Origin: Mucor racemosus
Taxonomy: Eukaryota > Mucoromycota > Mucoromycetes > Mucorales > Mucoraceae
NCBI GenBank assembly: GCA_027405735.1
Contig: JAPEHQ010000012.1
Coordinates: 1,240,001 to 1,304,000, forward strand
Direction of reading: 5' to 3'
Length of the DNA: 64,000 nt
The translations under genes were made by a program, and so were the position numbers. Below, one piece after another: positions 1 through 64,000 of the stretch; position 1 is the first letter of the stretch; the number at the start of each line of letters is the position of its first letter. Under the pieces are notes generated by a model. That model was given only the letters and a program-made list of their open reading frames with translations, made no database searches and was not told the origin of the DNA.

Positions 1-1159
1 AGATTGTGTTCGTACATAATAAACAGCTTTAAAGGCGCAGTCCTGTTATATTAAATGTTAAATTGGCATTGATAACAATCGAATTGATAAATTAGGTTCA
101 ATGGAAATGTCTAGCAAATTGCTGTATTGGATAGTCGATTAAAGACTTTACTAATAATCAATTATATGTATGTATATGCAATAACTAACAAAGATTTCTC
201 TGTACTGAGCTATCAATCAAAATAGTTTAAGCTTTCTCCCCCTTTCAGATAAGTTTGATTCATAGTGTCTACGATGTCAATACAAACAGTGAAAATAAAA
301 GGCATTTGGCAGATGTGGATTTAAGCTCAGTCAAGTGTAAATATCTGCATAATGTATAATTTTATATGGTCAGATTCAAAATCGGAGCGTGCACCTATTT
401 CAATGGATAATCAGAAAGTGAAACACTTGCTTTCCCCAGGGGGAATAATACATAATAAAATGTATTATAACTGAAAGTACAAATCAGAGTTAAATATTAA
501 GTTATTTAATGAAAAAATTCACATATTAATATTATATTAAGCTTGACAGGTTTATGATAGAGTTATACTTCCAGAATTTATTATTTTTTATTGAAGTTTT
601 TTCTGGTTTTTATGAGCGTTACTCAGTCAAACACTGAATAAATTCAGTTTCATCCACTTAATTTTTGGTATTAGACATTCGTTGACTTCCATATTTAGAA
701 ATAGATGAAGCAATTCAAGAGCTTTGATTGGCTGAATTTAAATTTAGGTTTCTAATTTTATTTATTCGAGTTAAAATACTGTACAATATGATCAATATTG
801 AAGGCAACGTTGGGGCACAATTAAAGACATGGGAGTCGCTTACATCTTTTTTTACGACATATAATATGTTTGAGAGCAACAGGTTGACAATCAAAGTTAG
901 TTTTGTTGCTAATTTGCAAATATTGAAAAAGATGATGTCTTGTAAGTAGATTGGCAAGTAATGACAAAGTTGTAGATTAGTTTAGTTGGCTTGGTCAAAT
1001 CTTTTCCCAAAAAAAAAAAAAAAAAAAAACTTCAAATAAACAAGTAGCCTTAGTAGGGGATTTGGGAAACAATAGTATTGCATATATAGGTGTCTAATAG
1101 TATTTATATTTTTATTTATGGAGGTTTTTTTTAAAAAAAGGGGAGGATGTTAGAGAAAG
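1..1159. other. Intergenic, no gene seen
   Basis: AT-rich DNA downstream of the Crypton. Open frames here are short and cross-stranded and look like noise. An A run lies near 1011-1030. Positions 375-393 match one end of the interspersed repeat seen at 25.8 kb and are listed separately. Confidence 0.6.
375..393. repeat. Solo end fragment of the interspersed repeat
   Basis: Nineteen bases (TTCAAAATCGGAGCGTGCA) recur exactly at the outer end of repeat copy 2 (about 25813-25834), and in diverged form in copy 3 (about 54690-54707). No further similarity was seen on either side, so this may be a relic terminus or a conserved end motif. Confidence 0.45.
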
Positions 1160-3352
1160 CTAATTTGAGGTGTTAAGGCTGTCGTCTTTAATAACAGAAC
1201 GTAGCTTGTCAAGAGATATACAAAGAAATACTCTTCTTTCTTCAATTCTACGAGCAGCTTCTTCACACGAAGTGCGTTCTGCATCTGCTTTACTTTTGAT
1301 GGCTTTGTATAATTCGTTTCTGCGACTAAAAAAACGTGATTCTTTTCTATCTTTTCTCCAAGAAGTTCCAAATTCCTTCTCCAAATATTCTACAGAAGGA
1401 CCTCCACACAACCCACTGGCATATTCTCTCCAGACATCTGTCACAGTGACAATTGTTCTGTTGAGTTTGTATGTTGTTAAATGAGATGCTGTTGGTAGGC
1501 TAGCAGCAGTGTCGATTGTGTTCCGAACAGAGTTATTCGAAGGAATGTGCAAAGAGCCATCGCCTTGATTGAAAAATGCATTTCCAAGGGCAAAAATTTC
1601 AGACCATGGCTTGTTTAATTTTTGAAGTTCTGCTGAATGTGAGGTACTCATAGCTTGCATAGATGCAGCCATCAAACTAAAGCCTGATTCCAATGTTGAT
1701 ACTAATTCTGGCATTGCCCTTTGCATCATTTGGCTTGCGTTAAATAGACTTTCTTCTTCTTGCAGAGCTGAGAGAAGCTGCTGTTCAAAGTTTTTATATA
1801 ATTCGGTTTGAAACAAGCTACAGCTCCAAAGGTAGTAATCTGGGTGAGCTTTCTTTAAGGCAACAGAATCCTATTACAAAATATTTGAGTGATTAGCACA
1901 TAAATAAAATCAATTATTCGAGAAAATATACAAAAATACACTTACTTGCAAAAAGACAACACGCAAATAAGAAAGCAAGAGCAAAAAATTTGGACCAGCA
2001 ATATCCTCCTGAACGCCATCATTGTTCTTGAATTTATCTTGCCAGTACTCAATGTCAGGGAAGATAAGCACTTGAAGACTCATTGGTGGAATGACAGAGG
2101 TTCGAGTCAAGAAATAGTTAACATTGCGACCTGAAAAGCCGGCCAGGCTTTTCATAGCCTCAACTGGAAGGCTTGAAACATAGCAGCCTACCATACGATC
2201 AGTTCCCCACCTTCCAACTCTTCTTTGCTGATCACCTGCTACATCTTTCTGTGCAATCATATTCAATGCACTCTTACGATTGGCGTGGGTTACCTTTGAA
2301 GTACTGATACCAACTCTTTTGAATGCTTCGTGTAAGCCTTGTATTGAGTACTGTAATGAACTGGAGTAAATGGGTCATCACCTTTCACAACACAAGTTTC
2401 ATACCATCTGTCACGACTTGTAAAATCTGGGAATGGCTCATTTTCATAATGAAATCTCAAGAAAAGATTTATAGCAAGAGCACCAACGGAACAGACTTCA
2501 ACTTGGCGGTGTCTTACAGCGGAACCATATTCGATCTTTCCGTGTTGATTAGTTTTTCCAAAAGTTATCGTGGTAACAAGAGACATACACTCAGTGACAC
2601 CTTGATTCTCAATCTTAAGTGAAAACAAGTCGGCAAACTGCATTCCAAGAGTTGTTTGGCTACGACAAAGCATCGAGTGACTAAGAAGAAAGCATAATCT
2701 ATCTCTGGATCCAAGTGGGCTGTTTTTTTCATTCAAAAAGTAGCAGCTAATTTTTTCCAATTCAATTTTGCTATAGCCATCATTTAGAGTGTTCTTGCCT
2801 CTGTCTTCAAATGCATTTCTTTTACTCTGAGCTCGTTTTTTTTCAAGAGCATCAATAAAAGTTCGTACAAGAGGGCCCCGAGCTACACCGTTTGGATTCC
2901 AACCTAATGCCTTCTGTGTTGTACACAAATCAGAGACAGCCTTAACATAACTGAGAACAGATTCTTTTCCTAAGGGAATGGCTGTACCATCTGCATTTTT
3001 TCTCAACTTACGCCTGCGGGTAGTAACAAAATCATCCAAGAAAAAACTGAGCTTTGCGTCAGTTACACATTCACCATCGCTGAATCCTTTTCCATGGCAC
3101 CATTGCTTTTGTTATACAAAAAGTAATATAAGAGGGTTAGTTACTTTGGTACATACATTATTACACAACTGTACATACCTTCCACTCAGCCTGTTTTGCA
3201 GAATAAGCTTTTATAGTGTTGATAGGACGTTGGATCATACTTTCGGCAAGTACCATCTGGTTACTACGGTGCATTGCAACGTTATTATCAATCATACGTC
3301 GAATTCCTTGCTCGTTAGAGCTAGAGGTGTTGTTGTTTTGCTGAGTGTTCAT
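1160..3352 (-). pseudogene. Crypton tyrosine recombinase with GCR1_C domain, frameshifted
   Basis: Tyrosine-recombinase gene of a Crypton DNA transposon. Exons read on the minus strand are 3352-3179, 3105 to about 1946, and 1870-1160, with introns of 73 and 75 nt. The N-terminus has the Crypton motif NTIKAYSAKQAEWK, continuing QWC across the first intron. The catalytic domain (Ndc10-like) shows the first Arg in LCRSQ, then HANR, then GRWGTDRMVGCY with the candidate nucleophilic Tyr, so the R-HxxR-Y set is present. The last exon is a GCR1_C DNA-binding domain (VTDVWREYASGL, PSVEYLE, SWRKDR). The frame breaks near 2325: upstream reads ...STQYKAYTK and stops at 2290, while KRVGISTSKVTHANR continues in another frame. 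One base appears missing and no intron explains it. Splicing was inferred by eye; family assignment is firm. As it stands this is an inactive copy, unless the break is a sequencing error. Confidence 0.85.
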
Positions 3353-3893
3353 GTTGTTAAAATTATCAGAAGAATTGATAAAGGAAAAAAAAAAAAAAAG
3401 AAGACAGATGTCGAATAGCTCTTTTTTTCGGATTTATTCCAGGAACCGATTTTAGGGAACCAATAAGCAAATTTTCGGGAAAACAATTATTATGAGTCTG
3501 AGACTCACAGAAACGAGGTATTTCGAAAGGTATTTTTAATATTTTAAGCGGGTGACTCAAAAATACTTTTTAATTTTTCAATTTCACTTCTTAATGTCGA
3601 AGTCAGATAGAAAATACCTTGAGTCTGGTTGAGTCTCAGGATGAAGATACTGATTTATTATAAAAGAGTTCCCTCGAGGATTTAATCCAGGTACGTCTTT
3701 TTTTCTACATGTTACACAGCATCTTTATATCACTTTTATTGGATGATGTTTAAATACTATAATTTTCTATACTCCTTGATTTCCTACTACACGCTATTTT
3801 CTTTTCCTTGATATACCGTATATTAAATATAAAAGCACACAACAATTACATCCTCTTTTCTTCTTCTTTTTTAAACACTAAAAACCAATAGCT
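3353..3893. other. Intergenic between Crypton and FYVE gene
   Basis: No gene seen. It holds an A run at about 3384-3400 next to the Crypton start and the promoter of the gene at 3894. Short open frames here look random. Confidence 0.5.
3828..3834 (+). promoter_or_regulatory. TATA-like box upstream of the ankyrin-FYVE gene
   Basis: TATAAAA lies 60 nt before the ATG at 3894 and is followed by a pyrimidine-rich leader. Distance and orientation fit a core promoter. In DNA this AT-rich such a match can also arise by chance. Confidence 0.4.
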
Positions 3894-6172
3894 ATGACTA
3901 CAGTCATTGATTTTTGTACACCTGCTGTACCTGGTGAAATCCATAAATATTATGGTTATTCACACAACAAATTCTTGAAATTACCACACATCAATCCTGT
4001 TCATATTGTAACCACTCCTGCTGCAAAACGTAGCCCGAGTAAATCTAAAGAACACAAGACATTGAGATCTGTAGCATTGTCTGGCAATTTGGCATTATTG
4101 AGACAATTCCTTCAAATGGTACCTGATCAACTTCAAGCGGTAAATGATCCTCACCCTGCAACTGGATTAACTTGTTTGCACTTCGCTGCTTCAAGAGGTC
4201 ATTTAAAGATTATTCAGTGTCTTGTAGAAGAATATGCTGTTCGAGTAGATTCTACAGATAAAGAAGGCGAGGTAAAGAATGAAATTATGTTGATAAATCC
4301 CAAAACGCGTATTTTTTGATTAATTTCCTGTGATACATTTCTAGACTGCCTTGTTGAAAGCCGCTTATAATGGACATTATCACGTTGTAGAATATCTTTT
4401 AGATACTAATGCCAATATACATCAAAAGGATAAGGATGGCTGGACTGCACTGCATAATGCTTGTTCACGAGGTTATTTTAGAATTGTAAGATTATTAGTG
4501 GATCGAAAAGCTAAAGTTGATGTTAGAAGCAAAATGGGACACACTCCGCTTAGTAAGTTATATTTATAACACATGTGCTGTATTATTAAACTTTCTGCAA
4601 TTTATAGTCAACGCTGCATCCAAGGGATATATGTCTATTGTAGAATTTCTATTAGATGAAGCTCATGCAAATCCATTAATCAAAAATAATTTTGGCGAAG
4701 CTGCTTACGATGTGAGTGCAGCAGCAGGAGAATCTTATATTTGCGAAATGTTGGAAAAAGCAGGTAGAAGATGGTGGCATCATCAACATACAGAAGGTGA
4801 AAAAGCAAAATTTGAGTTTTGATTTTTAAGCTAAATACTAACACAGTATACACATTTTAGGCGTACTTAATCCTAGCAACAAACGTGCTTCGATGTTTGG
4901 TGCTACGTATGATTTATTAGAATTTCATGTCACTGTCATTGTCATTTTACACGAAAATCAAAGATCTACATCATTATTAGGTCTTTCTAGACCTCAATTT
5001 AGTGAAAATTATTTAACAAAGACAGATACAAGAGGTCCTTGGTCTCTTCATCCTTCAGGTACACCTTCATCAAAAGAAATGGTAACTTTACCTGCAACAT
5101 CTACCAACAATCATCGTATCAGTAATTTATCAAATTGGTTTTGGCTTACAGATTGGCAACTTGATTATAGTAATCCTCGAGTTGATCCAACATCAGGCTG
5201 GCAATATTCAAAATCATTCAGTGATGATGATGATGCTTGGACACCTGTGGCACCTACAAGTGGCTACAACTGGGTTAGACGGAGAAGATGGGTGCGTGTA
5301 ATGAAGAGAAGAATGGATTTGACCAAAGGAAGTCATCGGGGGGAAAACGTTACCATTGCCAATGTAGAAGAAGAGGATGAAGAAGATTATGAAGATCAAG
5401 AGATCAACCAACAAGAACAAGAAGATTACCTCTTACAGGCTGAAAACATTATTAACCAAATTACAAGATCGGATGATGCCACCGACAACGCTAACCATGG
5501 TAACACTATTCAAACTATAAAGCGTAGTTTAGAGAAATATAACCAAGCAATAAGCTTATTGAATGAGTCAATTCAAAGTAAGTGAAGAAATTTACACATA
5601 TTTTTTGAAATACATTTACTGACAAATTCACTACAGATGATACCAATGAATTCAGAAAACATCAAGCTTCAACATTAGTTAAATCATATTTGATGCAAAT
5701 CGATAAACTAAATAACAAGGTTGGTGATGAAGAAATTGAGGTACCTTCTACTGTACAACCACAAATAGAAGAGGATACTTTTAACCATTTAGACCAACAC
5801 GACGAAAATAACAATCCTTGGTCGAATAATACTGCTCAAGAATTTTGGCCACAAAGAATGAACACAGTTGATTTATTTACTACAGAATCTACCACCAACA
5901 CACAAGAAGAACATGTTTGGGAATCAGATTTAGATGCAAAATCATGTAGAGTTTGTACAAGAAAGTTTGGTTTATTTTCAAGACGGCATCACTGCCGAAA
6001 ATGTGGTATGGTCGTGTGTGACAAATGTTCACCTTGGAAAATGTTTTTGAATCCTTCTGATATACTTCAAGACCCTGAAGGTACATTGGAATCAGTGAGT
6101 GTATTAGCAACACAACAGCAAAGAGTATGTGATAAGTGTTATTATGATCATCATCAACAGCAACAACGTTAA
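3894..6172 (+). CDS. Ankyrin-DysF-FYVE domain protein
   Basis: Predicted 675-residue endosomal or peroxisomal adaptor. Exons are 3894-4271, 4345-4552, 4608-4796, 4861-5577 and 5637-6172; all phases agree. Ankyrin repeats occupy about residues 55-250 (GLTCLHFAASRGHLKIIQCL, DGWTALHNACSRGYFRIVRL). A Pex24p/dysferlin-type DysF pair follows at about 335-415, with WFWLTDWQLDY, GWQYSKSF and then GYNWVRRRRWVRVMKRR. After an acidic, Gln-rich linker comes a C-terminal FYVE finger (about 590-665) with ESD, CRVC, RRHHCRKCG, CDKC and VCDKCY, the full set of eight zinc ligands including the PI3P-binding RRHHCRKCG motif. FYVE fingers bind PI3P on endosomes; DysF domains occur in peroxins such as Pex30 and in sporulation proteins such as Spo73. 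The combination suggests a membrane-tethered scaffold, which is inference. A TATA-like box lies 60 nt upstream. Confidence 0.85.
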
Positions 6173-6471
6173 ATATATATACGCAATTTATACCCTTTCT
6201 CCTCTCCTTTACTTCCCTTTCACTAATAATACCACATTATGACGATAATAATATTGTAAAAACATGTCTTAATCAAGTAAGAGATACAATATTTTTTGCA
6301 CTATTTTAGTAAAACCCTCAAAAACATTGCTGCCAAAGTTTTACAAATTTAGACATTATTATGAATAACTTCATTATATGTAGTTTATATATATATATAT
6401 ATTTATTATAATAAATTTGGCGTTTTCTTTTCTTCTCTTGCATTTTTTATTATTGAAATTCTGCTTGAATA

Positions 6472-9400
6472 ATGTTGCAAATTGTATCAAATAATCACCA
6501 AGAAGGTATATAAGTAATATGTATCCTAATAATTACATGCAAATAGACTGATTAATTGTACAGATTTATTACATCAAAATCTTCCGAATACAGCTGGAAC
6601 AGTTCAAAAGAAAAAGCCATTACCAAAGATTCCGAGAGCAGACAAATCAACTATAGATCCAACGCACCGAAATTCAACATCAATTGTGCCTGGACCATCT
6701 TGGACAACAACAATGACAACAGCTGCATTAGTTGAATCTCCTCAAGCTATTCATAGTGAATTGTTATTGACTCAAACACCTCAATCATCTATCAACTATT
6801 ATCATGATACAAATGGTTATTATTATCCCCAACAACAACATCAGCAGCAGCAGCAGCAGCAATATTATTATAGCTGGAATCAATACCAACAACCACTTCA
6901 AAGCAATGTTATTGATTTAAATCAAGAATGGAAAACATCAGTTAAAAATAGCTCCTCCGTTAGTCGATCCGATAGCCTAAAAATAGAGTCATCTTCATCT
7001 TGCAGTGTACCTGTACCTCTTCTTAAAAATGGTTTATTGCCCCTGGAAACTCATTTTGAAAAACCTTATGAGCCACCAAGTGAAGAAATTATTGCATCTC
7101 AACAAATCAATACTGCCATTTTGCAAAGGAAAATATCAAAAGAACAAGTTTATTCACTTGATGATGATCATAATCCTCCAACATCTATTCTATTACAAAA
7201 GTTGAATCAATTTTCAAATCGTACTACTCCAGTCAATTTTGAACAAGATGACAAGGAAGCTTGTGCTCAAATTACTGCTACATTTTTATCTTGTAATAAC
7301 AATGAAGACAATACTCCAAATACTACAACTACAAGCAGTAGTAGCGGCAGTAGTAGTATATCTACACCTTCTTATTCAGTGTCCTCTTTTTCCTATCATC
7401 CGTCATCTACTTCTACAACATTACCTACTACGTGTAACCAAGTGCCAGGAGCTACAAAGGTGAATAAACTCCAAAGACATTGTAATTCAATGCCTTTATT
7501 GACAACTGCAAATGAATTTGATGAACAGCAGCAACTAGAAGAAGAAGATCCTTCTTATTCATTCTCTGCTGCTGAAAAATACTTTGATCAACCTGCTAGT
7601 GCTTCTTCTGTATCTACTACTAGAATTCCTTCACCTTGGGGTACATCTAACTCTAAACGTTCTTTCTCTGCGGCAAGTAATGAGCAAAATAAGAAGATTG
7701 TAAATCGTGTCTCTACTGGATCTATCCCCAATTTGGCTATTTACACTGCTCAAGTGCCTGATGAAATCTCATTGGAATCTTCTATTGCTAATGATACTCC
7801 TGACACTAATGATCGCAATATAAGCAAAGCAGAGGAATACTTTAATGTACACAGAAACATCAATAATAATCTTGCAGCAACAGCGGCAGTAGCAGCGGTC
7901 GATAGCAATCTAGAAGATTATCAAGCCTTATTATTAGGTCCAAACCCAAGCAAATACTCCCTTAGTATTGCATCTTGTAGTTTGATTAATATCAGATCAA
8001 ATACAAAACTATATCGTCGCATGGCTATCAAGACTCGCAATAACGAAACGCAATTGACATATGCAAAGTACTTGCTTCAAATTTCTAAATTGTACGACAA
8101 ACACAGTACAACGCAACCATCTAATAAAATTGCGCCCATCTCCATGGCAAGGAGTGCCAGTGGTACAACTACCAATGATGCCAATGTAACTAACACTAAT
8201 AATAACAAGAAGCATTTGCAAGAAACACCTGCTCAAACAAGACACAGACTTTTATCCGAGGCAGGTTACTGGATCGAACGTTTAGCAAAAGCTGGAAAAC
8301 CTGAAGCTCTTTTCATCAAAGGTCGCTGGTATTTACTCGGTCCTCAAGCCGAAGATTGTGTCCTTAAAGGTTATGAAAAGGTACAAGAAGCAAAAGCATT
8401 TAAATGTTTTCTGAGAGCTTCTAAAGGCGGTTGGACAGAAGCACATTATGAATTGGCTCATCTATGGAAGAAAAGAGGGAATTTTGCAAAGGCTATTCAA
8501 TGTTACGAAAAAGGTGCAAAAGAACAACACACATTATCTATCTATGTAAGCTTATTGACAAAACCATAAACAGATAATCAACGCTAACTTTTTTTTTCTT
8601 TTTCTTTTGTGAAATGATAGAAAATGGCAAAGATTTTACTGCGTGGCCAATTAAAGAAAAAAAAAGATTTGGTTAAAGGAATGCAATACCTAAAGCAAGC
8701 AGCTGATATGAATGATTCCGCTTGTGCAGAACCTGCTTTTGTTCTCGGGTGCATTTATGCAAATGAATTTGATCGCATAGGCATTCAAAAGTACGTATAC
8801 ATTTGTATAGCTTAATAAATGGTCGCTAATCATATATTGTTTACAGATATGTTGATGAAGCATCAAAGACGCCCATTCATAACACCAAAGAAAAAGTAAA
8901 TTATAGTTTAGCTCTTAAATATCTCAAGAAATCAGCTCATCACGGATACCCTGATGCCATTTATTTCATGGGTCAAGTTTCCGAAACTGGAATGTTAGGA
9001 CAACTTGAAGATTCCTGGCAAGCTTACCAACATTACATGAAAGCTGCAGAAGTCAACCATGCAGGCGCCATGTTGGATCTGTCTCGTATCTATTCTCAAG
9101 GTATTTCCGGTTTATTAGCTGTTCAAAAGGACATTGCTTTCAAATGGTGCAAACGTTCAGCTGATCTTGGTTTTGATCAAGCTGAGTATGTATTAGGGTA
9201 ATGTATTATTATTTTATTTTGTTTACATGTATAATGCATGCAAGTTCTAATTTTAAATTATAATAGTAAATATTATGAAGATGGTATTGGTGTCACACCT
9301 GATTTCCCTCGCGCTTTAGAGTATTTTGGTAAAGCTGCTTCTAAAGGTTATCAACCTGCAGCAGAAAAGCTGAACCGTCCAATGGCAGATGGATCTCGTA

Positions 9401-9579
9401 GAAGACGTATGCTGAAAAAAGAACAGCATGGTACTGGAAAGAAATTTATACCAGTTGTTGTTTCGTTACCAAAAGTAAAACAAGATGATGATGACGATCA
9501 TGATAATGACAATGACAATGATACCCAGCAAAAAGTAAATGCTAATAGCAATGGCAATAATATCTGCACCATTCAGTAA
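6472..9579 (+). CDS. CHS4: Sel1-repeat chitin synthase activator (Skt5/Chs4 type)
   Basis: Predicted 949-residue activator and targeting subunit of a class IV-type chitin synthase. Exons are 6472-6505 (only 34 nt), 6564-8545, 8621-8790, 8847-9197 and 9267-9579. The 34-nt first exon was chosen because GAA G joins AT TTA to keep the frame, and no other ATG serves exon 2 well. The N-terminal half is Ser/Thr/Gln-rich and probably disordered, with a poly-Gln stretch near 6841-6870. From about residue 565 to 880 there is a run of Sel1 repeats (EAHYELAHLWKKRGNFAKAI, DAIYFMGQVSETGMLG, AEYVLGKYYEDGIGVTPD). The protein ends CTIQ, a CaaX box; yeast Chs4/Skt5 is likewise prenylated at its C-terminus, so farnesylation and plasma membrane anchoring are likely. 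An acidic Asp/Asn run precedes the tail. Identity rests on Sel1 layout plus CaaX, and several paralogs are usual in these fungi. Confidence 0.85.
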
Positions 9580-11265
9580 AAGTTTATTGATTTTATATAC
9601 ATGTATTTTGAAGTTTTAATAATAAAAGAATAAATTTATTATTTGTAAGAAAAAGCTGTGTTTCAACTAGATGCATAATTTCTTCACATGTTGACTTAAG
9701 ATGCCATAAAGAGTTAATTACAAGCAGATTTTAATCAGATAAAAAATACCTAAGCAGTTTTTATACGCTTCCAATTATATTTATAAAAACAATTAAATGG
9801 TAGTTGTTTTCTAAATAGATGTAAAAACTCTTTATAAAATAAATAGGATCATGAAAATTTTCAGGTACGGCTTTCGGGGATTAAAATGCTTTTCGATCCA
9901 AAAAGCATTAATTTTCATCAAAAAATGAGAAAATATCAAACAATGGCTAATATTGCAACATATTATTATGCAAACTGGTGTTAGTTTATAATTAAACCCT
10001 ACATTTATTTTAATTTTACATAATATGGTGTAATTTTCAAGAGAACATGCGCGCAAAAATCTTTTTAAAAATTGAAAAAATTGAAGATCAATTTTTTAAT
10101 GAAATGTCAATACTTTTGTTGAACTACGAAATTTTCTTTTTTTTTATTTGCATACAAAAGTTAGTTCTGCATTTTGAGTATTTACATGCAGCGATAGCAT
10201 GCTTTTTTCGATGAAGAATGTTCAATTTTATTTTTCAAAAGAAAAATCAGTATGATCGGTCAGGGGGAATTTGAGGCACAGACCGAGGATGATTTAAGCG
10301 CTACATATCTGAAAAAAAATGATAATTTGATACATTTTGCTCCTTTTTTGTCAATCATCGACCATAAAAATACGTTATTGCACATTATGTGTAAATTATA
10401 AATATATTTAAGTTTGCTTTTATATTATTAAGCATAATTGTTCTAGATTTGTGGATAATATGAAATGATCAAATATAAATTTGAAAGTTTGTTGTGCAAC
10501 CTAAATTTTTAACTAATTTTATTCTTTAGCCTTGTATGTATGTTGTACCTTAAAATATTGCAATGCTCAGGTCCAAATATTTAATTGAAAGAGTAATGCA
10601 TTTATTTTGTCTGTGCTTTTTTTTTTTTTTTTTTTTTATAAACAATGTCCATATGATTATTATCTATTACGTTTTCTCGGGCAGTATGTCTTTTTTGGAT
10701 TAGCAATAGTTCTTATTATAGAATCATTTTATGCTTTTGCTGACGTTGGTATAATGTCAATGATGAATCGTAAATGAGATATGAAAACAGTTACCGCATT
10801 GAAAGGAGATGTCTTAAAAGAAAGGGGGTGATTTAAAACAAGTGATGGCATGGGCCATTATGGAGTAATTTACCATGTGGTTTACTGACAAAAAAAGAGT
10901 CAACGATCAATTTTAGTTTATAAAATTGGAATTCATGTCATTCTGAAATATGAAGACAACAGATAAACACATGGCAATGCCTTTGTACTCCCTTAAAATG
11001 ATTAGATCTCCGTGTTGTTCATCCAAAATGCTTACCTTTTTCCCTCTCTTTTTTTCTTCTTCTTCTCTTATTTCTTCACAATTATTGTGTTGTCTAGCCC
11101 CTTTTTTCTTTTTTCTTTTTTTTTTCTTTTCTCTTTAAAACTTCTCTTTCAATCTTTGATTTCATCTCTTTTTCTTTTTGTTATAGAAAAAAAAAAGACT
11201 GAAAAAATAATTATTTTTTCATCATCAGCCTCATTCAAATAACAAACAACCAAGCAAAATTTCTA
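9580..11265. other. Intergenic, 1.7 kb
   Basis: No convincing gene. It holds AATAAA-like 3' signals just after 9579, a T run near 10617-10638, and a long pyrimidine tract (about 11036-11200) directly upstream of the next gene that probably belongs to its promoter and leader. Small ORFs across the T-rich tract read as Phe/Ser/Leu repeats and are not credible. Confidence 0.55.
11036..11200 (+). promoter_or_regulatory. Pyrimidine-rich promoter tract
   Basis: About 165 nt dominated by T and CT runs ends 66 nt before the ATG at 11266. CT-rich tracts near transcription starts are common in fungal promoters. The functional reading is inference. Confidence 0.35.
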
Positions 11266-11892
11266 ATGATTTCTAATACAATGACGACCAACACTAATAA
11301 TGTGAATGAATTATCTACTCCACCACCCGAAATTGATCAAGAAGCAATTCGTAAACAATATGAAAATATGTCTCATAACGAAATGTCTCAACGCCTTGCA
11401 GAAAGTTACAAACAACTTTCCGAAATACTTGGCAATCGTATCAGTCTTTCCGATATTTCAAGCACTTCAACTACAACTAATGATGCTGATTTCGTTGAAC
11501 AAGATCAAGTTCAAATTTCTGAGCGCACTGATTTAACTCAAGATGAGAAGAAGCAAATGTTAAACAAATTATTCTTGAAATCAGTTTCTAGCGGAAATGT
11601 TGAGAAAGTAAATGAATTTTTGAGTAATCCATTGATCGACATTAATGGGAAAGACGAAGATAATACTACGGCTTTGATTTATGCTGCATGTTTTGGAAAA
11701 TTTGAAATTGCACAAGCATTATTATTAGCAGGGGCTAAGCTTGATAATCAAGACTCGCGTAAGTAGCCGCTTTTTTTTTTTTTTTTTTGTTATCGAGAAA
11801 GAATAAAGAGAATCAAAGGAGTTCAGGAGGGGGGAGGGGGAGAGAGAGAGAGTGAGTGAGAGAGTGAGTGAGAGAGTGAGTGAAGAGCAATA

Positions 11893-11938
<46 letters not shown>

Positions 11939-14051
11939 ATCAAGATAATACACAGATTTATACAATAGATAATACATAGATAGACAAATAACTCCTTGAT
12001 TTTCTGGGGATAATAATAGCACTGATGCTAACTATAATATTTTAGATGGCTGGACTGCACTAATGTGGGCAACTACCAACAACCATGAAAATTTAGTCAA
12101 GTTATTACTTGAAAATGGCGCTTCAGCTCAAACTAAATCAGCTAAAGGAAGAACTGTATTTGATTTCGTAAAGAATGATTCGCAAAAAATTGCAGACATT
12201 CTATATAATCCTCGCGATAGCATTTCATCTACATCCAGCATCATGGGTTTTAATGCAGACAATAGAAGCTCAACATCATCCAATGCTGGTGATTGCGATC
12301 GCTACTATCAATATTCAACTGAAGAAAACTATGAAAACTTTCTTTCTCATGACAATGAACGTAGACCAAAATTAATCGAAGAATTTCTCAACTATGAAAA
12401 TGACGATGACAATGACAATGATGACAATGATGACAATGATGAGGAGAACGATCAATATGGTGACGATGATGATGATTATGAGGAGGATGAGGAGGAAGAC
12501 AAAGAAATAGAATTCAACTGGGATAGATGTATGCCTGATCAGATGTTTGTGTTCGCTGCAGATGATCTCCCTTACATTCTTGATACAGTTATCACAAATC
12601 TTACTCTTCCTGTACGTAATGTTCAAGAAATCTTCTTGCCTGCTAATGTCGTTTTTTTGAGTGCTCGATTTGCTCATTATTTCTCAAGTTCTGAATTAGC
12701 AGAAGATGTAATGGAAGGCGCTTTATTCCGTATCAGCAATAATATCAAGGTGAGTATATATCTCAAATGTATATACAATGGAACTCATAATTTTGAATAG
12801 AGCAACACACAAAATGTGCATATTTTGTCTTATTGGATGACTAACATTACTCGTCTTTTGTACTATCTTAAAAAAGATGCAGAATTAGTTGTAGCTACAG
12901 CAGAATATCAACTTCGATTATCTGAACTCGTATCCGAAACTTATAATCATATGGTGAATGATATCGGTAAACGCATAACACAAATTTTGGAACCAGCCAT
13001 GTTGGAACATGATCCCATCGCTGGTTTAGAAGATGTCAATTTTGCAGATGACTGGCAACGGTTTTTTAGAAGAAGCACGAGTAGCCGAAAGTCAGAAGAT
13101 GGTATGCAAATGCAACGTAGTAACACTAATTCATCAACAATGACAACAGCTACAACTTCAAGTGAATTGCCTACTAGAATTATATCTCCTAAAACTATCA
13201 CTCAATTATTTTCTTCGACATTTTATGTATTTCAATCATATGAAGTTCATTCAACCATCATCATTCAAGCACTCGCTCAATTCTTTCACTTTTTATCTTG
13301 TGAATTATTCAATCACATTTTATCTAAAAAAAAGTATTTGTGTCGTTCCAAAGCAGTTCAAGTTCGTATGAATTTATCTGCACTTGAAGAATGGATTCGT
13401 CATAACCATTTACCTCCCAGTTTGATCTCCTATTTGAACCCTTCTATTCAATTAGTTCAGTTATTACAATGCGTATCTCAATTAGACACACCTGCAAGTT
13501 TCCAATCCACCGTTAAAATGTTCGACACCATCAACCCACTTCAAATTAAACGTTGTGTTATGAATTATCGTTATGAAACCAACGAACAAAGAATTCCTGA
13601 AGAAATTGAGAAATTAGTCAATTCAACTGTAGATGAAACTATAAGATTGAAACAAGCTAGACAATCAAGATCATTTGAAAGAAGACGTAAAAGCATCCCT
13701 GTTAGTCAACAACTCAGAAGATCTTTATCTAATCGAGGAAGTGAAATCATGGGAAGCATCTTTAACATTGTTGAAGAGAAACCTGCTATCAATGTTGAAG
13801 TAGAAGTGATCAATAAAAATAAGGAACAGGAGAAGAGCGAGGAGGAAGAAGAAGAAGAATACAAGGAGGAAATCAATGAAACTAAAGATTCTAGATTTAT
13901 GTTGCCCTTCTTTGTTCCTACAACTGCTCAATTGTCTCATGCAGGTGGATGGTCTCAAAAAGAACGTGTCTTATTGATTCCAGTTATACCAGAAGATTGG
14001 ATGGATAAACTGGATAACAGCGACAAAACCACCTCCTCGTCTGCTCAATAA
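11266..14051 (+). CDS. Ankyrin-repeat protein with dilute (DIL) domain
   Basis: Predicted 815-residue protein. Exons are 11266-11758, 12046-12749 and 12801-14051. Ankyrin repeats lie at about residues 100-205 (NTTALIYAACFGKFEIAQALLLAGA, then across the intron HGWTALMWATTNNHENLVKLLLENGA). A very acidic Asp/Asn/Glu stretch follows at about 285-325. The second half is a dilute domain, the cargo-binding fold of class V myosin tails (LSYWMTNITRLLYYL, HMVNDIGKRITQILEPAML, TITQLFSSTFYVFQSYEVHS, KAVQVRMNLSALEEWIRHNHLP). Fungi have stand-alone ankyrin-DIL proteins without a motor; none of the motor domain is here. A role in vesicle or organelle transport is inference. The first intron is unusually long (287 nt) and repetitive. 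The start could instead be the ATG at 11281. Confidence 0.85.
11759..12045 (+). repeat. Low-complexity intron: T18, GA/GAGT repeats, A37
   Basis: This 287-nt intron is about four times the local norm. It carries T18 at 11771-11788, a GA/GAGT purine repeat at about 11826-11884 and A37 at 11900-11936. The T and A runs are complementary and could pair in the transcript. An insertion of retroposed or polyadenylated DNA is one possible origin. Confidence 0.6.
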
Positions 14052-14374
14052 TCCCATCTCTCATCATTAAGCGTCAAAAACATCAAAATACACAACAACA
14101 AAAAATTCCACTCTGTACAAGAACATAATTTTCTATTGCAACTACTACTTCTCGACACCATATAAAGTACTTTAATACCCTTATAACACAGTTTAAAACT
14201 ATAATTTTAGATACCCAATTTACATTCATTCACTCTTTTTTTTCTTCTTCTTTTTATGTTATTTTCTTTTTCTTTTCTTTTCTTCCCTTCCCTTATGTAC
14301 ATTTATATGCCCTTAATTCTATATTTCGCTTTTTCAACAATCCCAAAAAAATTATGTTCTTCTATATATTTACT

Positions 14375-14963
14375 TTATTTCTCTTTATTATTATCATCTT
14401 TATCTGCTGATTGCTTATTTTTATTACGTTTTTGACGCTTTGCTCTTTTCTTTGCTGTACGTTCTTCATCCTCCTCGCGAAGACGTCGTAATTTATCACT
14501 ATAATCTTTATCCTCTTTTTCCTAATAAAAAAATTATAAATTTAATATTCAAATTTGAACATGCATCTTGTAGAATGGCAAAACCTACTTTTCGCTCTTG
14601 ATCATCCATATTTTTCATACGAGCATATTCACGTCTTCTTTGTGCTCTGTACACATGAAAATCACCACTACCAGCACCAGCACTTGAGCCTAATTTGGTT
14701 ATGGTTTAAGTAAACTGAATCATTATAGGAATCCCGTATATTCTCCATTAATTACCTGATACGTTGCGTACGAAATCTTTAGGTGCTTGAAGTTGATTCT
14801 TTTCTTTGGGCTTTTCAGGAATGTAAACTGGTTTATCGATCTTTTGAAATAATCGATTTAGTTTTTCTTGTTGCTCCTCTAATGGTGTGATAATGTGTTT
14901 ATTCTTTTTTGGTACGCCATCTGTCTCTACCACAGTTGTTTTATTCTCCTGTGCTTTTGACAT
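14375..14963 (-). CDS. PRKRIP1: PRKRIP1 / DUF1168 spliceosome-associated protein
   Basis: Predicted 151-residue nuclear protein. Exons on the minus strand are 14963-14756, 14689-14589 and 14521-14375. The N-terminus holds [25 protein letters not shown] and KDFVRNVSG, followed across the intron by [28 protein letters not shown], the typical DUF1168 core. The C-terminus is a long charged helix rich in Arg, Lys and Glu ([24 protein letters not shown]). In metazoans PRKRIP1 bridges U2 snRNP and the catalytic core of C-complex spliceosomes through such a helix. Length matches the family. Its 3' end converges with the ankyrin-DIL gene, about 320 nt away. Confidence 0.88.
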
Positions 14964-15814
14964 TGTTTATAAAGTTACAAGTTGCTTCAAAAAGATCTTT
15001 TTTCATGGAGAAATATGGTTAAAGGCACTGTATAAACCATAGTCACGAAATACTAGCAAGATTGGAGTCTCATGTATTATTCAAAACTGGATATCTGCAG
15101 AAATTATAAGAGCAATTTAAAGAAAAATGTTCTGATTTATGTATTAAGTAATACTAAAACCCCTTGAGTTGGTCAATTTTTGTATCAAAAAGAAATGCGT
15201 TAGAAATAATACCTCAAATTTCCCATATGTCCTGATTCAGATGAACAATTTTCATGTTTTTTTGTCAGGTTTCAAAAGCCATTATCATTACCTTATTTGA
15301 GGCATAGAAAATAAGTTGTGAGAGTGTCTACATTACATTTTCGATGAAATGAACTAAAATTCAATTCTTGACACTTTGCAAAGTAAATGTAAATTGGCCG
15401 TGTTGTGCTGATATATAGAAAAGTCAAGCATCTTTTGAACAATATTAATGCAAATAAGCTCAAACTGCAGATGCACATAGATTTTAGAAGTATCGACCAA
15501 TATTCCAGATGCTAGCTTTGACGATAGATAGAGAGTACATTTACTTATTAATTTTGTAGTTGCCATTGTCATATATGTTGATTTTGCGCTATTTCCAATT
15601 TTAAAATGGTCTGCTGAACCATAAAACCTACTAGGGAAAAGTGGGCGCTTGATTCCTACGATTTAACCAGCAAATTAATGGATGCCAAAATTATAGTACT
15701 GGATACTGTTACAGTTACGGTATATATTTTAAAACTTACAGCCCATTTAGATCATTTTTCATTGACTTCAAACATTTTGCCAGTAACTAAATTTCTTTCA
15801 AGCAGAAGAAGAAA
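14964..15814. other. Intergenic upstream of PRKRIP1, up to repeat copy 1
   Basis: AT-rich promoter region of PRKRIP1 grading into repeat-derived DNA. No gene seen; overlapping short ORFs near 15293-15572 show no family features. Confidence 0.5.
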
Positions 15815-17772
15815 CTTTTTTTTCCAAAAACGTGTCCAAAAATCCATCAAAAACAGCTGTTGGCTAATGAAATCCAGGCATGTTTTTCCTACATCTACTA
15901 TGCATTAATTGCAATTTCAAAATTTAACTTTAAAACATTATTTGGTTTTATAAAAAATTTCAAAGAATATCTGAAACAATTGATATACGATTCAAAATAG
16001 TTTGAACACGTACGAGTTTGCATTTACCCATTATTTCCACAGCAACTCAGAGAGGCTAAACCTTTTGCAATTCTGTGGATCAACACTAGAAATAACTGCC
16101 ATTGCAACGGGAGGCCATTTGAATCTATATTCATTGAGAATTGGTGAGCTTATTATTGACCTTAATAAGCGTAGATAGCAGGTAGCCATCTTGTTCTTCA
16201 AATTTACCGAATGCACAATAATAACCCATGGAAGCTGGTATTTGAAATGCTCTTGTAGTACTTATTCATACCTATATTCACAAAGATTGGCAGATTATTT
16301 GTATTAGTATTCATACGGATCGTAGTATTTATTAGATTGTTTTCAATAAAAGTTTGCAGTAGGTTATAGGTGAACTTTGGGGATGATTTTCTCGACACAC
16401 AGGTAGATTGCGTGGAAGTTACCCTTTGATATCAGCGTGTCAAAGATGTGTAATTACTCTCATATAAAATTGGGAATTATCAGGTTTGAAATTTGTCGAG
16501 ATAGCTAAGGTTTTTGTTGTCGATTTTTTACGGTTGTAAAAAAATCAGGTTTTATATGGTTTTCTGATTGTTTTCCATTTTTTCGCCCACTATTGAGTTG
16601 AATCACGTAAATCTTCAAAAACGATATACCTTTACTCCATCGACCATTGATATTTCTCGGAAAATAGAAATATTAATACCAGAATATAAGTTCACTGACC
16701 AAACATTAACCAAAATGACCTAAACTTGATTATAAAAAAGTTGAGCATCAAAATTGAGGTACTAATTTTTTGTATTCCCAAGAGAGATCTAACTCTAAGC
16801 TACTCTGTATTTTTTGTTTCAGCGAAAAATATTGATTTTTTGTCGAGATAATCCAAATAATAGTCGATATCACAGCTTACAGCTTATGATAACTGGGTTC
16901 CAAAATTTATTTTAAAAAATGGACGAAAAATGATGAAAAAAACAAAATCGTTTAGATGTTCATAAACTGCAAAGTAAGTCGACCTAGTATACTAAATAGA
17001 TTTTGTACAGCTTTACATTTTGCATCCATCTAAATAAAATTCAGACAAACATTTCACATTAAATTTTGCGTAAAATGCAATTGAAATTTTGGAGGTTTTT
17101 TGAAGATACGCATCACTTTTTATAAGCATATTCAAAATATAACTAATGGAAATGATGCGCAAAAACATTATCTATCGATCAAGCTATTTTACAATCTTTT
17201 AGCTGCATTATTCGTAGAGAAAACAACATTTTTGTCAAAATTTTTTTCTGTTTCAGAATTTTGGATGAGGGTATACAAGGGGAAAATGGACGCCAGAAAT
17301 GGAGGTACCTTTTTGTACACATTTTTGACGATATCTCCACGAAAAATCAATATTTTGAAAAACTCTAAATTGGGTCCGAGAGAGCTTAACGAACTTAATG
17401 ACATGAATGCAAAAAAAAATGTTGCTCAATTTAGCCAATATTTTGAAACCTGCTGTAGGAATGTCAAAAAAAATGAAAAAAAAATAAAGGTGCTCAGAAT
17501 TTTTTTATATTACAATATGTTATAAAGTGCGTTAAAACAAGTAAGTTGTATTATTAGAAAGTGTTAGTATAGCTTAATGTTTCTTGGAGATATGGAGCCT
17601 CAAAGTTTCAATTCTTTAGCAGTGAAATACGCGTAAAATTTGAAACATTAGCACTGAAAAATTAATACCAACTTCAAAAAGCAGGATATTTCCGGATACT
17701 TGTTTTTAGATTAAAGGGGAGCATCTCAGGTACATTGGCATATATTTTTTTCTTGGTGTTATTTAGTGAAAG
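15815..17772 (+). repeat. Interspersed repeat, copy 1 (long form)
   Basis: Copy 1 of a dispersed family. 16693-17772 matches the reverse complement of copy 2 (26029-27130) almost base for base. 15817-15975 matches 27130-27290 in the same orientation. The roughly 700 nt between them is absent from copy 2 but partly present in copy 3 (16560-16690 against about 55990-56110 reversed). It contains a 66-nt block at 17263-17328 that is identical in all three copies. An open frame at 17100-17525 (141 codons) runs through the block, but the opposite strand is open too, so coding is unproven. Ends are approximate. No transposase seen. Confidence 0.75.
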
Positions 17773-18278
17773 TAAGAATTAATCCTCGTACATTTTGATG
17801 ATCGACAAAACTGTTTTCTGGCGTATATATCAGGCATTTCTGTTGCATCAAGTGTGAGAAACTATTTTTTTTTATAACACTATATACTCATCAGAGAGAC
17901 CTCGCTTTGGGGTTTTCAAATGATTATATTTATATATGAATTTAAGATTATGGAAATCGTAGGATTGAGACTATTATTACGCTTCATAAAACAAGCAAAG
18001 AGTACATTTCATCGAAAAAAAAAAAAAGGCGACATATCCAATGCTTGAGCATTTTATAATTGCCTCACATAAATGTCGAAAAAAAAAACTGTTTAAATAA
18101 AGGAAATAATTTCGAAAAATTGCAATCATAAAGTATCTTCATCCTGAAACTATTTTACTTTTACAAAGTGACAATTCAAACATGTTTCGAATATCGAACA
18201 CTCCAATTTCAAATACAATATTTAGTGGATCCAAAAAGTGAACTCCTTATTTTTATAAATATTCTTTTTTTTTTATAT
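17773..18278. other. Intergenic after repeat copy 1
   Basis: Downstream flank of the ATG27-like gene (minus strand), with A runs near 18018 and 18079. No gene seen. Confidence 0.5.
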
Positions 18279-19620
18279 CTAAACAGCAACATATCCTCCA
18301 GTACCTCGACGATGAGACATGACAGAATCAACAATGTGGGCAAAGAGATCCTATAAAGCACTCGTTAATTTTAATGATAAAAGATGTTTATGCAATATGA
18401 GGACTTACTCTGATGAGATATGGAAGGTCCAACCAGAACTCTATTAATATTTCTTTCAGTTAAGTAGCTAGCCTTTATTATCATCACCATTAAAACTTAC
18501 CGCGATGAGGAATAAGGTCAAGACCTTTCGCATTGTACATTTTGTAGTTATAAATAGCACCACCGATAAAGTAGACACCTGCTAACACAAAGACAATGGT
18601 GAAAAAGATACCAATGCCTGACATACCTTCACTTTTTTTTTCTCCTTCGGGAGGAGGGGGATTAGTTTTATCACCATTATCGGGCAACTTTTCACCTGCT
18701 TTAGTACTAAATAATCTATGTTAGATTGACCTTGGATCAAAATATCAAATTAAATACATACGCGCAAGCATAAACTGTCTTCCATTGGAGTGTCAAAACA
18801 TTATTGTTGTATGAAACTACAGTTGGATCAGAAATTTTATCCTATAACTAAAGTTAAATCACTCCACTTCCGTTCATGCCAATCTTTTTATTATTTACCT
18901 TGGATCCACTTTCATCACACTCCAAGAACACTTGAGCAGATTGTCGTTTATCGCCCCAGGTACCGCCATTTAATAACAAGGAATATTGATAACCGCCTAT
19001 ACTATTGTGTCAATCATTACCATTTCATGATATCCTCCTCCTTTCAATTATTCTTACTCTTTGTAGCGTCACGATCAGCATCAACAGGATTGAATTGAAC
19101 ATCTTTACTACATAGATTTGACATCGTAAATCAAATCTTGTCAAACTTTAAATTTTCATGATGAAACTTACTTTTCGGCAATAGTTTGGATATAGTCAAC
19201 ACTTTTAGTTTCCCCTTTAGTATGAATAATTCTTCTACAGATAAGCTACTCTTTACATATTAAGAAATGCTTGTCCTATTTGTACTAGCCATATGATTTA
19301 CTTACAGAATCCTTTCCACAGAAATCTTGGGCATTTTCGCTTGGGACAGGAATACTATCACATAAATTTACTTGAACTTCAGTAGTAGTTATAGTAGGAG
19401 GTGTTTTTTCGTCATGAGAGATAGTAAATACTCTATAAAGCAATATAAATTTCAGTATAGACGTTTACACGTAAATCATAAGATATTACTTGTTTAATTT
19501 AGATAAATCTAATTGGAAATCTTTATCTCCAATAGGTTTAAATCCTGGTTGACAAAATGGTTGAATAGCCAAAGCAGCACCCGAGAATAATATCAACGCC
19601 AAATTAAATGAACTTTTCAT
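18279..19620 (-). CDS. ATG27: ATG27-like type I membrane protein (MRH domain)
   Basis: Predicted 289-residue Golgi/endosome membrane protein. Nine small exons on the minus strand: 19620-19490, 19432-19306, 19245-19172, 19107-19058, 18996-18899, 18841-18762, 18706-18501, 18440-18409 (32 nt) and 18350-18279; all phases agree. An N-terminal signal peptide (MKSSFNLALILFSGAALA) is followed by FCQPGF and a mannose-6-phosphate-receptor-like lumenal domain (YSLLLNGGTWGDKRQSAQV, LECDES, LQWKTVYAC) with paired cysteines. A Pro-rich linker leads to one transmembrane helix (GIGIFFTIVFVLAGVYFIGGA). The cytosolic tail (FWLDLPYLIRDLFAHIVDSV) ends GGYVAV, resembling the Atg27 tail with its Tyr sorting signal. 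In yeast Atg27 traffics with Atg9 vesicles. It lies beside CDC50, transcribed in the same direction. Confidence 0.87.
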
Positions 19621-19732
19621 TATAATTATTTATTAGAAAAAGAGAAAAATATATATGTATACTGTAGAAAGAAAGAAATGAAGGGGTTTAACAACGATAA
19701 CAACAAGACTCAAACACACCACCAATGTGACT

Positions 19733-21195
19733 TTAGTCCTTGTGGAGATGTTTGCGCTTATTACTTGGTAATCCACCACCAGGTTGATTCCAAGACAAAT
19801 ATGATTCATCACCTAATTTTCTAGGTCGAATCAAGTGTCTAATACTAAACAAAAGACCCAACAAAATGCACAAAGCACCAATAGCCATATAAGCAATGCC
19901 AAGGTATGGATTGCGGCCTCCCATGGCTGTAGTAGTTGATAAAACTAACCATTTCTCACCACCATATTGCAATGTATCAAAATCTGATGCAATGATAAAA
20001 TTTGATTAGTATGATATATTTGATATTTTAGCTTTTAAACACTCACTTGAATCAATAGATATTCTCCATCGACCTGCTTGAAGATCTTGAGTATCATTTC
20101 TTGCCCAAATTTTACGGAAATCGGGCAATGCAGCCACGTGCATCCAAACCATAAAACGTTCTTGAGTGGATAAATCTGGCGGAGGGTATTCATCCGTATA
20201 CTCCCCATTCGGATAACGAAGAGCCCAATTAGGTGGAGGTGCAATTTGTGATATTTCATATTTAGTAGCGCCGTATTTTTGTTGATCGGATGGCCATGCA
20301 ATGTTGTGTGGGCTCATGACATATGTTTGAGGTGTTTCAGAATCAACAGAGGTAAAATCAGAAGCAGTATCTAAAGTAAACTAACATGAGGATATTTGAC
20401 ATTTTTTTAGCGTTAAAAACTATATATTAAATTTTACCATTAAACATTGAGTTGGCGATCAATCCACATGGAAAAATAGCTTTTCCAGCATCATTAAAAG
20501 CTAATGGAGCACAATTCGTATCAAGTGTGCTGGATGCAACAACATCTCCCATTAACTGATTGGCATCAAAATTCTTGATATATTGTCGATGATTTTGATA
20601 AAATTCTGTAAGTCTGTAATACAAGAAAACTGGACCCTTCATTGTAGTTGGAATTGTAAAATCAATTGTACAGCGAGGAATACTAAGATTGTTGGGATTA
20701 CCCCATGATGGATCCAGGAAGCTGCTCTCATTTCTATATGAATATACTGGTGCTTGCATATCTGATGCATTGAAGTTACTATCTGATACTTGATAATCGT
20801 AAAGACTTGGCGCTAAATAAACTGGGTCTGTGTACTGTTGGCAATATGAATAATTGATCATTATTTGGTCAACCTAGGGCAATTGAGCTTTTTTATTAGT
20901 ATTAGATATTCATTATTCTCTTGGTACCCAAGTATTACTTTATTACTATTCCACCATAATAAACCACCAGCAGGACAGAATATAATACCAACTAGAAACA
21001 ATGTAGGTAGAACTGTTCTAGGTGTTAATACTGGTTGCCAAGCTGGTAATCTTTGCTGTCTAAATGCACCATCTATTCAATAAGAAGAGTTGGAATCTCG
21101 AAAAAAGAATGAGATACGAATTCTTTTTTTTTACCTTTGGGTCTTCTAGTTTTATTTTCTTCTTGCGGCTTCTCTTCTGCTTCTTCTTTTGTCAT
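19733..21195 (-). CDS. CDC50: CDC50/LEM3-family flippase beta subunit
   Basis: Predicted 401-residue noncatalytic partner of a P4-ATPase lipid flippase. Exons on the minus strand are 21195-21135, 21072-20939, 20873-20438, 20370-20047 and 19983-19733. The short charged N-terminus (MTKEEAEEKPQEENK) is cytosolic. DGAFRQQRLPAWQPVLTPRTV precedes the first membrane helix (LPTLFLVGIIFCPAGGLLWW), a family hallmark. The large exoplasmic domain has paired cysteines, several N-x-S/T sites, and the conserved segments KGPVFLYYRLTEFYQNHRQY and CGLIANSMFND. A second helix (YLGIAYMAIGALCILLGLLF) sits near the C-terminus, followed by a basic tail. Such subunits are needed for ER exit and activity of Drs2/Dnf flippases. 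The 555-nt gap to the MIOX gene is a divergent promoter. Confidence 0.9.
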
Positions 21196-21750
21196 AGTGT
21201 TGTGTTCCAATTAAGGTAGATGGATAGATAGAAAGATAATAATAATAAAAAAAAACAGAAAATGGATTAGAAATAAATAGCACATTGGTTTCCGACACGG
21301 TCTTTTCCCTCTCATCAAGTCACTGGTTGTTTTTCTCGGCAAATTTACCATTACACTGTACTATCATATCTAATGCAGGCAGTAAAAACAAGCTGTGGCA
21401 TCGAGGTTGAATTGGTTACTAGGCAACACATGAAAAATCCTGGAACGGTTGCCATGGTTATAGAATTGTTGCATCGAGATTGACTGACATGATGGCTTGC
21501 TCAATTCAGGATTAAATATTATCGAAATGATTGATTGGATAAGAATTGCCGCTTTAGTTTTGATTTATATAAACTTAAGCTCATTGTTTATCCATAAAAT
21601 TAAAAAAAAACGAGACAAATACATGCGTATGTACGGTATGCTTGTGTGAGAAAAAAAAATCTCTGTTTGACTTTTACAAATATATAAATAGCAATAATCG
21701 ATTGCTCTGATGATCTATTATATTTTAGCTACCTTTTTATTTTTTATTTC
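21196..21750. promoter_or_regulatory. Divergent promoter between CDC50 and MIOX
   Basis: 555 nt shared by two outward-facing genes. Short A runs occur, but no recognised operator was seen. A short upstream MIOX exon cannot be excluded: an ATG near 21624 precedes a GTATGC-type donor, and an acceptor-like ATTATTACAG abuts the provisional MIOX start. Confidence 0.4.
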
Positions 21751-22681
21751 ATGAAATTATTACAGAGCAATCAACTATCTGAAGCTGTAAAAGTTGCTGA
21801 AGCTTGGGAAGGTTTTGTAAAAACCAAATATGGTAGCAAAAGTTCAAAAAAAGAGACATCCGCATTCCGTGATTATGAAATTGCAAATGAGGAGCAACCT
21901 TTGGTAGCTGCATTTTATAAGGAGAATCATGCCAAGCAATCATTGTTACATGTATTAGCGAAAAAGAAGCTTTATGGGGGTTTAACTCATGGTGAAATGG
22001 GTATTTGGGAAGCTCTTGAGCTGATGAATACCTTGGTAGATGAATCTGATCCTGACACACAACTATCTCAAATTGCACATGCTCTTCAATCAGCAGAAGC
22101 TGCAAGAAGAGATGATCAGCCAAGATGGATGATTTTAACTGCTCTCATTCATGATTTAGGAAAATACCTGTTCTTCTTGGGCGAGCCACAATGGACAGTA
22201 AGTATAGATTTAGCCAAGATTTGATTTATTTTTGATTAAATTGAAAAAGGTTGTTGGTGATACGTTTCCTGTCGGATGTGCATTCTCAGAAAAGATTGTT
22301 TATTCGCATTATTTGAAAGAAAATCCAGATTATTTTCACCCAGTATATTCCACACAATACGGCATTTACAGTCCTCATTGTGGGTTAGACAATGTACATA
22401 TCAGTTATGGCCATGATGAATACTTTTATCATGTCGTTAAAGATTATTTACCTGTTGAGGCTGCCTATATTATCCGCCACCATTCGTTCTACTCTTGTCA
22501 TACAGAGGGCCAGTATTCTTGGTTGTTAAATGAACACGATGTGAAAATGATGGAGTGGGTAAAGGTTTTTAATCAATATGATCTTTATTCCAAAGCAGAA
22601 GATGAGCCCGATGTAAACTTGTTGAAACCGTTTTATACAGAATTGATCAAAGAGTTTTTCCCTGAAAAAATCAAATGGTAG
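21751..22681 (+). CDS. MIOX: myo-Inositol oxygenase
   Basis: Predicted 292-residue non-haem di-iron enzyme that converts myo-inositol and O2 to D-glucuronate. Exons are 21751-22197 and 22250-22681. Conserved MIOX blocks are obvious: [79 protein letters not shown] and NQYDLYSK. The expected iron ligands are all visible as His110, His134, Asp135, His204, His227 and Asp260. The C-terminal Trp (KIKW) is also typical. The N-terminus is provisional because the ATG overlaps a possible splice acceptor. MIOX occurs in some fungi and is widespread in animals and plants; here it has a local-style intron, so nothing points to recent transfer. Confidence 0.93.
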
Positions 22682-23777
22682 TAAATTACTGTATTTTTAA
22701 ATATACACCCATTGTTTACGGGATATGCTATACATTAATAATCGTTAGCTTCATAAAATGTATAGTGTATCCTATCTCAGAATATCACTATACATAATTT
22801 AATGTCTCTAGATTTTCGATATTTAGTTTGTTATGTATTAATAAAATTAATCAATTTGAAATTCAAAAGTACGAACTCAAAAAAAGCTACAGATGATTAT
22901 GAGGAAGAAGCCAAAGATCAAAAACAAGAAGCTGAGAAACGGCATAGCCGAGTGAAAAGCCTCTGCTTGGAAAGCTTAATTTGATGTCATGTAACTTGAA
23001 AAGGTTCGAAAACCAAGTAAAAATATTATATATCAATATAAAATTGATACGAATCTATTTTTTATATATATACACTGTATTATATACATTAACAATATAC
23101 GGAATTTAATCACAAATCAAAATAGTGTCCGTCGTGGAAAAGTGATAGTCTAAATAAAGCTCAGGGTTTACTGTCAAAACGCAAAATTACTGAGCTACCA
23201 TCCAATGTTGTTTTTTGCTCAAAAAAATTCTTCGGTAATTTTCAAATAGTTGTTTATGAAGTCATCGACTAATTTAGACGACATGAACACTAGATGGTAT
23301 CACTTTCTTTATAAAGATTTTGTGGCTCTTCAGGACAAACAAATCCCTAAATCCTTGTAAAGTATTTGTAAAACCTTTCTCATTTAATCAATGAGTAACA
23401 TTTGGTTATCGACTTTACGCTGGTTATCTATATGAACAGGCGTTGTATTTTGACGATATTTATCTTTTTTTTTTAAAAAAAAAATATGGGCTTTGATCTC
23501 ACAAAGTGCCACAAAGCAATCCGGCAATCCCGTATCAGATGATTTTGCAATATTTTCAAGGTAAATGACAATTCTTTACTCAGTTTTGGTCACAGAGAAC
23601 TCCCACTGGTAACATTTTACGGTTGTATGATCAGGTGCTAACAATTCAGAAGCAAAATTTCTGTACTGGTGATCAACGGCATGTAAGTAATTGTTTTTAT
23701 TTATCTCTGCTCTCTAATTATTTAATTGCGTAAATCAAGATTCCTCTAGTTTCTTACTTCAATCTTATGTTTATAAA
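22682..23777. other. Intergenic, 1.1 kb
   Basis: No gene supported. A 60-codon Lys/Glu-rich frame at 22802-22984 has no family features. Near 22945-23011 there are tRNA-like A-box and B-box matches without a foldable cloverleaf. Confidence 0.5.
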
Positions 23778-25373
23778 ATGAACAATTATCCATGGCATAA
23801 TACTCTTCCGCATGATCGAAGATCAATGTTTATTGATGAACGAGATGGATTACCTGAATTCAACTACAGGTTTAATGTGCTGATTGACCAGAAAAAGAAT
23901 GATGCTTACAATATTTGGCGAATAGATCCCCAAGCTCTCGTTAATAATAGAAACATAAAACCTTATATGAAATTGCTTGGCGACGCAGTGTTTCTGTCAG
24001 AAAAGCTAAATATACTCGATGAACATGCAATGATGCCAGGGTCATTATTAAATAAAAATCACATCACATTGTTGAATGCCCAGATTGAAGCACTGGAAGC
24101 AATTGTGCGGGAAAAGGAAGTTGAACTCATTCTTAATCAATATGCTGACATTGTTATTGTAAGAGAGCGTGAAATCAAAGACCTGAAAAAAGAAAACGAA
24201 TCATTAAAGCAGGATATTCAAAAAATAAGAGAGAAAATAGCCTCTCAGAAAGAATCTGGTCAGACAAAATCACAAGAAATATCGCGAGCAGAATGGGAAA
24301 GTTGGCACAATTGCAAAATTCAAAATCAAGATTTTCAAAAAAAGATACAACTTCTTCAAGGCAATGTTGTGAAAGAAGTAGCTAAAAATGCCGAACTCTT
24401 ACAAGTAGTTGCTACAGAAAAACAAGCGAGACAAAATCTGGAAAATAAGGTTAGAAATGAGCATATACCTTTGGGACACGATGGAATAAAACTACGTGCA
24501 CTCGAGCTTGAAAAAGAACGTAATGCAAAAATCAACCAGAAAGTCGATTCTGCAAAAGAGCTTCTTAAACAAGATAATCTTGACCAGGAAAAAAAGAATC
24601 TTTATCTAGAAAGAGAGAATCTATATCGAGAAAAGGGGAACCTCAAACAAGAAAAAGAGAATCTCATTCGAGCAGAAGAGAATCTAAGGCAAGAAAAAGT
24701 AGCTTTTAGAAAAGAAACAAATTCTCTCAGACAAGAAAAGGAAAATCTCAAACGAGCACTTTCCGAAGAGAAACATGCAACAGCAGCTTTAAAGAAAACC
24801 ATTGAAAAGGAATACGAGGCAAAAGAAGCTCTCAAGAAAGAACTATCAAAGGAGCGAATTAAAAACGAAGTTTTGGAAAAAGAAGTTAGAAACCAAAGAA
24901 ATGAATCAAGTTTGACTTCAAGATTAATAGGACCTAAAATTGCAATTATTCAACCAGCAGGGCCAAGCAGCCAGGCTTATTTGGCGGGTATGAATAGCAT
25001 GCCAAACAACAAGGCTTATTTGGCGGGTATGAATAGCATGCCAAGCAACAATGCTTATTTGGCGGGTATGAATAGCATGCCAAGCAACAATGCTTATTTG
25101 GCGGGTATGAATAGCATGCCAACAGCGAGAACTGCCACAGCTCTGCCAAAATATAATACTAATTACATGTCTAAGTACAATTTCAGTACTGCTGCAAGTA
25201 CTTTAACTGCCAAGACTGCTACAAGCAAGTCGACTTTCAGGATGGCCAACGCTGGCAGAGGCTGGATGACCACTTCCAAGAGTACTAGCTTATTAGGTAC
25301 TAAAACTCAATCAGTAAGAAGAAGTTTATCTAACCCCAACATGACTCGAAGAAATAAATTTGGTTATAAGTGA
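23778..25373 (+). CDS. Coiled-coil protein with tandem 13-residue repeats
   Basis: Unrecognised intronless gene of 531 residues. The N-terminal 90 residues are folded-looking (FIDERDGLPEFNYRFNVLIDQ, NIWRIDPQALV). Residues 95-370 are a long, highly charged coiled coil with repeating EKENL/RQEK/EREN units. Residues 400-448 hold four tandem copies of AYLAGMNSMP(S/N)N(N/K), encoded by a 39-bp minisatellite (24975-25121). The tail is Ser/Thr/Lys-rich and basic, with RRSLSNPN, a plausible basophilic kinase or 14-3-3 type site. A cytoskeletal or scaffold role is possible but is only inference from composition. A young or fast-evolving gene is likely. Confidence 0.7.
   Translation: MNNYPWHNTLPHDRRSMFIDERDGLPEFNYRFNVLIDQKKNDAYNIWRIDPQALVNNRNIKPYMKLLGDAVFLSEKLNILDEHAMMPGSLLNKNHITLLNAQIEALEAIVREKEVELILNQYADIVIVREREIKDLKKENESLKQDIQKIREKIASQKESGQTKSQEISRAEWESWHNCKIQNQDFQKKIQLLQGNVVKEVAKNAELLQVVATEKQARQNLENKVRNEHIPLGHDGIKLRALELEKERNAKINQKVDSAKELLKQDNLDQEKKNLYLERENLYREKGNLKQEKENLIRAEENLRQEKVAFRKETNSLRQEKENLKRALSEEKHATAALKKTIEKEYEAKEALKKELSKERIKNEVLEKEVRNQRNESSLTSRLIGPKIAIIQPAGPSSQAYLAGMNSMPNNKAYLAGMNSMPSNNAYLAGMNSMPSNNAYLAGMNSMPTARTATALPKYNTNYMSKYNFSTAASTLTAKTATSKSTFRMANAGRGWMTTSKSTSLLGTKTQSVRRSLSNPNMTRRNKFGYK
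24975..25121 (+). repeat. 39-bp coding minisatellite, about 3.8 units
   Basis: Units start at 24975, 25014, 25053 and 25092; the last is partial. Copies differ only in the spacer codons (AAC AAC AAG, AGC AAC AAT), so the array is recent. Being a multiple of three, unit changes keep the frame. Confidence 0.9.
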
Positions 25374-25789
25374 AGACATATAATGTATATTTTAATTCTA
25401 AAAATTTATATATCGTATCATAAACACATATTGCCCATGACATTTTGGGCTTCACTGATTCATCCAATCTTAAACGTGTAAATCTAATCAAATAAAAAAG
25501 TACAGTGCTGCTTTATTATGTGGTTTTTATTAGAGAATGTTTTATATTAATTAGTAGGTTATATCGGATTTGAGTGGACATGATAGATATTACGTAGATA
25601 TAATGGAATCATACTGCTGATTACATGCATGTATATATTACAAGTGTATTGGAATTCATCTTATTGCACCATATCGAATATCATAATGATGACTACGCAC
25701 TAAATGACCATATTTTTACCTATATATACTTATGAACAATTCGGCTTTCAATTAATTAATTAGTTATATGCTCAAACAAACTGAAAAGT
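25374..25789. other. Intergenic before repeat copy 2
   Basis: AT-rich 3' flank of the coiled-coil gene. No gene or RNA feature seen. Confidence 0.5.
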
Positions 25790-27440
25790 TGAATTTCAAA
25801 GTTTTCAATTTTCAAAATCGGAGCGTGCATTCTTTCTATAACTAACCTCATACTAAACGCTTTTTAGAATATACTTTAGACACTACTAAACAGATATGAA
25901 TTGGTTGTATTATGCTACCTATCTCTAATTTTATTCTATATCTCACAAAAGACTAAAAATCACGTAAAAGTCGCTGCTTTTTCCTTGAAAACTGGGTCTC
26001 ACTTTTCATCCCTATTCTACTTTTTTTTTCACTAAATAACACCAAGAAAAAAATATATGCCAATGTACCTGAGATGTTCAGCTTTAATCCAAAAACAAGT
26101 ATCCGGAAATATCCTACTTTTTACAATTGGTATTAATTTTTCAGTGCTAAGGTTTCAGATTTTTTACGCGTATTTCACTGCTAATGGATTGAAAACTTTG
26201 AGGCTTCATATCTCTAGAAAAAATTAAGTTATACTAACACTTTTTAATAATAAAACTTACTTGTTTTAAAGTGCTCTATAACATGTTTTAATATAAAAAT
26301 ATTCTGAGCACCTTTATTTTTTTTTCATTTTTTTTGACATTCCTATAGTAGGTTTCAAAATATTGGCTAAATTGAGCAACATTTTTTTTGCATTCATGTC
26401 ATTAAGTTCGTTAAGCTCTCTCGGACCCAATTTAGAGTTTTTCAAAATATTGATTTTTCGTGGAGATATCGTCAAAAATGTGTACAAAAAGGTACCTCCA
26501 TTTCTGGCGTCCATTTTCCCCTTGTATACCCTCATCCAAAATTCTGAAACAGAAAAAAATTTTGACAAAAATGTTGTTTTCTCTACGAATAATGCAGCTA
26601 AAAGATTGTAAAATAGCTTGATCGATAGATAATGTTTTTGCGCATCATTTCCATTAGTTATATTTTGAATATGCTTATAAAAAGTGATGCGTATCTTCAA
26701 AAAACCTCCAAAATTTCAATTGCATTTTACGCAAAATTTAATGTGAAATGTTTGTCTGAATTTTATTTAGATGGATGCAAAATGTAAAGCTGTACAAAAT
26801 CTATTTAGTATACTAGGTCGACTTACTTTGCAGTTTATGAACATCTAAACGATTTTGTTTTTTTCATCATTTTTCGTCCATTTTTTAAAATAAATTTTGG
26901 AACCCAGTTATCATAAGCTGTAAGCTGTGATATCGACTATTATTTGGATTATCTCGACAAAAAATCAATATTTTTCGCTGAAACAAAAAATACAGAGTAG
27001 CTTAGAGTTAGATCTCTCTTGGGAATACAAAAAATTAGTACCTCAATTTTGATGCTCAACTTTTTTATAATCAAGTTGAGGTCCACCTTGGTCAATTATT
27101 TTGGTCAATGTTTGGTCAGTGCACTTACATTATTTCAGATATTTTTTGAAATTTTTTATAAAATCAAATAATGGTTCGAAATCGAATTTTGAAGCTGCAC
27201 TTAATACACAGTAGATGTAGAAAGAAAGCATCTTTGTTTCATTAGCTAGCAGCTATTTTTGAAGGATTTTTGGACATGTTTCTGAAAAAAAAAGTCGTAA
27301 GGGCAATGACAACTACTGAAATTAATGAGTAAATGCCATTTTCATGCATAATCAAAGTTGTAATGCATCTTGTTCTACATTTATTTCTGAATAAACATCG
27401 AATATTTAATATTAATTTAAGCAACTGTGCATAAAAATAA
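25790..27440 (-). repeat. Interspersed repeat, copy 2 (inverted, short form)
   Basis: Inverted relative to copy 1 about 8 kb away and nearly identical to it over 26029-27130. 27130-27290 matches 15817-15975. 27300-27400 matches copy 3 near 56455-56550. It extends further at its low-coordinate end (25790-26029), where copy 3 also aligns (54650-54900). Relative to copies 1 and 3 it lacks about 700 internal nt. The identical 66-nt block is at 26472-26537. The open frame 26314-26700 corresponds to that of copy 1. Boundaries are approximate; no clear target duplication was found. Confidence 0.75.
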
Positions 27441-27883
27441 CCAAAAAAATAAAACACATGTACTATCCGAAAATTTTAAAAGAGTTGTTTTATTAAGCGA
27501 TCAACAGTATAATAATGTATCTAATAGGTATCACATTCAATAAATACAATTGAGATAATTTAGCAACTTTTCAGTTGTCATCTTATCAAAGAATAAGCTA
27601 ATAAGCAAGCTTCAATATCATTATAATTTTTAACATTTGCCGCAAAATATAATAGATGAAATCAGCCGTGTATTTATTTAAAAGTTGATTTATGTTTTGA
27701 TACATTTAGAAACTTAGTTATTGTCATACACATGCAGGACTTTTGAGCGCCCGAAAGATAATCATGTCTCAATGTTCATAGAATTGAATAGAATAAATGC
27801 ATACATACATTACACAGAAACCAAAAGATAACATGAATATATTTTTTATTTTATACATTTGAATATACATAGTTTATTTTATT
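27441..27883. other. Intergenic after repeat copy 2
   Basis: AT-rich 3' flank of the NVJ2-like gene. No gene seen. Confidence 0.5.
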
Positions 27884-28671
27884 TTACATAGAAACGACAG
27901 CTACAGAAATTGAATCTATTTCCTTCTTTTTTGTTGTTGTTGATGTTGATGTTGATGTTGATGTTGATTGTTGTTGCTGTACCTTATGAGCCATAGCAGG
28001 TGATACATTGACTGCAGTGGATGCTCCTGTCTTTGGTCGAAGGAGAGCCAAAGAGGAAGATTTTCTTAATCTTACGTTTTGATTACCATTAGAAAGACTG
28101 TTGTTATCAATGGTGGTGCTATCATTGCTGCTACTATTACTACTACTGGTACTGTCTTGTGAATAAGTGATTTGTATGTTTGATAATGAATCACATGTTA
28201 GAGACGAGGATGTCGAGGGTGTCACAACTATATTTGTATCCTCAGCTAAAATATGAGATGTTGCGCGATCTTCTACTAGGGAGCAGGGCGATGAACTCAA
28301 TAGAGAGTCATCTGGTGATGCTGATAAATATGAAGGATCATGATTGTTGTTTGGGTTATTGATTGCAATCTGACCCATGAGTGATGGCTGTTCTTTATCA
28401 GCAGGTATTAACATTGGGGAAATTTGTTCTTGGTGGTGGGTATCTTGTTGTAATAAAGTAGGTGCGCTTGCATTTGATATATCATCATGATCGTTCTCTA
28501 GCGTACTGCGTAGCTTTGATGGTGGTAAAATGCGATCTGGCACATTGGAAAATAGTTCTGGTAATGATTTTGCTGTTGTTAATAATGCTTCGTCTGCTTT
28601 ATGTCTATCTTTTTGTGCTTTTTTATTATCTACTGGTGGTAACGAAGGCGACACTGAATTATTATCTTCAG

Positions 28672-28703
<32 letters not shown>

Positions 28704-30103
28704 GCAGATGCATTATTATTATTTTTCTCCTCTGATGCTTCATCATTTGGTTGTGGTGGTGATACCTCAAAAATACCTCCAACCCCATCCGTTGGGAAAA
28801 ATGTAATATCATCAAAGTGAGGCAATACCATTGTCTCCATAATAAATTCTTGTATTTTTGTTTCAATAGCTTTGACTACAACAGAATATCCGACTCGTTT
28901 TTCCCATACAACAGGCTCTACTTTCCATTCCATTTTTGGGCATTCATAAAAGGCATACCATAATCGATTTGTAGGAGGCTCCTTGATTTTGATTAGTAGT
29001 TTACCTTGGATTTCTTTTAATGTAATTCCCAATACTAGATCAATTGTAAGTGGTCGCAATAAATCCGAGTATTTCCATTTTAGAACAGTTTCAATTTCGA
29101 TACGGAATTCTCCATCGTATTGCATATATGCTTCTGCAGTGAGTTCACCTGTTGGACTAAGTCCAAGTAGCTTTGGCTGAGTAAAACGGGGTAACGAATG
29201 GCCTGGATCTACCGATCGAACTGTAATTTCACCTAAAAACGGGGGTCTTTTTGCATTGATTTTGTCTAATTTTGTAATCACTTTCTTGTACAAGGCATCT
29301 TTAATGTCCTGAGTACGATATACACCAAAAAAGATTCTACCCAATATAGCATTTAACCATTGTGTTTGAAAATGATGTTCATCACTGTGCACCATTGTAA
29401 TCAAATGATTCATAGCGGTTTGATCAAAGTGGGTATTGTCATGCTTGAATTCATTTCTAGGTAATGTTGATTTTGAAGCACGGATAAAAGCAAAATACCA
29501 ATCCTCTTTATCAATACATTTGTGGCAATTTATATAATGTACTGAAGTTGATTGCTGCAGTTTGATCAAGTGTGGTTTACTGTATAATTCATAATCTTGT
29601 AATCCAGGTGGATGCATTTCTACTGTATGATTGCTCAGATTAATAACTCCTTTGCAATCTAATTGTTTCTCAGAGTCGTACAAGTAAAGCGTATTGTATT
29701 TCAGTACTGAAAAATAAACATTGGCATTTTCCCTTTTGCTTGCTTTTCCAGATATATAATTTTTGACTATATCACCAATTGAAGCATCGGGTATTGATTG
29801 GTCTTCATCCCGAGAAACCCGTAACCATCCAACTTTATATAGATGTCCCGTACTACCTTCATTTTCGCTCTTTTCTTGTATCTTGTTTTCGATTGCTATC
29901 TTTTGATTGTATATAAATAGTTTGTCATGTATAATGTAAACTATATACAATGTGATTATTGTTAATGGGATTAGAGTGAGTCCACCTAGAATATAAGCGA
30001 ATAAAAATTTAAAAGATATGATCATGTATAATGTAACAGCATAAAGAGAAAGAAGGAAAGAAAAACGACACAAATTTATATGAGAGAAAAAAGGAGCAAG
30101 CAA
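27884..30103 (-). CDS. NVJ2: NVJ2/TEX2-like lipid-transfer protein (PH-SMP)
   Basis: Predicted 739-residue ER membrane-contact-site protein, intronless. The N-terminus has hydrophobic helices (residues about 10-60, including FLFAYILGGLTLIPLTIITLYIVYII). A PH-like region follows (about 85-215: HLYKVGWLRVSRD, YFSVLKYNTLYLYD, DKEDWYFAFIRASK). The SMP lipid-binding domain occupies about 240-450 (QTQWLNAILGRIFFGVYRTQ, PPFLGEITVRSVDPGHSLPRF, LTAEAYMQYDGEFRIEIETVL, LPHFDDITFF). Yeast Nvj2 has the same TM-PH-SMP order and moves ceramide at nucleus-vacuole and ER-Golgi contacts. The C-terminal 280 residues are Ser/Thr/Asn-rich and probably disordered, with a poly-Thr run encoded by a trinucleotide repeat (28671-28703). 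Translation could instead start at the internal ATG of MIISFKF. Confidence 0.87.
28671..28703. repeat. Trinucleotide (GTT/AAC) microsatellite in coding DNA
   Basis: About eleven GTT units on the plus strand, read as poly-Thr in the NVJ2-like protein. The unit length keeps the frame. A second short GATGTT run at about 27937-27966 encodes alternating Thr-Ser near the C-terminus. Confidence 0.8.
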
Positions 30104-30315
30104 GGAGAAGGGAGTAAGAGTGGAATACGTCTATTATTATAATCACAGCTCGTGCTTGTGACCGCATGGCTCATGGATTCCTTAATGTATGATACATATG
30201 GTTACTCTTTCTCATTTCGGGTTCGGGATAATCCATGGTGTGATTAAGGGATTTATTATTTTGTTTGAAGAAAAAAAAAAAAAGTAAATAGTATGATGTA
30301 CATGTATAAAGTAAA

Positions 30316-33300
30316 TTATTTGTCTGTAATTGCTAGTGATTCTGTGACATTATTAATTGGCGGTGGGGTTGATGGTGAAGGAGAGGAAGATGTTGTTGTT
30401 GTGCGAGAAGGATGGCAATATGTTCTTAATGACTCGGCTAATACTTTTTGATTTAATGGTTTTGTAAGGTAGCCATCCATACCTGCATTCATACAAATTT
30501 GTTTTGCACTATCTTGTACATCCGCTGTCAAAGCAACAATTGGAAACTTAGTCGTTCTACCTTCTTCTTTTTCAATTTCTCTAATTCGTTTGGTAGCAGC
30601 GACACCATCACACTATTTTTAAAAAAAGATATTTTAGTTGGGATATTCATGTGTATAATAATATAGCAACTTACCTTGGGCATGTGATGATCAAAAAATG
30701 CCATGACAAAATATCCGTCGGGTTGATTACTCCAAGAGTTCACTGCTTCCAGACCATTATTTGCGCACTCTACTTGGAACCCAAGTCGGGTAAGTTGTTT
30801 TAAGAGTAATTTCTGTGCAACAGGATTGTCTATAAATGACATAATTGTGATTAATAACGCACATCGTTTTACCAGTTTGTATCATTTTTACCTTCAGCAA
30901 TCAATATATTCATAGTACTAAATAATGTTCTTTCTTCATCTGTGATCAATTTGACATTGTTTGATCTTACATTATTGGTTGTTGGGCTAGGCAATTTCTT
31001 ATTAAGCACTTCACCAATTGTGCGCAACAATTTAATGCGTCTCAAAGGCACAGCCATTCGGATTGCCTTGCATGATAGTTTTTGATTTGAAACATGTTCA
31101 ATCAAACCTGAACCAGATTTGTTGACAATTCCACCTGCAGGATAATTCATAATAATAATCAAACAATCTTTGTTAACTTTACTTGCTTCTTCAAGCCATG
31201 CAGACGAAAAGGAACTGTTATCAGGATTCATGAATAATCCAACGATAATAACATCGTATTTAGTTTTAGCTAATAATTTCTTGAATTCATCGATTTGCTG
31301 TACTCCATCTACTCGAATTCCAGGTAAAAGGAAACGAATCATATCCGTAGTTGCGACATATTTGGAAATAGCCAATACTTTAAGCGAAGACAGACAACGG
31401 GAAAGTGTTTTACGTTCATCGTAATAGCCATCAGTTTGAATACTTTTACTTGGTTGGGCTCGAAGTTTAGATACGCGTACACTAAAGTAGAAATCAGAAC
31501 CTTTTCCAGGTACACTTGATACGTTAATTGAGCCAGACATGAGTTCAACTAATTGTAAACAAATGGATAGGCCAAGACCTGTACCACCATATTTACGTGT
31601 CGTACTGCCATCTACTTGAGAGAAAGGTTCAAAGAGTACCTTTCTTTGCTCATCACTAATACCAATACCGGTATCAATGACCTCAAACAAAAGAGCTACT
31701 TGATCACCTGCTTCTTTACCATTGGATTTAGTTGTATCAAGTGAACACTGAATACGAATCTCGCCTTCATGAGTAAATTTGATAGCATTGCCCAAAAGAT
31801 TGATCAATACTTGTCGAAGTCGATTTCCATCCGCCATAACAACAGCTGGAACATTCTCTGCTACCATATATGCAATATTAATGTTCTTTTGAATTGCCAT
31901 TGCAATCAGCATTTCAACTACATCAGCAATTAAATCTTCCACTACAATAGACGATAGATCCAATGTTACTTTGCCTGCTTGCAATTTAGAAAAGTTCAAT
32001 AAATCGTCAATGATTTGCAGCAAGATTTCACAAGATTCTTTTGCTGTCTTGACCAGATCTCGTTGTTCAGGATCCAAATCTGTTTCTGCCAACAAAGATA
32101 TCATACCATAGAAACCAGAAAATGGCGTACGAATTTCATGACTCATATTAGCCAAAAAGATTTCTCTTAATCTAGTAGCTCGGACAGCTGCTTCTTTGCT
32201 CTTGCGTGCATCTTCTAATGCTTTCTTTTGCATTTCAATCATACGCATATTAGCCATAGTAACACGTTGCACTGATTTAAACAAGAACGCATTGGTAATT
32301 GAAATACCCATTTGTTGACAAAGTAAACTGAGAACTGTAATGTGTCGTTGAGTAAAGATACCACTGGAACCTTCCAAGAACACACATCCAGCAAGCGCTG
32401 TTTTGTGAATAATAGGCATACAAATAACTGATTTTCCACCAACACGATCATACCAAGGACCAACAGCAAATCTAGCATCTTGCTCTACATTTTGAATAAA
32501 GATGCTTTCACTTGTATTGATTGTATGGTGAATAATACGACTAGATACCAATTCATCGTCTTCAGTTAATGGTCGAGGAGGATCAAATGTCATGGAACCA
32601 TCTTGTTGACTACCATAAGCACACATGCCATATTTTTCTTCTTTTACAATGATAGCACCACAATCAGCACCAGAATTTTCGAGAATAATAGACATCATTG
32701 ATTTGAGTAAACTGTCAAATTTGACTTCAGATGAAATTACTTGCGAACTCTTGAGAATAGATGCCATATCTAAAATGTCCAATGTAAGCAATGTTTGTTC
32801 TGTTGTCACCGGAGGAATAGTTTCAGAGACGAATGGTTCATTGAGTGAATTAATGGGACCCATTGAAGATGTACTCCAAGTGCCTTGAGGGCCCAAGAAT
32901 GGGAAAGGATCAGTCTGAACACCAATTTCATGAGACTCAACACGGTCATCTTCGTATTCGGACAACAAGCTACTGTATTTAGCATTCAAATGTTGAGCTT
33001 TACCATAAGAGCCATGATTGACATAAAGATTAATGGATTTCTTGAGCATACCATATGCAGCATTCTTTAAACCAATACGATTATAGAAGCCACCAGCGTA
33101 CTCATGACAGATACAGAGATCAAGATACCAGGCACCATCACGACTTTGATCAATAGCAGCTTCATAAAGTCGAATGGCTTTACCAATATCATTTGTCATT
33201 GTAGCTGTTATTTCAGCTTCAACCAAAGTATACCACATTATATAGTTAATTCGAGAGTGTTCCGTCCATGGCTTCAGTTTTGCTTGATTTGCTTCGACTT

Positions 33301-36300
33301 GTTGTGTATAAATAGTGATTTCGTCATCAGTCATAACATCTCGTTCAGTACGAATCTTTTCCAAAATAGCAAGAGATTGCAAGTAAACAGACATACGAGT
33401 ATGGCGATGGCAAGGATGATTATGAGCTCCACGCAAACACATGAAGCCAACAGCTATAGCGTATTCATAATGACCATAGAGCACTAGAGGAACCATACGG
33501 AATGAATCATACCAGTTCAATGGAACATCAATATTTGCACTTTGATCACAACTTTCAGCAATGAAATGCTTATCATTAAAACCATCATCGCCATCAAAAA
33601 TCTCCTCAGCTGAGCTATTGAATGTGTGTCCTTGAAGGGCCTTGATAACACGAATGACAGACATGATTAAAATGTTGGTATCGGCTGACGAAGACCAAGC
33701 GTGAATATCATCATAACAGCTTTCTGCTTCTACAAGAGTATCTGATAAACAAGCACCAGTATAAAACATGGTATCTGCGATATGTAAATGTGAAAAAGAT
33801 GCATAGATACGATCACCAGCAGACAATGAGTATCTTAAACTTTGATAGAACCAAGGTATAGCCTCACGATGATGGTGTTTCCACATATTTAAAAAGATAC
33901 TGTACAGACAAATGGCACGACCTTTCTCGTTATTACTTCCATACTTTTCAGCAATAATACAACCAGCAGCGCCGAGTTCTTCGCCAAAGGAGAATTCCTC
34001 GTGAAATTCAACACAGCAGAGACCCAAAAAATTTAAAGCGATGCCACTAGTAGAGGTCATACCTTGAGTAAGAGAAAAGTATACCAACTTGGTAGCCAAA
34101 TAGAACATCTCAGTTTGATTTCCCAGCCAGTAAGCAGCAGTGCACATCTCTTCAATAATAACCATAATAGCTGTCAATTTAGGATCATCGCAAGGACCAA
34201 TTTTGCACATTTCTTCAATACCCATCGTACGAATCATATCAATAACTTTGGTATAAACAGAATGGAGTTCGTCTCTACTATTCAAAAACTTGAAGTCTTC
34301 TACTTGCAATTCTTTTAAACAACTGCGCAATGCCTGAGCACCTTCTTCATGCATTTGACGAGAAAAGAAATACTTGTGTTGAATACGAAATGCTGTTACT
34401 CGATCCATGGGATCAGAAGTATGAGTAAAGATGACATCCAGGTACTTCTCAGTGGTATCATATTCACCAACAACCCAACTTAATGAAACGGCGTTGGTAT
34501 ATAGGTAATGAGTACGGGCATAAGCATCTCCTTCCCAAGCATTGGGGCTTAATAAAGCAATTGCAGCTTTGTAGTAACCAAAAGCCATCTTGTGAGCACC
34601 AGAAGCACGAGCTTTGTTACCAGCTTCATAAAGAATATTCTTGTAACACGCCTTTTGATCCAACTCACAAACCAAGTTGAGACATTTAAGTAGGTGATCA
34701 GCAATCAAGAAACTATCAGCATTTTCTTCTATTAAAAAATGTTAGGATTTAATCAATTTGTTTGAAAGTAGATTATCATTTACCATGTAATAAGTATTTG
34801 GCAATTTTAAAATGAATCTTTTCATGACTTTTAGGGTTAGCAAGCTCCATAGCAGCTTGAGAGTATCTATCATGAGACCACTTGAACTCGTCGCTTTCTA
34901 AAGGCAAGATGTAACCTTCTTGAAGGGCTGCTTGCAAACCATTAATAGGATCCCGGGGCTTGCGAGTAGAAGATCTACCTTTTCTTGGTATATCCTTCAC
35001 AGAGGAAGATAAACTACTATTTGAACTATTTGTGCATTGAGAAAACTTGATCAAAGGATGCAAAGAGCCTCCAATAGAATGGCGTCCCGAAGAACCAGAA
35101 GAAGCAGCATCATCATCTCCAGTATGAGAGGTAGTCTCTGATGAAGTGGCATCATTATCTGAAAACTCTGATTCAGGATCAGAATGTAGCATCAAATATT
35201 TGACAGTATTCCAAGAAAATGTATCACCGACAAATGATGCCCATTTAAGCAAACGTTGACCATCCAAAGGTAATTCTTTCAAGCGATTTACCAAAAAACT
35301 GATGTCTAATTCAGCATCACGGTCATTGCCATCCCTTGTCATGATGGCTTGTTGAATGTCTGCCAAATTGTAATCCCATTCGTTTTCTTCCCAATTAAAA
35401 AAGATGAACTTCTTCTTTTCAAGCGTGGCCAGCAGCTGTGAAGTATAAAAAGCATTTCCTCGAGTTTTTTTGTAGACAATATCTGCCAAGGGTAAGATTG
35501 AATCTCTATCTAAATCTAAAGGTCGGTGAAGAGCATCGCTAATATAATCTACAACGGAATCGAAATCAAGAGCATCAATGCGAAGATGATGAATGGTAGC
35601 ATAATCGTTCGCTAAAAGTTTATCGAGTGTATCTGTAGCTTCTTGATCTCGATAAGACATAAAGATCAAGATTTTGAGACGAGATCCAATCATACTTTCA
35701 ATTATTTCTAACGAAGGTTCATCTGCTAAATGTAAATCATCCAAAAACTAAAAATAGCAATGTTAAATTAAGTGCTTCTTGGCAATATTCAATGAAAAAC
35801 TTACCAGAGTTACCATACGCCATTGAGTCAATGCACGAAACACTTCAACAAATAAATTGTGGAATCGAATACGAGTTTCTACATTATCCAAATGAATTTG
35901 ATCTATGGGTTCTTCAGAATCTTCACTTTCAACAGGATCTAATAAAGGTTTTAATTCAGGTACCAAATCAGCCAACAATTCGATTTTGCAGAACTGAGCA
36001 CCTAGATGTGATTTAAGATGATTATAGAATACATGAATATCTTCTTCTGATTCTGACAAGATTTGTTGTAGGATTTGAGAAAGTGATTTCAAAATACAAC
36101 TATAAGGCACTTTATGTCTTGAATCAAATTTAGACGTAGCAACGTAACTATAAATTAAGGTTAATATCTAACAAATCATTCGAATAAATAATCAAACTTA
36201 CCCATGTTGCCTTGCTACATTTTGTACAGCGTTAAATACAGTTGATTTACCAACACCACCAGGGCCAGCAATGGATATAATTTCAACACCTTGTTTATTT

Positions 36301-38064
36301 GTATGTGGTCTACCATTGCTACTAGATATATCGCTTCCATCAAAGCCGCTATTGTAACTGGGTGAAGCATTTGATTTTGTACCAGCACCTGCTGTTCCAC
36401 CCAAGCCGCTGCCGTCATTATTTGAGAGCCTGTCGCTCATACCGTCGCTCACACTTGCATTGCTTGCATGAAAATCACCTCCACTGGTAATTGTGGGTAA
36501 AGTAGAACCTGTGGAATACGATTTATCACGACGATTTCTAATTGATTTATATACACCAGCAACACGTTGTATGATATAGGTCATTTCACCAATGATACCT
36601 TGTCGACCGTAGATTGTTTTAGGTAACGTAAATACAGAAGCAACATCCCTTTCTGCTAAAGGAAAAGACTCTATCACCTAAAAAAAAAAGAACAACAATT
36701 AGCAATTTGTTATTATGGTAGCATATTATACTTACTTCAACGCAAGATTCAGAAGCATATTTTAAGCGTTTCAAGCATTCTTTTAAATCAGCACGAATAC
36801 CATATGCACTACTATATCGATCATCAGGAGACTGGTCATTTAATGTGGGGTTAGTATCATGACGCTACCTATATCTAATGAAAAAGAGTTTTTACCTTAT
36901 TTGTCATTTTTTCCACAATGCGTGCTACAACTTCGGGTACTTCGAGTTGGATTTCATGGATCAAAGGTACTTTTCGGCTCAAAATACCATTTAAAACCTC
37001 CAGTGGTCCTCCATCAAATGGATTTCTACCTGTTAATAATACAAAAAATACAATGCCCAAGGAATAAATATCAGATCGATGATCAGGTACATAGGTTGTA
37101 CGTCCAGTTTGTTCTGGGCTCATGTAAACCAACAAATTCTGCAACGTATCCATTGATTCTTTATTCGTAGCTGTCTTTCTCCATCCTTCACTTGTTAAAT
37201 ATGTTTCCAAAGATTTAGTTCCTGAGCCGAAATTCCACATTTTCACTCTAGAAGCATCTTCGCCTGTCCATTGAAAAGCAGATAATCGAACTTCTCCATG
37301 AACAACATTATTGCGATGAATAAATTCCAAACAATCTGTACATTTAATAGCGAAACGAAGAAATGTACCGAGATCATAAGTTGGTCCGTTGCTCGGTAAA
37401 CCAGCGGAAGGTAATGGCTGATAATAAAAATTATCCACAGATTCAAATTGTGATGGTCGATAACGTTTTCTGTCGTCATTAATGGTGGTATCACTTCCAT
37501 TGACAGATGAACTTTTCTCGGAATTCGCAGTATATTTCGAGGTTGATTCGTCAGATTGTCTTCTACTGAACTCAAGATAATTCTGTCCTTCATCTGCATA
37601 AATTACGATAGTGAGTCCACTTGGTAAATGAATATACTCTAATGGTCGAACTATGAAGGGTAGGGTGTTAGGTTCGATCATTTAAAACTCCGACATTTTT
37701 CGAAATCAATGTTAGTTACCTAAAAACGATGATCCATCACTCAATTGATATAATCTTTTCATAATGTAATATTCTCTTTCTAATCTTAAAGAATTCGGCG
37801 ACACTTTTGCTACTACAGGTTTTTTATTCGAGATTCTACAAAAGGAAAAAAAAATCAATATATGTAGCTTGAAAGCTAATATGTATATTAGAATCAACCG
37901 AAATTTTCATACCTGTAACCAAATACTATATCTACATTTTCGCCATGGGCTAAACTAGGTACTGGGGCAGCTTTAAAATGATAATTGGGGATTTGTAAAA
38001 CATCGCCAAGTACACTGAACCCAGTTGAGTCAGTAAATGACCCTGTTGACCCAGAATTCGACAT
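30316..38064 (-). CDS. Group X hybrid histidine kinase (pseudokinase-AAA-GAF-HK-REC)
   Basis: Predicted 2396-residue two-component sensor. Ten exons on the minus strand: 38064-37913, 37835-37720, 37650-36896, 36831-36736, 36677-36202, 36147-35805, 35747-34784, 34728-30892, 30829-30675 and 30612-30316; phases agree throughout. Order: N-terminal Ser/Thr-kinase-like domain (about 1-370); AAA/STAND ATPase with Walker [10 protein letters not shown] (about 510) and Walker [10 protein letters not shown] (about 647); helical TPR-like middle; GAF (about 1630-1790); HisKA with MSHEIRTP (His near 1832); HATPase ([34 protein letters not shown]); C-terminal REC ([34 protein letters not shown]). This is the layout of S. 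pombe Phk1/2 (Mak2/3) and Candida Chk1, which signal oxidative or cell-cycle state. The kinase-like domain reads HGEV for HRD and NFG for DFG, so it is probably inactive. Confidence 0.93.
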
Positions 38065-38640
38065 GATATATTATTATTAAATGTTGAGATTTCTAGTGAA
38101 TGAATAAATGAAAAAAAAAAAGAGGAAAAAGTGGAGAAAAGGGGGAATAAGTTGTAGAAAAAACAATAGAAAAATAATATCTATATACCGTTAAAAAGAA
38201 ATAAAAAAAAAAAATAAAAATAAAAGACAAGGTTCTGTGGAACAATTGAAGTTTCTTTTGGCCAGTTTCGTTCGTATTTGGATTTTCCGTATGGAGCCTA
38301 TACCTCCCCCCCCCTTTTTTTTTTTTCTGTATGCCTCACACACACAAGTTGAGTTATTTGTGTTTCCGTAGTGATTTTCTATCAAAATCAAAGTAAAAGC
38401 ATGAAAGAATAAGATTAATAAGCAATGAAAAAAAATAAAAAAGAGTGAAATCAGTAGAGATCCAAAGGGTTGGTATTTGTTTCCTTTTATTTTAGAGCCT
38501 TTTTATTCGATATTTGAAAATATTACATTTTATCATTTACGATACAGCGATACTTGTTCCATTAAAACTCCATATAATATCTTTATTTAGTAAAGTGTGG
38601 TTATTACACCGAAGTGACGAAAGAATAGTATAGAACATTT
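38065..38640. other. Intergenic upstream of hybrid kinase
   Basis: Holds the kinase promoter and 5' leader: A-rich runs and, at about 38308-38327, eight C followed by eleven T. No gene; no continuation of the Nup93-like frame after its stop was found here. Confidence 0.5.
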
Positions 38641-39307
38641 TCAATTGATGATACCAGCGCTGACCACTCGAGATTGGTCAAATTTTGCTTTTGATAATTT
38701 GAAAGATTCTTGGTCACGATTTACTTTTACTGTGTCGCTCAAAAACTGGTTCCAGTAGTTATCGATGTCTTTCTCAAATGTATCATTAGTGTTTGAAAGG
38801 ATCTACGGAAAATTTCATTACAAAAAAATTCTTCCATTGTATGCAAAATGTGTATTACCTCTTGTCTACCGTCTTGCACAATTTTCATTATTGTCTCTGT
38901 ATTTTGTTGTTGTAAATATCCTTCAACATTTGTATCTTGAATAGGTTGTCTGTGCTCCTCTAAACCACCTAAATGAATTGTGCCTAATTCTTTAATCAAG
39001 ATTTGTGTATTTACTCCTCCTTGTGCTAAGAAATAATGACTAGAATAGCAATTTATCAGTACTTTCTTTGCATTGAATGTATATAACAAGTAACATACGC
39101 TCTAATATCAGTTTTTTCATCGCTTGTTGCTGTCTTTGCAGAGAGTTTTTGTGATTGAGAATCAATTTGATTCAAACCTCTTTCGATTGATGGTAATTCT
39201 TGTGGAAGGATCTTACTATTTGTGAGTTTTGATCTTTCTAAAATTTGTTTTAATGATGCAGGCTGCTTTTCAGCGTTATTTTTTGTAGTTTTATTTGTGC
39301 TATCCAT
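38641..39307 (-). CDS. Nup93/Nic96 N-terminal domain protein (short)
   Basis: Predicted 183-residue protein. Exons on the minus strand are 39307-39099, 39039-38859 and 38802-38641. It matches the start of the scaffold nucleoporin Nup93/Nic96: LKQILERSK, ELPSIERGLNQIDSQSQKLSAK, AHYFLAQGGVNTQILIKELGTIHL and PIQDTNVEGYLQQQNTETIMKIVQDGRQE. Full-length Nup93 is roughly 800 residues; here the frame ends after a short unrelated-looking tail (NTNDTFEKDIDNYWNQFL). No alpha-solenoid follows before the next gene. In yeast this N-terminal region binds the Nsp1-Nup57-Nup49 channel trimer and Nup192/188. It may be a truncated paralog, an alternative isoform-like gene, or a decayed copy; splice sites and frame are clean, which favours a used gene. 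Confidence 0.72.
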
Positions 39308-39521
39308 GATATTTATTATGTTATGAAGAAATCTTATCGCGACCAAGAAGTATGAAAAATATTGTATATTACACATGTTTTAACGCAGAAGGCAGTACCT
39401 CTAAAACGTCACGGACAGAATGAAATGTCTTTATTTGATACGAAACAAGGTACATCTTCTTATTTTCTATAATATCAAACAAGCAAGATGGATTGACATC
39501 ATACATATGAAAAGGATTATC

Positions 39522-40111
39522 TTATTTGAGTCCAATGGCACTACAAAAAAATAATGGTCAAATCGATACGTTTCATTGAAAATAACTCAAAATGTGACAT
39601 TACCATTTGATAGGATACACTTGCCATTTCTCCCAAACCTTGGCTTTATAATAAGGATCTTGAATGATCATTTCATCAATTTCTTCAACTGATTTAGCAG
39701 CCAATAACAAGACACTTCCTTTCATTTGACTCGACTGATTCTATTTAATAATTTCTCTTATATAAATGAAATTGTATAGCATTTACCTCATGATTATCCA
39801 AAATGGCACCGCCTACTAGCAAATTTCCTTCGTTTTCTGCTTTTAATGCGCCTGCTAAATGCTGATCACGAACACTCAGACGACGGTTCAGTGCTTCAGG
39901 ATCAGTATAGTCATGAAGAACAACCACAAAATGATGCTTATCTACCATAATAGTTTAATTTATTGAGAAAATAGTATATTTTCAAATAAAATAGTTTTTT
40001 TTAAATAATTTTTAGATGATCAATTTGAATTTAAAACTTACTTTTAACATGTGCTACAGTTGAAAAGCATCTTGAATTATTCAAAAAGATTTTTCTAGTC
40101 AAATTTAACAT
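39522..40111 (-). CDS. YCII-domain protein, probably mitochondrial
   Basis: Predicted 126-residue YCII-family protein. Exons on the minus strand are 40111-40042, 39941-39787, 39740-39604 and 39522-39540 (19 nt, ending at the stop). The N-terminus MLNLTRKIFLNNSRCFSTVAHV is rich in Arg/Ser/Leu and looks like a mitochondrial presequence with an RCFS processing-like site. The body has the family pattern: HHFVVVLHDYTDPEALNRRLSVRDQHLAGAL, then GNLLVGGAILD, KGSVLLLAAKSVEEIDEMIIQDPY and VWEKWQVYPIKW. YCII proteins form small alpha/beta dimers related to muconolactone isomerase; eukaryotic roles are mostly unknown. It runs in tandem with its minus-strand neighbours. The extreme C-terminus depends on the tiny last exon and is less sure. 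Confidence 0.82.
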
Positions 40112-40198
40112 ATTACAAACAGAATGAAATGAATAAAAAAGTAAATGAACTCGTGTGAAAAATAACGTTGGATTTATTTTGCGGAGGGGAATAAAATA

Positions 40199-41935
40199 CT
40201 ATAAAATATATCTATAGGTACGTTCACCTACACGGCCATCCCTCTCGATTTGCTTATTTAGTTTGGATAAGTGAATTCTTAATACAAAAGCACTGACAGC
40301 AGCAAGCAACATGGCTCCTCCATTAATCATATTAGAACCAACATATCTTGGTGCATCAGATGGCCAGCCAGAATAAAGAGCAAATGTACAAATCAATGCT
40401 CCGAAATTAGCTACTGAAGATACGATACCTGTTGCAGATGCTACTGAAACAGGGTCTTCTTTTGAATTAGCTGTCCATGCCATACTCTACATTGTATAAG
40501 TTAGTTATATTTGCATATGTATATATAATTATATATAATAAATACTTGCCAATGGGACAGTAGGGTAGGTTCCTCCTGCAACTATCATCAAACCAAAATA
40601 GCGAGCTCCAATGGGTTCTGCAAAACTCAATATACAGAACCCAATAAACGATACACACGATGCTCCAATAATAAACCAACCACGATTACTATAATAATCA
40701 CTTAACCTTGTAACAATATAAACCATAATCATTCCAAATACAAAAGGTGGAATACTCATCAAACTAACTTGAATTGATGTAAATGTACCAATTTGTTGTA
40801 CAATTTTAGGTAGAAAGTAACCCAAAGAAGTAGCTGCCATGACAGGTGTAAAGTAAAGTACACAAAATAACCACACTTTAAAATCCTTAAGCTCTCCAAA
40901 CACTTGTTTCAAATCTCTCTTCATGTTGCGCTCTTCTACCGTTTCAGCTGTCTTGGCTTGTTGTGTTGAGGATTCTAATCTTTTTTTCACTCGTGCTCTT
41001 TCATCTTCGTTTAAAAAGCGAGTGGATTTCTCGGGTGTCGATGGTAAATAAAAGATAGTTGCAAGCCCAAATAGGATAGATACAATGGCAGATATTAAAA
41101 ACAACCATTGCCAACCATATAAATTACCTTTTGTATCTATCAATTGAACACCTGCTGATATAAGGCCACCTACTGCACCAGAAGCAGGGCCAGCAAGATA
41201 AGTAACACCAATTCTAGTAGAGATTTCTTCAGGTTTATACCATAAAGTATTATAAAAAGCTAATTTTATGTCATTTTAGTTATAAGTATATGCACGTTCA
41301 TTAATTTCATTAGACTTACTGATGCCTAAATGTGTCCAGATTTTGTTAACAATTTGATTTTGCATGAATTTTATAATATGGTTTTACCTGGCCAAAATCC
41401 AGCTTCAAATACTCCTAATAAAAAACGTAAAAGATAGAAATGCCATGGCTTTGATATTGCTGCCATGCAACCTGTTACAATACTCCAAGTAATCATAATT
41501 CGAGCAATCCATAATGCAGGATTTACATGAGCCATCATCAAATTAGAAGGCACTTCAAAAAGCTAAATTAATTTAGTATTTTGCTCGGTTCAAGCGTTTT
41601 TCATTAAAGCTTACAATATATGCTACATAAAATAAACCAAGGCCAATGTTATTTTGTTGTGCTGTTAACCCCGCTGTATCCATTAATGTATGTCCTTCAT
41701 CTTTATTCATAGTCATGGCAAAGCCAACATTAGAACGATCTTCGACAGACAAGAAATATAAACAAAAAACCCACGGCACAATACGCCAATCTAATTTTTT
41801 GAGCAATTTCTTGTCTCGGTCCCAATCTTCTTCATTTTCATCACTGGAATCATGAATTACAACATCTTCTGGTGTATTTCCTGCACTGCGTTGTCGAATT
41901 TCAAGTTTTGCAGACTCACTATTTGTTGAAATCAT
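40199..41935 (-). CDS. DAL5/TNA1-type MFS transporter (anion:cation symporter)
   Basis: Predicted 499-residue plasma membrane permease with about 12 membrane helices. Exons on the minus strand are 41935-41615, 41562-41388, 41325-41320 (6 nt), 41259-40550 and 40486-40199. Hallmarks of the Dal5 (ACS, TC 2.A.1.14) family are DWRIVPWVFCLYFLSVEDRSNVGFA, LFEVPSNLMM, RFLLGVFEAGFWPGITFY, LWYKPEEISTRIGVTYLAGP and FLPSTPEKS-like loop residues. Substrates in the family include allantoate, nicotinate, biotin precursors and small carboxylates; the substrate here cannot be read. The 6-nt microexon restores the conserved FWPG-x-x-FY motif and splits an otherwise 128-nt intron into 62 and 60 nt. The last intron has a GC donor (GCAAGT). 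The N-terminus is acidic. Confidence 0.9.
40487..40549 (-). other. GC-AG intron in the DAL5-type transporter
   Basis: The minus-strand donor is TTG|GCAAGT, the usual context for GC donors, and the acceptor is TGTAG|AGTATG. The nearby GTATTT would break the frame with any available acceptor, so a GC donor is the simplest model. Confidence 0.65.
41320..41325 (-). other. Six-nucleotide microexon
   Basis: On the minus strand TTTAG precedes GCATCA and GTAAGT follows, so both splice signals are strong. Including it gives FWPGITFYNTLWY, as in DAL5 homologs. Skipping it keeps frame but gives FWPAFYNTLWY and a 128-nt intron unlike the rest of the window. Confidence 0.7.
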
Positions 41936-43159
41936 GGTTATCTAGTGTCCAAGAAGTTTTTTTGCAACTTTTTCTCAATTCAATTCACACAGATTTGTTT
42001 CACCGATGATTAATAGTAATTACAACACTAATTACTAGTCACTGTCTGTACATTTACTATCGAAATCCATATGGATGCCATCATAAAGTAATATTTATAA
42101 ATAAATAATAGTTGCTAGGCAACGAACTTTGTTGTCGAGCATTGATTTACATTCACTCACCCCTCTTGCTTTTTTCCCTGAATTTTTGAAATTGTTTGGG
42201 AATAATATACACACTGAATTACAAAAAAAAAAAAAAAAATTGCCCACGCCACGAAAACGGTATTTTCGTCTAAACAGATCCGTCGATTATGAAGGGACAG
42301 CAAAGAATAAAAAATACATTTTTGATTTAGTTTGGGTGTAATCTATTTACAATATATAAAACTTTTTTTTATCCTCAGTTGCCAAATAAACAATAAGAAT
42401 AAATTGAACAAAAAACACACACACATTTCTTCGATATTTACTACATTACAAATCACATAGTGCTCAATTTCGGGTGATTTGCTTGGGTGTTTGCTTTGAA
42501 TTTACTAAAAAAAAGACATTACACAAGAATTCTAAGTGCCATTTGCTTGGATGTTATGAGAATGTAATACAAATGTCCATGGTTACACCAATTTTTTTTA
42601 AATAAATGATCTAGATTTCATCTTGATTTCATAAACGAGAAGCTTCTTTATTTGAGGAAATTTAAAGCTAAATCAAATATTTTAAATAGACAATATATTT
42701 TAAGTCTCCAGCATAAGTTTTCAACGAAACAATGCTATATAAAACGACTACATATAACAGTAAGGATCGCTTTTGGAATTTGGTCGTATGGCAATTGGTG
42801 CAACGATTTAACGTCATTTCAAATGATAATTTGGGGGGGGGGTGTAGTACAAATATAAGAACAGTTATTTTTGATACTATGTATCATTTGGAAAAAAAAA
42901 TCATTTTTCTGGATCATATTTTTTGATTAATAAATCAAATGGTATAAGGATAAACAAAGAAAGAGTTTCACATAGTTAAATATAGTCTAAAGCTATCTAT
43001 TTCACAAAGAGAAACAGGCGGATTCACAAGCAATCTACGAGTGCAAATGTGTAATAATGTGGTAAATGGTTTGACAGCTCCAAGTAAAATGTTCCAGCCT
43101 TTTATCGTTTAGGGCTGTAATCTCGATTAACCCAATAAATGCATATCTATATATACCGT

Positions 43160-43179
43160 ATATATATATATATATATAC
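43160..43179. repeat. TA microsatellite
   Basis: About ten TA units, with further TA-rich sequence just upstream. A simple repeat with no gene context. Confidence 0.8.
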
Positions 43180-43906
43180 TTGTAAAAGATCGATCGCTTG
43201 TTGTGTTTTAAAATAAATATATCCGGAGGTTTATTTTACAGCAACTAGGGTCGATAACAAATACTACTGATAGAGATATGTTTATAATTTCATACAAATA
43301 GCTGCAATGATCACCTTGTTATCAGGTGCCATAATATAATATTTATATTCATGCATGAGTACAGGTGATTTCATGTTATCGAGTAAACAAAAGAAAATAA
43401 AGCTAAATTTTATCTGACAATGAATCCCAGATACCCTACTCCTCCTCGTCAAAAAAAAAATTAACATATTGTAAAATTATAAATCAAAAAATACAAGCAT
43501 GTGCAGACACTGCCAAGGAATAGATCAAAAGTAAAATCCAGTAAATTGTTAATTAAATAACCGAGAAAATATCCTTTAAATAAAATAAAATTACTAACTG
43601 CGAAGCAATTTGACGAAAAAAAACACACAGTTATCAAGTGGAAACGCATTTCCAACACCAGAATTTATATCTATTTCATAATAAACATGCAAATTTGCAA
43701 AAGATTTGGTTTTTGAGGGTAAATATACAACGAAACCCTATCGTTTCACCAAGATTAGCTTAAATTAGCGTTTAAAGTGGCGTGATTTGGCAGTTTTTAA
43801 GGTTTTTCAGGTCTCTAAAGTATATCAAACGATTACCCTCTTTCAATAGGTTTGATTTATTGCACTTTTGAAGTTTTTTGACGACTTTAATTTTGTCACG
43901 ATTTTC

Positions 43907-43924
43907 CATGAGGTATACCTCATG
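43907..43924. repeat. Perfect 18-bp palindrome
   Basis: CATGAGGTATACCTCATG is its own reverse complement. After one mismatch the arms extend by five more pairs (T4A/T5-type), giving about 30 nt of hairpin potential. Function unknown; it could be a relic transposon end. Confidence 0.75.
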
Positions 43925-44330
43925 AAAAATGGCGATTTTTACAATATGCGGTTTTTGACCCCGAAAATGGCATTTTTTACTATAGTATATATGGGCAAAA
44001 AATGACCGTAAGAGCGTGATTCTTGTTCCCAAAACCTAAAAAAGGCTACTCAATTTATAAATTTTTGACATTTTGGAGAAAATGCGTTAAATCTAATATT
44101 CAAAAAATATCAATATTTTGTGAGAAAAATTGAGAAAGAAGTTGCATTATTAGATTCACATTAAAAAGTACTATTTTAGTTAATTAATACAGCAATAGTG
44201 GTATATATACATTTTTGCAAGATAATCAACAAAGAAGCTCTTTTTTTTTTAGTTTCATCAATTTTTCGTTTCTCAGACGAGGTTTGCATTTTTTTAGTTT
44301 TAAGCTCAGACAACCACATTCAAGGCAAGC

Positions 44331-44352
44331 CTTGAATCTTGCAAGTATAATA
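44331..44352 (+). repeat. Left inverted end of the Fanzor element
   Basis: Pairs with 48692-48713 over 22 nt with one mismatch (A against G after the CTTGAATCTTGC core). It also overlaps a local palindrome at 44320-44337 (TTCAAGGC-AA-GCCTTGAA). Confidence 0.75.
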
Positions 44353-45045
44353 TATTTTACACACTAAACTTACAGGGCAATCCATATGACAATGCAATGC
44401 TAGCATGCCATAGCTTCTACATGAATCTACTGTATTATTATTTTTAACCCAATTGATAACATTTATAATATAGATAAATTTAATTTAACACAGATAATTG
44501 TTCTTAAACTTACTTTCAATTTATGTAATTTGTCCAATCAAGTATACTACTGTAGTGTTTGGATCATTGAGATAAATTTATTATGCATGCTGAAGTAATG
44601 CCAGTATAGAATATAATCAAAGTGAGATAGTACAAGAAATTTGTATTGTAGTCGGCTTGAATTTCTTCATTATTCATATTCCGTATTATACGTATCTTCT
44701 TTATAATCCAGGCTGAATTGACCTACATACATCGTCAAGTCAGCATACAGAATGTAATGTATTTCAACTGACTGTTAAAATGGCATATAGAATATGAAAT
44801 CACTTATGATATATTAATTGAGCTCAGGATATAGCCCCAAAGGTATTGTATATCAAACGTTTATTACGCCTTTTCTTTTTCTTTTCTCTCTCTCTCTTTC
44901 TGATCCTATTTACCACTTTTTCACAAATACATCAATAAAAACATACACAATCAGGATATACAAGTATTACAAGCATGTATGACACAAGTAATGTTCGGCT
45001 TTAACATACGAGAACTAACATTTGTTCAATTATAATTTAAGCTAA
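44353..45045 (+). promoter_or_regulatory. Internal 5' region of the Fanzor element
   Basis: 693 nt without a supported ORF between the left end and the Fanzor ATG. A T/CT-rich tract at about 44871-44915 resembles fungal promoter tracts and is the likeliest promoter. No intron or guide-RNA signature was identified here. Confidence 0.4.
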
Positions 45046-48000
45046 ATGTCCAGCGTCCGTAAGAAGAAAGAACAGAGAGATGCTTTTGATGGCACTCAAA
45101 CTAGTTACCCGCCTCAATGGAACACTTCAAGTGGAAAAAAAAGAGAACATCCATCATCATCATCCACTGCAGCTCCCATAATAAAAAGGCCAAGGACGTC
45201 TGGAGTTTCTTCTCAGAGACTGATGGATAGCTTCTATCAATCTATGCGTGATAATATTACAAATAAGGTTAACTCTATTATTGGTAAAGATAAAAAGCTG
45301 ATAGAATTAAAAAAAACGATGTCTGAAGCGAAGAGGCTCCCTCCTGGAATCCTTAGCAACGCTGAGAAAATATGTAACTGTAATCAAGGTGAATTAAGCG
45401 ATTATCTTGAACACCATACTCTTAAGCGAAACTTTGTACACTGGCAAGACTACGTGAAAGAAAATTTTGACAACATTGTATTATATTTTTCATCAGAACC
45501 ATCAAGTTCTTCAGGAAAAACATCACATCAGCCATCTCAAGCTGAATCTTCTAGCCTTATCCCTTCTCTTCGTCGAGAGCTTTCTGCAATGGATGTAGTA
45601 TCTGAAGTATCTTCAATCTCTGGTGCTCCAACCGAAATGTCAGACATTTCCATTGAAAAAGAAGAGGAAAGCATGGAATATCGTACCTGTACAGTATCAT
45701 TTAAAAGCATATTACGAAAAGATGTAAATCCACAGATTGCTGAAGCATTTCTACGCAAAGTAAATGCTGCATTATATAATGTATCTGATTATCTCATGGA
45801 TATCCAACTGGTCGTTTTCACATTGATGCTCTCTATGAAATCATCGCAATTCGTGGTTGCTCAAAATGGAGATGTAGAATATAAGAAGTGCCAAGGTTTC
45901 CCAATTGAAAGTATCCTTCCATCAGACTTTCGAATGAAATCTGACACCAAATTTTCTGCTCCTCCATTGTCATCAGACGCTATCAAGTCTGAGTCCTTCT
46001 GCAAAAACTTGAAGCAACTCTTCCAAAGTCAACACATTGACTACCTCCATGTTACATTATTTGGAAAAAAGGGATCAAAAAGCACAAATCCTATATTTCA
46101 TGCTTTGGCCGAAAGCAATCATCCGTTGATATCGTCATTTTCTCAGGAAACTCCTCGATCTACTAATGAATTGATGCAGATAGCTTTGAACCTATATAAA
46201 GTCAACTTGAAGAATATGTGGTCTGGTAACAAGTTATTCAACAAGATATTGAATAAGGTTATTGAAGTCCTCCTCCGGATACATCTTGCTCCCAAACGCG
46301 AGAAAAAATATCAGGATTACATTGAATCAAAGTCAAAAGAAGATCATGAAAAAGATGATGTTTCAAAGCCTTCTCGAAACTCGTTCCACAACGTCATTCG
46401 ATCAGAGAAGTACAAATTGAAAAAGTATCGGAGAAAGGCTCAAGGTAAAGGAGAAGATAACAGGTGGTTTGTATTAGCTGAAAAAAGCCAACAACGAATC
46501 AACAATATGCATCAAACTTTCAGACGCACTGATCGTGATAAACCTTTTCAAGAAGAATCTGGGTCTGCCTCCAATGATAATATTGCCCCGATTGAAGAAA
46601 TCATCCCATTTAATGAAGTTCTGGAGGAGGAAGAAATGGAGGAAGCAGAGTCAGATGATCGTGATGTAACAAGACGACGAATTTTAACATTAAAAGTTGT
46701 TACAAAAGACCTTATGTTTAATCATTATGGTGAGACTATTACCGATAATCATTTTAAAGAGGAGGTTCCAGATATTACTCCTGCTGAAACTACAGTATGT
46801 TTAATGTTATCAAATGCATTGCTTCCATATATACCAAGCAAAGAAAATTATGGTCATATTGGATTTCAATTTCCATTCTTATTGTTAGCTAACGATGTAC
46901 TTCGATCAGTTGGATATAGTAAATTTGTAATGGACTTGTGCCCCACATCCTCCCATGCATCTTTGAATGCTTTACGATTAGATGCTCCATCAATTTACGC
47001 TTTATGCAGTCAGAAGAATGAAGGCGATCAGATGACCATTTTCGACTTTCAAGGTTATGTCATTGATTCAGTTGTTAAAGCACGTACCTACAAAGATGCA
47101 GTATTCAACTCTTTTTTCGACATTCGTGCTATTAATAATGCTTGTAAATCATATAAATTAACTTTTGCTCATAATGTGATAATTTCACCTGGACTTAAAT
47201 CTGCAAGGATCTTAGGAAATAGACCTATCAAAGACCAAGCTACCAACACAAACACCAACGCAAACTTGATCGACATTGATTGGGACACTGTCAAAGATTT
47301 ACAGTCGAGAAGCAATCAAGAATTGAAAGCTGACATTGCTGATATAGGACAACAGATTCAGAATGTTTCTGCACTATTAAAAGAGCACAGCAGACAATTC
47401 AGACGAGACGATTTTTCTACAAGAATCAAAGATTTAAAAATTCAATGGAAGAATGATCATAGTAAATATCAGGAAATCCAAAAATTGAAAGCAGATAGAT
47501 TCAATGCTTTTAGTGCTTTACAAGCGACGAAGCAACAGCTTGCTGACCTTAGAAGTCAGCAATATTATTCAAGAAAAGCCATTCAGTATCGCAATAAGAA
47601 TATACCAAGTATTACAAGGACTGAAGAAATTCATAATGAAGAGTCCCTTGGAAATTTGATATTCTCAGGAACAGACAATGGTCTCAAAGTCATGACTGAA
47701 ACAGTTGCTGTTGGCATTAACAAATATAAATACTGCTTAAATCTGCATAACAGATACTCTCCTCTTGCTTCTGATAATGACAACGATGATCTTGATGCAG
47801 CATCTGACGTTTTCCTGCCCCTTCCAGAATCGTACAAGATGTATGCCGAAGATATTGATTTCGGGTCTGGTCAATTCAGAAAGAGGAAGCTGATGGAAAA
47901 AGACAAACAAAGCACAGAAGGCAGACAAGTAAAGATGATTGAAACCAAACTGTCCAAATCTAGTGTATATTTATCAAAGAATGTTGATGAAATTCAGAGC

Positions 48001-48633
48001 AGATTGGTTAATCGTAAGGAAGATATCAAAACTCTCCGTGCATTCTACCATTCAAAGAAAATGGTTAATTTAACAAGAAGTACTGAATGCAATGACAAAA
48101 GATTTCGCTCCGGTGCTGCCTCCAAAGAAAGATCTTTTTGTGTTGGTAGACGTCCACAAACGTCCCTTATAATGTTTATTGGGGATAGAGGCATTGGTAT
48201 TGGCTCGAGGCTGAAAGGCCATCTAAAATACGGAGGTAAATGGAAGCCAAAACTGCATGCTGTTTCTTCTGCTATCCATTTTACAAATGAACACAAGACA
48301 TCCCAAACTTGTATGTTTTGTTTTGGTCCACTCACACATCCCAAAAGAACTAGCAAAGATAAATCAGCAAAAAAGACAGTAAATGGTGCTTTCTGGTGCC
48401 TTAATCCAAGATGTATTTCTGTCAGATCTCACAAGCCAATTCAATCAAGAGACAAAACATCTGCTTTGGCTATTGCTGTATCTGGTCTTTCTAATTTAAT
48501 TTTTAATGAGCCATTACCGGTGTTCAATCCTAAACCCAGTCAATCCTATACTGGTATTTTCACCAAGACCAACGCTTTCTGTTCAAGAAACGAGCATGGG
48601 GACGGCAGCGGTGCTGCATCAGCGGAGGCTTGA
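45046..48633 (+). CDS. Fanzor (eukaryotic TnpB-like RNA-guided nuclease)
   Basis: Intact, intronless ORF of 1195 residues, large for the family. The C-terminal third carries the RuvC/zinc-ribbon core. RuvC-I is SGTDNGLKVMTETVAV (Asp877). The RuvC-II region reads LIMFIGDRGIGIGSRLKGH, lacking the usual Glu at Asp1047. An alternative Glu1082 lies in FTNEHKTSQTCMFC, as described for Fanzors with a rearranged catalytic site. The zinc ribbon has Cys1089, Cys1092, Cys1118 and Cys1123 (CMFC and CLNPRC). RuvC-III is SRDKTSALAI (Asp1136). The N-terminal two thirds are unrecognised, with Ser-rich, acidic and coiled-coil stretches (NQELKADIADIGQQIQNVSAL). KKREH and KRPRTS near the start are likely nuclear localisation signals. 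Fanzors cut DNA using an RNA usually encoded near the element end. Identity rests on motif order and spacing, not on a search. Confidence 0.83.
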   Translation: MSSVRKKKEQRDAFDGTQTSYPPQWNTSSGKKREHPSSSSTAAPIIKRPRTSGVSSQRLMDSFYQSMRDNITNKVNSIIGKDKKLIELKKTMSEAKRLPPGILSNAEKICNCNQGELSDYLEHHTLKRNFVHWQDYVKENFDNIVLYFSSEPSSSSGKTSHQPSQAESSSLIPSLRRELSAMDVVSEVSSISGAPTEMSDISIEKEEESMEYRTCTVSFKSILRKDVNPQIAEAFLRKVNAALYNVSDYLMDIQLVVFTLMLSMKSSQFVVAQNGDVEYKKCQGFPIESILPSDFRMKSDTKFSAPPLSSDAIKSESFCKNLKQLFQSQHIDYLHVTLFGKKGSKSTNPIFHALAESNHPLISSFSQETPRSTNELMQIALNLYKVNLKNMWSGNKLFNKILNKVIEVLLRIHLAPKREKKYQDYIESKSKEDHEKDDVSKPSRNSFHNVIRSEKYKLKKYRRKAQGKGEDNRWFVLAEKSQQRINNMHQTFRRTDRDKPFQEESGSASNDNIAPIEEIIPFNEVLEEEEMEEAESDDRDVTRRRILTLKVVTKDLMFNHYGETITDNHFKEEVPDITPAETTVCLMLSNALLPYIPSKENYGHIGFQFPFLLLANDVLRSVGYSKFVMDLCPTSSHASLNALRLDAPSIYALCSQKNEGDQMTIFDFQGYVIDSVVKARTYKDAVFNSFFDIRAINNACKSYKLTFAHNVIISPGLKSARILGNRPIKDQATNTNTNANLIDIDWDTVKDLQSRSNQELKADIADIGQQIQNVSALLKEHSRQFRRDDFSTRIKDLKIQWKNDHSKYQEIQKLKADRFNAFSALQATKQQLADLRSQQYYSRKAIQYRNKNIPSITRTEEIHNEESLGNLIFSGTDNGLKVMTETVAVGINKYKYCLNLHNRYSPLASDNDNDDLDAASDVFLPLPESYKMYAEDIDFGSGQFRKRKLMEKDKQSTEGRQVKMIETKLSKSSVYLSKNVDEIQSRLVNRKEDIKTLRAFYHSKKMVNLTRSTECNDKRFRSGAASKERSFCVGRRPQTSLIMFIGDRGIGIGSRLKGHLKYGGKWKPKLHAVSSAIHFTNEHKTSQTCMFCFGPLTHPKRTSKDKSAKKTVNGAFWCLNPRCISVRSHKPIQSRDKTSALAIAVSGLSNLIFNEPLPVFNPKPSQSYTGIFTKTNAFCSRNEHGDGSGAASAEA

Positions 48634-48713
48634 ATCTGGTAAGTTGTAGTAAAAATTGGCTAAGCTATATGGCATTTACTAATATGGTAATTATTATACT
48701 CGCAAGATTCAAG
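48629..48713 (+). ncRNA. Candidate guide-RNA region/hairpin at the right end
   Basis: CTTGAATCT at 48629-48637 overlaps the stop codon and repeats the element end in direct orientation to the left end. It faces the right end (48692-48713), so this 85-nt stretch can fold back (CTTGAATCT with AGATTCAAG, plus a few more pairs). TnpB and Fanzor guide RNAs typically come from the 3' ORF end through the right element end. Assignment as RNA is inference. Confidence 0.35.
48692..48713 (-). repeat. Right inverted end of the Fanzor element
   Basis: Reverse complement matches 44331-44352 at 21 of 22 positions. It lies 59 nt after the ORF stop codon. Confidence 0.75.
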
Positions 48714-49269
48714 TTTTCGCACATTCAGGTTGATAGATATTGGCCTGGAATCACCATTTTGACATTTTTAAGCACTCGATTAGCCTATTTTAAGTGTGGT
48801 ATGTACTTGATAGGTTGTAAAAAAAATAAGGAATGTGTTATTTTGGGCTACATATTCAAGGATTTCTATAATAATTTGGTGGTTTGGCTGAAAAAATTGC
48901 ATTATACTACATTTTTAAATGTTGGCATTATGGATAATGTTTTTGGATATCTACTTCATAATTCAAATAAGCATAATATATCTATAGGCAGCTTACTGCA
49001 TTTACAGTATTATAATATTTCCAATATATGTTTATATACCACAAAATCTTGCCTTGGAGAAATATACTTACTCATCAGGAATTTGAATTGTAAATTTCTC
49101 CTAGATTAATTTGGGAATAATGAGGCGCAGAATTGCTACACTAAAACAGGTCAACTGATACACAGAAAGTCTGAACTTGTTTTCATATGCAATCTTACAT
49201 CTCACTTCTTTTTTTATTTATTTTATTAATCCTTATTGTTTAAAATGAAAATCAGAATAGAACGCTGGG
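48714..49269. other. Flank between Fanzor element and membrane-protein gene
   Basis: Contains the promoter and perhaps a first exon of the next gene. A possible start exon ATGAGGCGCAGAATTGC at about 49121 is not well supported because its donor would be weak. A 159-codon frame (48630-49109) starting inside the element is AT-rich and lacks protein-like composition. Confidence 0.4.
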
Positions 49270-50263
49270 ATGGAAGCTGTATATGTCCCTGGAAATCGAT
49301 TTTCATTGTAGGAACAGATTGGGCTTTTCTACCAATTTCCGGAAGTATGTCTTTTTTGAAACATTAGATTGATTAGTGAATTTTTCTTGCATAAACAAAA
49401 CATAGTAAGACTTGATGATTTTAGACAAGAAATCTACTGCCCGCAAATTGTAGTCGTTCAGGTATAAATGCCTACTAACTGGCATTGCATTCGTCGAGAA
49501 AATGCTGAACAACATTTATACAATTAGGAAGCGCTCATGGTGACAGAAACATCACTGTCTATGGTGCTTTTGATTTATGGGCTGTTCCTGGACAAACCCA
49601 ATAAAATACCTTACATAGGTTTGTTTTCAGCCTTGTTTGTCCTGATATTCAGAGTAGCCTCTGTTGGTTTTGTTTCTAGTACAGAGACACTAGGATTAGG
49701 TAACTAATCAACTTTGTACGTTAGAACATCAATATAACCAATAAGCATTAGATGAGTTATATAAAAGTTCAATGTGGGCACACTTGGCAGAAAATATTGC
49801 GCTTATTGTGCATATACTGATGTGGGCATTACTATGTGAATTTAACATTACAATTGACACACAAGCATGGCGTCGATTCAGGGGCAAATTTTGTTCAAAA
49901 ACCAAAACAAACGCTGAAGAGCAGCAGAAAAAAGCACCTTCAAGTGAAGCAGCTAGTATCACAAGTAGTCTCCCTTCTTATCGCTCTGAAGTTTTACCTT
50001 CCTACACAAATAATGCAATACAAATGAATTTACCACCACTATACGAAGAAGAATATTCTGATGATGACAGCCAAAACCGGCGCAATTTAGCATATCCAAC
50101 ACCCGCTTACTTTGGACAACATAGGGTTGTATGGAATACATTTATAACTATTAGTACAGAGGGTAGCGATCTTACTGAAGATGTAGCAGAGTCTGTTGTA
50201 TTTGATACATCAAACGAGACAAGTAGATCAAGAAATTCCAAGAGCAGATGCATTATTCAATGA
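49270..50263 (+). CDS. Unrecognised membrane protein with C-terminal CaaX box
   Basis: Exons supported are 49270-49307, 49368-49461, 49528-49699 and 49752-50263; phases agree, and introns are 60, 66 and 52 nt. The joined product begins MEAVYVPGNRFSLLISEFF and continues with HKQNIVRLDDFRQEIYCP. Two hydrophobic helices follow (VTETSLSMVLLIYGLF and GLFSALFVLIFRVASVGFV), then a third (AENIALIVHILMWALLCEF). The C-terminal half is hydrophilic with PSYRSEVLPSYTNN and PPLYEEEY motifs that could bind WW or sorting adaptors. It ends SRCIIQ, a CaaX box predicting prenylation. An in-frame stop precedes the ATG, but an upstream exon joined at the TAG acceptor before 49261 is possible, so the N-terminus is provisional. 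No family recognised. Confidence 0.62.
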
Positions 50264-51602
50264 AAAACTAGGAATCCAGTACAGGATATCCCCAATGAAT
50301 TATGAAACCGCAAGAGCTTCTACGTGAGATTTACGTAGCTAGATTCCCAGTGCTTATATTGCAATGAGAAAGCACGCATGTTATAATGCTATTATGTATA
50401 TTTTATTTGATTGTTAAAGCAAATAAATTATAGAACCAATTTTTTTACTGATTTAAAATCATTGATTTATGTGGCGTCCGTTTAAAAACTTCAAGTTTTT
50501 TTTGTTTATAACATGCCTAAATAAGGTACAATTATTTGTATGTTGTAAGGAAAAAAATTGAATAGTAGAGAAAATATGTTTAAGAAATGTTTATTATGAA
50601 AGCTGATCGATTTGGATCAGAAGAAATATCATTTAAAATTATTTGGATTTGGATTTTTTTAAATTTCAATACAAGAATTACGACCTTAAAATATTCTTTT
50701 TGTGATGCAACCGACGAAAACAAATAGATTTGACATTTTTTGTGTATGATAGTTAATAAAACAAAGTTGTGGATTAGACTTATATCGAATATGCGTATAT
50801 CTAAAATGACTTGAAAAGCACAATTACCTTAATATGCGTTTCCGATCTTGAGGTTTTCTAGGGTTGACACGCCTAATTCAGGTACAACAAGCGCTTTTAT
50901 TTTTTGGTTGCCGAGGATTGTTATGCATAAAATTTTATTGTAATGTGTATATATAGGCGATGATCTCTGATTACATAATGAATGGTATTTCTCCTGCATC
51001 AAACTTGTATAATGAAATATAACAAGCACCTTTAGTATGGTGCACATTGTTTGAATTGATTGACGATTTTATATTATTCATTATTCAACAAAAAGCTTAC
51101 AATTAACAATTATTTCAGACATTTTAATACACATACGATACGAGTATATACGAGCAGAATATATGTAATTTATCAAAGTAAATATAGATCATAACAGGGA
51201 CTAGTCATCGTTATTTTATGAGAAGGTGGGGGTGCATTTACATTGCTTCTTTACATGAACTATTATTTGACTATTTACACGATAATTCTCAATTATATAT
51301 AAAAATTAGGTAGAAAAAAAGACAATTGATTTATTTAAAAGAGAAAAAGCGAGAAAAGAGAGACAGGAATATACAAAAAAAAAAGGGAATTAAAAAGAAA
51401 TTATGTAATAACGAGCGTAAGGGGGAATAGGATATATAATATACAGGACAAGAATTACAAACTTATTCAAGAGGATAAGATTAGTACTAGAAGGTGCGCA
51501 TGAATTAACATGCACATCCTTTTTTTTAAGGCTGTGAGAGTGTTATTTTTTCCGTGTGATGTACAAAATAGGTAATATTGAATAGGTCATTTTTGTTTCT
51601 TT
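50264..51602. other. Intergenic, 1.3 kb
   Basis: 3' flanks of two convergent genes. AT-rich, with short A and T runs; no gene or RNA feature seen. Confidence 0.5.
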
Positions 51603-52010
51603 TTAACGAGCAGCTTGAATAGTAAACTTGGGAGAAGCATTACCAGAGTTACCCATAAGTACAATGATATAAGAAGTTTTGGTTTCGAGATCAGCAGGCA
51701 AAGTAATAGTTTGAGAACCGGCATTTAAAGCGAAATCCTTTGCAAGATCACCAAACTTGAGATGTTCGTTATAGGGATCATTGTTTTCGAGATAACCCAA
51801 CTTGATTGTACCTTTGTAACCATCGGGAATAGGGACTTGACCAGTACCATCATAAAAAGTGGTCTCCCACTTTACAACGTAAGATTGGCCAGCTCTCCAT
51901 TTGGTACCTGAATTAGGTGTGGTAATCTTGGGATTGATGACAAGAGAACTTGCCATTGATAAGAGGAAAGCAAAAAGGAATAAAACGGTGGTTGTAGTCT
52001 TGTTGAACAT
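51603..52010 (-). CDS. Secreted Kre9/Knh1-like Ig-fold protein
   Basis: Predicted 135-residue secreted protein, intronless. A signal peptide (TTTTVLFLFAFLLSMASS) precedes a single Ser-Thr-rich/Kre9-Knh1-type N-terminal domain: ITTPNSGTKWRAGQSYVVKWET, GTIKLGYLEN, LNAGSQTITLPADLETKTSYIIVLMGNSGNASPKFTI. The pattern of W-x-x-G then V-x-W and a closing SPxFTI is typical of this beta-sandwich (PF10342-like). Family members are GPI-anchored or wall-associated and bear on beta-1,6-glucan; this one stops right after the domain with no GPI tail, so it is probably secreted. The long 5' leader contains A/T repeats. The first in-frame ATG lies further upstream, but only the 52010 start gives a proper signal peptide. 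Confidence 0.82.
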   Translation of the reverse strand: MFNKTTTTVLFLFAFLLSMASSLVINPKITTPNSGTKWRAGQSYVVKWETTFYDGTGQVPIPDGYKGTIKLGYLENNDPYNEHLKFGDLAKDFALNAGSQTITLPADLETKTSYIIVLMGNSGNASPKFTIQAAR

Positions 52011-54649
52011 TTTTAAGAAAAATTTGTTGTTATTATTATTAGAATATATAATAAAGATAATAATAAAAAAAAAGAAAGGAAAATGTGAATTTTCCCTCTT
52101 ATTTATATGCGAAAAAAAAAAAGGTACGTGCATGAATAAAAATGGAAAAATCCTTTAGCCCAAATAATAATACTATGATGATGATTATTTTGAAACCACT
52201 GCAAACATATTTTTCAGTCAGTCGTAAAACCTTATATTTATTTTAATCTTTTGGGTTATTGCTGCTAAATTTAAAAAACAACGCTTTTCCCTTTATATTA
52301 TCATTTCTATTTTATTTCACAGACGGAATAATTCAATCAGTTCATTCAGTTTACAAAAAAAGTTCTTTTTTCGGTCAAGTAATGTTAATAAAAAAATAAT
52401 AAAGAACATTTTCTGGGGCTATAATTTATTAAAGGGTTGCATAAATTTCGAGTGGATAAGCTACTCTGCTAGTAATATAAGCAAGAATTACTTTTGGGGT
52501 TTTACTGATCTATCAAGATTCAAAATCCCATCCCCTGTGTGTGTGTGTATGTGTGTGTGTGTGTTGAGTTTCTCCCTTTTGTTTTCCTCAGCCCAAAAAA
52601 ATAAACATTGAAAATATACAGCTAGTCGACAACAACAAGCCCAAAAGAGGCTGATAAACAGCATATTTGACAATATTCTGCTTAGTTTCTTGAAACATTT
52701 ATCCCTTCTTCCTTATTTTTTTTTCTATCTTTCTAATAGTCTTGAATTAAGGGGGAGATGAATTTTGAGTAAAAGGGTGATCTTACATCACCAATAAAAT
52801 GGCGCAAAGACACACGAAACTTTCTTACTGACAATTAGTGAGTTAATGAAGCCTCCTAAATGAATTATGTGAATTCTCTTACTACTCTAGTACATTTCCC
52901 TCCTTTATATTCAAGTAATTATTAAATCATATTGCCACTATTTGCCGTCATTTTTTGTATGCATATTTACATTAAATGGAATATTCAGGATTAAATGGTT
53001 AAACCTTAAGGCTTTTTTTTTTTTTTTTTTTCTTTGATTCATGCGGAAAAGATGAAATTTCCTGCAATTAAATTAAACTTTTTGACATTTGATAAAAAAC
53101 CATGAAAACTTTACATCTTGATTATTAACAATGGCCTATAGAGAATTTGCTATAATGAAAAAAAGACAGAGGACATCGTATATAGATGCATATATTGTTT
53201 ACGAACAAAACGTATAAAATTAAATGTATTCAACCAACATGTACATGATGTAGAATGACCATTTTATGTTGTACAAGCACACAAACGCACGCACATTATT
53301 GAAAAAGTTCTTTCGAGCATTTCTACATGATAATTAATTATTACCTTATACTGCGATATATAAATGCATGAATTTTTCCATCATTTATTCTACACGAAAT
53401 ACAATGTTGTCGATTGACATCTAAAATGGATCACCATTTTGATTTTCATTCATAAAAGATGTTGTCATTATGCTGTGCATTTTTGGTCATAAAATTCCCT
53501 AATTGAATCTCATGATATCTTTACAGGATGCACTAAATAGAAAACTTTTATTTGTCTCTATGGGCTGAAATTAAGTCCATATTCATATATTACATATGTA
53601 TATATTACATGACGTTGTCAGAACTACTATAGTGGTCAGTTACAAAACTGACCCCAAGTTTCATGGCGCTTATTGTTTAGATTACAAACAGCCACATTCT
53701 AGAACGTTGATTGTGACATGACTGAGTTTAATCATGACAGAATGATCGACTAATGGTGCGAATAAAATTAATTGGGCTATATCTTATCATGGCATGGATA
53801 TTTCATTATGGATTGGCTTGGCAACAAAAAGTAGCATTCTTTATAGTGTAACAATTTGATTTTTTTGTTTAAAAATTATTCGGTCATGGGAATAATAAAA
53901 CTGTAATACAGGAGGTATACCAAAACCATTGAAATTGGATCTAGTGTTTTCAAATGTGATTATTATTGTATAAAAACAAACAAATCTTTGGAAATAGAGA
54001 CATTTACGCCATCAAGTATCTGCATACTGTAAAACTAAGCCCTAGTATATGAATCCCTTGCTACGTTTCGTAAAATAGACCATTCTCGGCTATGTAATAT
54101 ATATATATATGCATTCGGACCAAGACCAGGCTATATAGGATTTAAATTTATTGAGCACTGGATTCATAGTAGCTATAATATTTATCACAGAGTTTAGCTT
54201 TACTGCACAATTTTAAGTTGAAGAATTTTCCGTACTATCAAAGTAGAAGTTCCTCATTTAAATGCTTCATAACTTTTCCAATATGAATATTAACTTATGA
54301 TACAGTTAAATTTTCAATTGGGATATATGAAAATGATATAATAATACTCTAATTGGAAGACGTAGAGGAATCTAAATTACTACCATAATATTCCTCAGAC
54401 ATGACATATAGAATGTACTTGCATAACGAACAAATATGGTTTAAAAAGCAGACATTCTAGGCTTGTTAGATTATTTAAATAATGGTTTAAATGACGTAAA
54501 CTAAAATCAATTACAAATGTATATTTGAAAAACTACATATTCAATGCATATTTTTATCTAATCTATTTGGAACAATATTAACTTGCTTTGATATATTTAG
54601 AAAAAGTTATGCTCATAAGTTAAAATGGGCTTTGATATTTTTTTTGTAG
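52011..54649. other. Gene-poor region, 2.6 kb
   Basis: No gene supported. Contains a GT microsatellite (about 52538-52563), a T18-19 run near 53013-53031 and small A/T repeats. Nothing with coding composition on either strand. Confidence 0.55.
52538..52563. repeat. GT microsatellite
   Basis: About a dozen GT units with one AT interruption. A similar pure GT run lies at about 58042-58061 just beyond the SCAP 3' end. Confidence 0.8.
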
Positions 54650-56560
54650 TGCTCGAGCAGAATTTAAATTTTCATAGTTTTCAATCTTCAAAATCCAGGC
54701 GTGCCCTCTTTTCTATAACTAACTTTATACGAAATACTTTTTAGAGTACTTTTTAGACACTGCTAAACAGATATGAATTGGTCACATTATGCTACCTATT
54801 CCTGAATTTATTCTATATCTCACGAAAAACTCAAAAACACGTAAAATTCACTGCTTTTCCCCTGAAAACTGGGTCTCACTTTTCATTCCTTCTCTTCTTT
54901 TTTTTTCACTAAATAACACCAAGAAAAAATTATATGCTAATGTACCTGAAATGTGCAGCTTTAATCTAAAAACAAGTATCCAAAAATATCCTACTTTTTG
55001 CAGGTGGTATTAATTTTTCAATGCTAATGTTTCAGATTTTTACGCGTATTTAATTGCTAAAAATCAAAAAACTTTGAAGCTCCATATCTCCAAGAAAAAT
55101 TAAGCTACACTAACACTTTTTAATAATAAAACTTACTTGTTTTAAGGTACTTTTTAACATATTTCAGTATAAAAAAATTCTGAACACTTTTATTTTTTTT
55201 TTTTCATTTTTTTGACATTTTTGCAGTAGATTTCAAAATATTCGTTAAATTGAGCAATGCTTTTATTATCTTCATATCATCAAGCTCGTTGAGCTCTCTC
55301 AGATCCAATTTAGAGTTTTTCAAAATACTGATTTTTCGTGGAGATACCCTCAAAAATGTGTACAAAAAGGTACCTCCATTTCTGGCGTCCATTTTCCCCT
55401 TGTATACCCTCATCCCAAATTCTGAAACAGAAACAAATTTTGACAAAAATGTTGTTTCCTCTACAAATAATGCAGCTACAATATTTTGCAATAGCTCTAT
55501 CGATAGATAATTTTTTTGCACATCATTTCAGTATATTATATTTTAAACATGCTTATAAAAATTGATTTGTATCTTCAAAAAACCTCCAAAATTTCAGTTG
55601 CATTTTGCGCACAATTTTACGTGAAACAGTTTTTCAAATTTTATATAGATGGATGTAAAATTTAAAACTGTACAAAAACCATTTAATACGCTAGGTCTAC
55701 TTACTTTGCAGTTCATGAGCATTTAAACAATTTTGTTTTTTTAAACATTTTTCATTCATTTTTTCGAATAAATTTTGGAACGCCGTTAGTATAGGGTTTA
55801 AGCTGTGATAAGAACTACTATTTTGATTATCTCGACGAAAACTCATTATTTTTTGATGAAACAAAAAATACAGAGTAGCTTCAAGTCGGACCTATCTTGT
55901 GAATACAAAAAATTAGCATCTCAATTTTAGGTTTTAATTTTTGCAATCAATTTTCGGTCAATGTCAAGTCAATGTCAGGTCAATGTCAGGTGGATGCTCG
56001 TATAATCTAGTATTAGTTCTTCTATTTTCGGAAAGACATCAATGGCCCATAAATGAAGATACATTTTATTTGAATATTTGACTTAATTTGACTCAATATT
56101 GGGCGAAAGAATTCGAAAATCATCTGAAAACGAACTGAAACCATCTGAAACCATGCAGAATAATTTTTCAAAGGTAAATGTATGGAACTATCCAAATAAA
56201 AATGTGTCGTTTTATTATAAGTTTATATAGGAGGTTTTTATGCTAATTGGATAAGTGTATTAAATTTGAGTAATAATAATATTGATCCACATGAACTGAA
56301 AATTTCAAAATATATATCACAACTGTAACGGTATATATGATATCTAGAATCAATTATTTAGCATCTATTGACTTGCCCACTTTTTCCGAGTGGGTAACGA
56401 CTTGGCAAATCATTTCAACTTAGAAATACCCAAAAAAACACCCCAGCATACAGTATATGGTAGTGCCAACCACTGAAATTAAGCGATAAACATTCTTTTA
56501 ATGCATAATCAAAGTTGTATATAATACCGTGTTCTAATTTAATGCCTTCTCAAAATTACA
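54650..56560 (-). repeat. Interspersed repeat, copy 3 (diverged)
   Basis: Same orientation as copy 2. It aligns along its whole length with gaps: 54690-55000 with 25815-26090, 55000-55990 with 26090-27100, 55990-56110 with copy 1 (reverse of 16560-16690), and 56455-56550 with 27305-27400. Overall similarity looks roughly 80-90 percent by eye, but the 66-nt block at 55350-55415 is identical to the other two copies. The minus-strand frame 55204-55521 is a shortened homolog of the ORFs in copies 1 and 2. Edges approximate. Confidence 0.72.
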
Positions 56561-58108
56561 ATTGGAGATGACCCTACTCAATGTCTATTTGGAATATTTT
56601 TCAATTGGGATTTGAAAATGAGAGCTACTGCTACAGTATATGTGGAACCAGAGTGGATTTTCGTTTATAAAAATGATACCACCGTAGATAAAACATTCTC
56701 TATATTATGCTAGGCAGCAAAAAAAAATATGATATAGGGTTGAATTTTAATGGAGTATGGTTGCTTTATGATGGACCTTGAGACTTTGGAGTATCGAAAA
56801 ATCTGAGGCAGTTTTACTTTCTTTTTTGGCATTTTCCAATTTTATTTTGTAGATTCCAGAATAACCATTATATTGGATCTCATATCCTACATGCTCAAAT
56901 TATCACGCTGATCCATGTCTGTCTACGTAAAGTGAGTTTTCCAATCTTTCCCAATTTTTGATAGAGAAACAAAGAAAATGGCCTGAAAAAGTTGGTGGTG
57001 AATTCCAGACAATCTTCATGAGCATTCTCGCAAGATGAAAAGTCAGTATTTTATGGAAAATAAAAAAACATGCAGATATATTTCAACAAGCTTTATTGTA
57101 TATATACTAGAGATTGAATTGGTTGAAAACCCACAATGGCAGGGTTCATATCTTTTGTATAATCTTTTAACTATGCGCATTAAAATGGACATTTAGGAGA
57201 GCAGTTTACTGGTTGCCATCACTGATAGGCGAAAAATAAATTATGAGTAGTTAATCAATCTTATTTGGTAGGCTAAAATTGAATTGAATAAATATTCATT
57301 CGTAAAATCAAGTAAGATGGCCTGATATAATATTGTATGTTTCAACTTTTTTTACAATATCATCTAAATAAAAATAAGGTATATAGACGCACCTGTAAAA
57401 GGAACGTGTGGACTACATGTTACAGAGTGCACTTGACTTGTGCCAAAAGAAGCTAATGCATTGTTGTTATATTATTGATTTTGCTATCCCATCAATAATA
57501 TCTACAATACATATAATACTAAGCTCTAATTAGTTTTCTTCTTTATTAGTCTGGATATACGTACAGAAAGTGATATGTTAGATATATTGATTCAATTAAT
57601 AAAGACATTAAAACATGCTCATTGATTAGTTTTATGGTAACATACCATGGCTCATACAATGCTTCATTTGTACATAGATCTAGCACCTTTAAAAACTAAA
57701 AAAAGATTGTTACACCGGTAGTATTGAAGAAAGAGTATAAAATAACCATTCGAAAAATTATGATATGATTTTTTTTAACGGGCAGTGTTTATAAATGATA
57801 ATCTACTTTTTTTTTTCGTCCCTCATTGATTCTTTTCTTCCTCTTTTAATACACTTTATACATGTAGTTTTTATTCGATGAAATAAATTTATAAATTTAT
57901 TTTATAACTGTATTGAAGAAAAAAAAAATTGGAAAAAAAAAACTATATATAAATAATATGTATAACCAAGTATTTATTTCAAATACAAAGCAATCAAATA
58001 AATGTTACGAAGAAAGGGTATGCAATTGATCTTTTTCTTTTTGTGTGTGTGTGTGTGTGTTAAAAAGGGAGAAGAGAGAGGGAAAGAGAGAAATACTAAT
58101 ATACAATT
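56561..58108. other. Intergenic, 1.5 kb
   Basis: No gene seen. Includes the 3' flank of SCAP with A and T runs (about 57900-57945) and a GT microsatellite (58042-58061). Confidence 0.5.
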
Positions 58109-61100
58109 TTACAGCCAATTACTAAAAGATGAGACTGATGCGCTTGAAGCTAACGCTTGATTTGAAGAAGCACAATCAGCAGCACGAGAGCAATTATTCT
58201 TTAAAGAACATTCAGCAATACTACGAATACCACCACAAGTGTTGCTATTATCAAAAGATAATGTTTGTTTCTTGAGCAATAACTTTTGCTGTCTATTTTC
58301 TTGCTGTTTCTTTTTAACACTTCCACTGCCACCACAACATTTACCACCATTCTTTTCTTTGTTCACACCACCACAGCAGCCATCCTTGCCTTTATTTGCA
58401 GGAGAGCATGATGTAACAGCGCCATTATCAGAACCACATTGACAATTTGATGATTCTTGATTTTCATCTTCTTCAACTACAACTTGCTCAACAATTGTTT
58501 GTGGACGTTTGTGGTCTTCCATTGTATCTCTTGTTTGTTTTGCATGCTCCTTTTCAGTTAAGCTAGGTTTATCAAGATATACTAATTTGATGAAATTACC
58601 AAAATCACAAGCTAGCCCAGCCCCATCCAGGGGAATGACATGGCGCACTGCAGAAAAAGGTAAATTCTCGCTGGCTTCCAAGCTCTCTTCATCAAAATCA
58701 TTGTTCTCATTATCAAACTTTTTAGTATCTTCATCACCTTCGAATGTATGAGCATGAATGCCTTTGTATCTTAATTGATCTTTGACATGAGAATTAGTAG
58801 CAACACCATTATTTGAACCAGCAGATGATGATGCAGACGAACCGAAAAGACTGAGCAATGTGCCTTTCAAGACTTGTGTGGCCTTTTGTGGATCTTCTTC
58901 TTTATCAGCAAGTGATGCCAATGAAGCGCTTTGTTGATCATTATCTAAATTAAATGTCTCGATAGGGATCTTCATATTATTGCCATTGCCATCTTCTTTT
59001 AATACAGAAGGATCGTAATATTGTAAAGAAGCAAACCAGGCTTCCCATTCATCATTACCATGTTTCTTTTGAGATTTGTTGTTGTGCATCAAATTGGGAC
59101 GACGACGACGTACACCAGCCAAGATCTTATCACAAAAGACAACACCACGACCAGCGGGTTGATCAATTTTACCAAGAAAGGTAGGTCTCAATGGAATATG
59201 AGCATCTCCAGCTAATTGTTCAATGTCTAACAGTTCCAATAAATCATCCTTGATGTTGCTGTTATTGGCTATAGAAGCAACAGGTGCTCGAGTCGCAACA
59301 TGTCTCTTTTTTACAGCAGGGCTATGACCACCTTGCTGTGATGATCGTCTTCTTCTACCATTGCTAGTAGCAGATTTATGCAACAATGTATCGCTAATAC
59401 CATCATCACTATTACCAATGGAAGATTTACGATGCTTGTACTGCTTGCGATGATAATCTTTTGTACATAATGTGCAGGAGCCTTCATGGCCATTATCAGA
59501 ACGTTCTAAACGCCATGAATGAACCTTATTATCCATAGCACTTGAAGCAATCAAGAAACCATTACCAAAACAGGTATCACAACCTCGGCAAAGACCTGGT
59601 CCGTTCTCAACTTCACAGTATCGTGTCACTACAACTTGATAAATTGCGCCACGATGATCAGAAGCAGTATGACGAGAGTAAGATGAAAGAGAAGAATCAG
59701 AAGAATCATCATCAGAACTGTCGCTCATGTTATAATTAGTTGTATGCGTTGAAAACTTTGAGAATTTACGAATTGGACCACCTGCATTACCCATACCATA
59801 GTCGGAAACAACAGAAGCAGCAGAGGACATGCTTTGAGACTTTGCAGATGTGATTTTTCCCGAAGATAATGTGCACACTGATTCACCAGTTTCAAAATTC
59901 CAAACTTTAACTGTACCATCACTGCAACCTGTCACCAGTACACCCATGCCACCTACTGGTAATTCAGTAGCAATGGAGGTAACAGAGCTATTTAACTTGA
60001 TAGTATAAACAAGAGTCCATTTAGTTACTTGCTGTTGATCCAAGTCATCATTATCGTCATTATCTGTTGTTGTTTGCTTCATGGTAGAAGGCGTAAGGAA
60101 ACGACGATCCCAACATTTGACTGTACCATCTTTGGAGGCAGTGAAAACCCATGTAACACCAAGTTTACGATGAGGGGCTTTGGAATCTACTACATGCAAC
60201 TGAGTAATATCCTTTGTGTGACCCGTCTTGATAGTTTGAATACATTCGCCTGATAAAATATTCCATTCATGAAGTATACCACTTTTATGAGCAGAGACAA
60301 GATAATTTTGTGATGCTTCGACATCTGAAGAACTACAACGAGCAGCAGCTTCAGCAACTAAAGGATGGCAGAATTCAGTAATGACACCAATAAATGCAAT
60401 GGACAAGATACGATCAATAGCGCCTTTTCTTACACCGCCAGCAGTATGACTTGTAGCATTGGATGAAGCAGAAGATGCAGAAGAGAATGCAAAGCTACTA
60501 TAGCTCAAGGTAGGAGAAGTTGATTCGCTTTTACCGCTGGTAAATCTATTACGCATTGTGTTATCGTTTGATTGTTCTTCATGCACTTCAACATAAGGCA
60601 TTTGAGGGTGTACATCCATCTCACGCACAAGCGTTCCAGTATTTACGTTCCACACACGGATTAAACCATCATCATAGCCAGCAGCAGCCCATTTATTGCC
60701 TTGATCAATCTTTACAAGACGAGCTTTAGAAAGATAGTTTTTAGACAAGGATACAGGACGTTGTTGTTGCTGTAGTTCCTGTTGCTGTTGTTGTTGTTGT
60801 TGTTGACGAAGCGTTTTTTTACCAAGCGTCTTCTTTTTGTTAGAGGAAAAGAAAGCAGGATTCAGAAGGGCCTGAAGAATACCACCACGAGTAGGATAAA
60901 GTTTATCGAATCTAGCCATCCAAGTAGCTTTTTTGCTATCAACATTCCATAAAATGATACGACCATCTTGGCCACAAGATACCAAACTTTGTTTGGCATT
61001 AGCATCCAGATTTTGTATGTCAGCAATATGTTGATTAGTCAAAGTACGAACTTGGACAGTTTTTACATTGGCTCGGTATTGTTGTTGATTGAAAATGTTC

Positions 61101-63500
61101 TGCACAGAAATGGCACCACGATGGTGGATGCCATCTGCATCATACTCCTTTATACCTCCTTCAAAAGATCGGCCCTTGACCCACATAAAATACATGCGTT
61201 TCAAATATTGGATAGGATAAGATCGAATCAAATACAAAAAGAACTGATCAAAGCAATGGATCAAGAGAGGTACTAGCCATTGTTTACGCCATTTAGGAGT
61301 CATCCAAGTAATAATACCAATCATTACCAAACAAAGGATCAGAATTGGGATATTGATACCAAGTAAGAAAACAAAAATATTTTGTAAAAGAGACAAAATA
61401 AATCCACGGAAACGAGATGGTCGATGTTCAATTTTGTAATGGATTGCTTTTGATTTGACTTGATAGAATTGTTGCAAGGAATTGAGATGTTCTTGAACTC
61501 GATTTATATCATTGTCAAAGATGAATAATTCAGGTGGTTGGATTTGGAGCCAAGTTATATCTTTTTGAGGATTTACAGTGGACCAAAATTGATCTGATAA
61601 TTGATTCAAATCTAGTTGATTCTTTTCCATTGAAATCAATGTATTTGGAATATTTTTATAGCGATTATGATTATGATGATGATGATCTTTCGATACAAAC
61701 AACGATAATGAGAGTACAATCAAACAAAGCTAATAAAACAAAATGGTAAGTACATCTAGTGTAATTCTGTCATAAAATATATAAAACATACCATAAAGGC
61801 ACAATATACTCGATGCGTTTTGAACTCTTTGCATTCTGCACAAGATTTTGAATCTTCTTTATTTGTTGTATCTTGAATTGGACAGAAATCAGACTGAATT
61901 CTCTCTTTATCATGATCGAAACTAGCTAATTCATGTAATCTTTTGGACATTTGACGGTCATCTAAATCAGCCAACTATACAATATGATGGAAACATTAGT
62001 AATGAACATTTAAACTGAGTTTTGTGAGAAATACCTCAACACGTTTAATATCAATTGATAATACAGCGATAACAAAAGTCATTTCCAAGATATAATCTAC
62101 AATTAAAGCAACTTTTGCAAATGTACAAAATTCTTTTACTAGATCAGTATCCATATAAGTGCCAACTGTAAGTATAAGCAATTCAGCAATTAATGTAGCT
62201 GTCATAGGAACACCGACACTTTGTAAGCCTATAATTAACGTTTAGATGATGAACAATTACAACAATTTAAAATATTACTCACCTCTACTAATCTTTTCCT
62301 TGACAATCATATCACATCCAGCGTATAATACTGCATTTGTCATTAAGAAAATATTCTCTAAACAACCAATATTGACAACGAGTAGTAAAAGATACCAAGG
62401 TACAGAATGAAATGAGATCCCGAGTTTATCAAAGATACCCCAAGTAGTGGTGAAACATGTAATTGATAAAAATACAGCCGCCAAACCAAATGTATACCCA
62501 GACTTGACTAGATTTGATTTTCCAAATGCCATTGATACCAAGAAAAATGTAATAATATAGGCAATTATTGATAATTGAACATTATAGGATATATCATATG
62601 GAAATAAATTAAACTATAATGGAAGGTTTCATTATTTTAGTATCATTTAAAATTTTCAGGGGGTGGGGTATCCCTTTTTCTTTTTTGAAATACCTTGTAT
62701 TGAATCATATGCGGTACAGTATTTGATAAAGAAGACCATAAAACACCGTCTTGTTCGTGATGTTGTTGGATATCTAATACATCAAATTTTGATTTAACTT
62801 CATGTAAAATCTTATTCCAAATGTTCAACGTGTCTCCATTTTGTTGTGTTTGATTTAATACAAACGTCAATAAAACTGCGTCTGCTTTGATAAAGTTGCC
62901 TTGTCGATCAAATGTTGCATTCGAGTAAACACTATAAGGATGAGTTTCATATGAATTGTCATCCATGCTCAATTTTGTATTTAATGTCCAATCAAGTTCA
63001 TTTTGAAATGCCAAAAATGGTGGAGCATGGATTAAGCAGTGGCCTTGATGTTTATAACAAATGGTTGCCAAGGAAACAGGAGCAGAATTACTGCTCACAG
63101 TAACCATAGTAGTTGTAATACTTTCATAGATTTGCTTTGCCAATTGAATCAATTCATAATTCACTGATTTATCTGGTCGAGAAATTCTAATTTGCTCAGT
63201 TAATAAATAGTTTGTTGGTGTATTTCTCGATAAAGTAAAATTGTTGAATTGTATATGAGCTGAGGCATGCCAACATTGAGCATCTAATGAAGTTGATATG
63301 TGTGTTGAAGGTATATTGTTATGTAAAGTTGGCGCTACTACGTCACTAAAGTATTTTGATACAAGAGGAAATGAAAAGAATGATATAAAGGATAAAGAAA
63401 ATAGCAGTAATAAATATGTTCGAGATGCTACTAATTTTCCATATCCATAATATTGATTTGATAGTATTTTAACTATCCTATTAGCAGCCCTTATAGGCAT
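58109..63500 (-). CDS. SCAP: SCAP: sterol-sensing SREBP escort protein
   Basis: Predicted 1711-residue ER-Golgi escort for the sterol-regulated transcription factor SREBP. Exons on the minus strand are 63500-62694, 62613-62283, 62228-62035, 61974-61792 and 61729-58109; phases agree. An N-terminal helix and lumenal loop 1 with N-glycosylation sites lead to a sterol-sensing domain (YIITFFLVSMAFGKSNLVKSG, GLAAVFLSITCFTTTWGIF, YLLLLVVNIGCLENIFLMTNAVL, VDYILEMTFVIAVLSIDIKRVE). Further helices (LLQNIFVFLLGINIPILILCLVMIGIITW) precede WD40 repeats (SLVSCGQDGRIILWNVD, WAAAGYDDGLIRVWNVNTG, WVFTASKDGTVKCWDRRF, VLVTGCSDGTVKVWNFETG), which bind SREBP. Two Cys clusters interrupt the propeller. The C-terminus is an unusual Cys/Gly/Lys-rich tail (CQCGS, DGCCGG, GKCCGG). 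Fungal relatives include S. pombe Scp1. Confidence 0.92.
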
Positions 63501-63800
63501 TTATGGCGTGTGTATTTTTTTTTTTTTATAAAAAAGAAAAAAAAAAAGAATATCTTGTTTAATAAAGAAAAAAGAGTGCAAAGAAGGAGAAAGAACAAAC
63601 AAGGTGGGGGTTGAAAGAAATTTTTGTTATTAAATAAACCACTCGGGTTCAACAAGCCCAACCAATGGTTCCTTGATTCAAGTCAATTCAGTGTCACCTT
63701 AAACTGTGAGCATTTTCCCCTTCTAGATTTGTTAAAAGACTCCTGTTAGTTATTTTTGCTCTTTTTCCTCTCTCTTTCTTGCTTTTTTTTTTCATTAAAA
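63501..63800. promoter_or_regulatory. Divergent promoter of SCAP and the gene at 63801
   Basis: 300 nt between oppositely oriented starts. It has poly-T/A at about 63517-63548, a CCAAT box on the plus strand (63662-63666, 135 nt before the right-hand ATG), and a CT-rich tract just before 63801. No convincing sterol response element was identified by eye. Confidence 0.45.
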
Positions 63801-64000
63801 ATGTCTACTACTAATAATAGTAATACTTCTTGGGCCATACCGAAAGCGGTATCTCATTTTATGTCTATCAAGACAAAGCATCAAAATAATAATAGCCCCA
63901 GACTTGATGGTGGTGGAGACGTAGATGGAACACCGACATCAACTCAACAACAACATCCTCCATTATCTGAAACTAATTTCCCGCATTCTAACACATCTAG
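63801..64000 (+). CDS. Start of an unrecognised gene, cut by window end
   Basis: An ATG at 63801 after a T-rich leader opens a frame that stays open to the window end (66 codons). It starts MSTTNNSNTSWAIPKAVSHF and continues with Gly, Asp, Ser, Gln and Pro-rich, disordered-looking sequence (GGGDVDGTPTSTQQQHPP). Codon composition matches neighbouring genes. No domain is visible in this portion, so no function can be given. It is divergent from SCAP. Confidence 0.6.
   Translation, partial: MSTTNNSNTSWAIPKAVSHFMSIKTKHQNNNSPRLDGGGDVDGTPTSTQQQHPPLSETNFPHSNTS

Follow-up and report, generated by a model that had tools for sequence, protein, structure and literature searches.

The 64,000-nucleotide window analyzed here, from Mucor racemosus, carries a reading frame (45046..48633, +) that probably belongs to a non-autonomous Fanzor1-type element, which encodes a long, divergent RNA-guided nuclease and is moved in trans by a transposase not found here. 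An initial annotation had described the frame as a large, intact, intronless Fanzor, and these adjectives hold: it runs from an ATG over 1195 aa without introns and with 0 internal stops. Its product, the Fanzor-like protein P0001, was delimited by ORF call, alignment to relatives, motif match and copy comparison. The start codon is backed by two long relatives from other Mucor species, P0002 (M. fragilis, 1262 aa) and P0004 (MUCCIDRAFT_112793, M. lusitanicus CBS 277.49, 1308 aa), which both align from residue 1. These belong to the same family, where relatives of this type are 47-53% identical to P0001 over nearly the whole length, but they come from other species and are annotated as hypothetical or unnamed. 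As most Fz1 proteins are described as having 600-700 aa (PMC11423790) and some as reaching about 800 aa (PMC10711439), P0001 exceeds the sizes given in these accounts, in agreement with the initial annotation. The Fanzor family, eukaryotic relatives of the CRISPR nucleases, is already known; the version represented by P0001 is larger and more divergent than its characterised members.

P0001 has the expected residues in Fanzor order: D877, E1082, a C4 zinc ribbon and D1136. D877 is found in the context FSGTDNG, within the RuvC-I segment GTDNGL (47668..47685, +; alignment and copy comparison), and E1082 in the context TNEHKTSQTC (48289..48291, +), where it corresponds to the alternative, Fanzor-type RuvC-II glutamate, ExxxxxxCxxC, as defined in PMC10711439. 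Copy comparison further delimits the zinc ribbon, formed by C1089, C1092, C1118 and C1123 (48310..48414, +), and RuvC-III, with R1135-D1136 (48448..48453, +). The catalytic triad and the zinc-ribbon cysteines are invariant in all 10 full-length genomic copies. The N-terminal region, previously called unrecognised, indeed has no Pfam match above cut-off and no NCBIfam match, and our sequence searches found no relatives of it outside its own family. Its residues 31-50 (45136..45195, +) follow the pattern KKR-x13-KRPR, which we take to be a candidate bipartite nuclear localisation signal; similar basic clusters are present in P0002 and P0004.

Run as a regular expression, the TnpB/Fanzor motif D-X(125,275)-[TS][TS]xx-C4-X(5,50)-RD (Bao & Jurka 2013) matches P0001, with 207 residues between D877 and T1085, and five of the eight relatives tested; there was no match in P0003, which stops short of the second cysteine pair, nor in P0008 and P0009, which are both shorter. 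No match occurred in 20,000 shuffles of P0001, and among the 25 stop-to-stop frames of at least 150 aa in the window only 45046..48633 contains the motif, which bears out the earlier reading of the order RuvC-I, zinc ribbon and RD as TnpB/Fanzor type. E1082 stands six residues ahead of the zinc ribbon (E1082-x6-C1089), and E-x6-CxxC is the form that the RuvC-II glutamate takes in Fanzors (PMC10711439). D and E are 205 residues apart in P0001, and the corresponding distance is 202 in P0010, a 793-aa Fanzor1 of Mucor plumbeus whose sequence gives a match to that of the Spizellomyces Fanzor structure (E=1.2e-4); the range is 125-236 in the 11 canonical relatives whose D[PN]G allows the measurement. 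A comparison of the zinc-ribbon profile of the P0001 family with the Mucor Fanzor1s scored 24.8, a value reached by none of 200 and none of 100 column shuffles. Further, the frame lies within a eukaryotic transposable element, as is characteristic of Fanzor1.

Library searches gave a different picture. The initial annotation had proposed a check with PF07282 (OrfB_Zn_ribbon) and had regarded a missing profile hit as evidence against its reading; this is the outcome we obtained, the only signal being E=0.53 in one of seven family members. P0001 had no Pfam, NCBIfam or PADLOC match and no relevant match among PDB sequences, the Spizellomyces protein SpuFz1 included, and no relatives were found in viral contigs. 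Profile comparisons gave Prob 0.5 (A3 against L001) and 1.1 (A3 against A6) before trimming, and Prob 4 for the trimmed F1 profile against L001/L005. Against the Fanzor1 profile, 86 of 100 shuffles scored as high as the RuvC-I region and 78 of 100 as high as an N-terminal control, i.e. neither shows similarity. The E-to-D spacing is 54, compared to 39-42 in the canonical Fanzor1 set, and RuvC-I reads DNG instead of the usual DPG in all seven rows of the family alignment (A1), DPG being found 'near exclusively' in Fanzors (PMC10711439), a wording that leaves room for exceptions. Two AlphaFold models of P0001 (pLDDT 39.9 and 46.5) are too low in confidence for the fold or the clustering of the triad to be read. 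The canonical Mucorales Fanzor1s (P0010 and, in the same genome, L001-L004) share the D-E-D order, the D-E spacing and E-x6-C with P0001, but they are PF07282-positive, have DPG and carry 521 residues before the first aspartate; P0001 can be aligned to them only over the E/zinc-ribbon stretch. That P0001 is unrelated to Fanzors, being a zinc-ribbon protein that carries the motif by chance, would fit the lack of library matches and of a usable fold, yet it is highly improbable given the complete ordered motif, E-x6-C, the spacing, the shuffle controls and the transposon context. The attribution to Fanzor therefore stands on motif, spacing and the local profile match to Fanzor1s of the same genus, and not on a library profile or a fold.

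The element, F1, spans 4,395 bp (44325..48719, +), with limits drawn where the similarity of 10 copies drops sharply on either side, and 45046..48633 is its only ORF of at least 100 aa. The initial annotation had overlooked this 4.4-kb transposon, its 10 full-length copies and the long relatives in other Mucor species. F1 is bounded by 22-bp terminal inverted repeats (44331..44352, +, and 48692..48713, −) with one mismatch between them in the window copy; the outer tip on the left is GCAAGC (44325-44330), unlike the outer 6 bp on the right, TTTTCG. Beyond these lie the target-site duplications CACATTCA, at 44315..44322, with AG as the next two bases, and at 48720..48727, with GG, the latter also being the predicted start of the guide. 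The F1 end sequence is GCAAAACTTGAATCTTGCGAGTAT, and the end pattern has 48 genomic matches (≤3 mismatches) when those to the left and to the right end are pooled, and 0 in the control.

The 10 full-length copies, the window copy among them, are 95-97% identical and are accompanied by shorter derivatives. Eight of the ten are free of internal stops, and pairwise comparison of the copies (45 pairs) gives averages of 0.049 for Ks and 0.32 for Ka/Ks. F1 is thus a young multi-copy transposon whose protein is under protein-level selection, consistent with the earlier suggestion that it was active or maintained recently. Polymorphic sites make up 4.9% of the 3' noncoding part as against 16.5% of the 5' part. 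The right end falls on the same base in all ten copies, and the left end is ragged in three. The ragged ends had prompted us to consider a LINE-like insertion, which we dropped as unnecessary because seven of the ten copies keep the left tip.

Transposition of F1, which leaves duplications of 8-10 bp beside TTCAAACTCCG-N5, is most likely carried out in trans by a transposase. Searches of the genome with Pfam profiles for MULE, KDZ, hAT, IS1595 and Helitron found none closer than 11 kb to an end match, and the stretch between two end matches that might have held an autonomous partner (L066) contains only a Fanzor-like relic. Alternatively, a cut-and-paste transposase, MuDR-like (MULE) or of another type, could act in trans on an element whose protein has no RNA-guided activity and is a passenger, either passive or in decay. 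The terminal inverted repeats and the duplications, which agree with the ~9 bp of MuDR/MULE, are compatible with this, but a Ka/Ks of 0.32 speaks against pure decay, PF10551 has no match in the genome (six frames, exon by exon, so that a diverged or intron-split copy could be missed), and KDZ, hAT, IS1595-type and Helitron matches, at 86 places, come no nearer than 11.2 kb to any of the 48 end matches; we consider it unlikely. Hardly credible is a Helitron2-like rolling-circle element, as in the Fanzor1 elements of Chlamydomonas. Hairpins at the ends, a constant 3' end and 5'-truncated copies bearing duplications recall CRe-1 to 3 as published, and the genome holds one broken Helitron Rep stretch; yet F1 has inverted repeats at both ends, its target is neither TTTT nor T-rich, and its copies with a complete left end bear 8-9-bp duplications, where complete CRe insertions are described as having none.

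A second family in the genome encodes, in a gene with introns, a protein ~31% identical to P0001 and homologous to it over most of its length, with GTDNG, TNEH..SSQTC..C and SRD in common. Its elements end in short direct CAGTAT repeats and have no F1 inverted repeats. Since homologous proteins reside on element types with different ends, the F1 protein looks like cargo rather than a transposase, and for the same reason we disfavour the N-terminal region of P0001 as a transposase.

An alignment of 16 sites yielded a one-sided target motif, TTCAAACTCCG-N5 ahead of the duplication, with 14.7 bits over 11 columns; the rest of the left flanks does not exceed 2.84. The window copy, TTTAAGCTCAG (44299..44309, +), lies 5 bp left of the duplication. 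The motif is also present in four of eight independent flanks, a count that leaves out L017 and L072, both picked via a motif search. Its most conserved bases are CCG, at -8 to -6; conservation is weak in the bases just to the left of the duplication, so there is no clear TAM where a simple TnpB model places one. We rejected the motif as a tRNA B-box because the spacing is off by one. Pairing with the internal CGGAGGCTTGAA, which is complementary in F1, was also rejected, as the F1b relatives have changed CGGAGGCTTGAA while three F1b sites (L058, L059, L062) keep the motif.

The motif raises the alternative that the Fanzor ribonucleoprotein itself picks the insertion site, reading the polar motif and cutting the two strands in a staggered fashion, one of them 16 nt and the other 24-26 nt away from where the motif begins, with insertion via repair or a helper. 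At 15 of 16 sites (≤3 mismatches) the motif adjoins the duplication on its left, always in one orientation, and its reverse complement occurs in none of the 16 flank pairs (≤2 mismatches); the distances resemble those published for SpuFz1, which cuts after bases 16/17 and 20/21; the motif resembles the right end of F1 itself, TTCAAGTTTTCG; and F1 has no transposase inside it and some ragged left ends. Against this, the CCG mismatches the right end, the second family has quite different ends for a homologous protein, and the published accounts cited here demonstrate DNA cutting by Fanzors but not insertion. We regard this alternative as very unlikely, and find it equally improbable that very large Fanzor-like proteins form a lineage of their own whose ribonucleoprotein, not a transposase, selects sites by the polar 11-bp motif, in which case a eukaryotic transposon would insert or home under RNA guidance. 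A guide whose first bases lie within the right end (TTCAAG..) also meets the CCG mismatch and survives only as part of this alternative.

Returning to an element moved in trans, the last 15 nt of F1 (48705-48719) can pair with the sequence around the stop codon (48623-48637). The resulting predicted 3' RNA hairpin (48623..48719, +) has a fold z of -2.68, with 2 of 200 shuffles as good; it shows almost no covariation in the alignment and overlaps the transposon end repeat. Right after the stop codon there is a GGTAAG resembling a 5' splice donor (48638..48643, +), present in many of the right ends in alignment A2, though not in every one, and also 3' of the stop in the second family (L033). By analogy with established Fanzor and TnpB work, the 3' end of F1 would be transcribed past its last base, the right-end hairpin might act as the scaffold of a guide RNA and the adjoining host DNA as the guide. 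The nuclease (D877, E1082, D1136) would then cut alleles in which F1 is missing from this position, and repair from the allele that carries it would keep or spread F1.

Among published Fanzor1 elements, MCi-4, ROr-4 and PBl-3 resemble F1 in being from Mucorales, with terminal inverted repeats, 9-bp duplications and no MuDR transposase; the likeness is one of published description, and the descriptive text gives no target motif (PMC3627910). MCi-2, with 11 copies, a nearly identical 3' part, variable 5' ends and duplications, is similar as well, but according to the same source it has no recognisable terminal inverted repeats, its duplications are 11-12-bp ATAATTNNNN(N) and its subfamily 2A has a partial Crypton transposase (PMC3627910). 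SPu-1, the element of SpuFz1, is described as a single-ORF element with terminal inverted repeats, many copies and ORF-less 'ghost' elements; SpuFz1 shares E-x6-C with P0001 in our alignment, but has 633 aa and a TA duplication (PMC3627910, PMC10432273).

If our reading is true, the upper end of the Fanzor size range rises by about half from the roughly 800 aa of the accounts cited above, and a lineage of large Fanzors escapes library profile searches. With young, near-identical and mostly intact copies, defined ends and a sharp target motif, F1 makes a native Fanzor element testable. Comparing occupied with empty sites in related strains could reveal where the guide starts, which TAM is used and how the nuclease contributes to the retention or spread of F1.

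The ORF encoding P0001, a Fanzor-like protein, lies on the forward strand at positions 45046-48633 of the window and consists of a single frame of 1195 uninterrupted codons, which bears out the initial annotation of a large, intact, intronless gene. A search with P0001 against its own genome (53.2 Mb, 54 contigs; 192 candidates, 39 scored) gave at least 40 matches. Among the matches listed, full-length places of its carrier transposon, F1, comprised the window copy and nine others, 95-97% identical; several degenerate pieces also occurred, as did a second family, 31-33% identical to P0001, with matches broken by stops or introns. This second long Fanzor-like family (L020, L025-L035) has introns and resides in elements of about 4.6 kb bounded by short direct repeats, ACAGTAT on the left in 9 and CTCAGTAT on the right in 10 of the 11 loci L025-L035; the left ends of L025 and L027 are arranged differently from the rest. 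Elsewhere, relatives (E 0.001) were found in Mucor (M. fragilis, M. lusitanicus, M. velutinosus) and two other sources, six proteins in one search and six, two of them new, in another; P0001 itself was absent from the matches listed in these searches. The window also holds, on the reverse strand at 30869-34708, a 1279-residue ORF with GAF, HisKA and HATPase domains, that is, a histidine-kinase-like protein.

P0001 contains the published Fanzor/TnpB motif, in agreement with the motif order noted initially. Its RuvC-II glutamate, E1082, is located six residues ahead of the first zinc-ribbon cysteine, a position described in the article text of PMC10711439 as a mark of Fanzors; the same text gives RuvC-I of Fanzors as near-exclusively DPG, whereas P0001 has DNG. 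The D-E spacing of 205 (202 to 283 across the long family, i.e. P0001 and its long relatives) is near the 202 of P0010, a canonical Fanzor1 of 793 residues from Mucor plumbeus, with 125 to 236 in the 11 measurable canonical relatives. The E-to-D spacing is 54-57 in the long family versus 39-42 in the canonical set. The profile match proposed as a check did not materialize: library searches with P0001 yielded no NCBIfam or PADLOC match and no Pfam match above cut-off, and searches of the PDB with its sequence or with long-family profiles returned nothing relevant.

The same genome has canonical, PF07282-positive Fanzor1 copies (L001-L004), close to Mucor plumbeus proteins; the joined open frames of one canonical Fanzor1 are 78-81% identical to such proteins, which marks the host as a Mucor-like fungus. 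As a bridge set we used 28 relatives of L001, 14 of which contain PF07282, and aligned 18; P0010 matched the sequence of the SpuFz1 structure (E 1.2e-4). In full-length profile-profile comparison, the best local match (TNEHKTSQTC / IDEFMTSRTC) was in the predicted register, with low probability. The zinc-ribbon region scored 24.8 against Fanzor1, a value reached by none of 200 and none of 100 column shuffles, and the profile from RuvC-I to the end was equalled by 1 of 100 shuffles. RuvC-I alone showed no profile similarity (86 of 100 shuffles as high), nor did an N-terminal control (78 of 100). Two AlphaFold models from seven sequences had pLDDT values of 39.9 and 46.5, too poor to judge the core; only helices reach about 70 or more, located around residues 450-490, 745-850 and, for the second model, 950-1010.

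F1 (window 44325-48719) contains one ORF of at least 100 residues. Alignment of its ten copies in one orientation revealed abrupt ends, sharing a 22-bp inverted repeat with one mismatch in the window copy. The right end, ...GCAAGATTCAAGTTTTCG, ends on the identical base in all ten copies, and seven retain the left tip GCAAG, although one of these, L009, has lost part of an inner hairpin. In the other three (L007, L011, L012) the left end is short by about 10 to 39 nt, the truncation stopping exactly at the intact duplication; no copy is truncated on the right. Target-site duplications of 8-9 bp flank all ten; that of L051, a shorter relative, can be read as 10 bp.

To the left of the duplication we found a target motif, TTCAAACTCCG, at positions -16 to -6 in an alignment of 16 insertions: the ten full-length copies and six of 30 end-match loci in which left end and duplication were found (L062 and L064 with mismatches in the duplication). 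The remaining loci were in part the same ten copies and in part had no left end in reach. G at -6 and A at -12 occur in 16/16 sites, C at -8 and T at -15 in 15/16, and C at -7 in 14/16. The eleven columns hold 14.7 bits (14.6-14.9 without sites sharing flanking repeats); no other place in the flanks exceeds 2.84 bits (left) or 2.71 bits (right). With up to three mismatches the motif is in place at all sites except L009; none of the 16 pairs of flanks contains its reverse complement (up to two mismatches), and a few flanks have loose forward matches elsewhere, at scattered positions. Among eight further outside flanks, chosen independently by end sequence alone, four (L063, L066, L069, L070) have the motif at the expected spacing (p ≤0.013 each) and four (L061, L067, L068, L071) do not; of the latter, L067 resembles the inside of an element and L071 has no proper tip. 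L017 and L072 also match, and were excluded from this count as they had been found via the motif search.

The flank of locus L058 belongs to a dispersed repeat found in at least 30 places, itself included, at 70-100% identity. In six unoccupied copies (L073-L078), motif and duplication stretch are continuous. L011 occupies the homologous position in another copy: different copies of the repeat carry two F1-type elements at one and the same position; L010 aligned poorly there. The repeat is AT-rich and carries the motif, which partly accounts for the genomic excess of the pattern (91 matches versus 35 for a reversed control). At L011 / C5:925463-926144 a full-length F1 copy directly adjoins the left end of an element of the related group F1b, and the two apparently share one target site.

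Over the 45 pairs of the ten copies, mean Ks was 0.049 and mean Ka 0.016 (mean ratio 0.32), with Ks dropping to 0.026 in the last 35 codons. A single internal stop interrupts each of two copies, at codon 839 in L009 and at codon 1166 in L015. The share of polymorphic sites is 16.5% in the left noncoding part, 7.6% in the ORF, 5.7% in its last 105 nt and 4.9% in the 3' noncoding part; the 3' end is thus no less conserved than the ORF.

In the predicted fold, the final 15 nt of F1 form a stem with a stretch spanning the stop codon, 48623-48637 (energy z −2.68, a value matched by 2 of 200 shuffles), and of 20 nt of added flank 19 remain unpaired. In a comparison of 14 right ends from two subfamilies, only 1 of 28 pairs showed a two-sided change, and the pairing overlaps the terminal repeat, so it may be a DNA feature only. 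Shorter derivatives retain right ends of varying length, several with the ORF tail and L043 and L064 with little, so retention is not strict. In both long families a splice-donor-like GGTAAG follows directly on the stop codon (window 48638-48643; L033); we speculate that it could suppress early polyadenylation, letting transcription run into the flank.

Mobility, selection, ends and target motif of F1 are matters of observation. As a probable mechanism, transcription through the right end would yield a guide RNA whose guide portion is the adjoining host DNA, the nuclease would cut the homologous empty allele, and repair would then copy the element into it. This model has a real gap: in its simple form the TAM should lie directly left of the duplication, and none is evident there. 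Pfam searches of the genome did not turn up the transposase: there is no match to MULE, and of the 7 matches to KDZ, 70 to hAT, 8 to IS1595-type and 1 to Helitron, even the nearest is separated by 11.2 kb from the closest of the 48 end matches.

The initial Fanzor reading is partly supported. The transposon gene encoding P0001 is real, intact and young, and is probably of a divergent Fanzor1 type. The MCi families of Bao & Jurka 2013 (PMC3627910) may include its M. lusitanicus relative P0004. In the article text consulted from PMC3627910, PMC10432273, PMC10711439 and PMC11423790, neither a Fanzor of this size nor the F1 target motif is described. The Fanzor family is already known; relative to that text, novelty lies in how large and divergent the protein is and in the polar target motif.
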